From: Alphaproteobacteria bacterium
GTDB lineage: Bacteria > Pseudomonadota > Alphaproteobacteria > GCA-2731375
NCBI GenBank assembly: GCA_021776235.1
Contig: JAJFGG010000046.1
Location: 1-62,155, forward strand
Reading direction: 5' to 3'
Length of the DNA stretch: 62,155 nt
Shown: positions 1 through 62,155 of the stretch, piece after piece
How the letters are laid out: every line of letters begins with the position of its first letter
How positions within the stretch are numbered: position 1 is the stretch's first letter
Notes under the pieces: generated by a model
The model's database searches: none
What the model was told of the DNA's origin: nothing
The model's input: the letters and a program-made list of their open reading frames with translations, nothing else
Translations under genes and position numbers: made by a program

Positions 1-145
1 CGCCGTTGGCTTCACCAAGAACTGGTCTAAAGCCAACGGCGGCAAGTCAGCGGCAAAATGGTTCCGCGATGACGCCGGCATCAAGGCGGAGATTTCGGCC
101 AACGGCGTATTCGGCATCCCAGGCCTTAAGCCCGACAAGGAATGA
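1..145 (+). CDS. C-terminal end of an unidentified protein (partial)
   Basis: An open frame enters from the left edge (first full codon at base 2) and ends at TGA 143-145, giving 47 residues that start AVGFTKNWSKANGG and end FGIPGLKPDKE. The tail is Lys/Gly rich with no cysteine or membrane segment. Its stop overlaps the ATG of the SCO1 gene (ATGA at 142-145), so the two are probably translationally coupled and in one operon. That context suggests a periplasmic or copper-related partner, but I do not recognise the family and assign no function. The competing longer plus-strand frame starting at base 6 has a shadow-like, Arg/Gly/Ala-rich composition. Confidence 0.55.
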   Translation, partial: AVGFTKNWSKANGGKSAAKWFRDDAGIKAEISANGVFGIPGLKPDKE

Positions 146-807
146 TGTCCTCGGACGGCAACGTCGTCGCGGGCGCCGTCACCAGGCGCGCCGTTGTCGC
201 GCTGGCTTTTTTGGCGGCCCTGGCGACCTCGCCGGCATCAGTTGCGCATGGGCCGGCGTCGAACAGCCCACCGGCGCCGGCGGATTTCTCTGCTCTGTTC
301 GGCGGGCCGTTTTCGCTGATCGACCACGATGGCAGGCCCCGGACGCAGCGGGATTTTGCGGGCCGGTTTCTGCTGGTCAATTTCGGCTACACCAACTGCC
401 CGGATATCTGCCCGCTCGATCTGTCGACCATGGCCGCGGCCCTGGACATGCTGGGACAGACTGCCGACCTGGTGCAGCCGGTTTTCATCACCATTGATCC
501 GGCCCGGGATAAACCCGCGGTGTTGAAGGAGTATGTCCTTAATTTCCACCCGCGCCTGATCGGTTTGAGCGGCTCCGAGGCGCAAATCAGCGGCGTGGCG
601 AAAGCCTACCGCGTGCACCGCAGCAAGCTCATTGTCGCGGACGCCCCGGCGGGGGATTACCTGGCCAGCCACTCGTCATTGACCTATTTGATGGCCCGCA
701 ATGGAAAATTCATAACCATGTTTCCCCACGGCACCAAGCCCGAATTCATGGCGGCCGCCATCCGCCGCCATGTGCTTATACCAACCCGCGTTGATAGGGA
801 CCCATAG
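142..807 (+). CDS. SCO1/SenC family copper chaperone
   Basis: Thioredoxin-fold protein of the SCO1/SenC family, which delivers copper to the CuA site of cytochrome c oxidase in the periplasm. An N-terminal membrane anchor or signal segment is at about residues 15-36. The copper-binding motif TNCPDICP has Cys86 and Cys90, and the distal ligand His177 lies in ASHSSLTYLM. The ITIDPARD strand (about 117-124) is typical. The start overlaps the preceding stop (ATGA). The last dozen residues (from IPTRVDRDP) are encoded by the left terminal repeat of the MITE-like element at 779-1039; without it the frame would stop after a few residues (HVLSPKP). The functional core is unaffected. Confidence 0.9.
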   Translation: MMSSDGNVVAGAVTRRAVVALAFLAALATSPASVAHGPASNSPPAPADFSALFGGPFSLIDHDGRPRTQRDFAGRFLLVNFGYTNCPDICPLDLSTMAAALDMLGQTADLVQPVFITIDPARDKPAVLKEYVLNFHPRLIGLSGSEAQISGVAKAYRVHRSKLIVADAPAGDYLASHSSLTYLMARNGKFITMFPHGTKPEFMAAAIRRHVLIPTRVDRDP

Positions 808-1039
808 AGACGCCTTGCGGGGGCTTTCGGGTAGGAGCGTGCGATGCAGCGATACGGGGTATCGTCAGTCGTGCGCGACGCCATCCGAAAGCCCCCGCAA
901 GGCGCTATTTTGGTCGTCTCCGCGCAGCCTCGGATGGCGTCGTGAAGTCTTGACGATGTCCCACATCGCCCGCGCCTCCTCTCCTACCCGAGGCAGCGCG
1001 GAGACGATCTTTATGGGTTCCTATCAGCGCGGGTTGGTA
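779..1039. mobile_element. MITE-like palindromic element with TTA target duplication
   Basis: A 261-bp element bounded by near-perfect terminal inverted repeats of about 29 bp (779-807 against 1011-1039, two mismatches, outer end TACCAACCCGCG). It is flanked by the direct repeat TTA (776-778 and 1040-1042) inside CTTA/TTAG, the kind of target left by some IS5-family transposases. Inside are two more stems: a perfect 19-bp repeat (812-830 with 885-903) and an 18/19 repeat (915-933 with 988-1006). It has no credible coding capacity. It lies precisely between two convergent genes, supplying the SCO1 stop and abutting the peroxiredoxin stop, where it could act as a bidirectional hairpin. Transposition ability would depend on a transposase elsewhere. 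Confidence 0.75.
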
Positions 1040-1687
1040 TTAGCCCAAAGCCTTGAGATCGGCGATGGTTTTGCCCGGTTCGGGCCGCTGGGTGTAGTCA
1101 ACGTCGATATCGGTGGCGCGGACCACACCGCCCGGATCGACCACGATCCTGGCCGGCACCGGCAAGGTCCAGCTGTCATCACCGTTATACCTGGGCAGAT
1201 CGATGCCAAAGCCGTCGTAGACCACCTGCAGATCCGGCGGCACCTGGAAGCGCAGCCCCAGTTGCGCGGCATAGGCGTTGCCCGGATCCATGACGAGATG
1301 ATAGTTGAGCCCGTGTTTCTTGATCATAACCCGGCTGTGTTCAGCCAACTGCGGCGTCAGAGCCAACAAAGAGGCACCCAGACTTTCAAATTCGCCGAGG
1401 GTTTTCTGCAAAGCATACAGCTCTGCATTACAGTAGGGTCACCAGGTACCGCGGAAAAAGGTCAGGACCAGCGGCCCGCGCGCCAACAGCTCGCCAGAGC
1501 GCACCTCATCCCCGTCGGCGTTCGGCAATGCGAATTCGGGCAACTGCTGGCCCACCTTGACGACCTTGTCCAGGATGCCGGAGGCGCCCAAGGCCGTCGT
1601 CGCGGCAGCCATGACCGCGCGTTTCTCTTCCGGTATCCGGTTTGCGGCGCCGGCGCGGATTTTATCGAGTTGTTCAGCCAAAGACAT
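1040..1687 (-). CDS. Peroxiredoxin-like (AhpC/TSA) selenoprotein candidate, in-frame TGA as Sec83
   Basis: Two open segments, 1687-1442 and 1438-1040, are in the same frame and separated only by TGA at 1439-1441. Joined, they make 215 residues, the usual length of the PRX_like2 (peroxiredoxin-like) family. The TGA replaces the first cysteine of the conserved GTWCPYC motif, giving FFRGTW-U-PYCNAEL with Cys86 retained, a UxxC redox pair. The sequence stays family-like on both sides, to DLKALG at the end. A stem-loop fitting the bacterial SECIS pattern follows (1406-1433). The ATG at 1687 has AGGAG upstream. The gene lies 26 bases after the alpha-hydroxy-acid oxidase gene. The predicted role is thiol- or selenol-dependent peroxide reduction. 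The alternative is a TGC-to-TGA mutation or sequencing error. Confidence 0.8.
1406..1433 (-). promoter_or_regulatory. Candidate bacterial SECIS element
   Basis: On the minus strand, five nucleotides after the UGA at 1441-1439, the RNA can fold as CUGUAA paired with UUGCAG (six pairs, one G-U), a U-U mismatch, then GCA paired with UGC. This closes an eight-base loop GAGCUGUA. The loop opens with G and begins 15 nucleotides after the UGA, close to the spacing and loop-G features known for bacterial SECIS elements bound by SelB. The stem lies within coding sequence, as bacterial SECIS elements do. I folded it by eye and have no energy value. Confidence 0.65.
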
Positions 1688-1713
1688 TCGAATCTCCTAT
1701 GCAAAAAGTGGTA

Positions 1714-2871
1714 TTAGTTGACTTGGCGCAGATACTGGGGCCCCAAATTGCTCACCTTGGCGCAACCCAGCAGCATCAGGTCGCGGCGGATTTCGGCTTT
1801 CAGAATTTCCATGGCCCGTTCCACCCCGGCCCGGCCGCCGGCACCCAGGCCGTAAAGGTAAGGCCGGCCCGCCATGCAGGCCGTAGCGCCAAGCGAGAGC
1901 GCCTTTAAGACATCCGTGCCCCGGCGTATGCCGCCATCCAGGATTACCTGGGCCCGGCCGTCGACCGCGGCGACGATTTCGGGCAACACATCGATGGGCG
2001 CCGGGGCATGATCCAACTGCCGGCCGCCGTGGTTGGAGACGATGATGGCGTCGAACCCCATCTCGGCGGCGCGGCTGGCGTCCTCGGCCCGCAACACGCC
2101 CTTGATCGCCAATGGTCCGCCCCATTGTTCCTTCATTTGCGCCGCGTCATCCCAGCTGACCGACTTGTCCAACTGCTCTTCCGTATAGCGGGCGAGATCG
2201 GCGCTGGAGGTGTTCCCTTCCACCCGGTTCAACAGATTGGCCAGGGTCGGGGTAGGATTGCGGACGGCGTGGTACAGCCAGGCTGGCTTGCGCAACATGT
2301 CCAGGACCATCGGCAGGGTCGGCTTCAGGGGCATGGCCAGGCCGTTGCGCACATCGCGCTCCCGGTTGCCCGTGACCGGCACGTCGACGGTCAGACAGAG
2401 CGCGCTGAAGCCGCTGAGCTTGCACCGCTCGATAAAATCCCGAACGATCGCGCGGTCCTTCCAGACGTAAATTTGAAACCATTTCGGCCCGCTGGACAGG
2501 TTGCCCACGCCCTCGATGGAGGTGGAGGCGGCAGAGGAAAGGGTATAGGGAATATCATGCAGACCGGCGGCGGGAACCAGGCTTTCTTCGCCCGTGTGAT
2601 GGAATAATTTCGGCAGTCCGGTCGGCGAAACGATCAACGGCGCGGCGATCTTGCGGCCCATTACCACCGTGCTGATATCGATCTCGGAGACGTCCACGAA
2701 GTTGTGCGGCACCAGCTGATATTGTTCAAAACCGGTGCTGCTGCGCCGCAGAGTCACTTCGTCCTCGGCCCCGCCGTCGATGAAATCGAACAACAGTTTT
2801 GGCACCTTGCGCGCGGCCAGGCTGCGCAACTCGTCAATGTTGTGGCATTGCGCGGCCGTCCTGGCGGTCAT
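1714..2871 (-). CDS. FMN-dependent alpha-hydroxy-acid oxidase/dehydrogenase (LldD-like)
   Basis: A complete 385-residue TIM-barrel flavoenzyme of the lactate dehydrogenase/glycolate oxidase family, which oxidises 2-hydroxy acids to 2-oxo acids. Visible landmarks are QIYVWKDR (about 133-140), Lys257 in AIKGVL, the catalytic His281 and Arg284 in SNHGGRQLDH, and the FMN phosphate motifs LDGGIRRGTD (311-320) and AGRPYLYG (334-341). The substrate-carboxylate Tyr found near the N-terminus of many members seems to be Phe30 here (FDFIDGG), so the substrate is uncertain. It is followed after 26 bases by the peroxiredoxin gene. If it uses O2 it would release H2O2, but the electron acceptor cannot be read from sequence. 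Confidence 0.85.
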   Translation of the reverse strand: MTARTAAQCHNIDELRSLAARKVPKLLFDFIDGGAEDEVTLRRSSTGFEQYQLVPHNFVDVSEIDISTVVMGRKIAAPLIVSPTGLPKLFHHTGEESLVPAAGLHDIPYTLSSAASTSIEGVGNLSSGPKWFQIYVWKDRAIVRDFIERCKLSGFSALCLTVDVPVTGNRERDVRNGLAMPLKPTLPMVLDMLRKPAWLYHAVRNPTPTLANLLNRVEGNTSSADLARYTEEQLDKSVSWDDAAQMKEQWGGPLAIKGVLRAEDASRAAEMGFDAIIVSNHGGRQLDHAPAPIDVLPEIVAAVDGRAQVILDGGIRRGTDVLKALSLGATACMAGRPYLYGLGAGGRAGVERAMEILKAEIRRDLMLLGCAKVSNLGPQYLRQVN

Positions 2872-2874
2872 GCC

Positions 2875-3018
2875 CTAAGCATCCTTTTCCAATATGGTGA
2901 CGCAGGCGGCGGCCCCTTCCAGGCCCATATAGGCCTCGCGGGTCAGATCCTTGAAGCTTTTGTCGGGCCAATTCTGAAAACGGGTGCAATAACTGCCGAT
3001 GATGAAGACATCCGCCAT
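2875..3018 (-). pseudogene. Internally deleted thiolase remnant
   Basis: A 47-residue frame with a good ribosome site (GGAGGAGCATGCT before the ATG). Its first 30 or so residues, MADVFIIGSYCTRF through KDLTREAY, match the N-terminus of SCP-x/acetyl-CoA acetyltransferase thiolases. The remaining residues, GLEGAAACVTILEKDA, resemble the C-terminal strand of the same family. The roughly 350 residues between them, with all the catalytic Cys and His motifs, are missing. It looks like an in-frame deletion that kept both ends, so no thiolase activity is possible. It lies 3 bases before the oxidase ATG and may now act mainly as a leader for that operon. Confidence 0.6.
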
Positions 3019-3157
3019 AGCATGCTCCTCCTGCTGGCTTTGGTGTCGATGATAGGCCCTGAATTGCGTTCTGTCGCCTGGGGGAGCAGAGAAATGCCTC
3101 TGTCTTTTTGTGGGCCTGTGTTTCAATCGCCGGATCTGATGCTGTGAAGTGCTCTAA

Positions 3158-4666
3158 ATGCCCGTTCTGGCCATGTTTTTGGCCGCCATGCTCTGGTCGT
3201 CCTCGATTATCGGCAGCAAATTGGCGGTCCTGGAATTGGCGGTCACGGAAGTGGTCGCCGGGCGTTTTCTGTTCGCCGCAGCCATGATGTGGGCGGTGGT
3301 TCTGGTGACCCGTCAACCGGTACTACTGGGCCAGGCGCGGCGGCCTCTGCTCATGGGCATGCTGGATCCAGGCCTGGTGTCCTTGTTCCTGGTCTGGGGG
3401 CTGCACCATACTTCAGCCGTCAACGTGGCGGTGTTTTGGGCCTTGATGCCCGTGGTCATGCCCCTGGCGGGGCGCCTGGTCCTGCGTGAAGCGGTCAATC
3501 CGGTAGTTGTTGTCGGCGCTTTGCTGGCCTTTGCCGGCGCCGTTGTGTTGATGGCGGCGAACCGGGCCTCGGGAGAAGGTAATCTGTTCGGTGACATGGT
3601 CGCGATCGGCGGCGTGCTGTGCGCCGTGGCCAGTTCCCTGGTGGCCCGCCGGGTCGCCCAACAACAGGGCCGTCCCATGGTCACAACGGCCTGGCAAATG
3701 AGCATGGCGCTGGTGGTCGGATCCCTGGCTCTGGTCCTGCTGCAACAACCCGCGGCGAGCCTGGAGCATCTGAGCCGCGGGCCCGTGGGCTTGTTGGCGT
3801 ATCTGGGAATGATCGCCACCGCGGGGCCGTTTTTCTTGCTGAACTATGCCTTGCGGCGTATGCCGGTTGGCCACGCCAGCCTGTATTCCAGTCTGGTCGG
3901 GCCATTGTCCGTACCTCTGGCCGTACTGGTCCTGGGCGAAACCATGCAGGCGTTGGAGATTGCCGCCATCGCCATTGTCATGCTGGGCGTTTTCCTGCCA
4001 AGCCTGGCCGGACGGGTTGATATCTCCCGCTTCCAGCGCCAGCCCCGGATCATAGACGACCCGGCCCTGTCGGCCTTGACCTATGTGGTTTTCGACACCG
4101 AAACCACGGGTCTGCATCCCTCGGATGGCGACCGCATCGTACAGATCGCCGGCGTGCGCATCGTCGGGGGGATCATTCGGCGGGACCAGATTTTTGAGGA
4201 ACTGGTGCATCCGGGCCGGTCGATTCCCGCGCGCTCAACCAAGTTTCACGGCATCATCGACGAACAGGTCGCGGACAAGCGGTCCATTGGCCCGGTCTTG
4301 CAGGATTTCCATGCCTTCTGCGGTGACAGTATTCTGGTGGCCCACAACGCGGCCTTTGATATGCGCTTTCTGGAACTGGCCCAGCCCGACGGCGCCCCGG
4401 CTTTCGGTCAACCGGTTCTTGACACCCTGCTGTTATCCGCCGTGCTGGAACCCAAGGCCAAGGGCCATGACCTGGATGCCCTCGTAGATCGCCACGGCGT
4501 GGTTCTGCCCAGTGCGGACCGCCATACCGCCCTGGGTGACAGCCTGGCCACGGCGGAAGTCTTCCTGGCCCTGCTGGGCCTGGCCAAGGATGCTGAAACC
4601 CTGGGCCAGCTTATCAACCTGTCTTACAAGGCGCGCCGTTTCCGCCGCCTGCAAAAACGCTATTAG
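3158..4666 (+). CDS. EamA/DMT-family transporter fused to DnaQ-like 3'-5' exonuclease
   Basis: A single 502-residue frame with two recognisable halves. Residues 1-285 form about ten hydrophobic helices arranged as two EamA repeats (drug/metabolite transporter superfamily). After a short linker (about 288-305), residues 308-475 are a DEDDh exonuclease: Asp313 and Glu315 in VFDTETTG, Asp401 in HNAAFDMRF, and His456 and Asp461 in RHTALGD. All catalytic residues are present. The exonuclease would face the cytoplasm if the C-terminus is inside. The upstream ribosome site is weak. Convergent with the CBS/DUF294 gene 13 bases away. DnaQ-type exonucleases occur beside DUF294 proteins in other proteobacteria, but I know of no standard EamA fusion. 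Confidence 0.85.
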   Translation: MPVLAMFLAAMLWSSSIIGSKLAVLELAVTEVVAGRFLFAAAMMWAVVLVTRQPVLLGQARRPLLMGMLDPGLVSLFLVWGLHHTSAVNVAVFWALMPVVMPLAGRLVLREAVNPVVVVGALLAFAGAVVLMAANRASGEGNLFGDMVAIGGVLCAVASSLVARRVAQQQGRPMVTTAWQMSMALVVGSLALVLLQQPAASLEHLSRGPVGLLAYLGMIATAGPFFLLNYALRRMPVGHASLYSSLVGPLSVPLAVLVLGETMQALEIAAIAIVMLGVFLPSLAGRVDISRFQRQPRIIDDPALSALTYVVFDTETTGLHPSDGDRIVQIAGVRIVGGIIRRDQIFEELVHPGRSIPARSTKFHGIIDEQVADKRSIGPVLQDFHAFCGDSILVAHNAAFDMRFLELAQPDGAPAFGQPVLDTLLLSAVLEPKAKGHDLDALVDRHGVVLPSADRHTALGDSLATAEVFLALLGLAKDAETLGQLINLSYKARRFRRLQKRY

Positions 4667-4679
4667 AGGTGTTTAAGGA

Positions 4680-6143
4680 TCAGAACAATTCACCGCTTAA
4701 ATCGCTGCGCAGCCTGTCTCGCAGGTCGCGGATGGCTTTCAGCGCATCGACCAGCATGTCGTCCTCGCGGTCGGTCAGGGTCGCGGGGTGGACATAGTTG
4801 CTGACGGCCTTGCCCTGACGCTGATCGGCCAATTGCTGGCGCAACAACAGATGGCTGATGTGGCGAAAGGCGCCATTCAGGTAGTCCGCCTCATCCTTGT
4901 CCAGGACAGCTTGTTCCCGCAACTTGGCGATGCGGGCCAGGGTCCCGGTTTCCGGCACGCCATGCAGCAGGGCCAGGGCGCGGATGCCGTCGACCAGGGG
5001 CAGGGTGCCGGTGATCTTCAGGTTCAACTCACCGCGATGGCCCTTGTCTTCTTTTTCCAGGATAAATCGGTTGAACAAGCCGAGGGCGACGCCGAAATGT
5101 TCATCCTGCAGGAACATTTCCCGCATGAAGCTGCGATTATTCCGCAACCGGTCTGTAATATACTGGCGCAATTCGGTGGCCATGCGGCGTTCCCCGGCAA
5201 CGCCGTAGAAGTCAAAAAAGATGTCCGACAGGCGCAACGCGGCGGGGTTGCGCCGGCTCAGCCAATAGTTCATCTGCGCCCGCCATTGGCTGGCTGTTTT
5301 TCGCCACAGCGGGTTGACCGCCATGACGTAGCCATTGCAAAGCGGCATGCCCGCCCCGGCCATGGCCTGGGTGACGCGGTCGGCCAGCTCTAGAAAGTAG
5401 CCATCGATCCTGTCATGCTCGGCGTCCGGATAGTCGGCAATGATCAGGCCATTATCCTGATCGGGGTTCAAATAGCTTTCCCGCCGGCCTCCGGAACCCA
5501 TGACGATCAGGCAGAATTCCCTTGGCGGCGCGCCCAGTCCGTCGTCTGCCATGGCGCCGACGCAATGACGCACCATGCGGCGATAGACATCATTGTTGAT
5601 GTGACTGACCAGGGCCTGGATTTCCGGTGTCGGGGCGCCGTCCGCCAGCAATTGTTCGGCGACCTCTAATTGCGCCGCCCGCACCTCGGCCATGCCGGCG
5701 GGGGTGTCGGGTCTACTCAGGCTTTCGATCTGGTCCACCAATTGGCCGTTGATGCGGGCCAGGGCCCCGTCCAGGGTCAGCATGCCCACCAGACGGTCGC
5801 TGTCATCGACCACCGGCATATGCCGCAGGCCGGCCCTGCGCATGCGGGCAATGGCATGAAACATCAAATCATTGGCCCGGATCACCCGGACCGGCCGGCT
5901 CATCACGGCATCAAGGGGGCTGTCGCGAACCAGGCGAAAGGTCACCCGGCGCGCTACGTCCTGTTCCGTCAGCACACCGCGCGGTATGCCCCCGGCATCG
6001 ACGGCGACCACAATATCGCTGGCCGCCCGGGCCAGACTGTCGACGGCCTGGCCCAGGGAACTATTAAGGGGCAGGACGGGTGGCGGCGCCAGCATGTGCT
6101 CGCCGGCCAGCTGGCGAAACGCCATGGCACGGGAATTGGGCAT
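4680..6143 (-). CDS. CBS-domain putative nucleotidyltransferase (DUF294)
   Basis: A 487-residue cytoplasmic protein. Two CBS repeats (about 15-70 and 78-135, the second with GLRHMPVVDD) probably bind an adenosine nucleotide. They are followed by a GlnD-like DUF294 nucleotidyltransferase domain with MGSGGRRE (215-222) and the metal-binding Asp228 and Asp230 in LNPDQDNGLI. A helical DUF294 C-terminal domain (about 340-487) completes it. The family often sits with a DnaQ-type exonuclease and a solute transporter in proteobacteria; here the exonuclease neighbour is itself fused to a transporter and runs convergently. The substrate is unknown. The start at 6143 gives a natural N-terminus, though MAFRQLAG six codons in is an alternative. 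Confidence 0.85.
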   Translation of the reverse strand: MPNSRAMAFRQLAGEHMLAPPPVLPLNSSLGQAVDSLARAASDIVVAVDAGGIPRGVLTEQDVARRVTFRLVRDSPLDAVMSRPVRVIRANDLMFHAIARMRRAGLRHMPVVDDSDRLVGMLTLDGALARINGQLVDQIESLSRPDTPAGMAEVRAAQLEVAEQLLADGAPTPEIQALVSHINNDVYRRMVRHCVGAMADDGLGAPPREFCLIVMGSGGRRESYLNPDQDNGLIIADYPDAEHDRIDGYFLELADRVTQAMAGAGMPLCNGYVMAVNPLWRKTASQWRAQMNYWLSRRNPAALRLSDIFFDFYGVAGERRMATELRQYITDRLRNNRSFMREMFLQDEHFGVALGLFNRFILEKEDKGHRGELNLKITGTLPLVDGIRALALLHGVPETGTLARIAKLREQAVLDKDEADYLNGAFRHISHLLLRQQLADQRQGKAVSNYVHPATLTDREDDMLVDALKAIRDLRDRLRSDLSGELF

Positions 6144-6184
6144 CCGCTCACCTCCTATGGCGCGTCCTGACCGCGCCTTCGGAT

Positions 6185-9100
6185 TTACTCCGCCGCCGTC
6201 GGTTTTTCCGCCGGCGCGCGGTAATGTTCCAGCATTTCCGCCTCGGCCCGTTTGGCCAGGGCCAGGGCCTTCTCCTTGACGTGGCCAAAGCCGCGGATAC
6301 GGTCCGGTACTTCGGCGATGCGTACCGCCATGGCGAAGTTGTCATGGTTCAATCCGGCCATGACTTCCGTCATGGTGGTTTCGTAATCCACGATCAACTG
6401 GCGTTCCATGCGCCGTTCCGCCGTTCGGCCAAACAGGTCCCAGGCAGTGCCGCGCAGGCCGCGAAGGCGGGCCAAAAATGGCATGACGCGCAACATCCAC
6501 GGACCGAATTCACGCTTCTGCAATTCGCCAGTGGCCGGATTTCGCCGCGCGATAAGCGGCGGCGCCAAATGCAGGCGCAGGCTGAAATCGCCTTCGAACT
6601 GTTGGTGCACCTGATCCATGAAGCGGCCATCGCTATACAACCGCGCCACTTCATACTCGTCCTTGTAGGCCATCAGGCGGAAGAAATTCTGCGCCACCGC
6701 TTCGGCCAGACCATCCAGGCCGGCGGCCCGGTCCCGTTCCGCCGCCAGGGCCCGATCAACCAAACTGCTGTAGCGGGCGGCATAGGCGGCGTCCTGATAG
6801 TCGGTCAGAAAGTCTACCCGCCGGGCGATTTTCTGCTCCAGGTTCTGATTTTCGCTTCCAACCGTTGTTTTCGGCAGCATCGGGGCGGCAATCGTCTCCA
6901 CCGCAGCCGGGTCATGGGCCGACAGGCGGCCCCAGGCAAAGGCCTGTTTGTTGGCCGCCACCGCGACGCCATTGATTTCGATGGCGCCTTCGATCGCTTC
7001 CAGCGAGAGGGGCAGATAGCCCTTTTGATAGGCCGCACCCAGCATGAACAGGTTGGTGGCGATGGAATCGCCCAGCAACGCCGTCGCCAATTTGGTGGCA
7101 TTGACGAAATGACTGAAATCCGAGCCCAATGCCTTGCGCAACCCCTCGATCAGGCTGTCACCGGCCATGTCCATATTCTGATTGGCGAGAAATTCGGCCG
7201 TGGGCACGACATGGCTGTTGATCACCGCCGCCGTAACCCCTTCATTGATGGTGGACAGGACGTCAGGACCGGAAGCCACCACGATATCGCAGCCCAGGAT
7301 CAACTTGGAACCACCGGTCGCGATACGTACGGCATGTAAATCTTCCGGTACATCGGCAATGCGGATGTGCGAGGTGACGGCGCCGTTCTTTTGCGCCAGG
7401 CCAGCCATGTCCAGGGCCGACACACCTTTGCCGGCCAAGTGCGCCGCCATGCCCAGCAGGGCGGATACCGTAACCACGCCTGTGCCGCCGATGCCGGTAA
7501 TCAGAATGCCGTAGGGTTCCGCCGCGGAGGGCAGGTTCGGCGTTGGCAGGCTGGCAAACAGCGCCTCCCATTGGCCGCCATCGTCACCGGCAGCGGCGCT
7601 TTGCGGCTTTTCCGCCTTGCGCAGGGCGCCCCCGTGTACGGTGACAAAGCTGGGGCAGAAGCCATTGACGCAGGAATAATCCTTGTTGCAATTGGACTGG
7701 TCAATCTGCCGCTTGCGGCCCCATTCGGTTTCCTTCGGCTGCACCGAGACACAGTTCGATTTGACCGAACAATCGCCGCAGGCCTCGCAAACCAGATCAT
7801 TGATAAAGGCCCGTTTGGGCGGGTCGGGGAACAGTCCACGCTTGCGCCGGCGGCGCTTTTCCGCGGCGCAGGTCTGGTCATAGATCAAGATGGTACAACC
7901 CGGTGTTTCCCGCAGATCACGCTGCACCTGATCCAGGTCGTCGCGGTGATGAATGCTGGTGCCGGGCGCCCAATTGGTGCCGATGGGATATTTGTCCGGC
8001 TCGTCCGTAACCAGGGCGATCTTTGTGACCCCTTCGGAATGGACCTGCCGGCTGATCTCGTCCGGGGTCAGCTTGCCGTCCTCGGTGTTGACCACCGGCT
8101 GGCCGCCGGTCATGGCGACCGCGTCGTTGAACAGAATTTTGTAGGTGATATTGACGCTGGCATCGACGGCGGCGCGGATTGCCAGCAGACCGGAATGATA
8201 ATAGGTGCCGTCGCCCAAATTCTGGAAGACATGCCCGGTCTTGGTGAATGGCGCCTGACCAATCCAATTGACCCCCTCCGCGCCCATGTGGGTGATGGTC
8301 TGGGTATTGCGGTCGGGCATCCACAGGGCCATGCCATGGCAACCAATGCCCGCCATGGTGCGGCTGCCGTCGGGCACACGGGTCGAGGTATTGTGCGGAC
8401 AACCGGAACAGAAATAGGGCGTCCGCAACATGGTTGGCGGCGAACCCTTGGCCCCGGTTTCTATCTGTTCGATGCGGGCCAGGCGTTGTTCGAAGTCCGG
8501 CATATCGCTGTATTTTTTCAGCCGGCCGACGATGGTGCTGGCGACCAGGCCCGGGGTCAGTTCGCCGGTTTCAGGCAACAGCGCGTGATTATGCTCGTCC
8601 TTCTTGCCGACGATACGGCGTGGCGCATTATCCTGCCCGTAAAGCAAGGTCCGCAACTGGTCTTCCATGATCGGGCGCTTTTCCTCGATCACGAGGACTT
8701 CTTCCAACCCCTTGGCGAACTCCATGGCGCCCTGGGGCTCCAAAGGCCAGGTCATGGCGACCTTGTACAGGCGGATACCCATGTCCGCCGCCATCTCGGC
8801 CGTCAGGCCCAATTCATCAAAGGCCTGGCGTACATCCAGATAGGCCTTGCCCGTGGTGACGATGCCCAGACGGGGCCGCGGCGTGTCGAAAATCAACTTG
8901 TCCAGGCCATTGGCGCGCACATAGGCCTGGGCCGCCGGCAGCTTGTAATCCAACAGCCGGCTTTCCTTTTCCATGATCGGGTCGGGGTAGCGTAGGTTGA
9001 GGCCGCCCGGAGGCATGTCAAAGTCGATCTGCGGCGGAATGCCAACCGCGGCCGGTTCGATGGCAACCGAGGCCGAGCTTTCGACGGTCTCGCCAACCGC

Positions 9101-9700
9101 CTTGAAGCCCACGGCGCAGCCGGAAAACCGTGACATGGCGAAGCCGTGCAGGCCCAGGTCAAGATATTCCCGCACGCCGGCAGGATGAAAAACAGGCACG
9201 GCGGCGGCCATGAACGCCGGTTCGCTTTGATGCGGCAGGGTGGATGATTTTGCCCCGTGGTCATCGCCCGCGACCAGCAGCACTCCGCCATATTTGGCGG
9301 TGCCGTCATAATTCAGATGCTTGATGGCGTCGCCGCTACGATCGACGCCCGGGCCCTTGCCGTACCAGATGCCAAAGACGCCGTCGTATTTTCCTCCTGG
9401 CCAAAGATTGACCTGCTGTGTCCCCCAGACGGCGGTGAGCGCTAAATCCTCGTTCAGACCAGGCTGAAAGCGGACGTGACTGCGGGACAAAAGGCGCGAT
9501 GCGGACCACAGCGCGGCGTCATAGCCGCCCAACGGCGAACCGCGATAGCCAGAGATAAAGCCGCCGGTATTCAGGCCAGCGGCGACGTCACGCTGACGCT
9601 GCAGCATGGGCAGGCGCACCAAGGCCTGCAGGCCGGTCATAAAGACCCGGCCGGATTCCTGTTCATACTTATCGTCCAGCGTAACTGCAGCAATCGACAT
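6185..9700 (-). CDS. Indolepyruvate ferredoxin oxidoreductase, fused alpha-beta form
   Basis: A 1171-residue fused 2-oxoacid:ferredoxin oxidoreductase that oxidatively decarboxylates aryl pyruvates such as indolepyruvate to acyl-CoA, using ThDP and iron-sulfur clusters. The N-terminal half carries the pyrimidine and ThDP-binding domains (GCPHNTSTR and GIGCHGMALWM regions). Cysteine clusters CEACGDC and NCNKDYSCVNGFCP (about 635-690) ligate [4Fe-4S] centres. A gamma-type domain starts near GIGGTGVVTVSAL (about 735), and a C-terminal extension completes the single-chain form common in alphaproteobacteria. I place the start at 9700 (MSIAAVTLDD) because GGGGAAAGCT lies just upstream; the frame is open to 9724. 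A 41-base gap separates it from the DUF294 gene. Confidence 0.9.
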   Translation of the reverse strand: MSIAAVTLDDKYEQESGRVFMTGLQALVRLPMLQRQRDVAAGLNTGGFISGYRGSPLGGYDAALWSASRLLSRSHVRFQPGLNEDLALTAVWGTQQVNLWPGGKYDGVFGIWYGKGPGVDRSGDAIKHLNYDGTAKYGGVLLVAGDDHGAKSSTLPHQSEPAFMAAAVPVFHPAGVREYLDLGLHGFAMSRFSGCAVGFKAVGETVESSASVAIEPAAVGIPPQIDFDMPPGGLNLRYPDPIMEKESRLLDYKLPAAQAYVRANGLDKLIFDTPRPRLGIVTTGKAYLDVRQAFDELGLTAEMAADMGIRLYKVAMTWPLEPQGAMEFAKGLEEVLVIEEKRPIMEDQLRTLLYGQDNAPRRIVGKKDEHNHALLPETGELTPGLVASTIVGRLKKYSDMPDFEQRLARIEQIETGAKGSPPTMLRTPYFCSGCPHNTSTRVPDGSRTMAGIGCHGMALWMPDRNTQTITHMGAEGVNWIGQAPFTKTGHVFQNLGDGTYYHSGLLAIRAAVDASVNITYKILFNDAVAMTGGQPVVNTEDGKLTPDEISRQVHSEGVTKIALVTDEPDKYPIGTNWAPGTSIHHRDDLDQVQRDLRETPGCTILIYDQTCAAEKRRRRKRGLFPDPPKRAFINDLVCEACGDCSVKSNCVSVQPKETEWGRKRQIDQSNCNKDYSCVNGFCPSFVTVHGGALRKAEKPQSAAAGDDGGQWEALFASLPTPNLPSAAEPYGILITGIGGTGVVTVSALLGMAAHLAGKGVSALDMAGLAQKNGAVTSHIRIADVPEDLHAVRIATGGSKLILGCDIVVASGPDVLSTINEGVTAAVINSHVVPTAEFLANQNMDMAGDSLIEGLRKALGSDFSHFVNATKLATALLGDSIATNLFMLGAAYQKGYLPLSLEAIEGAIEINGVAVAANKQAFAWGRLSAHDPAAVETIAAPMLPKTTVGSENQNLEQKIARRVDFLTDYQDAAYAARYSSLVDRALAAERDRAAGLDGLAEAVAQNFFRLMAYKDEYEVARLYSDGRFMDQVHQQFEGDFSLRLHLAPPLIARRNPATGELQKREFGPWMLRVMPFLARLRGLRGTAWDLFGRTAERRMERQLIVDYETTMTEVMAGLNHDNFAMAVRIAEVPDRIRGFGHVKEKALALAKRAEAEMLEHYRAPAEKPTAAE

Positions 9701-9814
9701 AGCTTTCCCCAAAGTTGCCACCAAAAGGCAGGATCATTATAGCAGTTGCTGTCTGCGAGTCAGCCGCATTCGATCCGCCATGACCGCCCCAGCCCAGGGC
9801 GCTTGGCGCCCCCG

Positions 9815-10786
9815 TCAACCCGTCTCGAAGCGTTCGCGGGCATTGACCGGATCGGCCAGAATTTGACGCGCCTGGTCGCAATCCAGGGCAATTTGCGCCT
9901 TGATGGCATCGATACCGTCAAATTTCTGTTCCGGACGTAAATGTTCAACGAAGGCGACCCGCCCATGGCGGCCATAGATATCGCTGCTGAAGTCGAACAA
10001 ATGAGTTTCCAGGACAATGCCTTTGCCGTCGAACGTCGGCCGATGCCCCAGATTGGCGACACCAGGATACCAGCGCGTCCCACCGGCCTCTTTCAGACCA
10101 AAGCGAATGGCATAAACGCCCAAAGCCGGCCGTAAAGCGGAATCCCGTAAATGCAGGTTTGCCGTCGGGAAACCCAATTGACGACCGCGCCGGTCGCCGC
10201 CGCGCACCCGCCCCTCGATTTCCCACCAATGACCCAATAATTCGGCGGCCCGGCGACAACGGCCGGTTTCCAAATCGACCCGGATAATGGTTGAGGAACA
10301 GACATCGTCATCGTGCGTCACCGGGTCCAGCACCGATACCGCGAAGTCGTGGCGCGCACCTTGTTCCCGCAGCAATTCCACATCCCCGGCCCGGCGATGG
10401 CCAAAGACGAAGTCATAGCCCACGATCACGTGCCGGGCGCCCAGACCGCGCACAAGTATTTCCTGGATGAAATCTTCCGGCGACAAATGGCTGACCTTTT
10501 TGTCGAACCGCAAGCTGACCAGGCAATCGACCCCCAGTTTCGCCAAAAGGCGGCCCTTGCTTCGAAACGGCGTCAGACGAAAGGGCGGGGCATCAATCTG
10601 AAATATACTCCGCGGGTGCGGCTCGAACGTCAGGGCAAGCGCCGGGCCCTTGACCGTGTCGGCCATAGCGCGGCAGTGGCCAATAAGGGCCTGGTGACCA
10701 CGATGTATGCCATCGAAGTTACCAACCGCCACCGCGCCACCACGCAATTCTTCGGGGGTTTTACAAATATGACGGATGATACGCAT
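9815..10786 (-). CDS. ribF: Bifunctional riboflavin kinase/FAD synthetase
   Basis: A 323-residue RibF that phosphorylates riboflavin to FMN and adenylates FMN to FAD. The N-terminal nucleotidyltransferase domain begins MRIIRHICKTPEEL and shows the HIGH-type motif GNFDGIHRGHQALI (about residues 20-33). The C-terminal riboflavin-kinase barrel contains FPTANLHL and YPGVANLGHRPTF. The frame is open to 10879, but MRIIRH at 10786 is the normal family N-terminus. The MaoC gene ends 40 bases upstream on the same strand, so cotranscription is possible. No FMN riboswitch is evident in the short gap. Confidence 0.93.
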   Translation of the reverse strand: MRIIRHICKTPEELRGGAVAVGNFDGIHRGHQALIGHCRAMADTVKGPALALTFEPHPRSIFQIDAPPFRLTPFRSKGRLLAKLGVDCLVSLRFDKKVSHLSPEDFIQEILVRGLGARHVIVGYDFVFGHRRAGDVELLREQGARHDFAVSVLDPVTHDDDVCSSTIIRVDLETGRCRRAAELLGHWWEIEGRVRGGDRRGRQLGFPTANLHLRDSALRPALGVYAIRFGLKEAGGTRWYPGVANLGHRPTFDGKGIVLETHLFDFSSDIYGRHGRVAFVEHLRPEQKFDGIDAIKAQIALDCDQARQILADPVNARERFETG

Positions 10787-10826
10787 GGCCGGGATTATTG
10801 GGGCTAGGGGGCGTTGAGGCAACCGG

Positions 10827-11327
10827 CTATTCGTCCGGACCTGCAAAAGCGCTGCGGGTTGGCACCAGCAGCAAGGCATCGCCTTTCACCACCACCTCGC
10901 CACCGCGTAGGCAAATAGTGTCCAGGGCGCAGCGGCGTTTTTCCACATTCAGGTCGACCACCGTGGCCACCGCCGTAATGGTATCGCCGGCCTTTACCGG
11001 CGCCGTGAAGCGAATATTCTGCGACATATAGATAGCGCCCGGTCCCGGCAACTTGGTGCCAACGACGGTTGAAATCAGGCTGGCCGTCAACATGCCATGG
11101 GCGATGGTGCCGCCAAAATCTGTCTGCTCGGCAAACTCGCGGTTCAGATGCACCGGGTTGAAGTCACCGGAAATGCCGGCGAACATCACGATATCTGTCT
11201 CTGTGATCGTGCGCGAATAGAAGGCCGACATCCCGACCTCCAAATCTTCTATGAAATAGCCATGTAATTCCTTGAACAAATTGACCGATTGAATGGCAGT
11301 TTGGCTAGCCGTCAAATTTTGACTCAT
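10827..11327 (-). CDS. MaoC-like (R)-specific enoyl-CoA hydratase
   Basis: A 166-residue single hot-dog-fold protein of the MaoC dehydratase family, which hydrates trans-2-enoyl-CoA to (R)-3-hydroxyacyl-CoA. The hydratase-2 signature is present as GISGDFNPVHLNREFAEQ (about 64-81) with the catalytic Asp and His, followed by AHGML. The extension before the domain is about 35 residues long, somewhat longer than in minimal PhaJ. The chosen start (MSQNLTASQT) has AGGA about 12 bases upstream; the open frame reaches 11399 but that stretch is not family-like. Substrate range cannot be told from sequence. Likely cotranscribed with ribF. Confidence 0.85.
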   Translation of the reverse strand: MSQNLTASQTAIQSVNLFKELHGYFIEDLEVGMSAFYSRTITETDIVMFAGISGDFNPVHLNREFAEQTDFGGTIAHGMLTASLISTVVGTKLPGPGAIYMSQNIRFTAPVKAGDTITAVATVVDLNVEKRRCALDTICLRGGEVVVKGDALLLVPTRSAFAGPDE

Positions 11328-11581
11328 CGTTGATGTCCTATGGTTTATGGGCTGCTTGATTGTGCGGCGCAATATAGTGACGGCGTAGCGCGCCGACAAC
11401 CAATCACGTCAGCGCCCGCCCGGGCACGAAAATCATCTTCGTTGCGTTAACCAAATATTCAGCGCCCGTAAGCAAACTGCCCTCGTTGCACAAAACGGAG
11501 GAAGGGCATCGCGCGCCCCTTGGCCGCAAGGCAACGACTGCATTGATTAACGGAACTAACAGATCTAGTGGGGCATGAATT

Positions 11582-11968
11582 ATGGCCGTCGATATGAACA
11601 TGACGATCCTGATCGTCGACGATTACAAGACCATGTTGCGTATTATCCGTAATCTGTTGAAGCAGCTTGGCTTTAACAACGTTGACGAAGCGGCGGACGG
11701 GGCGGCGGCTCTGCAGAAGCTTCGCGGCAAGGATTATCATCTGGTGATTTCCGATTGGAACATGGAACCCATGACCGGATACCAGTTGCTCAAGGAAATA
11801 CGCTCGGACGACAAAATGCAGGAAATGCCGTTCATTATGATAACGGCGGAATCCAAGACTGAAAATGTCATCGCGGCAAAGAAAGCCGGGGTCAACAACT
11901 ACATCGTGAAACCATTCAATGCGGCGACGCTGAAAACCAAAATGTCGTCTGTAATCGGTGAGTTTTGA
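11582..11968 (+). CDS. cheY: Chemotaxis response regulator CheY
   Basis: A 128-residue single receiver domain. It has the acidic pair Asp13-Asp14, the phosphoacceptor Asp58 in VISDWNM, Thr88 in MITAES and Lys110 in IVKPF, the complete phosphorylation pocket. There is no output domain. Phosphorylated CheY binds the flagellar switch to alter rotation. The cheZ gene follows after about 50 bases on the same strand, so the pair makes a switch-and-reset module. No cheA, cheW, cheB or cheR is in the window, so the main chemotaxis operon must be elsewhere. A 254-base gap upstream probably holds the promoter. Confidence 0.93.
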   Translation: MAVDMNMTILIVDDYKTMLRIIRNLLKQLGFNNVDEAADGAAALQKLRGKDYHLVISDWNMEPMTGYQLLKEIRSDDKMQEMPFIMITAESKTENVIAAKKAGVNNYIVKPFNAATLKTKMSSVIGEF

Positions 11969-12017
11969 GACTTAAGCATTGCGCCGTCCCGGCCAATTGT
12001 TTCATGGGGTTCTGTTG

Positions 12018-12986
12018 ATGGATACGGAAGAGGTCAGCGTCGGGATCGAACAGCTTGTCGATCATCTGCGCGCCAAGCAGTCAACTTCCGTTAGCCTTGG
12101 CGATATCGCCGGCGTTACGGAAGTCCTATTGGCAACCATGCGGAGCTATTTCAACTCGATCGATACGACCCTGTATTCCGAGTTCCGTGGCCTGTCCGAC
12201 TATATTCAACGAGCCCGGAGCGAGATTTCGGAGCTGCGGCCAAACGATCTGAAGCAGGAAAAAATACCTCGCGCCGGGTTGGAGTTGGAGGCAATTGTCG
12301 CCGCGACGGAAAATGCCACTGGCACCATCATGGATGCGGCGGAAGAAATCATGTCCGCCGACCCCGCCGCGGAAGAATATGGCGAGACCGTCAACGACGC
12401 CTGTATGCGGATTTTTGAGGCCTGCTCGTTTCAAGATATTACCGGACAGCGCATCACCAAGGTCGTGACAACCCTGACCTATATCGAGGAACGCCTGCAC
12501 GGACTGCAGGATGCCTGGGGCCCGGATATCGCAGATGCCGAAGGCGACGGCGGGGACGACGATGCCCGGCCCGACAATGATCTGTTGAACGGACCGGCTC
12601 TTGATGGCGAAGGCATCCAACAGAATCAGGTCGATGATCTTCTTGCCGGCAATGTGATTGCAGAAGCCCTTGAAGTCGAAACGGAAGCCAGTCCCCAAAC
12701 TGCGCCAGAAATTGAACCGGAATCGGCCGCATCGGAGCCCCTGAAGGGGGTGGAAAATGGTGCCGAACCAGAGGACGATATCGGCCAGGACGATATTGAT
12801 GCCCATTTTAACGGCAATGAAAACAAGAACCAGTCTGCGCCAGATGCGGAAGCGGCGGCCGTCGAGGCAGCGGCGGAGAGCGTGGATGCCGAAGATGACG
12901 AACCGGAACTGGACGACATCGTGACTTTGACGGCGGATCCGAAGGAATCAGCCAGTCAGGACGACATCGACGCCCTATTCGACTGA
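12018..12986 (+). CDS. cheZ: CheZ, CheY-P phosphatase, with repeated CheY-binding-like peptides
   Basis: A 322-residue protein. The N-terminal 170 residues form the CheZ helical hairpin, with catalytic Asp140 and Gln144 in SFQDITGQRI, the same D-x3-Q spacing as in enteric CheZ. The remainder is acidic and low in complexity. It contains three short motifs like the C-terminal CheY-binding tail of CheZ and the FliM N-terminus: NQVDDLLAG (about 202-210), GQDDIDAHF (256-264) and, at the very end, SQDDIDALFD (313-322). This suggests several CheY-P docking sites on a flexible tether. Start chosen at MDTEEVSVG (12018), preceded by GGGG; the frame opens at 11979. Directly downstream of cheY. Confidence 0.9.
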   Translation: MDTEEVSVGIEQLVDHLRAKQSTSVSLGDIAGVTEVLLATMRSYFNSIDTTLYSEFRGLSDYIQRARSEISELRPNDLKQEKIPRAGLELEAIVAATENATGTIMDAAEEIMSADPAAEEYGETVNDACMRIFEACSFQDITGQRITKVVTTLTYIEERLHGLQDAWGPDIADAEGDGGDDDARPDNDLLNGPALDGEGIQQNQVDDLLAGNVIAEALEVETEASPQTAPEIEPESAASEPLKGVENGAEPEDDIGQDDIDAHFNGNENKNQSAPDAEAAAVEAAAESVDAEDDEPELDDIVTLTADPKESASQDDIDALFD

Positions 12987-12991
12987 AAACC

Positions 12992-13864
12992 TTACCATTG
13001 CAGCCATGGTAGTACTGCCGCTGGCCGTTCACCGGCCTGTTCGGCAACGCTGTTCACCCTGTCCTGATCCAATCTCCCATCCGGGCCAAGCGACAAGGCC
13101 TCGGCATGAATACCGCCGGCAACCCAGATTGCATCGATTCCGGCTTGCCGGGCGCCACGAATATCCGTGGCCAGGGCATCACCGACCATCACGGCGCGGG
13201 TCCGCGGAATGTCAGGAGTTTCTGCGAACAGGCGGTCGAAAATATCGGGGAACGGTTTGCCGAAACGCTGTACCGTCCCGCCTAGTTCCTCGTAAAACGC
13301 CGCCACCGCGCCCGCGCATTGGATCATCTGGTCGCCGCGCATGACTACCAGGTCCGGGTTGGCGCAAATCATCGGCAGGTCCTGCGCTGCCGCCGACATC
13401 AAAAAATCACGGTAGTCTTCTGCCTTGTCCGCATCATCATCAAACAGGCCGGTACAAATAATCATCTCGGCCGCCTCCATAGCGACTTCACGGCCGCCAC
13501 AGGCATCAAGGGTCGGGCGGCTGCGCTCCGGACCCAGATGAAAATAGGCCGGACGGGCGTCCGCGCCGGAGCCGGTCGCGGTGGCGGCGATCGTGGTGGC
13601 GGTTGCCTCGCCCGAAGTCAACAACCGGTCATACAAGGCTTCTTCCACGCCAAGTTCCAGCAAATGCTGGGTCACCGACGCACTCGGTCTGGGTACATTG
13701 GACAGCAACACCACCCTGGCGCGCTGTTGCCGCAGACGGCGAAGACATTCCGTCGCGTTGGGATAGGCCGCGACCCCGTCATGCACAACGCCCCACAAAT
13801 CGAAGATAAACAGGTCATAGTCTTCGACCATCTCGGCCAAACCATTGATAATGGAAATGCTCAT
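12992..13864 (-). CDS. HAD-superfamily class IIA hydrolase (TIGR01459 type)
   Basis: A 290-residue HAD phosphatase of the NagD-like class IIA with a C2 cap. Motif I is FIFDLWGVVHDG (near residues 20-31); it carries the nucleophilic Asp but has Trp where DxD is usual, which is characteristic of the TIGR01459 subgroup common in alphaproteobacteria. Motif II is LLSNVPRP, the motif III Lys lies in FGKPFPDIF, and motif IV is MVGDALATDIRGA. The physiological substrate is unknown; sugar or nucleotide phosphates are usual for the class. The start at 13864 (MSISIINGLAE) has GGCGA upstream. Convergent with cheZ, five bases apart. Confidence 0.85.
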   Translation of the reverse strand: MSISIINGLAEMVEDYDLFIFDLWGVVHDGVAAYPNATECLRRLRQQRARVVLLSNVPRPSASVTQHLLELGVEEALYDRLLTSGEATATTIAATATGSGADARPAYFHLGPERSRPTLDACGGREVAMEAAEMIICTGLFDDDADKAEDYRDFLMSAAAQDLPMICANPDLVVMRGDQMIQCAGAVAAFYEELGGTVQRFGKPFPDIFDRLFAETPDIPRTRAVMVGDALATDIRGARQAGIDAIWVAGGIHAEALSLGPDGRLDQDRVNSVAEQAGERPAAVLPWLQW

Positions 13865-14245
13865 AGATCGCCCGAATGTTGCCGCCCTCTGACGCAAGGG
13901 ACAGCGACGGCATAACCGAGGCGCGTCGTCTTGTCCATATCCGCGGCCATGCCGTGGGCTGTTGGCCGTTGGATTTCACAATCGAAACAGGCAGCAGTGG
14001 GATGGGCGCCCTGGGCAGCATCGGTGCCCCGGTGTCGGGCGAAGGCGCGCCAAGTTCACAGTGGCGACAAGGTATCGGATAAGCCGGCGCGAAGGCGGCG
14101 ATCTCAAAGTTTACCGAATGCCCCCTTCAAAGCGGAGGACATCGCCGCTATATATGTTCCGCGTGCGGCTGCCTGGCGCGAATTTGAGGGGCGGGGACGG
14201 GTCGCGTGTGTGTCCTAATCAGGTAACCAGCGGTGAAGTCGAGGC
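13865..14245. other. Gene-free gap between divergent HAD and exchanger genes
   Basis: 381 bases between two divergently transcribed genes. Short frames exist on both strands (for example 13931-14218 plus), but their composition is Arg/Ala/Pro shadow-like and none has a ribosome site or a recognisable family. Both promoters are presumably here. I see no strong sigma-70 pair, no tRNA and no clear terminator. Confidence 0.5.
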
Positions 14246-15295
14246 ATGACGTATCTAATGGTTGCCGGCGGCTTGGTGTTGCTTCTGATCGGTGGCGATG
14301 TACTGGTGCGTGGCGCCGTTACCCTGGCGCAGCGTTTGGCGGTGCCGCCGCTGGTAATTGGTCTGACCGTGGTGGCTTTTGGTACGTCGTCGCCGGAGCT
14401 GGTGGTCAGCTTGGACGCGGTGTTAAGCGGGGTGCCGGAAATAGCCATCGGCAATGTGGTCGGTTCCAATATTGCCAACATTCTGCTTGTCCTGGGTGTG
14501 CCGGCTTTAATCTTTCCCATCGCCTGTGATGTCGAGGCCATTCGCCGTGATGGCGCCATCATGTTGGCGGTTACCATAGGCTTCGTGGCATTGTGTTGGA
14601 GCGGCCAATTGTTGAATTGGCAGGGCGCTATCATGACATCGCTGCTGTGTGGATATTTGACCTGGTCCTATTTTTCGGCCCGTGAAAGTAACGGCGCCAC
14701 GGCTGAGACCATCGTCGACGAGATCGAGGGTATTGCCGCCCGGCCACATTCTATTTTGCTGTCTCTGACTTTCATCGTGATCGGAATTGCCGGTTTGGTC
14801 TACGGTTCTGGTTTATTAATCAGTGGCGCAACGGCGCTGGCGCTGGCCGCCGGAGTGTCGGAGACCACCATTGCCTTGTCTTTGGTCGCATTGGGCACGT
14901 CCCTGCCGGAATTGGCAACCTCGCTGGTCGCCGCCATCCGCCGCCATGGTGATGTGGCAATCGGCAATGTGATCGGTTCGAACCTTTTCAATATTCTCGG
15001 CATCATGGGTATTACATCCATGGTGGCAGTGGTTCCCATACCCGATCAAATCATTTCCTACGACCTTTGGATCATGCTGTTGGCGGGTGTTCTGGTGGTC
15101 CCGTTCGTGTTACGCGGGCGACCCATCAGCCGGCGCTATGGCGCCTTTCTGACGCTGGCTTACGTAATATATGTGCTCTCGCTGTATCATGGCCTATCGG
15201 GAATACCTAAAAGCGAGGCCAAGCAGGTTAGCCAGCCGACATCGCCGAAACAGAGCGCACAATTAATGCCCACATTAGGCAAGTTGATTGCTTGA
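14246..15295 (+). CDS. CaCA-family calcium/sodium antiporter (YrbG-like)
   Basis: A 349-residue inner-membrane exchanger with about ten transmembrane helices. The two inverted alpha repeats are clear: GTSSPELVVS with GNVVGSNIANI (about 46-78), and GTSLPELATS with GNVIGSNLFNI (about 215-250). Both Glu-containing ion-binding motifs are intact. It exchanges Ca2+ for Na+ or H+ across the inner membrane. A cytoplasmic loop (about 140-170) separates the halves. The C-terminal 25 residues (SEAKQVSQPTSPKQ onward) are hydrophilic and probably disordered. It stands alone, with gaps over 370 bases on both sides. Confidence 0.9.
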   Translation: MTYLMVAGGLVLLLIGGDVLVRGAVTLAQRLAVPPLVIGLTVVAFGTSSPELVVSLDAVLSGVPEIAIGNVVGSNIANILLVLGVPALIFPIACDVEAIRRDGAIMLAVTIGFVALCWSGQLLNWQGAIMTSLLCGYLTWSYFSARESNGATAETIVDEIEGIAARPHSILLSLTFIVIGIAGLVYGSGLLISGATALALAAGVSETTIALSLVALGTSLPELATSLVAAIRRHGDVAIGNVIGSNLFNILGIMGITSMVAVVPIPDQIISYDLWIMLLAGVLVVPFVLRGRPISRRYGAFLTLAYVIYVLSLYHGLSGIPKSEAKQVSQPTSPKQSAQLMPTLGKLIA

Positions 15296-15669
15296 CTTTG
15301 ACGATATCTGATCCAGGGCATTACTTCACGTTTTTGAGAGCGGGCCTTGGCTGCTGCCGTGACTTGCCCGCAACTGGTAATAATCGCCCCTAACGTAGGT
15401 TTTTTGTACACAGCCCGTTGAGGCCGCCGGCGTCAACGTAGTGGCTACGTCAGTTTTCAGTTATGGACTGCCGCCAATCCAAGCATCTTTGAATTTTATC
15501 TTTGAAATCAATATATTACAAATATTGCCTATTTTTTATGCAAAGAGGGCGAATAGGCGGGATTCCGCCAATTAGTTGCCGCCGGGAAAGGCTTTCCCAC
15601 ATACTTACCCACAACGTAGGTGGATATCGACAGGCATTCTTGTTTGTTATGGTGATGGACCATTGACGA
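15296..15669. other. AT-richer gap upstream of uvrC
   Basis: 374 bases without a credible gene. The section at about 15475-15545 is clearly AT-rich against its surroundings and may hold the uvrC promoter. A short stem GGCGG-GATT-CCGCC lies at 15556-15569 with no U-tract. Near 15593-15613 are two CCCACA-containing 9-mers that resemble DnaA boxes only with mismatches. Confidence 0.45.
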
Positions 15670-17673
15670 ATGGAAAAAGGCGCGGAAAATAGCCTAATGG
15701 TAAAGGCCGACAAACCAATCGTGCAGCCGCTGGACCTGCCCACGGACAGCCGGCCTGCCTCTAGTATCGACAATGGCCGCGAGGCAATCGTACAGGCGCT
15801 GGTTACCATGCCGACCGCACCGGGGGTCTATCGCATGCTGGCCCAGGACGGCGAAGTGCTGTACGTGGGCAAGGCGAAAAACCTAAAGAACCGGGTCCGT
15901 AACTATGCCCAACCCGCAGGTCTGAATACACGGACCTTGCGGATGATCGCGGAAACCCGCGCCATGGAGGTGGTGACCACCCATACGGAGGTCGAGGCGC
16001 TTTTACTGGAATCCAATCTGATCAAGCGTCTGCGCCCGCGCTACAATATATTGTTGAGGGATGATAAATCCTTTCCTTTTATCGTCATCACCGGTGATCA
16101 CGAATGGCCGCAGTTGGCCAAGCATCGCGGCGCCCGCAATCGCAAGGGGGAATATTTCGGTCCCTTCGCTTCCGCTTCGTCCGTTAACCGCACCCTGAAC
16201 ACGCTGCAAAAGGCTTTTCCCCTGCGTTCCTGCTCCGATAGCATCTTCGCATCGCGCACCCGGCCTTGTCTGCAGTATCAGATCCGCCGCTGCGTGGCCC
16301 CCTGTGTTGACCGCATCGACAAGGACAGCTACGCCGAACTGGTTACCGAAGCGCGGGATTTCCTGTCCGGGCGCAGTCGCGAAGTCCAGCTGGGCCTGTC
16401 CAAAAGAATGGAGGCCGCCAGCGCCGAATTGGCTTTCGAGACCGCCGCCGTTTACCGCGACCGGCTGCGCGCCCTGGCCCACGTCCAGGCCCACCAGGGC
16501 ATCAACGTCGCCAGCGTCGCCGAAGCGGACGTCATCGCCATCCATATGGAGGCGGGACAAAGTTGCATCCAGGTTTTCTTCTTCCGGGCCGGGCAGAATT
16601 GGGGCAACCGGGCGTATTTCCCCAGCCACGGACGCGAACGGACCCCGGCCGAAGTGCTGGGCGCCTTCATGGGGCAGTTCTATGATGACAAACCGCCGCC
16701 GAAGGAAATTTTGCTTAACGAATGGCCGGAGAACCATGGTCTGATTGCCGAGGCCCTAAGCATCAAAGCGGAGCGCAAGGTCCGCCTGCATCGCCCCGAA
16801 CGCGGTCAGCGGCGGGAGCTGGTCAACCACGCCCAAACCAATGCGCGGGAAGCCCTGGCCCGGCGCCTGGCGGAAAGCGCCTCGCAACGCCGCCTGTTGG
16901 AGGCTGTGGCCGACCTATTCGCATTGGAGGGGCCGCCACGCCGGATCGAAGTTTATGACAACAGCCACATCATGGGCACCGACGCCATTGGTGCCATGAT
17001 TGTGGCCGGGCCGGAAGGTTTTCAAAAAAACGCCTATCGCAAATTCAATATCAAGGATGAAGACATTACGCCCGGTGACGACTATGGCATGATGCGCGAA
17101 GTGCTGCATCGCCGGTTTGCCCGCCTGCTGAAGGCTCAGGCCGCGGCCGAGAGTTCCGAAAGTCCGGCGGCCGGCGAAAGTACCAATGGCAGCAATGGCG
17201 AGGATGCTCGGGTTGCCGGCGAATGGCCGGACCTTGTCCTGATTGACGGTGGGTTGGGCCAGTTGACGGCGGTGCGCGAGGTTTTCGCCGATCTGGGTGT
17301 AACCGGTGTTGCCCTGGCCGCCATCGCCAAGGGGCCAGACCGTAATGCCGGCCTGGAGCGTATCCATCTGCCGGATAAACCGGAGATTACGTTGCCACCC
17401 CGTAGCCCGGTGCTGTATTTTCTGCAACGCCTGCGGGACGAATCGCACCGTTTCGCCATCGGTACGCACCGGGCCCGGCGGGCTAAGCGCATGGATCGTT
17501 CCGCGCTTGATAGCATTGCGGGTATTGGTCCCGGCCGCAAGCGGGCTCTGTTGAATCAATTCGGTTCCGCCCGGGCCGTGGAAACAGCCGGGTTGACGGA
17601 CCTGGAAAGCGTACCCGGCATCTCCAAGGCCGTGGCGCAAAAGATTTACGACTTCTTTCACCCCGAAGGGTAA
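15670..17673 (+). CDS. uvrC: Excinuclease ABC subunit C
   Basis: A 667-residue UvrC, the nuclease that makes both incisions in nucleotide excision repair. The N-terminal GIY-YIG domain begins at PGVYRML and [16 protein letters not shown] (51-76). A UvrB-interacting UVR segment lies around 235-275, the RNase H-like 5' nuclease region carries YDNSHIMGT and [10 protein letters not shown], and the tandem helix-hairpin-helix is at the end ([13 protein letters not shown] and VPGISKAVA). A Ser/Gly/Glu-rich insert lies near residues 482-515. The first 45 residues are an unconserved extension, so the start could instead be at 15697 (MVKADKP). It heads a plus-strand run with pgsA and the molybdenum-cofactor genes, an order frequent in alphaproteobacteria. 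Confidence 0.95.
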
Positions 17674-17740
17674 GCGGATGCTTTCACGATGACGCTAAAT
17701 CCTTATACTCAGCCGCCCGCGAGAACTGCGGTTTGAGGAT

Positions 17741-18310
17741 ATGATCACAACCATTCCAAATATTTTGACCCTATCGCGGATCCTGGCCATTCCCGCCTTG
17801 ATCGGTGCCTTTTACCTGGCCACGCCGCTGTCCAACTGGCTGGCCTTTAGCATTTTCACGGTCGCCGGCATCACCGACATTCTGGACGGCTATCTGGCTC
17901 GTAGCCGGGGCGAGGAAAGCGGCCTAGGGCGGTTTCTTGACCCGGTTGCCGACAAACTGCTGGTTGCCGCCACACTGTTGATGTTGGTCTATGTCGGGCG
18001 GATCGGCGATTGGACGATCCTACCCACGGTGGTCATTTTGTGCCGGGAGATTTTGGTCTCGGGCCTGCGGGAGTTCCTGGCCGAACTGCGTGTCAGCGTG
18101 CCGGTCAGCCGGGTCGCGAAATGGAAGACCGCGGTGCAGATGCTGGCAATTGGTTTCCTGATTGTCGGCGATGCCGGCTGGGACCTCATTCCGGTGATGG
18201 AGATCGGCCGTTTGGGTATGTGGCTGGCTGCCCTCTTCACCATTTACACCGGCTATGATTATCTGCGGGCGGGGCTGCAACATGTCACGACCGACGCGGC
18301 GCCGAAGTAA
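17741..18310 (+). CDS. pgsA: CDP-diacylglycerol--glycerol-3-phosphate 3-phosphatidyltransferase
   Basis: A 189-residue integral membrane CDP-alcohol phosphatidyltransferase that makes phosphatidylglycerol phosphate, the committed step to PG and cardiolipin. The family signature D-G-x2-A-R-x8-G-x3-D-x3-D appears as DGYLARSRGEESGLGRFLDP followed by VADK (about 49-72). Five or six hydrophobic helices are visible and the N-terminus MITTIPNILTLSR is typical. It lies 67 bases after uvrC and 33 bases before mobB. Confidence 0.95.
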   Translation: MITTIPNILTLSRILAIPALIGAFYLATPLSNWLAFSIFTVAGITDILDGYLARSRGEESGLGRFLDPVADKLLVAATLLMLVYVGRIGDWTILPTVVILCREILVSGLREFLAELRVSVPVSRVAKWKTAVQMLAIGFLIVGDAGWDLIPVMEIGRLGMWLAALFTIYTGYDYLRAGLQHVTTDAAPK

Positions 18311-18343
18311 ATAGAGTGAATAGATGACAAAAGAGGGTGCGTT

Positions 18344-18853
18344 ATGAAAGTCCTCGGCGTGACTGGATGGAGCGGCGCCGGCAAGACGACGCTGCTGGCC
18401 CTGCTTATACCGGAGCTGACCGCCAGGGGCTTGACCGTATCCACCATCAAGCATGCCCATCACACCTTTGATGTGGACAAGCCGGGCAAGGATTCTTATC
18501 GCCACCGCCAGGCAGGTGCGACAGAGGTGCTGATCGCGTCAGCCGCGCGCTGGGCCCTGATGCACGAGAACCGCGGCGCGGCCGAACCCGGGCTGGAGTC
18601 TTTGCTGGCCAACCTGTCACCGGTCGACCTGGTGCTTGTGGAGGGCTTCAAAGGGGAGGGCCATCAGAAGATCGAGGTGCATCGGGAGGGTTTAGACAAG
18701 CCCTTGTTATGCCGAGATGATAGGAGTTTTATCGCTCTGGCCGCCAATTACCGCCCGGCGGATCTGAATCTGCCATTGCTCGATTTGGATGATGTGCCGG
18801 CGTTGGCGGATTTCGTTGCTGATTATTGCCGAACCGAGAGCGCCGTATCATGA
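18344..18853 (+). CDS. mobB: Molybdopterin-guanine dinucleotide biosynthesis protein B
   Basis: A 169-residue GTP-binding P-loop protein. Walker A is GWSGAGKTTL (residues 8-17), the switch-like HAHHTFDVDKPGKDSYRHR (about 37-55) is typical of MobB, and DLVLVEGFK carries the Walker B region. MobB assists MobA in converting Moco to its guanine dinucleotide form. Its TGA overlaps the moeA ATG (ATGA at 18850-18853). mobA is not in the window. Confidence 0.92.
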   Translation: MKVLGVTGWSGAGKTTLLALLIPELTARGLTVSTIKHAHHTFDVDKPGKDSYRHRQAGATEVLIASAARWALMHENRGAAEPGLESLLANLSPVDLVLVEGFKGEGHQKIEVHREGLDKPLLCRDDRSFIALAANYRPADLNLPLLDLDDVPALADFVADYCRTESAVS

Positions 18854-20112
18854 ACCAGCTTGCCGACGACTGTTTCAATCAGGTCGATGATCTGATGTCC
18901 ACGGCCGAGGCTTTGGCGATCCTGCGGCAACGAATTGTGGCGGTGACCCAGGACCGGCTGGAACAGCTGCCCCTGGCCCAGGCCCTGGGGCGTATTCTGG
19001 CGCAGGACGTCACCTCGGTCCTCGATGTTCCGCCGCACGATAATTCAGCGGTCGATGGCTATGCCTTGCGCCATGACGATCTGGTTGTCGATGGACCATC
19101 CCGCCTGACGGTCCTGGGCCGGTCGGCGGCTGGTCATCCCCATGACGGGCGCCTTGAAACGGGCCAGGCGGTACGGATATTTACCGGTGCCGTCATGCCC
19201 GAAGGGACCGATTCGGTGGTGATGCAGGAAGATGTAGCGCGGACGGAAGATCACATCACGATCCCGCCCGGCCTGGCCCTGGGCGCCAACCGGCGCCACA
19301 GGGGCGAGGATACCAGACGGGGCGATGTGGTGTTGGGCCGCGGCCGGCGCCTGCGGCCCCAGGATCTTGGTTTGGCGGCCTCGGTTGGGCAGGGGCAGCT
19401 AAACCTGTACCGGCCGTTGCGGGTGGCGGTGTTCTCCACCGGCGACGAATTGGCCGAACCGGGCGCGGAACTGCCTGCGGGCGCGATCTATGACGCCAAC
19501 CGCTACATTCTGGTGGCGCTTATTACCGCTCTGGGGGCGAAAGTATCCGATCTGGGAATTTTGCCCGACGATGCCGACGCCGTGCGCGCGGGGCTTGTCG
19601 CGGCCGCCGCCGGCCATGATCTGTTGTTGACGTCCGGCGGGGTCTCGGTCGGTGATGAAGATCATGTGCGCGGCGCGGTGGAGGCGCTGGGGCACTTGCA
19701 TTTTTGGCGTCTGGCAATCAAACCGGGACGGCCCCTGGCCTTGGGGCAGGTTGGAAATGCGGCGTTTGTCGGCCTGCCGGGAAATCCCGTGGCGGCCATG
19801 GTGTGTTTTCTGCGCTTTGCCCGGCCCTTGATCCTGGGCCTGGCGGGTGCGGTGGATCTGGATCCGGTGCTCTATCGTGTGACCTCTGATTTTGATTATG
19901 AAAAGAAACCGGGACGGCGGGAATGGCTGCGGGCCCGGCTTGAGCGCCAGGGTGGAACTGGACCCAGCGCGGTATTGTTTCGGCCCCAGGGCTCGGGCAT
20001 CATAAATTCACTGGTACAGACCCATGGCCTGGTGGAAATAGCCGAGGATGTGACCCGGGTGAAGGCCGGGGAGTTGGTGGATTTTCTGCCCTTTGACGAG
20101 GTGGCGTCATGA
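18850..20112 (+). CDS. moeA: Molybdopterin molybdenumtransferase
   Basis: A 420-residue MoeA that inserts molybdate into adenylated molybdopterin. Landmarks are the N-terminal VPPHDNSAVDGYALR (about 62-76), the central molybdopterin-binding domain with FSTGDELAEPG and LTSGGVSVGDEDHV, and GLPGNPVAAMV near residue 310, followed by the C-terminal beta domain. The start at 18850 overlaps the mobB stop, and the stop overlaps moaD (ATGA at 20109-20112), so all three are translationally coupled. Confidence 0.94.
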   Translation: MNQLADDCFNQVDDLMSTAEALAILRQRIVAVTQDRLEQLPLAQALGRILAQDVTSVLDVPPHDNSAVDGYALRHDDLVVDGPSRLTVLGRSAAGHPHDGRLETGQAVRIFTGAVMPEGTDSVVMQEDVARTEDHITIPPGLALGANRRHRGEDTRRGDVVLGRGRRLRPQDLGLAASVGQGQLNLYRPLRVAVFSTGDELAEPGAELPAGAIYDANRYILVALITALGAKVSDLGILPDDADAVRAGLVAAAAGHDLLLTSGGVSVGDEDHVRGAVEALGHLHFWRLAIKPGRPLALGQVGNAAFVGLPGNPVAAMVCFLRFARPLILGLAGAVDLDPVLYRVTSDFDYEKKPGRREWLRARLERQGGTGPSAVLFRPQGSGIINSLVQTHGLVEIAEDVTRVKAGELVDFLPFDEVAS

Positions 20113-20360
20113 AACTGTTGTATTTTTCCTGGCTCCGCGAACGGGTTGGAACGGCCGAGGAAACCGTGCGGCCGCCCGAAGACGTCGCCACAGTGGGACA
20201 ATTGATCACCTGGCTGACCCGGCAATCCAGCGGCCATGCCGCGGCCTTTGCCGATCCCTCCATCGTGCGCTGCGCCGTTAATCAGGACTATGCCAAGGCC
20301 GAGGCGGCCGTGGGCGCGGACGACGAAGTGGCCTTCTTCCCACCTGTTACCGGCGGCTGA
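20109..20360 (+). CDS. moaD: Molybdopterin synthase sulfur-carrier subunit
   Basis: An 83-residue ubiquitin-like sulfur carrier, beginning MKLLYFSWLRERVG and ending in the essential Gly-Gly (FPPVTGG), whose C-terminus is thiocarboxylated to supply the dithiolene sulfurs. It overlaps moeA by four bases and precedes moaE by 34. Confidence 0.94.
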   Translation: MKLLYFSWLRERVGTAEETVRPPEDVATVGQLITWLTRQSSGHAAAFADPSIVRCAVNQDYAKAEAAVGADDEVAFFPPVTGG

Positions 20361-20394
20361 GGGTGCCCATGGATCCGGCAGCCGGGGCAATGCG

Positions 20395-20874
20395 ATGATC
20401 AAGGTGCAGGAGAAAGATTTCGACGTCAGCGCCGAACTGGCTGCGCTATGCCAGGGCCGCACGAACGTGGGCGCCGTGGCGTCGTTTATTGGCCTGGTGC
20501 GCGAGGTGGCCGGCCCGGGCGCATTATCGGCCATGACCCTGGAACATTATCCGGGCATGACGGAGCGGCAACTAGCCGGACTGGAGGCGCGGGCGCTGGA
20601 GCGCTGGCCGCTTGACCGGGTGTTGATCATTCATCGTTTCGGCCGCCTGCTGCCCGGGCAGCAGATCGTGCTGTGCGCCGCGACGTCCCCGCACCGCGAG
20701 GCGGCGTTCGAGGCCTGCGCCTTCCTGATGGATTGGCTGAAGACCAAGGCGCCGTTCTGGAAGCTGGAAGAGGTCGGCAGCCAGACCCGTTGGGTCGATG
20801 CGCGCAAGGACGACGACGATGCGGCGGCGCGCTGGCAAACCGATGCATCCGATACCGACAATAGCGAAACATAA
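20395..20874 (+). CDS. moaE: Molybdopterin synthase catalytic subunit
   Basis: A 159-residue MoaE that converts precursor Z (cPMP) to molybdopterin with MoaD. It carries the conserved GAVASFIGLVRE, LEHYPGMTE, IHRFGRLLPG and the active-site lysine block LKTKAPFWKLE. The start at MIKVQEKDFD is the family N-terminus; the frame is open upstream through moaD. The C-terminal 20 residues are Asp-rich and unconserved. Last gene of the cofactor run. Confidence 0.94.
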   Translation: MIKVQEKDFDVSAELAALCQGRTNVGAVASFIGLVREVAGPGALSAMTLEHYPGMTERQLAGLEARALERWPLDRVLIIHRFGRLLPGQQIVLCAATSPHREAAFEACAFLMDWLKTKAPFWKLEEVGSQTRWVDARKDDDDAAARWQTDASDTDNSET

Positions 20875-20899
20875 GAAAACCTGAAGAAGGAATACGACC

Positions 20900-21676
20900 A
20901 TGGCCTATCAAGCATTTGATCTTAGCGGCAAGGTCGCCCTGGTAACGGGCGGCAACAGCGGCATTGGACTGGGCTTTGCCGATGCCATGGCCCAGGCCGG
21001 CGCTGACGTCTGCATCTGGGGTACGAACGGGGACAAGAACGCCGCTGCCCTGGAACAATTGCAGAGCCATGGCGGCAGGGCCACGGCGCAGATTTGCGAC
21101 GTCTCGGACCAGGCGGCGGTCGATGCATCCTTTGCCGAAACCCTGGCGCATTTTGGCCGCGTGGATAGTTGTTTCGCCAATGCGGGGGTTTCGGGCCGCG
21201 CCGCGAACGCAAGCTTCATGGAAATGCCGGTCGAGGAATGGCGCCGGGTCATGGATGTTAACCTGGATGGCGCCTTCTTCACCTTGCAGGCCGCGGCCCG
21301 CCACATGACCGAACGAGAGGGCGGCGGTCGTCTGATCGGCACGGCCTCTTTGGCCGCCATTGAGGCCTCGCCCCGCAGCGTCCATTACGCGGCGACCAAG
21401 GGAGCCTTGATTTCCATGATGATCTCTCTGTCAGCTGGCCTGGCCCGGTATGGCATCACCGCCAATTCTGTTCTGCCCGGCTGGATCGAAACGCCGATGA
21501 CCGAGCCGGCCTTTGGCTGGGACAAGTTCGCCGCCGCGGTGAAGCCGCGCATACCGGCCCGCCGTTGGGGCACCAAGGAGGATTTTGGCGGTGTTGCCGT
21601 TTATCTGGCGTCGGACGCCTCGGCCTACCATTCCGGCGATACCTTTATTATCGACGGCGCCTACAACAAGTTTTAG
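20900..21676 (+). CDS. Short-chain dehydrogenase/reductase
   Basis: A 258-residue classical SDR with a Rossmann fold. It has the cofactor motif TGGNSGIGLG (16-25), the Asn-Ala-Gly strand FANAGVSG, the catalytic Ser in GTASLAA and Tyr/Lys in YAATK (near residue 160), and a C-terminal GDTFIIDGAYNKF. There is no acidic residue directly after the second strand (CIWGTNGDKN), so NADP(H) is plausible. The ribosome site GAAGGAAT lies upstream of the ATG. The substrate is unknown. Confidence 0.88.
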   Translation: MAYQAFDLSGKVALVTGGNSGIGLGFADAMAQAGADVCIWGTNGDKNAAALEQLQSHGGRATAQICDVSDQAAVDASFAETLAHFGRVDSCFANAGVSGRAANASFMEMPVEEWRRVMDVNLDGAFFTLQAAARHMTEREGGGRLIGTASLAAIEASPRSVHYAATKGALISMMISLSAGLARYGITANSVLPGWIETPMTEPAFGWDKFAAAVKPRIPARRWGTKEDFGGVAVYLASDASAYHSGDTFIIDGAYNKF

Positions 21677-21820
21677 AGGTATTCCGCTTGTCAACGGCTG
21701 GTCCAGCAACAGCAGAAAAGCCTTGAGCGTACAATTGTCTAAATGTACTCAAACTCTGTCTGATTAAGCGATTGCTACAATCACCCAATCCGTGGCCGAG
21801 ACAAAAAACTGAGGATTGCG

Positions 21821-22078
21821 CTAGGCGCGGCGCCAGTCGGCGAATGAAATGGCGATGACGGGGGCGACCAGCAGTCCGATAACCAAACTGAATTGCAGGC
21901 ATTCCAGCAAGGTCGCGCCCATGGCGGCATGGGCCATTAAAAACAGCACGGCGATCGTCATTACGCCGCCGACCGCCAGGGTCGCCCGCAGTCCGCGCGT
22001 AACGCTGGCCACCCAAATGATCAGGGCCGCCGTCGACATGATGACAAGCGCGGCGCCAAGAACGAATTCAACGATCAT
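21821..22078 (-). CDS. Small membrane protein, unknown function
   Basis: An 85-residue protein with three predicted transmembrane helices (about 3-25, 32-52 and 60-79) and a basic C-terminus ADWRRA. A good ribosome site (GGAGGGACAAAAG) precedes the ATG. I do not recognise a family. It follows the MATE transporter in the other order on the same strand but is separated by its own ribosome site, and it is not obviously part of a multi-subunit antiporter. Confidence 0.6.
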   Translation of the reverse strand: MIVEFVLGAALVIMSTAALIIWVASVTRGLRATLAVGGVMTIAVLFLMAHAAMGATLLECLQFSLVIGLLVAPVIAISFADWRRA

Positions 22079-22133
22079 CTTTTGTCCCTCCGCCTCTACT
22101 TGTCATAATCATCCAAAACCAGCTTAGCATAGC

Positions 22134-23570
22134 TCACGGTGCCGTGATACGAAAAAATTCTCGTCTATTCAGGCTCGCGAATTGATCGCACGTCGTGTTT
22201 GAATTCGAAAACGTTGGACCAGACAGATGCCGACGCCGGACAGACCCAGGGCCAAGCCGGCCCAGATCGCCGCGCCGCCGAACCCGAGATATACGCCGAA
22301 GAATGCCGCCGCTGCCAGGCCCAGGCCCCAATAGCCGGCCAATGCGATCAGCATGGGCACCACGGGTATCCTTGAGGCCCCGCAAGGCGCCCATGGTGGT
22401 GACCTGGGCAGCATCGGCGAACTGAAACAAGGCGGCCACGGCGAGGAAGGAAATCGCGAGATCTTTGACCACTGCGGATTCGGTTTGCGCCGGATCGAGA
22501 TAAAGATCAACGATTGCGCCGCCAAGGAACCAGAATGCCGCCGCCGGCAGAAAGGCATAGCCAAGGCCTAGAACCAGTCCTGTCCAACCGGCGCGCGCCG
22601 CGGCCTGGTGATCGCCCGCGCCGGAGGCGCGGCCGACCCGCACGGTCGATGCCTGGCCGATGCCATGGGCGATCATATAAACAATGGCGGCGCATTGCAC
22701 GGCGATGGCATGGGCCGCCAAGGGGACCGTGCCCAGCAGGCCCACCAATAGGGCCGCGGCCAGGAACATGCCGATTTCCGCCAGTACAGTCACGCCAATG
22801 GGCAGGCCAACCTGGAAGATTTCTAACAGCTGGGACCAATCCGCGCGCCAGAACCGGCCCAGCAGACGATACCGGCGCAGACGACGGTCGAGCAGTACGA
22901 AGCACAACAAACCTAGAAACATAAAGGAACTGACCGTCGCTGTGGCAATGCCGGCACCCACCAGCCCCAGGGCCGGAAACCCGAAATGGCCGAACATCAG
23001 CACGTAGTCCGCCAAAGCATTGACTCCGATCCCCAATATGGCGACCACCAGGGTCGCCCGGGGCCGGGTATGGGCGGCCAGGAACGCAGCCAGGACGATA
23101 AACCAAAGTCCGGGTAGAAATCCCAATAACATATGCCGCAGGTATGATTGCGCCGCTCTGGCCAGTTCCGGATCCTGGCCCAGCAAGCCGAGCACGCTCT
23201 GGGTATGCCAAATGGCCATGGCGCAAGGCAACGAAACCAACAAAGCAGACCAGAAGCCCTGGCGAACCGTGCGCCGGACCCTACGGAATCGGCGCGCGCC
23301 CAAATACTGAGACAGTATAGGCGCCACCGCGCTCAGAAGGCCCATGGCGAACATATCAAAGAACCAATAGTAATGATTGGCCAGGGTGCCTGCGGCCAGC
23401 GCCGTAGGGCCGAGCCGGCCCATCATGACCACATCGGTGGTGACCATGGCAATGTGGGACAGCTGCGTCAGCGCCAGGGGCAGGGCAAGCACCATGATGG
23501 CGCCGCTTTCCCGGCGCCAAAGCGTGACGACCCGCGACCAGGGTTGGGAATGATCCGAGAACGCGCTCAA
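22134..23570 (-). CDS. MATE-family multidrug/Na+ efflux transporter with C-terminal frameshift
   Basis: A multidrug and toxin extrusion transporter that exports organic cations in exchange for Na+ or H+. The first 405 residues are a normal MATE core with about eleven helices, through TMGALRGLKDTR. The frame then runs into a basic, non-family tail (GAHADRIGRLLGPG onward) ending at 22134. In the next frame the expected last helix continues as VPMLIALAGYWGLGLAAA to a stop at 22169. Removing one G near 22361 (CGTGGTGCCC) restores a product of about 466 residues. So this is a recent frameshift or a base-calling error. The start at 23570 is the first ATG of the frame. Confidence 0.75.
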   Translation of the reverse strand: MSAFSDHSQPWSRVVTLWRRESGAIMVLALPLALTQLSHIAMVTTDVVMMGRLGPTALAAGTLANHYYWFFDMFAMGLLSAVAPILSQYLGARRFRRVRRTVRQGFWSALLVSLPCAMAIWHTQSVLGLLGQDPELARAAQSYLRHMLLGFLPGLWFIVLAAFLAAHTRPRATLVVAILGIGVNALADYVLMFGHFGFPALGLVGAGIATATVSSFMFLGLLCFVLLDRRLRRYRLLGRFWRADWSQLLEIFQVGLPIGVTVLAEIGMFLAAALLVGLLGTVPLAAHAIAVQCAAIVYMIAHGIGQASTVRVGRASGAGDHQAAARAGWTGLVLGLGYAFLPAAAFWFLGGAIVDLYLDPAQTESAVVKDLAISFLAVAALFQFADAAQVTTMGALRGLKDTRGAHADRIGRLLGPGPGSGGILRRISRVRRRGDLGRLGPGSVRRRHLSGPTFSNSNTTCDQFASLNRREFFRITAP

Positions 23571-23694
23571 GAATTCTGTTTCCTCTTGCCGAGGACGTGT
23601 ACGGCAAAGGTTAAAACGGGCAGCAAATGCCGAATTCGAATTTCGCCTCTTTCGAGCCGCGAAGTAACGCTATTGTCCGACGACGCGCGGCGTC

Positions 23695-24447
23695 TCATCC
23701 CTTGCCGAAGGTCATAATTTCCTCGGCGATTTCGGCGACGGCGGCGTCGAAAATTTTCTTGCCCGCCGCGGGCGTGGACAGATCGGGATGGGAGATAATG
23801 CGGCCGTCGGGGTATTTGGCGCGGTAGTCGGCGGCGTCGGTCCAGCCGCCGGCGGCAGCGGGGCCGGGCGGGTCCATGGTTACGTCCTTGATATGGTCGG
23901 GGAACAGATACTGCGTCACCGAAACTTCCGAGGGCGTGGCATGGCGGCCTTCTTTGTCGCCGAACAGATCCTTTGACAATTGCCGGGTTCTGCCGCCGCT
24001 CCACCAATTGCGCAGCCGGCACCGCACCGACGGTTCGTTGCCGCTGCCCGAGCTGGCCAGGGTATGGGCCGTGTAGATCTCCTGGAACGCCGCCTCGATG
24101 GTGGCGCTGTTGCCGCCATGGCCGTTGATGAAATAAAACCGCTCGAAACCATGATGCGCCAGGCTGCCCACATAGTCGCCGATCACCTGGATCATGGTTG
24201 CGGGCCGCAATGTCATGCTGCCTTTGAATGCCATGTGGTGTTGCGCCATGCCCACGGCGATGGTCGGTGCGACCATTGTCTGCGTCGCCTGGCCCACGGC
24301 CAGGGCGATGGCTTCCGCGCTGACCGCGTCGGTGCCGATCAGGCCGTTGGGCCCATGTTGCTCCGTGGACCCGATGGGCATGATGGCCATGGCCGAAGTT
24401 TCGAGATAACGTTCCACTTCGGCCCAAGTCTGCATCTGTAACTGCAT
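23695..24447 (-). CDS. Creatininase-family metalloamidase
   Basis: A 250-residue protein of the creatininase/FAPy-deformylase superfamily. Metal-ligand motifs are visible: Glu and His in GSTEQHGPNG (about 26-35), Asp in GTDAVSAE, and a conserved His-Gly-Gly-Asn in NGHGGNSA (about 110). Members hydrolyse cyclic or linear amides (creatinine, mycofactocin precursor, formamidopyrimidines); the substrate here cannot be assigned. It is divergent from the VOC gene, 52 bases apart, so they may share a control region. Confidence 0.85.
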   Translation of the reverse strand: MQLQMQTWAEVERYLETSAMAIMPIGSTEQHGPNGLIGTDAVSAEAIALAVGQATQTMVAPTIAVGMAQHHMAFKGSMTLRPATMIQVIGDYVGSLAHHGFERFYFINGHGGNSATIEAAFQEIYTAHTLASSGSGNEPSVRCRLRNWWSGGRTRQLSKDLFGDKEGRHATPSEVSVTQYLFPDHIKDVTMDPPGPAAAGGWTDAADYRAKYPDGRIISHPDLSTPAAGKKIFDAAVAEIAEEIMTFGKG

Positions 24448-24499
24448 CGTGGAGTTAATCCTTCCTGTTTTCCCATCACCGCAACCTGTGGAGGCAAAG

Positions 24500-24868
24500 A
24501 TGATCCAAGGTATCGACCATATCGAATTGATTGTACGCCAACTTGACGAATATGTAGCGTTTCTGAAAACTCTGGGTTTCGAAACCGTGCGCGAGACCCC
24601 CCATCACGGCGGCTCGGTCGAGATGAAGCCGCCTGGAGAGGGCCAACCGGTGTTCGAAATTCACCAAGTGATGGGCGAAGAAGTCATCGGCGTCAATCAT
24701 ATTGCCTTCAAGGTTGACGATGCCGCGGCCGCTCACGCGGCGCTGAAAAATTATCCCGGCATGGTCTCCGGCCCGCCGGGGCATGTGCCGGATACCGGCC
24801 GGACCAACCTGAATCTGCGCGACCCCGACGGCTGGCGCCTGCAATTGGTACAAAACCCGAAGGAATAG
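24500..24868 (+). CDS. VOC-fold (glyoxalase/bleomycin-resistance) protein
   Basis: A 122-residue vicinal-oxygen-chelate protein with two beta-alpha-beta-beta-beta modules. Possible metal ligands are His in GIDHIELIV, the second-module His in GVNHIAFKV, and Glu or Asp in LRDPDGWRLQLVQ. GGAGGCAAAG lies just before the ATG at 24500; the frame opens earlier at 24449, but that part overlaps the divergent control region. VOC members include lyases, isomerases and dioxygenases; the role is unassigned. Confidence 0.83.
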   Translation: MIQGIDHIELIVRQLDEYVAFLKTLGFETVRETPHHGGSVEMKPPGEGQPVFEIHQVMGEEVIGVNHIAFKVDDAAAAHAALKNYPGMVSGPPGHVPDTGRTNLNLRDPDGWRLQLVQNPKE

Positions 24869-24940
24869 TGCGCCATCCCTTGTCCACAGCGCCGATAACC
24901 GGGATAATCAATCAGCAATCCGATGCTTTGGGAGGCCATG

Positions 24941-26881
24941 ATGAGCCATAATGAAATCTTTCCCGTTCCAGATGCCTGGGCCCAGCGGGCCTTCGCCGAT
25001 AACGATAAATATCTCGCCATGTATCAGCAGTCCGTGGATGACCCCGACGGTTTCTGGGGCGAGCAGGGCAAGCGCATCGACTGGTTCAAACCATATACCA
25101 AGGTGAAGAACACCACCTTTGAACCCGGCAAGGTTTCGATCAAGTGGTACGAGGACGGAACTCTGAATGCCACGCATAATTGCCTGGACCGCCATCTGGA
25201 CAGCCGCCGCGACCAGGTAGCGATCATCTGGGAAGGTGACGACCCGGCCGACAGCAAATCATTTACCTATGGTGAGTTGCATGCCGCCGTGTGCAAGTTC
25301 GCCAACGGCCTGAAATCCCTTGGCGTTAAGCGCGGCGACCGGGTGACCATTTACCTGCCCATGATCCCCGAGATCGCCGTGGCCGTGCTTGCCTGCGCCC
25401 GCATAGGGGCCGTGCATTCCGTCGTGTTTGGCGGCTTTTCCCCCGATTCCCTGGCGGGCCGCATTCATGACTGCGAATCCAATATCGTCATCACCGCCGA
25501 TGAAGGGGTGCGTGCTGGCCGTTCCATTCCTTTGAAGGCCAACACCGATGCGGCCTTGAAAAGCTGCCCCACCGTCAATCATTGCGTGGTGGTCAACCGG
25601 ACCGGGGCGGCCATCGACATGGCCGAGGACCGGGACGTCTGGTATCACGATCTGATTGCCGGGCAGTCCGACGAATGTCCGGCCGAGGAAATGGGTGCGG
25701 AAGACCCGCTGTTCATCCTCTATACCTCGGGCTCCACCGGCAAGCCTAAGGGCGTGCTGCATACCACCGGCGGCTATATGGTCTATGCCTCCATGACCCA
25801 TCAGTATGTCTTCGACTATCATGACGGCGATATTTACTGGTGCACGGCGGATGTGGGCTGGGTCACCGGACACAGCTATATCCTGTACGGTCCCCTGGCC
25901 AACGGAGCTACCACGGTGATGTTCGAGGGGGTGCCCAACTATCCGGATGCCTCGCGTCATTGGCAGGTCTGCGACAAGCACCAGATCAACATCTATTACA
26001 CCGCGCCTACAGCCCTGCGCGCCCTGATGCGCGAAGGCGACGAACCGGTGACGAAGACCTCGCGTAAGTCGTTGCGTTTGCTGGGCAGCGTGGGCGAGCC
26101 CATCAACCCGGAGGCCTGGCTGTGGTACTACAACGTGGTGGGCGAGGGGCGCTGCCCCATTGTCGACACCTGGTGGCAGACGGAAACCGGAGGCATCATG
26201 ATCACGCCGCTGCCCGGTGCGACCATGCTCAAGCCCGGCTCGGCCACCCGGCCCTTTTTTGGCGTCAAGCCAGCCCTGGTGGATGGCGACGGAAATCTGT
26301 TGGAGGGTGCCGCCTCGGGCAACTTATGCATTCTGGACAGTTGGCCAGGTCAGATGCGTACCCTTTATGGCGATCATGACCGCTTCCACGAAGCCTATTT
26401 TTCCACCTATCCCGGCAAGTATTTTGCTGGCGACGGCTGCCGCCGGGACGAAGACGGCTATTACTGGATTACCGGCCGGGTGGACGATGTAATCAACGTT
26501 TCCGGTCATCGCATGGGCACGGCAGAGGTGGAAAGTTCGCTGGTCGAACATCACGATGTGGCTGAAGCCGCGGTTGTCGGCTATCCCCATGATATCAAAG
26601 GTCAGGGTATTTATGCCTATGTCACCCTGAATGCCGGCCTGGACGGGGACGAGACCCTGCGCAAGGAGCTGGTGCAATGGGTGCGTAAAGACATCGGTCC
26701 CATTGCCTCACCCGACCTGATTCAGTTCGCGCCGGGATTGCCAAAGACCCGTTCCGGCAAGATCATGCGGCGCATTTTGCGCAAGATCGCGGAAGACGAT
26801 TTTTCCAACCTTGGCGACACCTCAACCCTGGCAGATCCGGCCGTGGTCGAGGATCTGATCGAGAACCGGCAGAACAAATAG
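24941..26881 (+). CDS. acsA: Acetyl-CoA synthetase (AMP-forming)
   Basis: A 646-residue acyl-adenylate enzyme that activates acetate to acetyl-CoA through an acetyl-AMP intermediate. Key motifs are [15 protein letters not shown], the Trp in [11 protein letters not shown] (a small-substrate pocket typical of acetyl-CoA synthetase), [15 protein letters not shown], and the C-terminal catalytic lysine in [11 protein letters not shown], the residue usually controlled by acetylation. GGGAGG stands five bases before the ATG at 24941. It is convergent with trcR; a strong hairpin lies in the gap (26906-26931). Confidence 0.93.
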
Positions 26882-26905
26882 CCGGCAGGGATTGCTATCG
26901 AATGA

Positions 26906-26931
26906 CCCGGAACAGCCGGACGTGTTCTGGG
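26906..26931. other. Hairpin between convergent acsA and trcR
   Basis: CCCGGAACA (26906-26914) pairs with TGTTCTGGG (26923-26931) across an eight-base loop, nine pairs with one G-T. It lies in the 67-base gap between two converging genes. No U-tract follows on either strand, so it is not a textbook intrinsic terminator but may stabilise both 3' ends. Confidence 0.5.
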
Positions 26932-26948
26932 AACAGTGCTCGTTGAGA

Positions 26949-27728
26949 TCAGTTGCCGAAGACGTCTTCGGCACTGGGGCTTTTCTCCTGCGGCTGTTCG
27001 CCGCTGTCAGCTACTTCCCCGAAGATATTGTCCGCCGAAGGTTCTGGCTCAGGTTCCGCCGCCTCGGGCGCCGCGGCCAGGCCGGCGGCGATGTCTTGCA
27101 GATCATCCTCAGGCTGCGCGGATGGCTGACCGGCCTCTTCGGCGGCACTGAGATTGGCGGCACGTTTCTTAGCCAATTCCTTGTCCGCCTTGGCTTGCTG
27201 CTTTTGCAACTTGTCCTGGGCCTTTTGCACGGCACCGTCCAGATCCACCTGGCTGCTCAAACCCAAGGTCACCGGATCCTGCGGCGTAATGTTGGAGATG
27301 TTCCAATGGCTGCGGTCGCGTACCGCATTGATGGTCTGCTTCGTTGTGCCCACCAGTTTGGAGACCTGCGCGTCCGTCAATTCAGGATGGTAGCGAACCA
27401 GCCAGGCAATGGCGTTGGGACGGTCCTGCCGGCGCGACAGGGGCGTATAACGCGGCCCCTTACTGCGCCGTTGCGTCTCCCGCAACCGCGCATCGGAACG
27501 GCGCAAACGCTGTGCGGCATCGCCGGCGCAACGGTCAATCTCGTCCTGGGTAAGCTGCCCCGTGGCGATTGGATCAACACCCTTGATCCCGGCGGCCACT
27601 TCGCCATCCGCAATGCCCTGAACTTCCAACGCATGCAAGTTGCAGAAAGCGGCGATTTGATCAAAAGTCAAAGTCGTGTTGTCGACCAGCCAGACGGCCG
27701 TCGCTTTCGGCATCAATACTTCCGTCAT
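26949..27728 (-). CDS. trcR: Cell-cycle transcriptional regulator TrcR (DUF1013)
   Basis: A 259-residue DUF1013 protein, an alphaproteobacterial family linked to cell-cycle gene control. The conserved N-terminal part contains PKATAVWLVDNTTL, FDQIAAFC and the helix-turn-helix-like RPNAIAWLVRYHPELTDAQ (about 105-123). The C-terminal 90 residues are a charged coiled-coil-like stretch (KAQDKLQKQQAKADKELAKK) followed by a Pro/Glu/Ala-rich tail with two similar peptides, ADNIFGE and AEDVFGN. The start at 27728 has AGGAG eight bases upstream; MPKATAV five codons later is the alternative. Confidence 0.88.
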   Translation of the reverse strand: MTEVLMPKATAVWLVDNTTLTFDQIAAFCNLHALEVQGIADGEVAAGIKGVDPIATGQLTQDEIDRCAGDAAQRLRRSDARLRETQRRSKGPRYTPLSRRQDRPNAIAWLVRYHPELTDAQVSKLVGTTKQTINAVRDRSHWNISNITPQDPVTLGLSSQVDLDGAVQKAQDKLQKQQAKADKELAKKRAANLSAAEEAGQPSAQPEDDLQDIAAGLAAAPEAAEPEPEPSADNIFGEVADSGEQPQEKSPSAEDVFGN

Positions 27729-27904
27729 TCGTATGACTCCTGAATGCGGCAATCCCCGAATAATGCCCGGCGCAGATTTTGCGCCGCCTGGGGTCGCGCT
27801 TATCGAAATTACAATTACCTCTATATAACGCGCTTGTGCCGCAGCGCAAACAGCGAGGGTAAACAGGGCGCATGAATAGAGATCGGGGGATTACGCACGA
27901 CAGC

Positions 27905-28906
27905 CTAAACCGTCAAGACAATCTTTCCAACATGCTCGCTACCTTCCATCCGGCTGTGGGCCGCGGCGGCATCGGCCAAGGCAAAACCCTGGTCCATCAC
28001 CGGCCGTACTACCCCCTGCTCCAACAGGGGCCAGACCTGGCTCCGTAATTCATCGGCAATGACCGCTTTTTGCGCCACTGTACGCGGCCGCAGTGTAGAT
28101 CCGGTCACGGTCAGACGCTTAATCATGATCGGTAGGATGGAAAAATCCGGCACCTTCGGGCCGTGTAGGGTGGCAATTTGCACCAGGCGTCCTTCCACTG
28201 CCAGACAGGCCAGGTTGGGGTTGAAATAATCGCCCCCCACCATGTCCAGGATAAGATCGACCCCTTCACCCCCCGTCACTTCCGCGATCACGGCGGCGAA
28301 ATCCTCCTCGCGGTAGTTGATGGCCCGTTCCGCGCCCAGTTCTTCGCAGGCTCGGCATTTGTCCTGATTACCGGCCGTGGCAAAAACCCGGGCGCCGAAG
28401 GCATGTGCCAATTGGATTGCCGTGGTGCCGATCCCGGAAGAGCCGCCGTGGATCAAAATGCTTTCCCCGCCCTGCAAGCCGCCCCTTTGAAAGACATTGG
28501 TCCAAACCGTGAAGAAGGTTTCGGGCAACGCGGCCGCCTCGGCCATGCTCAAAGGCCCCGGCACGGGGAGGCATAGGGCTGCGGGGGCCACGCAATATTC
28601 AGCATAGCCGCCGCCTGCCACCAGGGCACAAACCTTCTCACCTGTGGCGACGGTGTCGACCCCGGGGCCAAGCAGCACGATCTCGCCCGCAACCTCCAGG
28701 CCCGGAATATCCGGTGCGCCGGGTGGCGGCGGATAATTGCCGGTGCGTTGCATTACGTCCGGTCGGTTGATGCCCGCGGCGGCGACCCTTATCAGCACTT
28801 CACCATGGCCGGGCCGTGGCGTCGGACGGGGGGCCGGCTGCAAGCCCTGCGGCGGGCCAAAATTGGCAATTTCAATTGCGGTCATGCTGTCCGGCAAGGC
28901 GGTCAT
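27905..28906 (-). CDS. NAD(P)H quinone oxidoreductase (PIG3/QOR-type MDR)
   Basis: A 333-residue zinc-free medium-chain reductase. It has the family N-terminus with PRPGHGEVLIRV and the GINRPDVMQRTGNYPPP block of the PIG3 (TIGR02824) group, ESILIHGGSSGIGTTAIQ (cofactor loop, about 140-157), and a conserved C-terminal KIVLTV. It reduces quinones with NADPH in one-electron steps in characterised homologues. It is divergent from the DUF1192 gene, 81 bases apart. Confidence 0.9.
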   Translation of the reverse strand: MTALPDSMTAIEIANFGPPQGLQPAPRPTPRPGHGEVLIRVAAAGINRPDVMQRTGNYPPPPGAPDIPGLEVAGEIVLLGPGVDTVATGEKVCALVAGGGYAEYCVAPAALCLPVPGPLSMAEAAALPETFFTVWTNVFQRGGLQGGESILIHGGSSGIGTTAIQLAHAFGARVFATAGNQDKCRACEELGAERAINYREEDFAAVIAEVTGGEGVDLILDMVGGDYFNPNLACLAVEGRLVQIATLHGPKVPDFSILPIMIKRLTVTGSTLRPRTVAQKAVIADELRSQVWPLLEQGVVRPVMDQGFALADAAAAHSRMEGSEHVGKIVLTV

Positions 28907-28987
28907 GGCAGGCTCTCATTCGTTTGCAGATGGGTTGAACTATTGATCTAATGTGCTTCGGACACGTGGCAATGTCGAGAGGGAAGA

Positions 28988-29182
28988 ATGGATACCGACG
29001 ATTTAGAACCGCCCCAGGATAGGTCCGGGAAATCGGCTGGTAAGCCGGACCTGCAAATCATGTCCGTTGAACAGTTGCAAGACTATATTGCCGAGATGGA
29101 GACGGAAATCGCCCGTGTACGCGCCGCCATTGCTGGTAAGCAGTCCGCCCGCGGGGCCGCGGATGCCGTGTTCAAGACCTGA
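28988..29182 (+). CDS. DUF1192 small protein
   Basis: A 64-residue protein matching the DUF1192 family of short alphaproteobacterial proteins. The conserved part is MSVEQLQDYIAEMETEIARV then AAIAGKQSARGAADAVFK, a likely single amphipathic helix or coiled coil. The first 24 residues are polar and variable. The function is unknown. DUF1192 genes often lie next to the quinone oxidoreductase gene, as here. Confidence 0.88.
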   Translation: MDTDDLEPPQDRSGKSAGKPDLQIMSVEQLQDYIAEMETEIARVRAAIAGKQSARGAADAVFKT

Positions 29183-29203
29183 TCTATGTTCTGTAAACGT
29201 GGT

Positions 29204-30430
29204 CTAGGACGCCGCGGGCGCCGGCGCCGATGATTTCGGGGCCGGTGGATCGTTTGCCGGTGCCGTCGGTGCTGCCGGTGTCGTCGATGGCGCCGGTTGC
29301 GTGGTTGCGTCTGGCGTGGGCGCGATTTCCGATGGCGCCTCGTCAGGCGCCGCCGGTGCCTTGGAAGTATTGCCAGGCGAATCGGAAGAAGAGTGCGGTT
29401 TCGCACCTTTCGGTTTTTGCCATTTTTGCCGCAGTTTGGCGCAATGATCCACGTTGTCAGCCCGCGGTGTAAACCAGACATAGTCAAAGGGCAGCACCGG
29501 GGCCGAGAAACTTGCCGCATAGTCCGTGGGATCCAAAACGCCATCCCGGACCTCGACGAACGCCACCGTGGTGATCCGAACCCCCGGCTGGTGTCGCGCC
29601 AGGAACACCGGTACCGCCAGGTCACTGCGCGCGTGGCCGGCTCCGGCGATCAACAAGGCACCGTCATTGACGCCGGCGGATAACATGTGCTCGGCAAAAA
29701 CCGCATCTCGGGCCCTTTGAACATTCAGCAGGGGCCCCAGGGCCTCCCGCGGCATCAATTCGCAATGGCCCTGATACAATTGTTCAAGGCTGCGCCGCCG
29801 CATTTCCTTGGGCACGGGATGGTTCAACCCCAAGGCGCGTTGGCGTTTCGCGAACTCAAAGGATGGCTTGCCGCGGGCCAGCGTCCGAACCGCCGCCTTT
29901 GAAAGACCGGCGGCGTACATCGGCAGATGGGCCGCCATGGCCGCCTCTGCGATGGGCTGATATTGACTCCAGGGCGGCCAGCCGCTGGCGTCCCAGCCCA
30001 GGGTCCCGCCCAGGGCGGCAGCATCGCGGGAGTATTTCGCCCAATAACGGTCCAGAACTGGCTGCCGGGCTTCGGGAATCATTTCCCAAACCACCGCTGG
30101 GCGCCGTCCGAGGGCGGTCAGTGTGCGGATCAGGCGGGCCTGCAACAAATGATGGTCGGGGTTATCATGTTTCTCGCCCAACAAAACATAGGCCGATCCA
30201 ACCAAGGCCTCGAACAAAAATTTTTGTTCGACGAAACGGCCGTCCGCTGGGTGCCAGATCCGTCCGACCAGATGATGTTGTTGCAACAAGGGCGATTGCC
30301 AGGTTGGTTCCCGGTCCGTCAAGGCCGCCAGCTTTTCCGCCGCGGGCAGCGATACGTTCTCTTCCATCCATGAACAGCTGCCCAGAATAAGGAGTATCGC
30401 GCCACATAGAATACCGGAAGGGGCAATCAC
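29204..30430 (-). CDS. ChaN-like haem-binding lipoprotein
   Basis: A 408-residue protein with a lipoprotein signal (LILGSC lipobox, Cys about residue 19) and a ChaN/cofac_haem_bdg domain at about 70-325. GEKHDNPDHHLLQ carries the conserved Glu-x-His motif and AGAGHAR the C-terminal histidine that in ChaN homologues coordinates iron or haem. The last 80 residues are Pro/Ala/Ser/Thr-rich and probably disordered, unusual in length for the family. It is probably outer-membrane attached and concerned with iron uptake. Its stop lies 21 bases from the DUF1192 stop (convergent). Confidence 0.86.
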   Translation of the reverse strand: MIAPSGILCGAILLILGSCSWMEENVSLPAAEKLAALTDREPTWQSPLLQQHHLVGRIWHPADGRFVEQKFLFEALVGSAYVLLGEKHDNPDHHLLQARLIRTLTALGRRPAVVWEMIPEARQPVLDRYWAKYSRDAAALGGTLGWDASGWPPWSQYQPIAEAAMAAHLPMYAAGLSKAAVRTLARGKPSFEFAKRQRALGLNHPVPKEMRRRSLEQLYQGHCELMPREALGPLLNVQRARDAVFAEHMLSAGVNDGALLIAGAGHARSDLAVPVFLARHQPGVRITTVAFVEVRDGVLDPTDYAASFSAPVLPFDYVWFTPRADNVDHCAKLRQKWQKPKGAKPHSSSDSPGNTSKAPAAPDEAPSEIAPTPDATTQPAPSTTPAAPTAPANDPPAPKSSAPAPAAS

Positions 30431-30639
30431 ATCCGTGCCTGGGCCATGGTAGGCAGCAGGGAACCCGCAGGTTCCGCCACGGCAGCATCAGATGCACCGC
30501 CAGGCAGGTTTAGAATGAAAAACAACAACATCAGCATTCCGGCATTATCCCATATCCGTGTGCGTCCGCCAGTAATTTGCTCTATCGGAAGAATTATCCA
30601 AACGGCCCAGTCGTTAGCAATTTGTTAACACTTGGCCGC

Positions 30640-30751
30640 TAAAGTACACGGTGATGACACACACCCTGTCATCGTCACGGATTGGATCATTTCAGTCTGT
30701 TGACGCCTCCCTGTTAACTCGGAGCCGCCCCAAACGGGCGGCTCTTTTTTT
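30640..30751 (+). ncRNA. Candidate small RNA 1 (terminator-defined)
   Basis: A plus-strand stretch ending in an intrinsic terminator and containing a 5' hairpin, GATGACA (30653-30659) with TGTCATC (30667-30673). The nearest upstream plus-strand gene (DUF1192) ends 1.5 kb away with an opposing gene between, so the terminator should serve a local transcript. The 5' end is not defined and I see only a weak promoter (TTGTTA, 17 bases, TACACG). No known RNA family is recognised. Confidence 0.35.
30722..30751 (+). terminator. Intrinsic terminator
   Basis: GAGCCGCCC (30722-30730) pairs perfectly with GGGCGGCTC (30736-30744) around a five-base loop, followed at once by seven T. The minus-strand side lacks a U-tract, so it acts on plus-strand transcription. 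Confidence 0.85.
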
Positions 30752-30846
30752 GCCGCGCCTCGAAACAGCGGCTTTCGGCCATATTGCCTGGCTGGCAGGG
30801 CGCAAATTGCCCGGCAATTTGGAATCCCCGCCGGGCAATTTCGCAC

Positions 30847-30875
30847 TTGACCTGGGTTGCTGATGGAACCTAGAG
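30847..30875 (+). promoter_or_regulatory. Sigma-70-like promoter upstream of candidate small RNA 2
   Basis: TTGACC (30847-30852), a 17-base spacer, then CTAGAG (30870-30875). The -35 is good and the -10 weak but close to alphaproteobacterial forms. Transcription would begin near 30882 and meet the terminator at 30932-30967. Confidence 0.4.
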
Positions 30876-30881
30876 TGCTGC

Positions 30882-30967
30882 CCCTACAGACCCGAGTCTG
30901 ACAGGTTGAGGCAAAAAAATAAAAATACATTGGGGATCGCCAAAGAATGGCGGTCCCCCATTTTTTT
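30882..30967 (+). ncRNA. Candidate small RNA 2, about 85 nt
   Basis: Bounded by a promoter-like pair and an intrinsic terminator. It would fold as a 5' hairpin, CAGAC-CCGA-GTCTG (30887-30900), an A-rich single-stranded middle (GCAAAAAAATAAAAATACA) and the terminator stem. An unstructured A/U-rich centre before a U-tailed terminator is the usual layout of trans-acting sRNAs. Alternatively it could be a leader or attenuator for the dehydrogenase gene starting at 31056. Confidence 0.4.
30932..30967 (+). terminator. Intrinsic terminator
   Basis: GGGGATCGCC (30932-30941) pairs with GGCGGTCCCC (30949-30958), ten pairs with one G-U, loop AAAGAAT, then CA and seven T. It lies 89 bases before the next gene start. 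The opposite side also has a T-rich stretch, so it may work in both directions. Confidence 0.8.
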
Positions 30968-31055
30968 CCCGCCGCATAAATTTATCACGCATCACCTGAG
31001 CGCGGGTCGGACCATATAACAGGCGGCCAGGCACCCGGTGGCAAAGGAGGGCGGC

Positions 31056-31955
31056 ATGAAGGTGGGCTTTATCGGATTGGGGATCATGGGGGCGCCCATG
31101 GCGGGGCACCTGCAAAAGGCAGGCCACGAACTTTTTCTCCATGATCTGGCGCCATCCCTGCCGGCGGCGTTGTTGCAAGGTGGCGCGATTGCCTGCGACA
31201 GTGGCCGGGCAGTGACGGAACAGGTAGAGGTGGTAATCCTCATGGTGCCCGATACGCCGGACGTGGATGCGGCACTGTTTGGCCCACACGGCGTCGCCGA
31301 GGGCTTGCAGCCCGGTCAACTGGTAGTCGATATGAGCTCCATCTCTCCTACCGCGACGACCGATTTCGCGGCCCGTATCAATGCGCTCGGATGCCTCTAT
31401 CTTGATGCCCCGGTTTCGGGCGGCAGTATCGGGGCGCAAAACGCCGCGCTGACCATTATGGCCGGTGGCCCCCAGGAGGCCTTTGACCGCGCGCAACCGC
31501 TGCTGGCGTTGATGGGCAGCACAGTGACCTTGATCGGCACCCGCAACGGCGACGGCCAGGTATGCAAGGCGGCCAATCAGATTATCGTCGGTGTCACGGT
31601 GCAGGCGGTGGCGGAAGCCCTGGTCCTGGCCGCCAAGGCCGGGGCCGACCCCGCCCGTGTGCGCCAGGCCCTGTTGGGCGGTGCGGCATCCTCCATGATC
31701 TTGGAAAATCACGGCGCCCGCATGCTGGCGGGTGATTTCGAGCCGGGTTTTCGCGCTGAATTGCAGCAAAAGGATCTGAACGTTGCGCTGTCGGCGGGAC
31801 GGGATCTGGGCGTGGTTCTGCCCTTGGCGGCGACGGCGGAAAGCCTCTACAACGCCTTGAACGCCCGCGGACGCGCCAAGGCGGACCATAGCGCTGTCGT
31901 CACGGTTTTGGAAGAACTGGCGGCCTGCCAGGTTAAATCGACGGACGAGCCATGA
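31056..31955 (+). CDS. Beta-hydroxyacid dehydrogenase (GarR/GlxR-like 2-hydroxy-3-oxopropionate reductase type)
   Basis: A 299-residue NAD(P)-dependent dehydrogenase of the 3-hydroxyisobutyrate/tartronate-semialdehyde reductase family. It has GFIGLGIMGAPMAGHL (4-19), VDMSSISPTA (substrate loop), DAPVSGGSIGA, and the catalytic Lys in KAANQIIVG (near 170). GGAGGG lies before the ATG. The next gene, 50 bases on, is a ThDP decarboxylase. The pairing recalls glyoxylate carboligase with tartronate-semialdehyde reductase, but the decarboxylase here is closer to benzoylformate decarboxylase, so the pathway is open. Confidence 0.85.
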   Translation: MKVGFIGLGIMGAPMAGHLQKAGHELFLHDLAPSLPAALLQGGAIACDSGRAVTEQVEVVILMVPDTPDVDAALFGPHGVAEGLQPGQLVVDMSSISPTATTDFAARINALGCLYLDAPVSGGSIGAQNAALTIMAGGPQEAFDRAQPLLALMGSTVTLIGTRNGDGQVCKAANQIIVGVTVQAVAEALVLAAKAGADPARVRQALLGGAASSMILENHGARMLAGDFEPGFRAELQQKDLNVALSAGRDLGVVLPLAATAESLYNALNARGRAKADHSAVVTVLEELAACQVKSTDEP

Positions 31956-32005
31956 TGGCTGTTTGACCGGGCGACCGGCATCTCGAGGGGGAACGGACAT
32001 TTATC

Positions 32006-33694
32006 ATGAACAGTGAAACCATGCGCAATTCCATTACCGGCCGCAGCGCCTTTCTGGCCTTGTTGAAGGATGAAGGCGTTACCCGTTTGTTTGGCAATCC
32101 CGGAACCACGGAATTGCCAATCATGCATGCCATGACCGAACAATCGGACATCAGCTATGTTCTCGGTCTGCAGGAATCCATCGTTGTCGCCATGGCCGAC
32201 GGTTACGCCCGGGCGTCGGGCAAGCTGGCGGCCATAAATGTGCATGTGGCGCCGGGTTTGGGCAATGCCATGGGCGCCCTGTATACCGCCAATTTTTCAG
32301 GCTCACCGTTGATCATCACCGCCGGCCAGCAGGAGCAGGGTCATGGCCTGACCGAGCCGCTGTTGTATGCGCCCCTGGTGCCCATCGCCGAACCACTGGT
32401 GAAGTGGGCGGTCGAGGTCAACCGGATTGAAGATTTGCCCCGGATCATGCGACGGGCGGCAAAGGTCGCGCTGACCCCACCCACAGGGCCGGTGTTCATC
32501 TCTCTACCCGGTGATATTCTGAATATGGAGGCAGCCATTGATTTGGGCGAAAGCACCCGGGTTGACGCGGCCGCAAGACCCTCGGATGCCAGCCTGGAAA
32601 ATCTGGCGGCGCGGCTGTTGCAGGCGCGGCGTCCGGTCATCGTCGCCGGGCACGAGATTGTCGCCTCCGATGCCTTCGGGGAAGCCGCGCAACTGGCTGA
32701 AACTCTGGGTGCGCCGGTCTATCAGCAAACGGTCAATGACGGTGCCCATTTTCCTGCCGAGCATCCCGCCTTCATGGGCAGCCTGAACCGGGACCAGGGC
32801 TATGTCCGCGAGGTGTTGTCGTCCTACGATTTACTGCTATGCCTGGGCGCCGACCTGTTGCGTATGTCGGTCTATAGCGAGGTCGATCCTCTGCCTGCTG
32901 ATATGGCGGTGATCCAGATTGGCCAGCGCGATTGGGAGATGGGCAAGAACCATGCGGTGGAACTGGCCCTGCGCGGCGATGTCAAGGAAACCGTCGCTGC
33001 GTTGCTGCCGGTGCTGTCCGCGCGCGGCGGCCAGGAGTTAAAGGACCGGGCCAAGGCATCCCTGACCGCGTCGGCGACCCGAAACTGGTCTGTCCAACGA
33101 GAGGAGGCCCGGACCGGATTTGCCGAAATGGCCTCCGCCAGTCCGATCGAACCGGATTGGCTGATGATGCGTTTGGTAGATTTGCTGCCTGATAACGCCA
33201 TCGTCGTCGATGAAGGCATTATCAGTGCCCGCAGCCTGCTGAAATTCTTGCCAGTTCGCGGCCGTTATGACTACTTCGGCAATGCCAGCGGCGGAATTGG
33301 CTGGGGTATCGCGGCCGCCCTTGGTGTCCAGATCGCTCATCCGGACCGCCGTGTAGTTGCCGTGCTTGGCGATGGCAGTGCCATGTACAGCATTCAGGCC
33401 CTCTGGACGGCGGCCCACTTGAAACTGCCGATAACCTTTGTCATTGCCAATAATGGCGGCTATCGGATCATCAAGGAGCGGTTGCTGGCCTTCCACGGCA
33501 ATGATCAGTTCATCGCCATGGATTTCAAGGACCCGGCCATAGAATTCGCCGATCTGGCCCAGTCCCTGGGGATGCCGGCGGCACGAATTGAAAGCGGCGA
33601 AGCCTTCGAAACAGCCTTCCAGGCAGCCAATGGCCGCGACGGACCGAGCTTACTGGAAGTGATTGTCCAGGGCGGCAAAACAATGCAGGCCTAG
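32006..33694 (+). CDS. ThDP-dependent decarboxylase, benzoylformate-decarboxylase-like
   Basis: A 562-residue ThDP enzyme with PYR, central and PP domains. The catalytic Glu is in LGLQESIVVAMADGYA (about 52-67), the His equivalent to BFD His70 is in INVHVAPGLGNAMG, and the ThDP/Mg motif GDGSAMYS runs to the conserved ANN (about 452-480). Close similarity to benzoylformate decarboxylase is seen in NPGTTELP and SPLIITAGQQ. Two BFD active-site residues differ by my alignment: Ser26 is Thr (NPGTTELP) and His281 is Ser (LRMSVYSE). So a different 2-oxo acid or a carboligase reaction is possible. Downstream partner of the dehydrogenase. Confidence 0.85.
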   Translation: MNSETMRNSITGRSAFLALLKDEGVTRLFGNPGTTELPIMHAMTEQSDISYVLGLQESIVVAMADGYARASGKLAAINVHVAPGLGNAMGALYTANFSGSPLIITAGQQEQGHGLTEPLLYAPLVPIAEPLVKWAVEVNRIEDLPRIMRRAAKVALTPPTGPVFISLPGDILNMEAAIDLGESTRVDAAARPSDASLENLAARLLQARRPVIVAGHEIVASDAFGEAAQLAETLGAPVYQQTVNDGAHFPAEHPAFMGSLNRDQGYVREVLSSYDLLLCLGADLLRMSVYSEVDPLPADMAVIQIGQRDWEMGKNHAVELALRGDVKETVAALLPVLSARGGQELKDRAKASLTASATRNWSVQREEARTGFAEMASASPIEPDWLMMRLVDLLPDNAIVVDEGIISARSLLKFLPVRGRYDYFGNASGGIGWGIAAALGVQIAHPDRRVVAVLGDGSAMYSIQALWTAAHLKLPITFVIANNGGYRIIKERLLAFHGNDQFIAMDFKDPAIEFADLAQSLGMPAARIESGEAFETAFQAANGRDGPSLLEVIVQGGKTMQA

Positions 33695-33791
33695 AGTGCC
33701 ACCAATCGAGCAGGAAACGCCGAGCCGTACATACAGGGTTTATCAAGATGTCCTGTTCTGACTGCGGCTAAGGCAGTGCCGCAGGTTGGTA

Positions 33792-35198
33792 TTACCAGCC
33801 GGGCGGATGCATTTTATGCCAATCGGTTGCAGCCTCGTAAGCCGCGCCAGCCCGTATCAGCAAGGGTTCCGTCAGGGCATGGGCGACGAATTGCAGGGAC
33901 AGGGGCAGACCATCGTCGGATAGGCCGCAGGGCAATGATATGGTCGGCAGGCCCGCATAATCCATGGGCACCGTAAAACGCGTCTGCCAGGGGTCGCGGT
34001 CCTCGGGTATGGGTCCATAGGCGGTCGCCGCACTGACTGGATAGGCGGCGCGCGCGGTGCCCGGACAGGCCAGCAGGTCGACATCCTGCATGGTCCGGCG
34101 CAATTCGCCCACACAGGCCGCACGCAGGTTGTTGGCCTGGGCATAGTCGGCGGCGGTAAATGCCTGGCCCCGGGCCAGCCATTCCCGGAACCAGGGACCG
34201 TATTCGCCGGCGCGCGCGGGGTAGGTCGCGCGATGCGCATCGGCGGCTTCGCTGGGGCATAGAACCGACCAGGCCGGCAGGTACTCGGCCAGGCGCGCCG
34301 GCATGGAAACCTCGACGATCTCGGCCCCCAGGCTGGCCATGACCTCGACCCCCGCGGCGACGCCGGCGGCATAGTCAGGCGCCATATCTTCAGAGGCGAA
34401 GCGCTGGTCCCAACCGATGCGCAGGCCCTGGGCGCCAGCCGTCAAGCCGGCGAGCATGTCGGGCACCGGCGCGACCAGGCTGGTGGCGTCGTCCGGGTCC
34501 TGCCCCGCTATAGCCTGCAATACGATGCCGGCGTCCGCGCTACTGCGGGTCAGGGGCCCCACATGGTCGAGGGATTGGGCCAGATCGAGCACACCGTGGC
34601 GGCTGACCCGGCCCCAGGTTGGTTTCAGACCCACGGTGCCACAGACCGCGGCCGGATGACGGATGGATCCGCCCGTATCACTGCCCAGAGTGGCATAGGC
34701 CAAACCGGCGGCGGTCGCGGCCCCGGAACCGGACGAGGAGGCGCCGGACCAATGGCCCTCCCGCCAAGGGTTCGCCGGCACCTCGAAGGCCGGGTTATAG
34801 CCCGCCATGGCGCCTTCGGTCAGGTTCAGCTTGCCCAGCAACACCGCGCCCGCGTCGCGAAATCGACGCACGACGGTGGCGTCGAACGCCGGCACGTGGT
34901 CCGCCAACACCTTGCAGCCACCCATGGTGCGGACGCCCTTGGTGTAACAAAGATCCTTCACCGCGACGGGTATGCCATGCAGTTTGCCGCGGTAGCGGCC
35001 GGCGGCAATTTCCAACTCCGCCGCCCGTGCCTCCGCTAGGGCAGGCTCCGCCATCACCGTGGCATAGGATTTAAGCCGCCCATCCAGGGCCGCGATACGG
35101 TTCAACATGGTCTCGGTGAGGCTAAGCGGCGATAATTCACCGGCCTCGATGCGGCCTGAGAGTTCAAGAATGGTGCTATAGTGAAGGTCATCGCTCAT
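33792..35198 (-). CDS. Amidase-signature-family amidase
   Basis: A 468-residue serine amidase. The Ser-cisSer-Lys triad is visible: Lys in PVAVKDLCY (about 79), Ser in WSGASSSGSGAA, and the nucleophile region GSDTGGSIRHPAA (about 174-186). This superfamily hydrolyses linear amides and also includes GatA; the gene stands alone without gatB or gatC, so a catabolic amidase is more likely. GGGGA lies upstream of the ATG at 35198; the frame extends three codons further. The stop codon lies in TAATACCAACC, the same string that forms the MITE end near 1040. Confidence 0.87.
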   Translation of the reverse strand: MSDDLHYSTILELSGRIEAGELSPLSLTETMLNRIAALDGRLKSYATVMAEPALAEARAAELEIAAGRYRGKLHGIPVAVKDLCYTKGVRTMGGCKVLADHVPAFDATVVRRFRDAGAVLLGKLNLTEGAMAGYNPAFEVPANPWREGHWSGASSSGSGAATAAGLAYATLGSDTGGSIRHPAAVCGTVGLKPTWGRVSRHGVLDLAQSLDHVGPLTRSSADAGIVLQAIAGQDPDDATSLVAPVPDMLAGLTAGAQGLRIGWDQRFASEDMAPDYAAGVAAGVEVMASLGAEIVEVSMPARLAEYLPAWSVLCPSEAADAHRATYPARAGEYGPWFREWLARGQAFTAADYAQANNLRAACVGELRRTMQDVDLLACPGTARAAYPVSAATAYGPIPEDRDPWQTRFTVPMDYAGLPTISLPCGLSDDGLPLSLQFVAHALTEPLLIRAGAAYEAATDWHKMHPPGW

Positions 35199-35320
35199 GT
35201 TCGTCATTCCCCGCCGTTTTGGAAAAATTGCCCCCGCCCGACCCGGTATGGATCGTTGCTTTCAGCCGGCATTGGAGACATTTTGGGTTGTCGGCAAAAC
35301 GGGCGCACGGCAACGGCGCC

Positions 35321-36826
35321 TCATTTTTGATCCAGAATCCAGACGCCTTGCCAAGGTTCGGGTGGAGGGTGGCTGATCAGGTCGTTACAGCGATCGATAT
35401 ACAGCTTTGCGGCATTGTCGTCGGGCGCTTCGGCGGCGCAGGCTTTGAAGACTTCGCCGGCGCCTTTGAAGTCGGCCTGGCGGTACAGTTCCAGGGCCTC
35501 GGCGAACTGTCCGGCCGTGGCATGTTTTTGCGCCTGGATCGGGCCTGTGTCGCAGTCGTAAAGTTCGTAGATGGAGACGGCGGCGCTACGGCCCTTCACA
35601 ACCACGCGATCCAGTTCGCGAAAACAGAACTGATCCTGGTTTTCCAGGCGCGCCCGGGTAATTTCGGTAAACAGGGTCGACACGCCATACAGTTTGGTCA
35701 GCCCCTCGATGCGCGAAGCCAAATTCGCCGTGTCCCCCACCACATTGCTATCCAGCCGCTTGCCGCCGCCGATGGCGCCCAGCATCAAGGGCCCGCTGCT
35801 GATACCCATGCCGAAGCGGATGGTCAACTCGCCGCTGCCACTGCGCCGCGCATTCAATTCCCGCGACTGCGCGATCATGCGGATGGCGCATCTGAGGGCG
35901 GCGTCGGCCTGGCCAGGAAACAAGGCCATGATGGCATCGCCCAAATACTGATTGATGAAGCCTTTCTCCTCTTCGACCACCGGCTCGATCGCAACCAGGA
36001 ATTCATTCAGCGAAGTAAAGGTACCGGCCGGGCCGAGGGCTTCGGAAAGGGTGGTGAAATCGCGGATATCGGCAAACAGCACGCTGGTTTCAAGCGAGAC
36101 GTGATCGCCCGCATCAATTTCTTCAATAGAGGCGCGGTTCAAAAGTTCAAGAAACTGGAACGGCACGAAACGGCTGTAGGAATCCGTCAGATTGACCAGT
36201 TGGTTGTTCTGTTGACGGATTTCGTCGTTAAGTTCCCGGTTGGTCCAAAGCGAGCCGGCCTGTTGCACCATCACCGTGAAGGCAGAGCAATGATCGGCTT
36301 CAATATCTTCGAATACTTCCGCGCCTTCCTTGGTGATGCCGCCCAGAATTATGCCAGAGAGTTTGCCGTTCTTGTCATGAAAGGGACAAACGATGGCCTT
36401 GGCCAAGTCCAGCTCGGTCCAGGCCATGAGCAGAAAGTCGTCTTCCGTAACGATCTCGCTTTCGTTTGATTTCAGCCACTTCGGCGAAAATGGCAGTTCG
36501 TCCGGTGGTTCCTCAAAGCCGAACTCGCCACTGACAAGCAGCAGTTTTTCACTCTCGCTCGCTTGCAGAAACAGCGCGACTTCGTACTCGAACGCTTCAA
36601 TGACGGATTCCAGCGTCAGGGAGAAAAATTCGTCGGGAGCGTCCGCCTCCAGGGCCTTGGCGATAAAAGCCTGGATCGCCTTGAAACGCATCAATTCGCC
36701 GTCAACCTGACCCTTGGCATGGATCAGATCCTGCTGCATGACCAGATTACGGCCCGACTCCGCCTCCAGCTTGGCGCACCGCGCCTCCAGCTCCTGATAA
36801 CTGCGTTTGGCCGCCGGTGCCGACAT
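35321..36826 (-). CDS. Class III adenylate/guanylate cyclase with N-terminal GAF-like sensor
   Basis: A 501-residue soluble protein. Residues 5-45 form a coiled coil, about 50-200 look like a GAF-type domain, and 220-410 are a class III cyclase homology domain. Metal-binding aspartates lie in LFADIRDFTTLSE and GDAIMALF; the transition-state Asn and Arg are in NVVGDTANLASRIEGL. A short TPR-like C-terminus ends with PPPEPWQGVWILDQK, common in alphaproteobacterial cyclases. The FIST-sensor gene lies nine bases upstream on the same strand, so the pair is almost certainly one operon in which FIST input may control cyclic nucleotide output. Confidence 0.88.
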   Translation of the reverse strand: MSAPAAKRSYQELEARCAKLEAESGRNLVMQQDLIHAKGQVDGELMRFKAIQAFIAKALEADAPDEFFSLTLESVIEAFEYEVALFLQASESEKLLLVSGEFGFEEPPDELPFSPKWLKSNESEIVTEDDFLLMAWTELDLAKAIVCPFHDKNGKLSGIILGGITKEGAEVFEDIEADHCSAFTVMVQQAGSLWTNRELNDEIRQQNNQLVNLTDSYSRFVPFQFLELLNRASIEEIDAGDHVSLETSVLFADIRDFTTLSEALGPAGTFTSLNEFLVAIEPVVEEEKGFINQYLGDAIMALFPGQADAALRCAIRMIAQSRELNARRSGSGELTIRFGMGISSGPLMLGAIGGGKRLDSNVVGDTANLASRIEGLTKLYGVSTLFTEITRARLENQDQFCFRELDRVVVKGRSAAVSIYELYDCDTGPIQAQKHATAGQFAEALELYRQADFKGAGEVFKACAAEAPDDNAAKLYIDRCNDLISHPPPEPWQGVWILDQK

Positions 36827-36835
36827 GCCGGCCGG

Positions 36836-38044
36836 CTAGGCGACTTCGCGCCGTATGATCGGGAAAAGTGATGTCGTGTAGCTGTGGAAATGATTTTTGC
36901 CGGCGAAACGGCAATACTCGCTGTAACCATAGACACCCAGCCACGGCACCACGTCGTCACCGCACAGCGGATACTGCATCTTGGCAATGATCTCGTCTTT
37001 CAGGACCCGGTTGAATGTAAACCGGCCCCGGGCCAGGCAGTCAGCATGAAATACAGCGACCGGGCGCCGACCTTCAAGTTCCTTCTGCATGCGTTGCATC
37101 AGCCGATCCAGGCCTTCGAAAATATACTGCTCATCCCGCTGCATCAGGTAGTATTTGGTGCCTTCCGACACCGAGGTCGGTAAAAAGAACGATTGGTGAT
37201 CGTCTGAAACCTTGATGGGCACCCGCAAAATTTGCGGATTGTCGTAGTCCTCCTGCTCTTCGCCCGTCAGCGCTTCTCCCAAACCGGTGATTGGCAGGGT
37301 CTCGGCCAGGTCCGTGGTTTCCGGCGGCAGGCCGAAGCGCTCCAACAGCGCGGGCCAGGCCGGTTTGCCATCTAGTTCAATGACTTCATTGTCTTTGGAT
37401 TTGGTAACTTCAAAAATCACGCCGTCGACAGGCTTGGAGCCGTGGTGCACGCCCGATAATACTTCCAGGCTGGGATCGGAAAACCCGACCAGAATTAGGC
37501 CGTCCTCCATTACCGACTGGCCATGGAATTGGAACGTGCCCTTGGCCTTGCCGTTATCCCCCGCTGTTGCGCCAAAGATCGGCAAGTCCGCGCCAAAGAC
37601 CTTTTCGATCCCTGCGATCACCTTGTCACCCGACAAATTCAGGCCGGCGGACAGAATATACATCATGTTGACGTCCGGGTTGGCAGCCTTGACTTCCCCG
37701 GCGAGCTGTTCGCCCAATTCGGCCGAATTCGCGCCGTTCAGGCCGTCCGTCGCGGCGACGGCCAATTCGTCGCCCGTGATTGCCATGACCGCCATGGCGC
37801 GCATGGCCTCGCTGACCCCTTCCCGGCCGATGACGCCGCTGCCGGTGCAACCGATAATTTCGGCATCCGGGCAGGTTTCCTTCGCACCTGCCATCATCTG
37901 AGCGAAGTTATGGCCGACCGTTGAATGAATAACCAACAATCTGCAATCCGCCTTGTCGCCATCGGCGAAGGCCCCTTCGATGCACTCAATAATGGCAGCC
38001 TTCGAGTTCACGGCATTACTGCTACCGGAATGGAACTCAATCAT
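36836..38044 (-). CDS. FIST N/C-domain sensory protein
   Basis: A 402-residue protein with the two-domain FIST architecture: FIST N at about 30-225 (IIGCTGSGVIG, FGATAGDNG) and FIST C at about 240-380 (YYLMQRDEQYIFEGL, ending near CGDDVVPWLGVYGYSEYC). No membrane segment or output domain is present, so it must act on a partner. The cyclase gene follows nine bases later, which makes cyclase regulation the obvious hypothesis. FIST domains are thought to bind small ligands, perhaps amino acids; the ligand here is unknown. Confidence 0.87.
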   Translation of the reverse strand: MIEFHSGSSNAVNSKAAIIECIEGAFADGDKADCRLLVIHSTVGHNFAQMMAGAKETCPDAEIIGCTGSGVIGREGVSEAMRAMAVMAITGDELAVAATDGLNGANSAELGEQLAGEVKAANPDVNMMYILSAGLNLSGDKVIAGIEKVFGADLPIFGATAGDNGKAKGTFQFHGQSVMEDGLILVGFSDPSLEVLSGVHHGSKPVDGVIFEVTKSKDNEVIELDGKPAWPALLERFGLPPETTDLAETLPITGLGEALTGEEQEDYDNPQILRVPIKVSDDHQSFFLPTSVSEGTKYYLMQRDEQYIFEGLDRLMQRMQKELEGRRPVAVFHADCLARGRFTFNRVLKDEIIAKMQYPLCGDDVVPWLGVYGYSEYCRFAGKNHFHSYTTSLFPIIRREVA

Positions 38045-38418
38045 GCAGACAGTCCTCCCAAAAACGTCCTAAAGATAAATTACGGTTTCCCGACTGAATT
38101 TTTGGACGCCCGAAATTTCTCGACTATTGAAGATTATTTGCTCCCGGCGCGATGTTAAGCGACGAGGCCCCGGTTATGCAATCATCTTGTGGTTTGCCTG
38201 CTCTCGCCTTCAGGGTCCAAAACCGTTGGATTTCGCCATTTCAGGCGCCTTGATGGCCTCTTGTAAATTCACCAAAATCCAGATGCGTCACGCGACAATT
38301 TTAATCATGTCGGTCCCGGCAAAATTCCAGGTCATAAGGAAAAGGTTTTTATCCGGTAGCGGTCACAATCTGAACCGGCCTGCTTGCCACACTTTGTTCT
38401 CCACTGAAAACCTGGCCG
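38045..38418. other. Gene-free gap upstream of the FIST-cyclase operon
   Basis: 374 bases between the TauD-type gene stop and the FIST gene start, both on the minus strand. The half next to the FIST gene is AT-rich and probably holds its promoter. I found no terminator with a U-tract and no coding frame worth calling. Confidence 0.45.
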
Positions 38419-39288
38419 TCATTCCTGCAACGTCGGGCCATCGCCGCGGACGCGGGTCTGGCGCATGAAGCGGCGGTAGCGGTCCGCGTCATAACCACTG
38501 CCGCGGTGGATCAAGCAGCGATTGTCCCAGATCACCACGTCACCGGGCCGCCAGGCGTGGGAATAGATATTTTCCGGTTTCGTGGCGCGTTCCTGCAGAT
38601 CGTCGATAAGTTGCCGGCTGTCGCCATGGCTCCAGCCCTCGATGTCTTTGAGATGGGAACCGATGTAATAGTTTTTGGCCCCCGTCCCCGGGTTCGTTCG
38701 GATCAGCTTTTGCCGTACAGGGGGCAGGGAGGCGGCAAGGGAAGGGGTCACCGCGTCCGGGGCCACCTTGCTTCGGGAAAAAACGTAGTCGTGGATTGCC
38801 ACCAACGGCTCGATGCGTTCCTGCATGGTGTCGTCAAGGCGCTGATAGGCGGCACGGGCACTGACGAATTCCGTGGACCCGCCGGTCTCGGGGACCTCGT
38901 AGGCGCACATGATTGAAAGCCGGCTGGGTACCGCACGAAAGGACGAGTCGGTGTGCCACATGTTATTTCCGGTCAGAAAGATGGTTTTCCTATGGTCGTT
39001 GCCGAGCTGGGTGCCGTCCGGCTGAACATTGCCGATGGTACCAAAATAGGTGATCTGCCCGGTTTCCCCCAGGGCCACGTGACTTTCCTCCGGCTCGCCC
39101 AGGCTGCGGGTGAAGGCGAGGTGCCTCTCGTCGTCCATCTGCTGGTCGGGAAAACAAAGGAAAGAATAAGTATCGATCGCCGCCTGGATTTCCCTCACCG
39201 CCTCTGACGTCAACGGCTGGTGCAAATGAGTGCCCCGAACGCGGGCGCCGAAATCCTCATGCAACGGTTCGATGTTCAGTACGGCCAT
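38419..39288 (-). CDS. TauD/TfdA-family Fe(II)/2-oxoglutarate dioxygenase
   Basis: A 289-residue double-stranded beta-helix dioxygenase. The iron ligands His and Asp are in MWHTDSSFR (about 110-118), the distal His in LIHRGSGYD (about 265) and the 2-oxoglutarate Arg in YRRFMRQTRV. The family hydroxylates taurine, 2,4-D and similar acids; the long HTDSSF-RAVPSR segment is typical of the 2,4-D dioxygenase-like branch, but the substrate is not assignable. GGGAGA precedes the ATG at 39288; the frame is open to 39351. Divergent from the sulfhydrylase gene. Confidence 0.88.
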   Translation of the reverse strand: MAVLNIEPLHEDFGARVRGTHLHQPLTSEAVREIQAAIDTYSFLCFPDQQMDDERHLAFTRSLGEPEESHVALGETGQITYFGTIGNVQPDGTQLGNDHRKTIFLTGNNMWHTDSSFRAVPSRLSIMCAYEVPETGGSTEFVSARAAYQRLDDTMQERIEPLVAIHDYVFSRSKVAPDAVTPSLAASLPPVRQKLIRTNPGTGAKNYYIGSHLKDIEGWSHGDSRQLIDDLQERATKPENIYSHAWRPGDVVIWDNRCLIHRGSGYDADRYRRFMRQTRVRGDGPTLQE

Positions 39289-39427
39289 GGCTGTCTCTCC
39301 CATATCTTGTCGTGGACTCTGACATTTTGCGCCCTGAATGTCAGCCCGCAATACAGCTCAGGTGTTCGTTGCTCCCAAACCGTCGGGGCATTAGGATGCG
39401 GCGAATTTTCCAGCGTTGGAGGGCCGG

Positions 39428-40720
39428 ATGGCGGATCCGAAAAATCTCAATTTTGATACCCTGACCCTGCATGCCGGCCAGAAGCCGGACGCCACTTATG
39501 GCGCCCGCGCCGTGCCGATCTATCAATCCACGTCATTCGTCTTTCAGGACACCGACCATGCGGCGGCGCTGTTCAATCTGGAACGGGCCGGGCATATTTA
39601 TTCGCGCATTTCCAATCCCACGGTCGCGGTATTGGAGGAGCGCATCGCGGCCCTCGAGGGCGGGGTCGGCGCCGTTGCCACCGCCTCGGGCCAGGCCGCG
39701 CTGCACCTTGGCGTCGCGACCCTGATGGGGCAGGGCAGCCACATCGTCTCTTCCGCCTCGATCTATGGCGGCAGCCACAACATGTTCGCCCATACCTTGC
39801 CACGTTTCGGCATCGAAGCGACATTTGTCGATCCCCGAGATCCAGAAGCTTACGCCGCCGCAATCCAGCCCAATACCCGGCTGCTGTATGGCGAGACCCT
39901 GGGCAATCCCGGCCTGGAAGTGATGAACGTCCGGGCGGTGGCGGATGTGGCCCATGCGAACGGCCTGCCGTTGATGATCGATAATACCTTCGCCACGCCG
40001 TATCTGTTTCGTCCCTTTGAACATGGCGCCGATATCGTGATGCATTCGGCGACGAAGTTTCTGGGCGGCCATGGCGTTGCGGTGGCGGGTATCCTGGTCG
40101 ATAGCGGCCAATTCGATTGGGAGCGTTCGGGCAAGTTCCCTACAATGACGGAGCCGTATGACGGCTATCACGGCTTGGATTTTGCCGAGGAATTCGGACC
40201 CGGCGCCTTCATCATGCGGGCGCGAACTGAAGGGCTACGCGATTTCGGCGCCGCCATGAGCCCACAGACCGCGTTCTACATCCTCCAGGGCGTGGAAACC
40301 CTGTCTGTCCGGATGCAGCGCCATGTAGCCAATACCAGGCAAATTGTGGCGTTTCTGTCCGGGCACGAGGCGGTCGACTGGGTCACTTATCCCGAATTGC
40401 CGGACCATTCGGATCACAACCTGGCCAAGGTGCTGTTGCCTGAGGGCGCCGGTGCTATCTTCAGCTTCGGCATCAAAGGCGGCCGCGGCGCCGGTGCCAA
40501 GTTCATCGAAAGCCTGGAAATTTACTCGCATCTGGCCAATGTCGGCGACGCCAAATCCCTGATCATCCACCCTGCTTCGACCACTCATCAACAAATGGAC
40601 GCGGCGGCGTTGAAGGCGGCTGGCGTCAGCGAAGATATGGTGCGGATGTCCGTGGGCCTGGAAGATGTCCGTGACCTGATAGATGATTTGGGCAATGCCC
40701 TGCGGCGCTCACAGCGTTAG
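39428..40720 (+). CDS. O-acetylhomoserine aminocarboxypropyltransferase (sulfhydrylase)
   Basis: A 430-residue PLP enzyme of the Cys/Met metabolism family. The length, with an insertion around WERSGKFPTMTEPYDGYHG, is typical of MetY/O-acetylhomoserine sulfhydrylase rather than the shorter MetB or MetZ. The PLP lysine is in HSATKFLGGHG (about 204-214), and the PLP-phosphate contacts in YSRISNPT and ASGQAALH. It makes homocysteine from O-acetylhomoserine and sulfide. GGAGGG lies just before the ATG at 39428. No SAM riboswitch core is visible in the 139-base upstream gap. Confidence 0.9.
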   Translation: MADPKNLNFDTLTLHAGQKPDATYGARAVPIYQSTSFVFQDTDHAAALFNLERAGHIYSRISNPTVAVLEERIAALEGGVGAVATASGQAALHLGVATLMGQGSHIVSSASIYGGSHNMFAHTLPRFGIEATFVDPRDPEAYAAAIQPNTRLLYGETLGNPGLEVMNVRAVADVAHANGLPLMIDNTFATPYLFRPFEHGADIVMHSATKFLGGHGVAVAGILVDSGQFDWERSGKFPTMTEPYDGYHGLDFAEEFGPGAFIMRARTEGLRDFGAAMSPQTAFYILQGVETLSVRMQRHVANTRQIVAFLSGHEAVDWVTYPELPDHSDHNLAKVLLPEGAGAIFSFGIKGGRGAGAKFIESLEIYSHLANVGDAKSLIIHPASTTHQQMDAAALKAAGVSEDMVRMSVGLEDVRDLIDDLGNALRRSQR

Positions 40721-40758
40721 GCCGGCCGGAATGATTCTGAGAGAGGGGAGTTAGCACC

Positions 40759-41559
40759 ATGGAATTGAGCGTCTATGGCCGCAAGGTTTTTGCCGCCACG
40801 GGGGGTAAGCCTTTTGATCCCAGCCTGCCGGCGATTGTATTTGTCCATGGGGCGGCGGCGGACCATACGGTGTGGAAACTGCAAACCCGGTATTTCGCCT
40901 GGCATGGTCACAGTGTTCTGGCCGTTGATATGCCGGCCCATGGCCGCTCCGAGGCTCCGCCGATCTCGACCATAGAAGGTTTGGCGGACTGGCTGATTGC
41001 ATTGTTGGATGCCGCCGGCCTGGAGCAGGCGGCCTTGGTTGGCCATAGCGTCGGATCGTTGGTTGCACTGGAGGCCGCGGCCCGCTATCCCGACCGGGTC
41101 AGCGCCCTGGCCCTACTGGGCTGCGCCGTGCCTATGCGGGTCAATGACGAGTTGCTTTCCTCGGCCCGGGCGAACGAGCATCTGGCAAACCAGCTAACCA
41201 ATGCCTGGGGCTATGGCCGGGCCGCACAGCGCGGCGTAAATACGGTGCCCGGAATGTGGATGATGACAGGCGGCATGCGTTTGCTGGAAGACGCCGGCGA
41301 CGGGGTGTTATTCAACGATATGAATGCCTGTCACACCTACGATGGCGGTGAGGCGGCGGCGCAGAAACTAACCTGTCCGACATTGTCGATCATGGGTGAA
41401 CGCGACATGATGACGCCGTTGAAGCAGGCCAGAAAACTGGCGCAACAGATCAGCGGCGCCCGGCAAGTGGTGATCACGGGTGCGGGCCACATCATGATGG
41501 ACGAGACGCCTGACGCGACCCTGGACGCCTTGCGCAGGTTCCTGCCGGCGCCGTCTTGA
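40759..41559 (+). CDS. Alpha/beta hydrolase
   Basis: A 266-residue alpha/beta-hydrolase. It has the oxyanion HGAAADHTVW region (about 31-40), the nucleophile elbow GHSVGSL (Ser near 97), an acid in MGERDMMTP, and the catalytic His in GAGHIMMDE (near 245). GGGGAG precedes the ATG. It lies 38 bases after the sulfhydrylase gene, so the two are likely cotranscribed; a homoserine-ester role is possible but unproven, since it lacks the extended lid of MetX. Confidence 0.85.
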   Translation: MELSVYGRKVFAATGGKPFDPSLPAIVFVHGAAADHTVWKLQTRYFAWHGHSVLAVDMPAHGRSEAPPISTIEGLADWLIALLDAAGLEQAALVGHSVGSLVALEAAARYPDRVSALALLGCAVPMRVNDELLSSARANEHLANQLTNAWGYGRAAQRGVNTVPGMWMMTGGMRLLEDAGDGVLFNDMNACHTYDGGEAAAQKLTCPTLSIMGERDMMTPLKQARKLAQQISGARQVVITGAGHIMMDETPDATLDALRRFLPAPS

Positions 41560-41590
41560 TGTGGAATTGTGCGATGCCAGGGACAACAGC

Positions 41591-43459
41591 CTAGTTCGCG
41601 ACCCGGTCGGCGGCTGACCGAAGCTGCATCTGGGCCATACCGCATACCCGTTTGCTGGGCAGGCACAATGTCACGACGGTGCCCTTGCCTTCATCACTTT
41701 CCAAAATAAGAGTGCCGTCATGCAGGTCCATGAATTGCTTGGCGAGCGGCAGTCCAAGGCCTGTGCCTTCGTGACTGCGTACGTAACTCCCTTCCAACTG
41801 CGTGAAGGGTTGCAGTACATCGTTAAGCCCATCAGCCGGAATGCCGATGCCTGTATCTGCTATCTTGATCCAGACGCCACCATCCTCTCCGCGTCCGGCG
41901 GTGACGGTTACTTCACCATGATCAGGCGTAAATTTCAGGGCGTTAGAGAGAATGTTCAAAAGGACTTGCTTCATTAACCGACTATCACAAAGCACCGGTG
42001 GCAGTTCCGTTGGCAGGCGGGTCGCGATTTTGGTCTGACCCCTATCAATACGGCCCTGGGCAATACGGACGCTGTCTTCGATCAAAATCAGCAGATCGAC
42101 CTCGCTCTCCGACAGCTGCGTCATGCCGGCTTCTACGCGCGATAGATCAAGAATATTGTTGATAATGTCCAATAGATGTTGGCCACTATCGTGGATGTCG
42201 CGGACATAGTCGCTGTATTGTTCGTGACCCAAGGGCCCGAAAATCTCATCCCTGACGATTTCCGAAAAGCCAATAATCGCATTCAGAGGTGTTCGCAGCT
42301 CGTGGCTCATGTTGGCCAGAAATTCGGTTTTCACGCGGTTGGCGATTTTCAGATCTTCCATGGCCCGCAGCAATGCTTTTTCGCCCCGGCGACGTTCGGT
42401 GATATCCATGGCCCAGGCGTAATGTAATGATACTTGTCCATCCCGCCCGGCCAAACGATTGACTCCCAGAATGCAGGTGATCCGTGTGCCCTCGGCGTCC
42501 TGCAACTCGACCTCAGCAATATCCTCGGCTTCCAGCAAATAGCCTGCCAGCGGTATTTCCGTGCCGTTAGGCTTTATTACGAGAGGCAGCGAAAGATGGT
42601 CCAACTGACCGCTTTCAGCAACTTTGGCAAGGCGAATGCCGGCGCGGTTGGCATAAATCATGCGGCCATCCGGTTCCACTGCAAAGACAGCGTTGGCGCT
42701 GTTGTCGACCATGGCCGCCAAGCGTTCCCTGGCCGAACGATGGGCGGCGGAAACTTTACGCAGCAAAGCGTCAAATTGCTGCATGACCTCACCCAATTCA
42801 TCCTGTCGCTTGCCGCCTATGGCGATGGCCCGTGGGTTCTCCGGGTCCGTGGCGGCTGCGTTCAAATGATCACGTAATTGTAGCAGCGGGGACAATACGA
42901 AATGACCGATAACCGCCATGGTGGCCAAGGTGACAAAGCTGGTAATCAAGAATACCAGGCTGACGATGCGCCGCAGGAAATCCGCCAGTTCGCTGGCTAT
43001 CCAATCGGAATTGAGTTTGGCCACCACATCGAAGGTTAAATTCAGATCCTCGCCCGCATAGACAACGGTATAACGGTCGCCGTCTTCGCTGCGCATGTGT
43101 GTCACGCTGCTGTCTAGCGGCAAATTTGGTATCTCTCCAAAACCACCAATGGCTTTGCCATCGTTTCCGTAGATGAAGCCACCGACAATTTGTGGCGCCG
43201 CCAGCATCAACCGGGCCGCCAGTAACACCTCGCGCTGGCTGTGATGACCTTTGCCGCGCAGTCCGGCGCTTACAATCGCCCGGCCGACGTGTTCCAGACG
43301 CAACAATAGATCCCGCTCATAATTACGGTAAGACGGCACCAAAATCGCACCTTCGATAATCAGGATGCTGATCAGTACAAAAAGGGCAACGTTCCTGCAT
43401 AGCCTGCAGGCCAGAATCTCCCTGAGGTAACGGCGTATCCCAAGGCGGGCCGATTTCAT
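41591..43459 (-). CDS. Membrane PAS sensor histidine kinase
   Basis: A 622-residue hybrid-free sensor kinase. TM1 is at about 24-46, a periplasmic domain of roughly 115 residues follows, TM2 is at about 165-190, then a HAMP-like segment (about 190-245), a PAS domain (about 250-365) with a C-terminal MDITERRRGEKALL, and a HisKA domain with the phospho-His in FLANMSHELRTPLNA. The ATPase core has an N-box in LLNILSNALKF, a G1 box in DTGIGIP and a G2 in GTGLGLPLAKQ. No response regulator is adjacent, so it is an orphan kinase. Its promoter probably lies in the long gap upstream. Confidence 0.92.
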   Translation of the reverse strand: MKSARLGIRRYLREILACRLCRNVALFVLISILIIEGAILVPSYRNYERDLLLRLEHVGRAIVSAGLRGKGHHSQREVLLAARLMLAAPQIVGGFIYGNDGKAIGGFGEIPNLPLDSSVTHMRSEDGDRYTVVYAGEDLNLTFDVVAKLNSDWIASELADFLRRIVSLVFLITSFVTLATMAVIGHFVLSPLLQLRDHLNAAATDPENPRAIAIGGKRQDELGEVMQQFDALLRKVSAAHRSARERLAAMVDNSANAVFAVEPDGRMIYANRAGIRLAKVAESGQLDHLSLPLVIKPNGTEIPLAGYLLEAEDIAEVELQDAEGTRITCILGVNRLAGRDGQVSLHYAWAMDITERRRGEKALLRAMEDLKIANRVKTEFLANMSHELRTPLNAIIGFSEIVRDEIFGPLGHEQYSDYVRDIHDSGQHLLDIINNILDLSRVEAGMTQLSESEVDLLILIEDSVRIAQGRIDRGQTKIATRLPTELPPVLCDSRLMKQVLLNILSNALKFTPDHGEVTVTAGRGEDGGVWIKIADTGIGIPADGLNDVLQPFTQLEGSYVRSHEGTGLGLPLAKQFMDLHDGTLILESDEGKGTVVTLCLPSKRVCGMAQMQLRSAADRVAN

Positions 43460-44089
43460 GCCGTCTTACCCATTTTGTCGCCGTGCCCAAGGCACAGGAA
43501 TTGCCAAGCCATCCGAACAACCGACACGGTCGGAATGCTTGCTACGAGCCATCGCTCATCTGCCGCGCGGACTATCCCATAGCGCGAATAGAATAACCCG
43601 CTATCAGCCAATTGGCGTATATTGCCAATAGGAAGGTAACAAATCGTTACCAGGAAAATAATATCCGGTGAATTCAAGCTTTCGCGATAACATTTGCCTG
43701 GGCCGGTGCCTAGGCTGGTGTAAACCGATACCGGGACGGCCGCTTGCAGGTATTTTCGACGCGGCATTATTGCAACACCTTTGATAGAGTCGATACAAAA
43801 TTCACACACAAACTAGCCAACGCGATTTCCCTGTGGTACCAAATTGGCGTTGAATATCTTTGCGAACCGGTGCCTGATCGTCATGGCATGGGCTGGTGAT
43901 GGTAATCTCTCGACGAGGGTCGTCGTTAAGAGATTAGTTACGACTTTGGAAGTAAACTAGGTCAGGATAGGTGGGCTGACTTCGGTGACAAAAGCCGAGG
44001 GATGTCGAGAAATAGGTTTTGTGGTATTTTTCCCTGTTTTTGGGGACCATTGAGTTGCAAAGATTGGGTGAGGTATGCGAGGGAATGTC
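43460..44089. other. Gap between divergent sensor kinase and mlaA
   Basis: 630 bases. A minus-strand frame (43456-43809, 117 codons) overlaps the kinase start as ATGA, but it has no recognisable family and no good ribosome site, so I do not call it. A long imperfect hairpin sits at 43903-43936. The stretch before mlaA is AT-rich with T-runs (GGTATTTTTCCCTGTTTTTG). Confidence 0.5.
43903..43936. other. Long hairpin upstream of mlaA
   Basis: TAATCTCT (43903-43910) pairs with AGAGATTA (43929-43936), and inside it CGACGA (43911-43916) pairs with TCGTCG (43920-43925), with a GGG loop and a TTA bulge on the 3' side: 14 pairs in all. No U-tract follows. It could be a regulator-binding palindrome or an RNA structure in the mlaA leader. 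Confidence 0.55.
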
Positions 44090-44926
44090 ATGACATTACG
44101 CAACAGCGCCAAGATAGCCGTTGCCGCCATTTTTTCGCTTGCCGTGTTGGCTGGCTGCGCCTCGCCGCCGGCGGCCGATGACGAGGAAGCGATGGCCGCG
44201 TTCGATGAAGCGAATGACCCGTTGGAGCCGTTGAATCGCTATTTCTTCGAATTAAATCGCTACTTCGACTTTATGTTGCTGCGCCCGGTAGCTGAAATTT
44301 ATCGTGGCGTCCTGCCCGAATTCGCCCGGAGCGGCGTTCGCAACGTCCTGCACAATATGGATACACCGATGATTTTTGTGCACGATGTGCTGCAGGGCGA
44401 AATGGGGCGCGCCTCTGACAGCTTTGGACGTCTCACTACCAACAGCTTCTATGGCGTTGGCGGCCTGGGTGATGTCGCGGCGGGCGACAATGGCGAAGAC
44501 CCTGACGCCGGCATACCGTTCCATGACGAAGATTTGGGCCAAACCCTGGCGGTTTGGGGGGCGGGGCCGGGTCCCTACTTGATGCTGCCGCTTATCGGCC
44601 CATCGAACCTCCGGGACGCCTTGGGCCGGGCCGGGGATTTCTATATCAACCCGGTCAATTATGCTGTGGATGAAAAGAACCGCGCGGGCTTTTCCTTGGC
44701 GCGCACAGTGGCCCGGGGCATAGATACCCGATCCCGCAATATTGAATCTTTTGACGAGATCGAACGGGGTTCAATTGATTTCTATGCCACGGTCCGCAGT
44801 TTGTACCGGCAATACCGGGCCGCGGAAATTGCCAATGGCCGCGGTCCCGAGAACCCGCTGCCCGAAATGGCCGATGCTTTTGAGGAAGACAACGAAGCAG
44901 AGCGTGTCTCTTCCATCGACAAATAG
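44090..44926 (+). CDS. mlaA: Outer-membrane lipid asymmetry lipoprotein MlaA (VacJ)
   Basis: A 278-residue lipoprotein with lipobox LAGC (Cys about 22). The MlaA core has the conserved NDPLEPLNRYFFELN (about 42-56), FGRLTTNSFYGVGGLGD, the LGQTLAVWG segment and a PYLMLPLIGPSNLRDALG block. It extracts misplaced phospholipids from the outer leaflet of the outer membrane and passes them to MlaC. GAGGGAATGTC precedes the ATG at 44090. mlaC follows after 16 bases; the MlaFEDB inner-membrane complex is not in the window. Confidence 0.93.
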   Translation: MTLRNSAKIAVAAIFSLAVLAGCASPPAADDEEAMAAFDEANDPLEPLNRYFFELNRYFDFMLLRPVAEIYRGVLPEFARSGVRNVLHNMDTPMIFVHDVLQGEMGRASDSFGRLTTNSFYGVGGLGDVAAGDNGEDPDAGIPFHDEDLGQTLAVWGAGPGPYLMLPLIGPSNLRDALGRAGDFYINPVNYAVDEKNRAGFSLARTVARGIDTRSRNIESFDEIERGSIDFYATVRSLYRQYRAAEIANGRGPENPLPEMADAFEEDNEAERVSSIDK

Positions 44927-44942
44927 GCTTGGCCACGAGTCC

Positions 44943-45608
44943 ATGCGCCGCCGAAGTTTTTTGAGTTTGTTGGCTCCGAGCCTTGCTGCGGGTTTTGTGT
45001 TGCTGCCAATGGCGGTCGCCCCGGCGGTCGCTAAATCCCAGGATGGCCCGCTGCAGCCTGGTGAGGCGAAGGCGTTGATCAAGGCGCTGGGCGACGCCGC
45101 CGTGGACATGTTGTCGAACCAACAGTCTACCCAGCAGGAAAAAATTCGCCGGTTTCGTCATCTTCTGAATCAGAGTTTTGCCCTGAAAGGCATCGGCCGT
45201 TTCGCCTTGGGGCGCTATTGGCGGCACGCCAGCCGCACGCAACGGCGACGTTATCTAAAACTGTTTGAAGATTACATCGTGAATTCCTATGCGGCCCGCT
45301 TCGGCAATTATGCCGGCGAATCTTTCCTCGTGCTGGATGAACGCATAGATGACCGGGGCCGGGCCACGGTGAGCACCCGCATTCAACGTCCTGGCGGCGA
45401 ACCCGTCGAGGTTGTCTGGTATTTGCACGAGCGCTCAGGTTCGGTCCGTATCGTTGACGTGATGGTCGAGGGGATCTCCATGTCCCTGACGCAACGCTCT
45501 GATTTCGCCTCCGCCGTGCGCACCGCGGGCGGCGATTTGGATGTCTTTCTGAACACCTTGGAGGCTAAGGTGCGCAGCATCGATATCGAGCCCAGTAAGT
45601 CGCAATAA
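44943..45608 (+). CDS. mlaC: Phospholipid-binding periplasmic protein MlaC
   Basis: A 221-residue periplasmic shuttle of the Mla/Ttg2D family. The N-terminus MRRRSFLSLLAPSLAAG is a Tat-like signal (RRRSFL). The mature part has the family pattern FALKGIGRFALGRYWR, FEDYIVNSYAARFGNY, and the C-terminal VDVMVEGISMSLTQRSDFAS. It carries phospholipid between MlaA and the inner-membrane MlaFEDB transporter. The frame is open upstream through mlaA; ATG 44943 gives the natural signal peptide. Confidence 0.92.
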   Translation: MRRRSFLSLLAPSLAAGFVLLPMAVAPAVAKSQDGPLQPGEAKALIKALGDAAVDMLSNQQSTQQEKIRRFRHLLNQSFALKGIGRFALGRYWRHASRTQRRRYLKLFEDYIVNSYAARFGNYAGESFLVLDERIDDRGRATVSTRIQRPGGEPVEVVWYLHERSGSVRIVDVMVEGISMSLTQRSDFASAVRTAGGDLDVFLNTLEAKVRSIDIEPSKSQ

Positions 45609-45789
45609 CCTTACGGCGGGCCATCAAGGCGTACAGGAAAATGCTTTAGACCGAATTCGATTTCGAATTACCCAATCCAGGCCGCGACGGCGGCCCGGCG
45701 CTATGTGCCGCCTATGCGGAGTGGTGCGCTTTGGCGCACGAGCGTGAGCGACATTAGCTAGACCTGATTCGATGAATATCGAAACTGGT
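45609..45789. repeat. Convergent gap with paired direct repeats
   Basis: Between mlaC and ettA, two near-identical 15-mers stand about 100 bases apart: TAGACCGAATTCGAT (45648-45662) and TAGACCTGATTCGAT (45760-45774). Each is followed by a TCGAA-containing stretch, and the section between is GC-rich with small inverted repeats (GGCGCTATGTGCC, TGCGCTTTGGCGCA). It looks like a short intergenic repeat unit; no gene is present. Confidence 0.4.
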
Positions 45790-47472
45790 TTAGCTGCGTG
45801 AAATCGGCCTGTATTTTATGCGATGGGGTTGTTCTGCGGCCTGGCCCAGGCGGCGTTTGCGGTCGACTTCATAGGCTTCGTAATTGCCTTCAAACCATTC
45901 AACATGGCTATTGCCTTCAAAGGCCAGGATATGGGTGGCGATGCGGTCCAGGAACCAGCGATCATGACTGATGACCATGGCACAGCCGGCAAACGCCAAC
46001 AGGGCCTCTTCCAGGGCGCGCAAGGTGTCCACGTCGAGGTCGTTGGTCGGTTCATCCAGCAAGATCAGATTGGCGCCTGATTTCAACATTTTGGCTAAAT
46101 GCACCCGGTTGCGTTCGCCACCCGAAAGCTGCCCCACCGGTTTTTGCTGGTCCGGGCCGCGAAAGCCGAACCAGGTACAATAGGCGCGACTGTTGACGCT
46201 ACGCTTGCCTAATTCAATCTCTTCCGCGCCGCCTGCAATTTCCTGCCAAACCGTAGCCTTATCGGTCAGGGCATCACGGGATTGATCCACGTAACCCAAG
46301 GTTACCGTATCGCCGACCCGCAGGCTTCCCTGGTCGGGCGCCTCTTCGCCCGTCAACATGCGGAACAGGGTGGTCTTGCCGGCGCCGTTCGGGCCAATCA
46401 CGCCGACAATGCCGCCGGGCGGCAGTTTAAAGTCCAGGCCGTCGATCAGCAGGCGCTCGCCATAGGCCTTTTGCAGGCCCTTTGCCTCTATCACAAGTTC
46501 GCCCAGCCGGGGGCCTGGTGGAATGACGATCTGGGCCCGTTTCGGCCCTGTATCGACGTCCTGGGCAAGCAATTCCTCGTAGGCCCGAATGCGTGCCTTG
46601 CTTTTCGCCTGGCGGGCTCGCGGCGATTGCTGGATCCATTCCAATTCATTCGCCAGGCTGCGCTGCCGCGCCTCTTCCTGGCTACCCTCTTGCGCCAGAC
46701 GTTTCTGTTTTTGCACCAGCCATCCGGAATAGTTTCCTTCGTAGGGAATACCCCGGCCCCGGTCCAACTCCAAAATCCAACCGGCCACATTATCCAGGAA
46801 ATAGCGGTCATGGGTGATGGCCACCACGGTGCCTGCATAGTCATGCAAATAGCGCTCCAGCCAGGCAACGGATTCCGCGTCCAGATGGTTGGTTGGCTCG
46901 TCCAGCAACAGCAGATCGGGCTTCTCCAACAACAGGCGGCATAAGGCGACCCGCCGCCGCTCGCCGCCGGACAATTTGGTGACGTCCGCATCACCTGGCG
47001 GACAGCGCAGGGCATCCATGGCGATTTCGATATGGCGATCCAGGTCCCAGGCATCCTGGGTGTCGATCTGTTCCTGCAGTTCACCCTGTTCCTCGATCAG
47101 GGCGTTCATCTCGTCGTCCGTCATTTCCTCGGCAAATCGCGCGCTGACCGCTTCGAATTGATCCAACAAATCCTTGGTGGCGCGGACCCCGTCGGTGACA
47201 TTGCTTTGGACATCCTTTTCCGGATCCAGCTCCGGTTCCTGAGACAGCAGTCCGACGCGAACCCCTTCGGCGGCCCACGCCTCGCCAGTGAAATCGGTCT
47301 CCAGGCCGGCCATGATCCGTAGCAGGGTCGATTTTCCGGCCCCGTTGCCGCCAATAACGCCAATCTTGGCGCCCGGAAAAAATGCCAGGGTGATGTCCTT
47401 CAGAACCTCTCGGCCGCCGGGAAAGACTTTGCGCAAATCGCGCATGGTAAATATGTACTGATAGGACGCCAT
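45790..47472 (-). CDS. ettA: Energy-dependent translational throttle protein EttA
   Basis: A 560-residue soluble ABC-F ATPase with two nucleotide-binding domains. Walker A motifs are GGNGAGKST (about 40) and GPNGAGKTT (about 365), signatures LSGGERRRV and LSGGERNRV, and Walker [13 protein letters not shown] and [12 protein letters not shown]. The EttA-type arm is present near 90-140 and the linker carries [16 protein letters not shown]. It binds the ribosomal E site and gates elongation by ADP/ATP ratio. No transmembrane domain. The start [15 protein letters not shown] is the family N-terminus. Confidence 0.95.
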
Positions 47473-47983
47473 GCCTTAACGATCCGCCGTTGCTAAAAAG
47501 TTAGATGCCTGACCGGGCCTGCCCAGCCACTGTGTTCGCCGTCTGATACCCGGCCTCGGCCCGCCAAGTCAACATTAGCCGGTATTTTTCCGCCTCAATC
47601 GAAAATAGCGCAGCCAGCCGCTTTGGGCGGATCTCCAAATCTTTCACCGACGGTTCACATAGTGCGGGTTATTTTTGAACCCGCTTCGACGCGTCGTCTG
47701 TCCTATGATCTTGGCCGCATAGTGCCGGGGCGAATCAGGCCTATGGAACTCTGACTTGGACGGCTTGCCAGCCAGCCGAACGGCCAGCGTGGCATTTTGT
47801 AAATAGTTTGTCGAAACAACCCATTCTTTATATTTCGAATTATCATTTGCCGTTTCTAAATGCTTTTCGCCATAATACGTGCGAATATTGATTACTATTT
47901 GAATTCGCGCACTCCGCTTAACTCGATTTTAATAGTCGTTCCATATCTTGGTGGTGCTTTTGAAACCAAGAGGAATTTTTCAC
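47473..47983. other. AT-rich gap between divergent ettA and phosphatase genes
   Basis: 511 bases with no called gene. A perfect 7-bp hairpin, GCGGGTT-ATTTTTG-AACCCGC, lies at 47664-47684. From about 47790 to 47980 the sequence becomes strikingly AT-rich compared with the surrounding DNA, which may mark acquired DNA or a large regulatory region for the histidine phosphatase gene. Confidence 0.5.
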
Positions 47984-48631
47984 ATGTTTTATCGTACATT
48001 TCGTAACGTCGCGCTCGCCGCGGTCTGTGCCAGTGCTGTTGTGAGTTTGGGCAGTACCGACATCACCACGTTTTCATCGGCAAGCGCTGCGACCATGCTC
48101 AACGGAAAACCGATGCTCGAAGAGCTCTCGAAGGGGGGCTACGTCATTTACATGCGGCATGCCAAGACTGACAAGTCGCAAAAGGACACGGATGTTAGCA
48201 ATCTGGAAAATTGCGCAACCCAACGGAATTTGTCCGAAGACGGCAAAAAGCAGGCCAAGTTGATTGCCGACGGTTTGAAAAAATACGGCGTCGCTGTCGA
48301 CAAGGTATTGTCGAGCCCTTATTGCCGCGCGGTCGACACCGCACAGATCATGTTCGGCCATGCTGAAAAGGCGCCTGGCCTACGTTATCTTACACGGCTC
48401 AACCCCAGCGAGGCCAAGGAATCCATGGCCTGGATTAAGTCACAATTCGCGACGAGCCCGGGCGCCGGGAAGAATACGATACTCATTTCGCACACTGCGA
48501 ACCTGAAGAAAACCACGGGAATTTGGCCCAAGAAGTCCGGTGACATTAACGTGTTCAAACCGAACGGGGACGGAACCTACACGCATGTTGGCGCCATCAA
48601 CGCCGCCGCGTGGCCGGGCCTGATGGGCTGA
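47984..48631 (+). CDS. Exported histidine phosphatase (phosphoglycerate-mutase-like)
   Basis: A 215-residue histidine-acid phosphatase family protein with a signal peptide (about 1-36, cleavage near SASA). The catalytic motif is MRHAKTD (near residue 57) and a second conserved His lies in LISHTANLKK (about 175). The family includes SixA and periplasmic phosphatases. The ribosome site AGAGGA precedes ATG 47984. Codon use and base composition are AT-richer than neighbours, which with the AT-rich upstream gap hints at acquisition. A chemoreceptor gene follows after 52 bases. Confidence 0.85.
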   Translation: MFYRTFRNVALAAVCASAVVSLGSTDITTFSSASAATMLNGKPMLEELSKGGYVIYMRHAKTDKSQKDTDVSNLENCATQRNLSEDGKKQAKLIADGLKKYGVAVDKVLSSPYCRAVDTAQIMFGHAEKAPGLRYLTRLNPSEAKESMAWIKSQFATSPGAGKNTILISHTANLKKTTGIWPKKSGDINVFKPNGDGTYTHVGAINAAAWPGLMG

Positions 48632-48683
48632 TTGATGACGATCCACGCCGCCGCGCTTCAGAGCAAGTAAGAGAGCATCCGCT

Positions 48684-50387
48684 ATGAGCTTTTTAAATCG
48701 GCTTCGGTTACGGACAAAAATCGTCGCAATTCCGATCCTGTCCATTGCGGTGCTTCTGACGCTCGGCGGCGTGTTCGTTGGCATCATGTCGCAACAAAGA
48801 ACCGTCGTCGATCAGGTGGCTAGCGAGAGCGTTAATCGTAGTCAACTGGTCTTCGACGTGTTCTCGACCTTGTCCAAGCGGCATACCTCGATCTTCAATT
48901 TGCTGGCGGAGGCCGGCTCTGGGGATATTGACGAGGAAAAGGTTTTTGAGGCCGGTGAGGAGTCCCTGGCCGCCCTATCTGTCATTGAAGCGACGCTCGG
49001 CGAATTGGTCGAGTTGTTCAACCAGTCGGAAGAAGAGGCGGCGTTATTGGGCCGTCTAACGGTCGACCTTGGCGAATATAAAAACGCGGCGGCTGCCTCG
49101 ATCGAGATGGCGACCGTCGATGTCGCGCTGGCCGGCAAGCAGATGATCGCTGCGAACGCCAGTTATGGGAAAATGAACGACAGTTTCCTGATACTGGTTG
49201 GGATGGTGAAGGAAGAAATCACTGGATCGCTCAATGGCCTTGCCGAGAATTCGCGGCAGGTACAGTTCCAGGTGATCGCCTCAATCGCACTCGGTGTTGG
49301 TCTCGTCATTCTGTTGAGCTTCCTGGTCTATGTCTCCATTGCCCGGAACATGTCGGATATAACCGGCGCGATGCTCAGCCTCGCCGAAGGCAAGACGGAT
49401 CTGTTTGTTCCGTTCTCCGATCGTGGCGACGAAATCGGTGAAATGGCCAGATCACTCGAGGTCTTCAAGCGCAGCGCCGAGGAAGTGGTGCGGCTGGAAA
49501 AGGAGCAGCAACATGCGCGCGACGGCGCCGAGCTTGAAAAGCGGCGGGCCGCCTCGGAAATGGCGGACAACTTCGACAACCAGATCGGCGGCGTCGTCAA
49601 TGCCGTCTCGCAAGCAGCAGTCGAAATGGAAAATTCGGCCCAGACGTTGACCGAAAACGCGGATCAGTCCATGAGCCAGAGCGCGACGGTGGCCAAGGCG
49701 GCCGAGGAAGCCAGCAGCAATGTACAGACCGTGGCCTCCGCCTCCGAGGAATTGTCGGCGTCGCTGCGTGAGGTCAGCAACCAGGTTGCCGAATGCGCCA
49801 ACATCACCCAAATGGCCGCTGACGAGGCCGGGCAAACCAATACTGAGATTGCCGCACTGTCTGAAAACGCGGAGAAAATTGGCAATGTCATCGAGATGAT
49901 CAACGATATCGCCTCCCAGACCAATTTGCTGGCTCTGAATGCCACCATTGAAGCGGCCCGCGCCGGTGATGCCGGCAAGGGGTTTGCCGTGGTCGCCTCG
50001 GAAGTGAAGAATTTGGCCAATCAGACCGCCAGCGCCACCGATGAGATTTCCAGCCAAATTGCCGGCGTTCAAGAATCCACCAACGGTTTCGTGCAATCCA
50101 TGGGCAGCATTACGCAAACCATCAATCAGGTGAATGAAATCGCCTCGGCCATCTCCGCCGCGGTGGAACAGCAAAATGCCGCCACGGGTGAAATCAGCCG
50201 CAATATCCAAGAAGCCTCGGTGGCGACACAGCGGGTCTCGGACGGCATCGCCGCGGTCACCGACGCCAATTCACGTACCGGCGGCGCGGCTGGCGGCGTC
50301 GAAACCGCGGCGTCTGAACTGAGCCAGCAATCCGATACTCTGAGGGTTGCGGTGGATGGCTTTCTCGACAAAGTCAGGGCCGGCTAA
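48684..50387 (+). CDS. Methyl-accepting chemotaxis protein
   Basis: A 567-residue transmembrane chemoreceptor. TM1 is at about 12-35, an alpha-helical periplasmic domain of about 160 residues follows, and TM2 at about 197-218. A HAMP domain (about 219-270) leads to a long signalling coiled coil, with the hairpin tip conserved as [20 protein letters not shown] followed by AGKGFAVVA. The C-terminus lacks an obvious CheR/CheB pentapeptide. The ligand is unknown. It probably feeds the CheY-CheZ pair at 11.6-13.0 kb through a CheA outside the window. Confidence 0.93.
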
Positions 50388-50557
50388 CCAAGTCGGGATC
50401 AGGATTGGCCGGCACCGCTTTTGATGGCCCGACAAGCCGAATCCGAACTCAATGCTGAAATTGCTTCCCGACAGCTGACTCGCGATTTTTCAACCTATCG
50501 TTCAATCAACAACGGTCAGTGCCAGAGCATGCTGCAAGTATTCTGGTGCCGTAGCAA

Positions 50558-51010
50558 TTATTGCAACACGCCGGGCCAGTTGTTGTCCGCGGCGGCGATA
50601 TAGGCGTCCCGGTCAGCGTTCCAGGTCTTTTGCACACCGTGGGAATAGTTCAGGTATAATTTTCCATCGACAACGGTCCAGGCGGTGGGGTCGATTTTGG
50701 CGGTGTAATTCTGGGATACCGCATAGGCGCAATAGCCGCCATATTTTGGCGCATATTTTTCCGGCGCGGCAACAAACAGATCCCGATTGGCGGCTGACGC
50801 AAATCGCCAGTTCGCGCCCATCCATTTGGCCGTGAAGGCGCTTTCGCCTTCCACCGCCTTGCCTTCAGTGAAATAGGCTACCGGATCATAGCCGCCAATA
50901 GCCCGGCCAAGCCAATTGCTATAGATCGCATCAGTTGCCTGGACCGGCGCGGCCACGAACAAGGTCATCGCCAAAGCCAGGACAGTCAATATGGAACTCT
51001 TTGCCAACAT
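50558..51010 (-). CDS. YHS-domain periplasmic protein
   Basis: A 150-residue protein with a signal peptide (1-25, VQATDA). It has a YHS domain: GGYDPVAYFTEGKAVEG, FTAKWMGANWRFAS, and FVAAPEKYAPKYGGYCAYAVSQ, where a single Cys sits in the conserved GGYCAYA. YHS domains are associated with metal handling, often copper or other heavy metals. No neighbouring metal genes suggest a specific ion. The gene is monocistronic on the minus strand. Confidence 0.87.
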   Translation of the reverse strand: MLAKSSILTVLALAMTLFVAAPVQATDAIYSNWLGRAIGGYDPVAYFTEGKAVEGESAFTAKWMGANWRFASAANRDLFVAAPEKYAPKYGGYCAYAVSQNYTAKIDPTAWTVVDGKLYLNYSHGVQKTWNADRDAYIAAADNNWPGVLQ

Positions 51011-51213
51011 AATTCATCCTCCAATTGTCTGGCGCAAAATTTGCCGCACTAATTTACAAACTGATAATATATGTATGGGAGACCGCTTGTCGTAGGGCGA
51101 TTGTTGATAATTGGAACCGTCCTCCGAAAATTCCGTTGTCGAATCGTGTTTGAAATCGGGGTGTGGGGCGTTAAATTCACTTATTCTTAAGTTGGGGACA
51201 TATTTTTCAGTGT

Positions 51214-51795
51214 ATGCACGCCATGCAGTTTAGCGAGTTGACGCCGGACACCACGAACGGTCAGGCCCTGGCAACCGCCTGGGCCCGCTGGCGAGGCGAC
51301 AGATTATTGCCCTGCCGTTCTGATGTGCGGCTGGACGACATTTCAGAAATTCTTCCCTGGATCACCCTGATCGAAATTTTTTCCGAAACGGAGATCATTA
51401 TACGCCTGGCCGGCACCATGATCCGCGAGATAATGGGCATTGAATTGACGGGCCACAACTTGATGGAGCTGACGGAACCCGACCACCGCCTGGCCCGCGG
51501 CATCCGTACGGCCCAAACCGCGCATCAACCTTGTGGCGCCATATGGATCTGGAATGTCACATTTAGAAACAAGAAAACCCGCCCGATGGAAAATATGGGC
51601 CTGCCCGTGCGGCCCGAAGTGGACGGCCGCCCCATGCAAATTCTGAATGTCTGCGGCATGCTCGATACCGCAGGCCCGCCACAGGCCATTAATTATTTGC
51701 AGCAATTGGCCTCTGCCGAGAAGCATAGCTTCATCGACATCGGTGCCGGTGTTCCCACCGCGATTTCAAGGGATTGTAGAACTCTACCGTCGTAA
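51214..51795 (+). CDS. PAS-domain protein (PAS_5 type)
   Basis: A 193-residue stand-alone PAS-like protein of the PAS_5 group frequent in Rhodospirillales-type genomes. Recognisable features are the RWRGDRLLPCRSDVRLDDI lead, ILPWITLIEIF, then IIIRLAGTMIREIMG and a GxNLMELTEPDHR segment. There is no output domain. The cofactor and role are unknown. The start may be 51214 or three codons later (MQFSEL). No ribosome site is obvious. Confidence 0.75.
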   Translation: MHAMQFSELTPDTTNGQALATAWARWRGDRLLPCRSDVRLDDISEILPWITLIEIFSETEIIIRLAGTMIREIMGIELTGHNLMELTEPDHRLARGIRTAQTAHQPCGAIWIWNVTFRNKKTRPMENMGLPVRPEVDGRPMQILNVCGMLDTAGPPQAINYLQQLASAEKHSFIDIGAGVPTAISRDCRTLPS

Positions 51796-51802
51796 GGTGG
51801 TT

Positions 51803-52693
51803 TTAGTTGGCCGCGGCGGCGTCCAGATGCTGGAAATAGTGGCGATCCATGGCGCGTTGATTTTCGTAGATTGAACCGGCATGGACCGCCGTGGGAAAGG
51901 GCATGCGCACGGGGACGTCTTCCAGGCGCGGCACCAGGCTGCCTTGCCCCCGTATCACCCACCTTTGGAATTCATCATAGCCATCTCTTAACCCGGCCAG
52001 GGGCCAGGCATCGGCGGCAGTCATTTCCAGGATCAACAGCCGCCGTTGTCGTTCTGAACGATTGCCCTCGGAACCGTGCACGGCGCGGGCATGAAAAATC
52101 AGCATATCTCCAGCCCGGCCGGTCATGGGCACGGCCTGTGTGAAATCCAAGCTGTCATCGTCCTGGTCCAGGGCGCCGCAAAAGGCACCATTGCTGTGAT
52201 GATCGAAAACCGGTCCTCTATGCGACCCGGGCATGATGCATAGGGGACCATTGTCGACTTCCATGTCGTCCAACAGAATGCAAACGGTCAACACGTCGTC
52301 ATTGGTATGCGGGTAAAACGCCCAATCCTGATGCCATTCAACCGGTGCGCCATAACCGGCAGCCTTGATATTAATTTTGCCGCCGTACAGGCGGATATCC
52401 TGGCCGATCAGGTCCGCCACCGGGTCGGTTACCGCGGTATCGCGGGCCAGATCCTCGAAAACCGGGAAAAACAGATGCGGCGTCTTGATGCGCCGCACCC
52501 GTGGCCTTTTCGGTGTGTGGGTTGCTTCCAGGTCATAGATTTCATTGTGAACCTCAACCCCACGGGCGGCATCCACGATGGCATCTGTCTCGTTCTGCAA
52601 GGCACGTAGTTTTTCCGCCGTCAGCACCGGGCCCACATGAATGAACCCCTGCTTGCGAAAGATTTCCTGGTCCGCCGTCTCAATCACCATCAT
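51803..52693 (-). CDS. Phytanoyl-CoA dioxygenase (PhyH) family protein
   Basis: A 296-residue Fe(II)/2-oxoglutarate dioxygenase of the PhyH family. Iron ligands are His and Asp in VEWHQDWAFYPH (about 120-131) and a distal His in ARAVHGSEGNRS (about 205), with a 2-oxoglutarate Arg following in RRLLILEM. The family hydroxylates acyl-CoAs, ectoine and other small substrates; the target is unknown. GGAG lies five bases upstream of the first ATG of MMVIETADQ (52693). The stop lies close to, and converges on, the PAS gene stop (7 bases). Confidence 0.86.
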   Translation of the reverse strand: MMVIETADQEIFRKQGFIHVGPVLTAEKLRALQNETDAIVDAARGVEVHNEIYDLEATHTPKRPRVRRIKTPHLFFPVFEDLARDTAVTDPVADLIGQDIRLYGGKINIKAAGYGAPVEWHQDWAFYPHTNDDVLTVCILLDDMEVDNGPLCIMPGSHRGPVFDHHSNGAFCGALDQDDDSLDFTQAVPMTGRAGDMLIFHARAVHGSEGNRSERQRRLLILEMTAADAWPLAGLRDGYDEFQRWVIRGQGSLVPRLEDVPVRMPFPTAVHAGSIYENQRAMDRHYFQHLDAAAAN

Positions 52694-52754
52694 CGCCACT
52701 CCACCGGAACTACGGCGCCAATCTAGCGCAAGCTGCGGATTTGGCAATGCCGGC

Positions 52755-53348
52755 TCAGGATTCGCTACCTGCGATGACCTCTTTGATCAGGGCGATGGCA
52801 TCGGCACTGGCCCATTCCGCCGGACCGACCAGTCTGCCAACTTCCCGCCCCTTGGCATCAAGCAACAGCGATGTAGGCAAACCATAAACGCCGAAGGCCC
52901 GTTGCGCCTTGGTGGTTTTATCGATGAAAGTGTCCAAATGCTGGATTTTGTTTTCCTGATAGAAACTCCGAACCACCTTGGCGCCCTTGCGGTCCGAGGA
53001 AAGCGCCACGACGATGAATTCCGGACCGCCGAGCCGCGTTTGTAACTTATCCAGGCTGGGCATTTCACGGCGGCAGGGGCCGCACCAGGTGGCCCAAAAA
53101 TTGACCAGGACCACCTTGCCGGCAAAATCGGCCAAAGCGCGCTTTTGGCCATTCCCGTCACGGAAGGTTATAACGGGCGCTGGCAGCGGTTTGGGCAACA
53201 GGGTAAAATTCGCCATTGTGCCGACGACCCGTTGGGACAAGCCGCCAGCGTGGGCTATCTGGACCATTGCCATCAGCAAAAAAATGCTCATGGTGGCGAC
53301 AAATGAGGTCACCCAAGGGACCTGGGGGATGTAACGTAACTGGGCCAT
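52755..53348 (-). CDS. TlpA-like membrane-anchored thioredoxin
   Basis: A 197-residue thiol-disulfide oxidoreductase with an N-terminal signal anchor (about 12-34) and a periplasmic thioredoxin fold. The redox motif WCGPC has Cys89 and Cys92, followed by the cis-Pro region [13 protein letters not shown]. Such proteins reduce apocytochromes or copper-site cysteines. The ATG at 53348 has GGAGG six bases upstream. It is divergent from argH with only 32 bases between starts. Confidence 0.9.
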
Positions 53349-53380
53349 GCATGGCCTCCTCAAAAGGCGGGAGTTTCTAT

Positions 53381-54805
53381 ATGACCGACAAAAAGTCGGA
53401 CGGCAAGCCGGTGGACGACGGCCAAGCGGCCGCCAACATTCTGTGGGGCGGACGTTTTGCCGGCGGCGCCTCTGACATTATGCAGCGGATCAACGCGTCG
53501 ATCTATTTTGATCGGCGCTTTTACCGCCAGGATATCGCCGGCAGCCGAGCTCATTGTAGCATGTTGGTGAAGCAAGGCATTCTGAGCGCCGAAGATGGTC
53601 ACGCAATCTTGAAGGGGCTTGATCAAATCGAAGACGAGATTGCCGCCGGAACCTTCACTTATGATCCAGCGCGCGAAGATATCCATATGCATGTGGAGGC
53701 GCGATTGGCCGAGCTAATTGGCGCGACCGCGGGCCGGTTGCATACCGCCCGGTCGCGCAACGATCAGGTCGCAACGGATTTCCGCCTTTGGCTGCGGGAC
53801 GAGATTGACGCCCTGGCGCCTGCGCTGAAGCGGTTGCAGTTGGCACTGCTGGACCGCGCGGAAGAGCATGCGGACACGGTGATGCCCGGATTCACTCATT
53901 TGCAGGCCGCGCAGCCGGTCACCTTCGGTCACCATCTGATGGCCTATGTGGAAATGTTAAGTCGCGATCGCGGCCGCTTTGACGACTGCCGGCGGCGCTT
54001 GAATGAAAGCCCATTGGGGGCTGCCGCCCTGGCCGGCACCTCGTTTCCCATCGATCGGGTCGCGACGGCGACGGCCTTGGGCTTTGACCGGCCCATGGCC
54101 AATTCAATGGACGCGGTATCGGCGCGGGACTTCGCCATGGAATATCTCGCGGCAGCGGCGATCTTATCTGTGCATCTGTCCCGTTTGGCGGAGGAGATGG
54201 TCAATTGGGCCTCGGCCCAGTTCAATTTTATTTCCCTGGGCGATGGCTTCACCACCGGATCTTCGATCATGCCGCAGAAACGCAACCCGGATGCCGCCGA
54301 ATTGGTACGGGCCAAGGCTGGCCGGGTGATCGGCGATTTGACAACCCTGCTGGTGGTGATGAAGGGCCTGCCCATGACCTATTCCAAGGATATGCAGGAA
54401 GACAAAGAACCGGTATTTGAAGTCGCAGACACCTTGGCCCTGACGGTTCCGGCCATGACCGGCATGCTGGGCGATTTGGTGGTCAACGGGGAGACAATGG
54501 AGGCCGCGGCCGGTCAGGGCTTCGCCACCGCCACCGACCTCGCTGATTGGCTGGTCCGGGAACTGGGTTTGCCGTTCCGGCAAGCCCACCACGTCACCGG
54601 CAGTTTGGTAAAGTTGGCCGAGGAACAGGGCGTCGATCTGGACGGTTTGTCCCTGGCCCATATGCGGGCCGTCGAAGGCGGCATTACCGAAGCTGTGTTC
54701 GAGGTGTTGGGGGTACGCAATTCCGTGGCTTCGCGGATCAGCGCGGGTGGTACCGCACCAGCCCAGGTTCGGGCCGCCGCGCGCAAGGTCAGGGGGGAAT
54801 TGTGA
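53381..54805 (+). CDS. argH: Argininosuccinate lyase
   Basis: A 474-residue fumarase-superfamily lyase that releases arginine and fumarate. Conserved blocks: LWGGRFAGG (about 21-29), [42 protein letters not shown], and the flexible catalytic loop [12 protein letters not shown] (about 288-299). The ATG at 53381 gives the normal N-terminus; the frame is open further upstream across the divergent tlpA-like gene. argH-lptM-like-lysA is a common alphaproteobacterial order. Confidence 0.96.
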
Positions 54806-54948
54806 GGCGGCGCCGGGTCATGCTGCGCCTGTTGCTGGGAGCGGCGCTGCTTACCGCCGCCGCGGCCTGCGGCAAAAAGGGGCCACCGACGCGGCCCAAG
54901 GATGATGCCGGGAAGACGGCGAAGCCCAAGCAATACAAAATAAGGTAA
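54802..54948 (+). CDS. Small LptM-like lipoprotein
   Basis: A 48-residue lipoprotein missed by length cut-offs. The start is GTG 54802, overlapping the argH stop (GTGA) and preceded by AGGGGGGA. The signal ends in the lipobox TAAAAC followed by GKKGPPTRP, the hallmark CGxKGP(L/P) of LptM/YifL-type lipoproteins, which assist LptD folding. ATG 54820 is an alternative start. Placement between argH and lysA is the standard position for this family. Confidence 0.85.
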
Positions 54949-54957
54949 AACACACCG

Positions 54958-56229
54958 ATGGACCATTTCCACTATCGCGACGGCATCCTGCATGCCGAGG
55001 ATGTCGCCATTCCGGCCATCGCCGCAGCCGTAGGTACGCCTTTTTACTGCTATTCCACGGCCACGATGACCCGGCACTACCAGGTTCTCGCCGACTCGCT
55101 GGAAGGCACGGAGGCGAGGATCTGTTACGCGGTAAAGGCCAATTCAAACCAAGCGGTCATCCGCACCATGGTTGAACTGGGGGCCGGGGCCGATGTCATT
55201 TCAGGCGGTGAATTGCGGCGCGCCCTGGCCGCCGGCGCGGCACCCGACAGCATTGTCTTCGCCGGGCCCGGCAAGACCAAGGATGAACTGACACAGGGTC
55301 TGGAAGCAGGCATTTACCAATTCAATGTGGAGAGCGAGCCTGAGTTACGGCTGTTGAGCGCCGTGGCGACCGCGTTGGGCAAGATCGCGCCGGTGTCTAT
55401 CCGGGTCAATCCGGATGTTGATGCCGGTACCCACGAGAAAATCACCACGGGCCGCAAGCAGAACAAATTCGGCATCCCTATCGACCGGGCCATGGAGATT
55501 TTCGACCTGGGCGCCGGCCTGCCCGGTTTGAACCTGTTGGGTATCGCCCTTCACATTGGTTCGCAAATTACCGATCTGGCGCCGTTCGAGTCGGCCTTTG
55601 ACCGGGCTTTGCAGTTGATCGATGAATTGCGCGCGGCGGGCCATGACGTTCGCCGCTGCAATCTGGGTGGTGGCCTGGGCATCCCTTACGGTGGCGAAAC
55701 GCCGCCATCCCCGGCTGAATATGGCCGCATGGTGAAACGCCTGACCGCTAACCGTCAGCTGGACCTGGTATTGGAGCCTGGCCGCGTTCTGGTGGGCAAT
55801 GCCGGCATTCTGGTCGCTCGGGTGATCCATGAAAAACATGAAGGCCGGCGTTTTATTATCATCGACGCGGCGATGAACGACTTGATACGACCGGCCATGT
55901 ACGACAGCTGGCACGATATTGTGCCGGTGACCGAAGCCGGCCCAGGCGTGGCAGTCAGTGAAGCGGATGTGGTCGGACCGATTTGCGAATCCGGCGATAC
56001 CCTGGCCAAGGCCCGGCCCATGCCGCCACTTGCTCGCAATGATTTGATCGCGGTTCGCAGCGCAGGGGCTTATGGTGCGGTCATGGCATCGACTTACAAC
56101 AGCCGTGCCCTGGTGCCCGAGGTTCTGGTGCGTGGCGACGAGTTCGCGGTGATCCGCCCGCGTCAAAGTATCGATGAGCTGCTGGACCTGGACCGGCCGG
56201 CACCCTGGTTTGCGCCGGCATCTGGGTAG
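54958..56229 (+). CDS. lysA: Diaminopimelate decarboxylase
   Basis: A 423-residue fold-III PLP decarboxylase that makes lysine from meso-diaminopimelate. The PLP lysine is Lys60 in CYAVKANSN. The glycine-rich phosphate site GGGLGIPY and the EPGRVLVGNAG motif are present, as are the partner-subunit residues around GPICESGDTLAK and the C-terminal AYGAVMASTYNSR. It lies 9 bases after the small lipoprotein gene. Confidence 0.95.
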   Translation: MDHFHYRDGILHAEDVAIPAIAAAVGTPFYCYSTATMTRHYQVLADSLEGTEARICYAVKANSNQAVIRTMVELGAGADVISGGELRRALAAGAAPDSIVFAGPGKTKDELTQGLEAGIYQFNVESEPELRLLSAVATALGKIAPVSIRVNPDVDAGTHEKITTGRKQNKFGIPIDRAMEIFDLGAGLPGLNLLGIALHIGSQITDLAPFESAFDRALQLIDELRAAGHDVRRCNLGGGLGIPYGGETPPSPAEYGRMVKRLTANRQLDLVLEPGRVLVGNAGILVARVIHEKHEGRRFIIIDAAMNDLIRPAMYDSWHDIVPVTEAGPGVAVSEADVVGPICESGDTLAKARPMPPLARNDLIAVRSAGAYGAVMASTYNSRALVPEVLVRGDEFAVIRPRQSIDELLDLDRPAPWFAPASG

Positions 56230-56233
56230 CGCC

Positions 56234-58726
56234 ATGAGGAGCCTAAACCGCACGGCACTTTTGCACAATCTGGCGGCCCTGGTGCTGTTTTGGGAAAGAT
56301 TGTGGCCCGCCTTGTTGCCAGTGCTGTGCGTCCTGGGTTTGTTTGTCGCGCTGGCTTTACTGGAATTGCCGGCCCTGTTGCCGGCCTGGTTCCATGTCGC
56401 CCTGCTGGTTCTGTTCACGCTGCTTTTAATTGGGTCTGTTTGGTTTGGCGGCAAGCAATGGCGGGAGCCCCGTGGCGGCGCCGTATCCCGGCGGCTGGAA
56501 CGGGACAGCGGTCTGGCGCATCGCCCCCTGGGGACATTGCAGGACCGGCTGGCCAACAGCCATGACAGCACTGCTGCGGCCCTGTGGCGGGCGCATCGGC
56601 GGCGGGCCCAAGGCCAGTTGCATAATCTGCGCCTGGGACTGCCCCGGCCAGGCCTGCCTCAGGCCGATCCCTGGGCCCTGCGCGCCCTGGTATTCCTTTT
56701 GTTGGCGGTGGGTTCATTCGTTGCAGGGGCCGATGCGCCGCAACGTTTGCGGCAAATGCTGGTTCCGGATTTTAATGCCGGAAAGGCCGTGGTTGCCGAG
56801 CTTGAAGCCTGGATCAACCCACCGGAATATACCGGTCTGCCGCCCGTGAAGCTGGATCCGAACAGCGTCGATGCGGTACAGATCGCTCAGGGTAGCATTC
56901 TCATGGCCCGGGTCTACGGCGGCCGCGATGTTCCCCGTTTGTCAGTCGACGGCGCGATCACACCGTTTTTGAAAATCGACACGTTGAATTTTGAATTGAG
57001 CCAGGCCATCAAGGCCGGTCGGCGCCTAAGTGTGGCCTCGGCGGAACGGTCGCTGGCGGATTGGCCCATCACTGTAATCATCGATCAGCCGCCGTCGGTC
57101 AAGGCAGATGAAGACCCCAAGGAAACCGTGCGTCAGGCCCTGCGCCTGTCCTATCAGGCGGAGGATGACTATGGCCTGGCCGAGGTTTGGGCCGAACTGC
57201 GCCTGGCCCTCTCCGAGGACGCGGCCAGCAACGCCGAAAGTACCAGGACCGCCGAGAGCGCCAAGACGGTTGCCGAAGTCCTGCGTCTGGACCTACCCAT
57301 TTCACCGCCCGGCGCCCGACAGGCAAAGGAAAGCGGGTATTTTGATCTGACCCCGCACGCTTGGGCCGGGCTGGAAGTTGAAATGCATTATCTGGCCAAG
57401 GATGAAACCGGCCAGGTTGGCCGGTCCGAAGCGATCACTTTACGTTTGCCGGAACGGCAATTCCAACACCCGGTCGCCCAGGCGATAATTGAACAGCGGC
57501 GGATTTTGAGTCGTCAACCGGGACGGCGTTTTCCGGTCGCCCTGGCCCTGTTTGCCATTGCCGCGGGTCCGGAAGCCTATGACGACGATCACGTCGTCTA
57601 TCTGGGCTTGTGGACAACGGCCCGGCGGCTGCAGCTTAGCCGCGGTGAACCGGCCGCGGCGGTGCCGGAATTGTTGTGGCAGATCGCCTTGCGGATCGAA
57701 GATGGCGGTATGTCTCTGGCCGAGCGGGAGTTGCGGGCGGCCCAGGATGCCTTGATGGCGGCCCTGGCGGAAGGTGCCGATCAGGCCGAGATCGAACGCC
57801 TGATGGACCAGTTACAAAAGGCCATGGATAAATATTTGCAGGCCCTGGCCGAGCAAGCTCAGCGTAATGAGCAAGCTCAGGGCGAGCAACCCGCCGACCC
57901 GAATGCCCGGGCCGTCGACGCGGCTGAATTGCAGAAGATGATGGATCGAATCCGGGAATTGAGTCGCCTGGGGGCGAAGGATGCGGCCCGCGATATGTTG
58001 CGAAATCTGCAGGAGATGCTGGAAAGCCTGGATGGCCGCCGTATGACCGCCCAACCGCAAGGCAACAGTCCCGGCGAAGAGGCCATGCGTCAATTGGGCG
58101 ATCTTTTGCAGGAACAACAGAATTTGATGGACCGCACCTATCAGCAGACGCCACGGCGGCGGCGCATGCCCTGGGAGAAACGCCAGGGCGAAGGTGACGC
58201 CAAGGGCGAGGGCCAAGGCCGTGACGGCCGGAATGGCCAAATGGATGGGGGCAAGCGCCGCGCCATGGGCGACCTTGCCGGCCGCCAGGGCACGTTGCGG
58301 CAGCAATTGGGCGAGGTCATGCGGCAATTAAGTGAAAATTTGGGCAAAATCCCCAATTCGATGGGGGGCGTGGATCAAGCCATGCGCGATTCGCAACAGG
58401 CCTTGCGTTCTGGTCGTGGCGGTGAAGCGCTGTCCTCGCAACGTAACGCCATCGATGGTCTGGCGCAGGGATTTCGGGAACTGGCGGAACAGATGATGGG
58501 TGAGCCGGAACAGGGCGACAAGGGGCAATATGGCCAGCGTCAGGAAGATCCGGCGGGCCGTCCCTTCCAGGGTGGCGGCATGGACACCAGCAGGGTCATG
58601 ATACCCAATGAAGCAGATCTGCAGCGGGCTCGCCATATTCTTGATGAACTGCGGCGGCGGGCCGGCGAGCGCGCCCGCGCCCGCCTGGAGCGGGAGTATA
58701 TTGAACGCCTGCTGGATCGGTTTTGA
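56234..58726 (+). CDS. DUF4175 (TIGR02302) membrane protein
   Basis: An 830-residue alphaproteobacterial DUF4175 protein. Two N-terminal transmembrane helices (about 25-45 and 48-70) and a third near 155-175 anchor a large, mainly periplasmic part. The C-terminal third is very rich in Gln, Met, Glu and Arg with long helices (LQKAMDKYLQALAEQAQ, EQQNLMDRTYQQTPRRRR, EQMMGEPEQGDKGQ). The function is unknown; it is often next to lysA. ATG 56234 is four bases after the lysA stop; the frame opens at 56174 inside lysA. Confidence 0.85.
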   Translation: MRSLNRTALLHNLAALVLFWERLWPALLPVLCVLGLFVALALLELPALLPAWFHVALLVLFTLLLIGSVWFGGKQWREPRGGAVSRRLERDSGLAHRPLGTLQDRLANSHDSTAAALWRAHRRRAQGQLHNLRLGLPRPGLPQADPWALRALVFLLLAVGSFVAGADAPQRLRQMLVPDFNAGKAVVAELEAWINPPEYTGLPPVKLDPNSVDAVQIAQGSILMARVYGGRDVPRLSVDGAITPFLKIDTLNFELSQAIKAGRRLSVASAERSLADWPITVIIDQPPSVKADEDPKETVRQALRLSYQAEDDYGLAEVWAELRLALSEDAASNAESTRTAESAKTVAEVLRLDLPISPPGARQAKESGYFDLTPHAWAGLEVEMHYLAKDETGQVGRSEAITLRLPERQFQHPVAQAIIEQRRILSRQPGRRFPVALALFAIAAGPEAYDDDHVVYLGLWTTARRLQLSRGEPAAAVPELLWQIALRIEDGGMSLAERELRAAQDALMAALAEGADQAEIERLMDQLQKAMDKYLQALAEQAQRNEQAQGEQPADPNARAVDAAELQKMMDRIRELSRLGAKDAARDMLRNLQEMLESLDGRRMTAQPQGNSPGEEAMRQLGDLLQEQQNLMDRTYQQTPRRRRMPWEKRQGEGDAKGEGQGRDGRNGQMDGGKRRAMGDLAGRQGTLRQQLGEVMRQLSENLGKIPNSMGGVDQAMRDSQQALRSGRGGEALSSQRNAIDGLAQGFRELAEQMMGEPEQGDKGQYGQRQEDPAGRPFQGGGMDTSRVMIPNEADLQRARHILDELRRRAGERARARLEREYIERLLDRF

Positions 58727-58733
58727 TGTCATC

Positions 58734-58752
58734 ATCGGCGTCGCCGATTTTT
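58734..58752 (+). terminator. Probable terminator after the argH-lysA-DUF4175 operon
   Basis: ATCGGC pairs with GCCGAT around a three-base loop (58734-58748), followed by TTTTT and CC. Short but correctly placed, 8 bases after the DUF4175 stop. Confidence 0.55.
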
Positions 58753-58839
58753 CCGCTTAACGCAAACGGCAATCACAATAGCCGCGATATGCCCTAAGTT
58801 GTTGTTTCGATTATTCTATTTCAATAAACTGGACGTGGT

Positions 58840-59778
58840 CTAAATGCGCCCCAGGGCGTGGTCGATGATGGCGGCGGCGCAGGCATCAGGATCTTCCTGA
58901 ACCATCAGATGCAAACAACCGGGCATGGTGCGCGCCTCGGCCCTGGCCATGTTGGCGGCGATGGAGATCATGGTCCCCGGCGCCCAGGAATGCAGGTCCG
59001 GCAATACCGTTTGATCGGTCGCATATATGCGGGTGCGGGTTGACACTTTGGCTGTCTGCTCGAATATGCCGCTATCGGGGCAATTGGCATAGATTGCCGC
59101 TTCGATGGCACCAGGGCAGCGCAGGGCCAAGCCGCCGTCCGGCGCGGACTCCACGGCTGCCGCCAAATAGGCCGCCATCATGTCGTCGGCAAAGCGGCGG
59201 TAGGTAACGATTTTCTCCACCTCGGCACGCAGGGCTCCATGATCGGGAAAATTGTTGCGCCGCCCCGCGGCCCAACGAACGAAGGCAGGAGAGTGCGCCA
59301 ATGCGGCCGCCCGTTCCTCGTGACCGGACGGTGGATAGATCGGCGGTTCGAACAGGGTCAGGCTGTCAAATGGCGCCTCGGCCATTTCAGCCTCCAACAG
59401 TACGGCCGCCAGACCGCCCAGGGAATGGGAGGCGAAATGCAGTGCTGTCTTCGGGCCGATTATCTGGCGCACCCACGCAGCGACGGCAGCCAGGTCTTCG
59501 GCAAAGCGGAGCATGGCAAAGTCGTTTTCCATATTGCCCCTCGGCTTGGCAGAGGCGCCATGGCCGCGGGCATCGAAAGCGAAGATCTGGAAATGGCCGC
59601 GTAACCGGTCCAGCAACGGTTGGTAACAGCCGGCGTTGAAACCGTTGGCGTGGGCCCAGATCAAGGCCGGGCCATCATCCGGTCTTGCGTGCAACCGATA
59701 GGCGCTGATTTCCATCCCACCGGTCGAAGGAATAATGAATCTTTCCGCGAACGTCGCTGGCAGTGTTGGCGTGGACAT
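58840..59778 (-). CDS. Alpha/beta hydrolase
   Basis: A 312-residue alpha/beta-hydrolase. It has the oxyanion-hole HANGFNAGCY (about 44-53), FDARGHGAS, a nucleophile elbow ASHSLGGLAA (Ser near 118) and a C-terminal His in GCLHLMVQEDP. The longer reading through TTG is open, but ATG 59778 (MSTPTLP) is the better start. The substrate is unknown. It lies 21 bases after gshA on the same strand, a likely operon. Confidence 0.85.
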   Translation of the reverse strand: MSTPTLPATFAERFIIPSTGGMEISAYRLHARPDDGPALIWAHANGFNAGCYQPLLDRLRGHFQIFAFDARGHGASAKPRGNMENDFAMLRFAEDLAAVAAWVRQIIGPKTALHFASHSLGGLAAVLLEAEMAEAPFDSLTLFEPPIYPPSGHEERAAALAHSPAFVRWAAGRRNNFPDHGALRAEVEKIVTYRRFADDMMAAYLAAAVESAPDGGLALRCPGAIEAAIYANCPDSGIFEQTAKVSTRTRIYATDQTVLPDLHSWAPGTMISIAANMARAEARTMPGCLHLMVQEDPDACAAAIIDHALGRI

Positions 59779-59799
59779 GTGCAATAGCCCGGAAGTGCT

Positions 59800-61167
59800 C
59801 TAATAGGCTAGTTCCGTAAATATGGGGTCTACGGACTGGTTCCAGGCATTCTTGTAACGCTCCAACAAAATTTCCGCAGGGGTGCGCCCGGCGGCCACGG
59901 TGTCCTGCAGGGTCGCCAGATATTCCGTTTCATCGCCGGTGATGGCACCGGGCCGGGCCCGCGCCCGCAGACCCACCGCCGCCAGTTCCAAAACGGGCCC
60001 GGCAAGATCCAGCAAGGTACCGCCCTGATTTAATGGGGTGGCAAGGCCAAGGCGCGGCACCTCGGCTCTGATGCGGGCCATTTCCTCGACCGAGAAGTGC
60101 TTGACCAGATCCCAGGCTGCGTCCTGGGCGCCCTGGTCATACAACAGCCCCACCCACAACGCCGGCAAGGCGCACAGGCTGGCCCAGGGGCCGCCGTCCG
60201 CACCGCGCATTTCAAGAAACGTTTTCAGGCGCACTTCCGGGAACAGCGTGGTCAAATGATCTTCCCAGTCCTTCAAGGTCGGCTTTTCGCCTGGCAGGGC
60301 GGGCAGGCGCCCGGCCATGAAATCCCGAAACGACTGGCCCCTGGCGTCCAGATACTTGCCGTCCCGATAAACGAAATACATGGGCACATCGAGGGCATGA
60401 CGGGCATAGGCCTCGTAGCCCATGTCGCCGTCAAAAACGAACGGCAGCATGCCGGTACGGTCGGGGTCCGTATCGGTCCAGACCTGGCTGCGGAATGACA
60501 CGAAGCCGTTTGGTTTGCCCTCGGTAAAGGGCGAATTGGCGAACAGTGCCGTGGTCAGGGGCTGCAGGGCCAGGGCAATGCGGAATTTTTGCACCATGTC
60601 CGCTTCTGAACCGAAATCCAGGTTGACCTGCACGGTGCAGGACCGCAGCATCATATCCGGGCCCAGGTTTCCCCTGGTCGGCATATAGCTCAGCATCAGG
60701 TTATAGCGACCCTTGGGCATGATCGGGACATCATCGCGGCGCCATTTCGGGTCGAAGCCGAGGCCCAGGAAGCCAACATCCATTTCTTCCGCCACGGCCT
60801 TCACCTGGGCCAGGTGCGTATGCACCTCGGCACAGGTCTGATGCACGTTGTCCAACGGCGCACCGGATAATTCAAACTGCCCGCCCGGCTCCAGCGTGAT
60901 CGAGGCGCCGTCCATGGTCAAGGCGATGATATTGCCGGCTTCACGGACTGGCTGCCAGCCGAAGCGTTGCAGGCCCTCCAACATGGTGCGGATGCCCTGG
61001 GGGCCCTCATAATCCAGGCGGCCCAGATCGGCCCGCCGGTAGGCAAATTTTTCGTGCTCGGTGCCGATGCGCCAGCGGTCACGCGGTTTCGCGCCGGCGG
61101 CGATATAGGCCACAAGCTCGGAAAAATCCTCTAGAGGCGGCGGCGCGCCGGCGGACTTATCAGACAT
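59800..61167 (-). CDS. gshA: Glutamate--cysteine ligase (plant/alphaproteobacterial type)
   Basis: A 455-residue ATP-grasp-like GCS2-family ligase that makes gamma-glutamylcysteine, the first step of glutathione synthesis. Typical segments are RIGTEHEKFAYRR (about 37-49), DGASITLEPGGQFELSGAP (about 90-108), YMPTRGNLGPDMMLRSCTVQ, and LEMRGADGGPW. The plant-like form is regulated by a redox disulfide in plants; equivalent cysteines are not obvious here. It ends in ELAY. Confidence 0.93.
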   Translation of the reverse strand: MSDKSAGAPPPLEDFSELVAYIAAGAKPRDRWRIGTEHEKFAYRRADLGRLDYEGPQGIRTMLEGLQRFGWQPVREAGNIIALTMDGASITLEPGGQFELSGAPLDNVHQTCAEVHTHLAQVKAVAEEMDVGFLGLGFDPKWRRDDVPIMPKGRYNLMLSYMPTRGNLGPDMMLRSCTVQVNLDFGSEADMVQKFRIALALQPLTTALFANSPFTEGKPNGFVSFRSQVWTDTDPDRTGMLPFVFDGDMGYEAYARHALDVPMYFVYRDGKYLDARGQSFRDFMAGRLPALPGEKPTLKDWEDHLTTLFPEVRLKTFLEMRGADGGPWASLCALPALWVGLLYDQGAQDAAWDLVKHFSVEEMARIRAEVPRLGLATPLNQGGTLLDLAGPVLELAAVGLRARARPGAITGDETEYLATLQDTVAAGRTPAEILLERYKNAWNQSVDPIFTELAY

Positions 61168-61285
61168 TCACTTCAACCTCGGCTTGCCGTCACGGCCCCA
61201 TCCGACGCTTGATGTCCGGAAGGGTAGTATTCGAGTTACTGTATGCGGGGCCTGGATGCAAGTAGGCAGGTTGTGGCAAAGGTCT

Positions 61286-62044
61286 TTATGTTGACCGAGA
61301 TCGAGTTCGGCCATCACCTATCAGGGCCTGCCACAGGCTAAGGGCGGCAACGGCGGCGGTCTCGGTGCGCAGGGTTCTAGGGCCCAGGGACATGGGCACC
61401 ACGAAGGGAAGTTCCCGCATGGCGCGGCTTTCCGCCGGGTCAAAGCCGCCTTCGGGTCCTATCAATATAGCCCAGGGGTCTGTTTCGTGGCGCGCCAGGG
61501 CCTCCAGCGGCGTCGGCCCCCCAACTTCGTCACAAAACAGCAAACGCCGCTCTGTCGGCCATGACCGCAGTCGTTGCTCCAGGGATTGGACAGGGCGTAA
61601 CTCCGGCACGCTCAGCCGGCGGCATTGTTCTGCCGCCTCGGCGGCCGTGGCGCCTAGACGCACCAGATTTATCCGCTCCACCGCCGTGCGCCGCGTGGTC
61701 GTGGGCAGCAGCACGCCGACCCCCAGTTCAGTGGCTTTTTGCACCAGATAATCTACCCGACCCCGTTTTATTGGGGCGAACAGCAACCAGATGTCAGGCT
61801 CGGGCAGCTGCGGCAGGCTTTGGACAATAAGCTGCAACGAGGCCCAACCCTTACCGATGGCATCAATCCGGGCCCGCCATTCGCCGTGCCGGCCATTGAA
61901 CAGGGCCACCTCGTCCCCGGGGGCCAGACGCAGCACGGAACGCAGATAATGGGCCTGACCGGCGTTAAGGCCGATGATGCGATCCACGGCCAAGTCGTCT
62001 GTCACATGCAAGCGGATTTTTGCCCGTTGTTGGTTTTGCGCCAT
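61286..62044 (-). CDS. rsmE: 16S rRNA m3U1498 methyltransferase
   Basis: A 252-residue SPOUT methyltransferase. The N-terminal PUA-like part has AHYLRSVLRLAPGDEVALFNG. The knotted SAM-binding motif is ILIGPEGGFDPAE (about 195-207) followed by SLGPRTLRTETAAVAAL. RsmE methylates U1498 of 16S rRNA. The frame is open to 62068; I prefer MAQNQQRAK at 62044, but no clear ribosome site decides between them. Divergent from ubiA. Confidence 0.9.
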   Translation of the reverse strand: MAQNQQRAKIRLHVTDDLAVDRIIGLNAGQAHYLRSVLRLAPGDEVALFNGRHGEWRARIDAIGKGWASLQLIVQSLPQLPEPDIWLLFAPIKRGRVDYLVQKATELGVGVLLPTTTRRTAVERINLVRLGATAAEAAEQCRRLSVPELRPVQSLEQRLRSWPTERRLLFCDEVGGPTPLEALARHETDPWAILIGPEGGFDPAESRAMRELPFVVPMSLGPRTLRTETAAVAALSLWQALIGDGRTRSRST

Positions 62045-62092
62045 TGTTTCAAAAAACCAGGAATGCATCCATCAATGCAGTATCCTAACCTG

Positions 62093-62155
62093 ATGGCGCA
62101 AGAGGAAACACCAGGATCATTCACCGATATTCCGGCTGGCGGCTGGATCGCCCGT
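62093..62155 (+). CDS. ubiA: Start of 4-hydroxybenzoate polyprenyltransferase (partial)
   Basis: Only 21 codons remain before the window edge: MAQEETPGSF then TDIPAGGWIAR. The TDI-AGGW block is typical of alphaproteobacterial UbiA N-termini, and ubiA is commonly divergent from rsmE. Identification rests on these few residues and the context, so it is tentative. The catalytic part lies outside the window. Confidence 0.55.
   Translation, partial: MAQEETPGSFTDIPAGGWIAR

Follow-up and report, generated by a model that had tools for sequence, protein, structure and literature searches.

The window, i.e., the whole 62,155-nucleotide stretch of DNA that we analysed, carries on the minus strand a gene for a peroxiredoxin (Prx)-like protein, very probably a selenoprotein, at positions 1040..1687. 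The gene has 215 codons, starts with ATG at 1687 and ends with TAA (codon 216, 1042-1040). Its sole internal stop is the TGA at codon 83 (1439..1441), which we read as selenocysteine (Sec). This codon occupies the first position of the U-P-Y-C motif (RGTW-U-PYC), so the predicted redox pair consists of Sec83 and Cys86 (1430..1432). The remaining two frames of the minus strand contain 3 and 10 stops over the same interval. A 26-base intergenic gap (1688..1713, minus strand) precedes the ATG, and the AGGAG a few bases 5' of the start codon is the likely ribosome-binding site. The AhpC-TSA domain (PF00578) was matched by residues 45-191 with 85.2 bits (cut-off 26). Because this match runs across TGA83, both halves of the frame are expected to form one protein. 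In the list of open reading frames, the gene is split at the TGA into separate pieces at 1439..1687 and 1040..1411. The sequence-only reading had described a 215-codon frame with one TGA at the first Cys of CPYC, family-like sequence on both sides of the TGA and a gene that standard annotation would split; the translation and coordinates, the domain match and the two listed pieces bear out these three points. No signal sequence was seen by eye at the N-terminus, which suggests that the protein is cytoplasmic.

The upstream neighbour (1714..2871, minus strand) belongs to the FMN-dependent dehydrogenase family (PF01070, 445.7 bits) and is possibly co-transcribed with the selenoprotein gene. Of the 44 loci compared, only that of the closest relative shares this neighbour (L020 and L069, which are one locus); therefore, we claim no functional link, and the dehydrogenase is outside the selenoprotein system. 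On the 3' side of the selenoprotein gene, a 277-bp element (771-1047) was noted, with 40-nt inverted terminal arms that are 88% complementary and with inner inverted repeats. A copy with 89% identity (L006:907-1174) is found close to a tRNA-Cys gene, and the element looks like an interspersed repeat of the source genome. A further frame of the window (3158-4666) codes for a single protein of 502 amino acids that combines EamA transporter domains with an RNase_T/DnaQ-type exonuclease domain.

The codon-83 column was then compared among homologues. A contig scan yielded 49 public loci matching the gene, of which 37 (L020-L056) were read; the other 12 (L057-L068), all weak matches, were left out. 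TGA was found at the codon-83 column in 17 of the 37 loci and Cys in 18, and the column was uncovered in two (L052 and L053). L055 and L056 were read for this column and left out of later counts. Every homologue read at the column had TGA or Cys. Seven residues are invariant in the 35 aligned homologues (R79, G80, W82, U/C83, P84, C86 and N87), and the part of the protein beyond TGA83 is conserved as well. In the order of the source genome, the gene is present in 9 of 15 genomes (E ≤ 1e-20), and the best copy in each of the nine carriers contains one TGA, at the codon-83 column. The tenth match in the order (L077) is a second copy in one carrier, 35% identical, with Cys at the column.

The search was extended to 385 sampled genomes of the class. 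The family profile was matched in 48 of them (E ≤ 1e-45), with 55 matches in all: 18 with one TGA, 2 with one TAG, and 35 without a stop. The held-out set comprised all 14 new sequences among the 18 TGA matches and six high-scoring ones of the 35 stop-free matches; one of the six (L139) had already been seen and was dropped, which left five new Cys homologues. All 14 previously unseen TGA homologues had W-U-PYC with TGA at the codon-83 column. The proposed alignment of homologues thus returned Sec or Cys at exactly this position, and the claim that the TGA is placed there beyond chance is upheld by the public loci, the nine carriers of the order and the 14 held-out sequences. A use of UAG for Sec in the two TAG-containing matches, L123 (G325) and L124 (G048), was considered and rejected. 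Both are Cys-type sequences with TAGs at Tyr and Trp columns away from the active site, and these lone TAGs are a nonsense change or a sequencing error. Two genomes of the sample carry two Sec copies of the gene, namely G309 (L129 and L130) and G207 (L126 and L138); those of G309 (G309:C11:4727-6281) are arranged in tandem with about 270 bases between them.

The fold of the protein was modelled from the 35 aligned sequences with a mean pLDDT of 96.3. The model shows two helices (residues 3-17 and 20-35), followed by the Prx domain from about residue 42. Peroxiredoxins lead among the structural matches, and the best of them is AhpE (5id2; Z 21.7, rmsd 1.4 over 151 residues). Sequence-profile searches gave Bcp-type peroxiredoxins as the best matches, and ResA and others were matched as well. 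In the alignment with Bcp-type chains, Cys86 falls on the peroxidatic Cys and Sec83 on the Ser/Thr of the motif; in that with ResA, Sec83 falls on the first Cys of CxxC. The earlier description of a Prx-like protein with a UxxC pair is therefore right as to the Sec83/Cys86 pair and the Prx fold, but the residue aligned with the peroxidatic Cys is Cys86 rather than Sec83. The TxxC/TxxU motif of a classic peroxiredoxin is absent, with Sec or Cys at the Ser/Thr position in 35/35 homologues. Pro178 is kept in 33/35 homologues. It aligns with a Pro of ResA 4nmu, which we take to be the cis-Pro of thioredoxins, within a C-terminal segment of 2.1 bits that is non-significant alone. It also aligns with an Arg of 2ywn and 3hjp, presumably the catalytic Arg of peroxiredoxins, within C-terminal segments of 8.6 and 9.8 bits that are likewise non-significant alone. 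Two residues past Pro178, Arg180 is kept in 30/35 homologues.

Two kinds of chemistry can be considered for such a protein. The selenoprotein may act as a genuine peroxidase, in which Cys86 or Sec83 would attack H2O2 or organic hydroperoxides and the partner residue would resolve. The Bcp and AhpE structures as the best structural matches, the Bcp-type profile matches that place Cys86 on the peroxidatic Cys, and Arg180, which might act as the active-site Arg, all speak for a peroxidase, but Sec or Cys stands where a Prx motif has Ser/Thr, the residue weakly aligned to the Prx Arg is Pro in most homologues, and ResA, of thioredoxin type, is also matched. We regard a peroxidase as a serious candidate, if one with less than an even chance. 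The UxxC pair is of the thioredoxin type; because of this, and because it is Cys86 that aligns with the peroxidatic Cys, the term "peroxiredoxin-like" suits the fold more than it does the probable chemistry. On balance, we favour a thiol:disulfide oxidoreductase as the likelier prediction, with confidence that is modest and that we lowered slightly because the Pro/Arg alignment is weak and Arg180 lies near. The selenoprotein perhaps has a role in oxidative-stress defence.

An RNA hairpin of the SECIS type was found just 3' of the TGA, at 1407..1427 on the minus strand. It has an 8-bp stem, UGCAGAGC/GCUUUGCA, capped by the apical loop UGUAU, in which G occupies the second position. In the arrangement UGCAGAGC-UGUAU-GCUUUGCA, the first base of the stem is the 12th after TGA83, and that of the loop is the 20th. 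All pairs of the stem are formed in the window gene (8/8, -11.7 kcal/mol), whereas of 500 synonymous shuffles of its sequence 0.8% reached eight pairs. The single-sequence fold of the window gene, computed for 71 bases starting at codon 80, is unremarkable (z -0.3). The 23 distinct Sec homologues together formed 162 of 184 stem pairs, as compared with a mean of 112 and a maximum of 126 in 500 synonymous shuffles. The 17 Cys homologues were at the level of chance, with 76 of 136 pairs (shuffle mean 73, maximum 86). This count excludes three duplicates (L069, L070 and L073) as well as L019, the second selenoprotein. The core, made up of the four loop-proximal pairs, was intact in 23/23 Sec and 2/17 Cys homologues, and G at loop position 2 was found in 23/23 and 8/17, respectively. 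As a control, the stem was slid by 1-4 bases either way in the Sec homologues, which gave at most 92/184 pairs.

The stem had been defined before the 14 held-out TGA homologues were fetched. These showed 88 of 112 stem pairs (shuffle maximum 73), with the core fully paired in 11/14 and lacking a single pair in the remaining three, and with the loop G in 14/14. The five new Cys homologues had 21 of 40 pairs (shuffle mean 20.5), an intact core in 0/5 and the loop G in 3/5. Some single Sec homologues do not exceed their own shuffles in pairs, e.g., L047 with 5/8, and the homologues in these statistics are non-independent, many of the Sec ones being close kin. Across the Sec homologues the SECIS core is near-identical (GAGC, a loop with G second, GCU). 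As the core is nearly invariant, there is little covariation, and what the hairpin evidence points to is codon choice held constant in the Sec forms.

The source assembly (G000; 6.36 Mb, 174 contigs, 98.4% complete) was searched for the Sec machinery. It contains SelA (583 bits), SelB (414 bits across the frame; its gene adjoins selA) and two SelD proteins, one of which (382 bits) is a Sec form with an in-frame TGA. SelA, SelB and both SelD proteins were judged against the NCBIfam cut-offs, and all were over them. In the Sec form of SelD (L013:1444-2529, G000:C46), the TGA is at the Sec position of GLAHGGGUGSKIAP. Since this SelD is itself a selenoprotein, standard annotation may truncate it. 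The second SelD (L014:262-2538, G000:C25) lies in a 758-aa frame and is a Cys form (MRCGGCGAK). By eye, the N-terminal part of this frame resembles an NADH-dehydrogenase-like domain, as in Ndh-SelD fusions, which the part of PMC2398784 consulted describes as a class. The same genome also contains a second gene for a Prx-like UxxC selenoprotein (L019:1411-1959, G000:C153, ~93.7-94.3 kb). Its product includes FYRGHW-U-PYCRRQ and matches PF00578 with 66 bits, and a GCCGGC-AGUUG-GCCGGC hairpin is located 3' of its TGA. In the order, SelA was found in 14 of 15 genomes, including all nine carriers of the gene.

Within the order, ARAGORN identified tRNA-Sec with the anticodon TCA in 13 of 15 genomes, among them all eight other carriers. 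It was not found in the source assembly or in G012, an 83%-complete relative in which the best match was a tRNA-Ser. The source genome thus has at least three predicted selenoprotein genes along with selA, selB and selD, yet its tRNA-Sec was not found. Within the window, ARAGORN and Rfam at the gathering threshold gave no tRNA and no RNA family. RF01852 had nine matches in the source genome (150 of 914 candidates scored), with no tRNA-Sec among the eight that were fetched; according to ARAGORN, four of these eight loci are tRNA-Ser and the others tRNA-Tyr (next to a tRNA-Gly), tRNA-Cys, tRNA-Phe and tRNA-Asp, and the ninth, weakest match (30.8 bits) was left out of this check. Around selA and selB of the source genome, neither ARAGORN nor inspection by eye revealed a tRNA-Sec; in other Alphaproteobacteria, the gene is nested in selB according to the portion of PMC8124441 consulted. 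An exact pattern of the tRNA-Sec anticodon and T arms had 0 matches in the source genome. With selC of a relative and its flanks as a DNA query, none of the matches listed covered selC (40 of 93 candidates scored), and selC alone gave a best E of 0.99. Seven source-genome stretches contained no tRNA and no Rfam match; six of them are close to flank matches, and the seventh is the site of the weak selC match. The missing tRNA-Sec is likely an assembly gap. Of the Sec machinery that the sequence-only reading had named as a check, selA, selB and selD were thus recovered, while tRNA-Sec was not.

The failure to find tRNA-Sec in the assembly could also be taken to mean that a Cys codon has turned into TGA by mutation or sequencing error and that the gene is now split. 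A single base change is enough for this, and lone TAGs do occur in two Cys homologues of the class; both TAGs, however, are at other columns, whereas the same TGA recurs in the best copy of all nine carriers in the order and in MAGs of several phyla, the half of the protein beyond it is conserved, and the hairpin 3' of it is confined to the Sec forms. We consider a pseudogene or an error highly improbable, and the gene looks working rather than broken. No more probable is a selenium-free decoding of the TGA, in which an altered genetic code or a suppressor tRNA would insert Trp or Cys, since another decoder, though formally possible as tRNA-Sec was not found, has nothing specific in its favour, and the presence of selA, selB and selD, the TGA at the Sec position of SelD itself, the restriction of the column to TGA or Cys in every homologue read and a hairpin that fits SelB-dependent decoding argue against it.

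Taken together, the data indicate that TGA83 very probably inserts Sec at the active site of a Prx-fold redox enzyme. We infer that the decoding of UGA83 takes place and that the tRNA-Sec itself exists. In the proposed mechanism, SelB and Sec-tRNA-Sec would decode UGA83 as Sec, with insertion directed by the hairpin just 3' of it, within the coding sequence. The selenolate of Sec83 would then attack a substrate disulfide (or oxidised sulfur), Cys86 would resolve the intermediate, leaving a selenenylsulfide between Sec83 and Cys86, and the reduced enzyme would be regenerated by thioredoxin or a reductant like it.

According to record titles, Sec forms of the gene occur in Alphaproteobacteria and in MAGs of Deltaproteobacteria, Desulfobacterales and Syntrophobacteraceae; Rokuibacteriota, Phycisphaerales, KSB1 and Acidobacteria are represented by one MAG each. 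A tree of 56 homologues (36 Sec and 20 Cys rows) was computed with identical rows entered once and with L038, L054, L077 and L019 left out. It contains at least five changes between Sec and Cys, two of which are forced by well-supported branches. From this tree, it appears that Sec and Cys were exchanged at least twice in the history of the gene. A frame that standard gene calling splits is now recovered as one predicted selenoenzyme gene with strong comparative evidence, and a predicted selenium-dependent redox protein is added to a little-known alphaproteobacterial order. The codon-level SECIS signature can be used to find further such genes. The gene leaves our knowledge of Sec decoding itself unchanged, and it raises a question of mechanism, i.e., whether a Prx fold serves here as a peroxidase or as a disulfide reductase.

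Compared with known proteins, the predicted selenoprotein shares its fold with AhpE (5id2) and with the Bcp/PrxQ-type peroxiredoxins 2ywn and 2cx3, which are also profile matches. It differs from them in having Sec in place of the motif Ser/Thr, extra N-terminal helices, and Pro where it is weakly aligned with their Arg. With ResA (4nmu and 3c71), it has in common the WCxxC motif, the first Cys of which is aligned to Sec83. ResA, which ranks under the peroxiredoxins in Foldseek, is membrane-anchored and extracytoplasmic, unlike the window protein, in which no signal sequence was seen. The scores for the PrxU Sec-peroxiredoxin model NF040737 (19.6 bits, cut-off 270) and for the SelL-related redox protein model NF040769 (33.3 bits, cut-off 120) were below the cut-offs. 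Eukaryotic SelU/SELENOU was considered as presumed candidate kin. Proteins of this sort are usually assigned the domain model cd02970. A full-text search with the WUPYC and WUPFC motif strings returned no related paper, as judged by title.

The window subfamily has a helical pair (residues 3-35) ahead of its Prx domain and the signature RGxW(U/C)P(Y/F)CN, features that may set it apart. It could represent a distinct subfamily, in which a Prx fold is combined with thioredoxin-type Sec-x-x-Cys chemistry, Pro in place of Arg and an added N-terminal helical pair; this we propose only tentatively, as the less probable case. In a narrow check of the portions of PMC9312934 and PMC13188914 consulted, such a subfamily had no name of its own. 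In the published descriptions consulted, Sec-peroxiredoxins have TxxU, in contrast to the UxxC of the window protein. The peroxiredoxin-like family cd02970, listed in the consulted part of PMC13188914 as a UxxS selenoprotein family, is similar in being peroxiredoxin-like with Sec at the first motif position, but differs from the window protein in its last motif residue (UxxS vs. UxxC).

Prx-like UxxC selenoproteins are a kind already known in bacteria; the sequence-only reading had named such a precedent for Sec-containing peroxiredoxin-like proteins in general. The consulted text of PMC1088965 places a Prx-like family of 22 sequences, with UXXC in place of TXXU, among the families known by 2005, and that of PMC1794560 reports a Prx-like UxxC selenoprotein in several Deltaproteobacteria. 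In the part of PMC2398784 consulted, Prx-like 1 (pfam00578, UxxC) comprises 225 sequences, and the corresponding parts of PMC9312934 and PMC13188914 list a "Prx-like thiol:disulfide oxidoreductase" (PF00578, UxxC). The likeness of the window protein to this family, of which WP_010940744.1 is the published representative, is one of description. As far as these descriptions go, it resembles the published Prx-like UxxC selenoproteins in its AhpC-TSA domain, in Sec as the first residue of UxxC, in the existence of Cys homologues and in the hairpin that follows the UGA.
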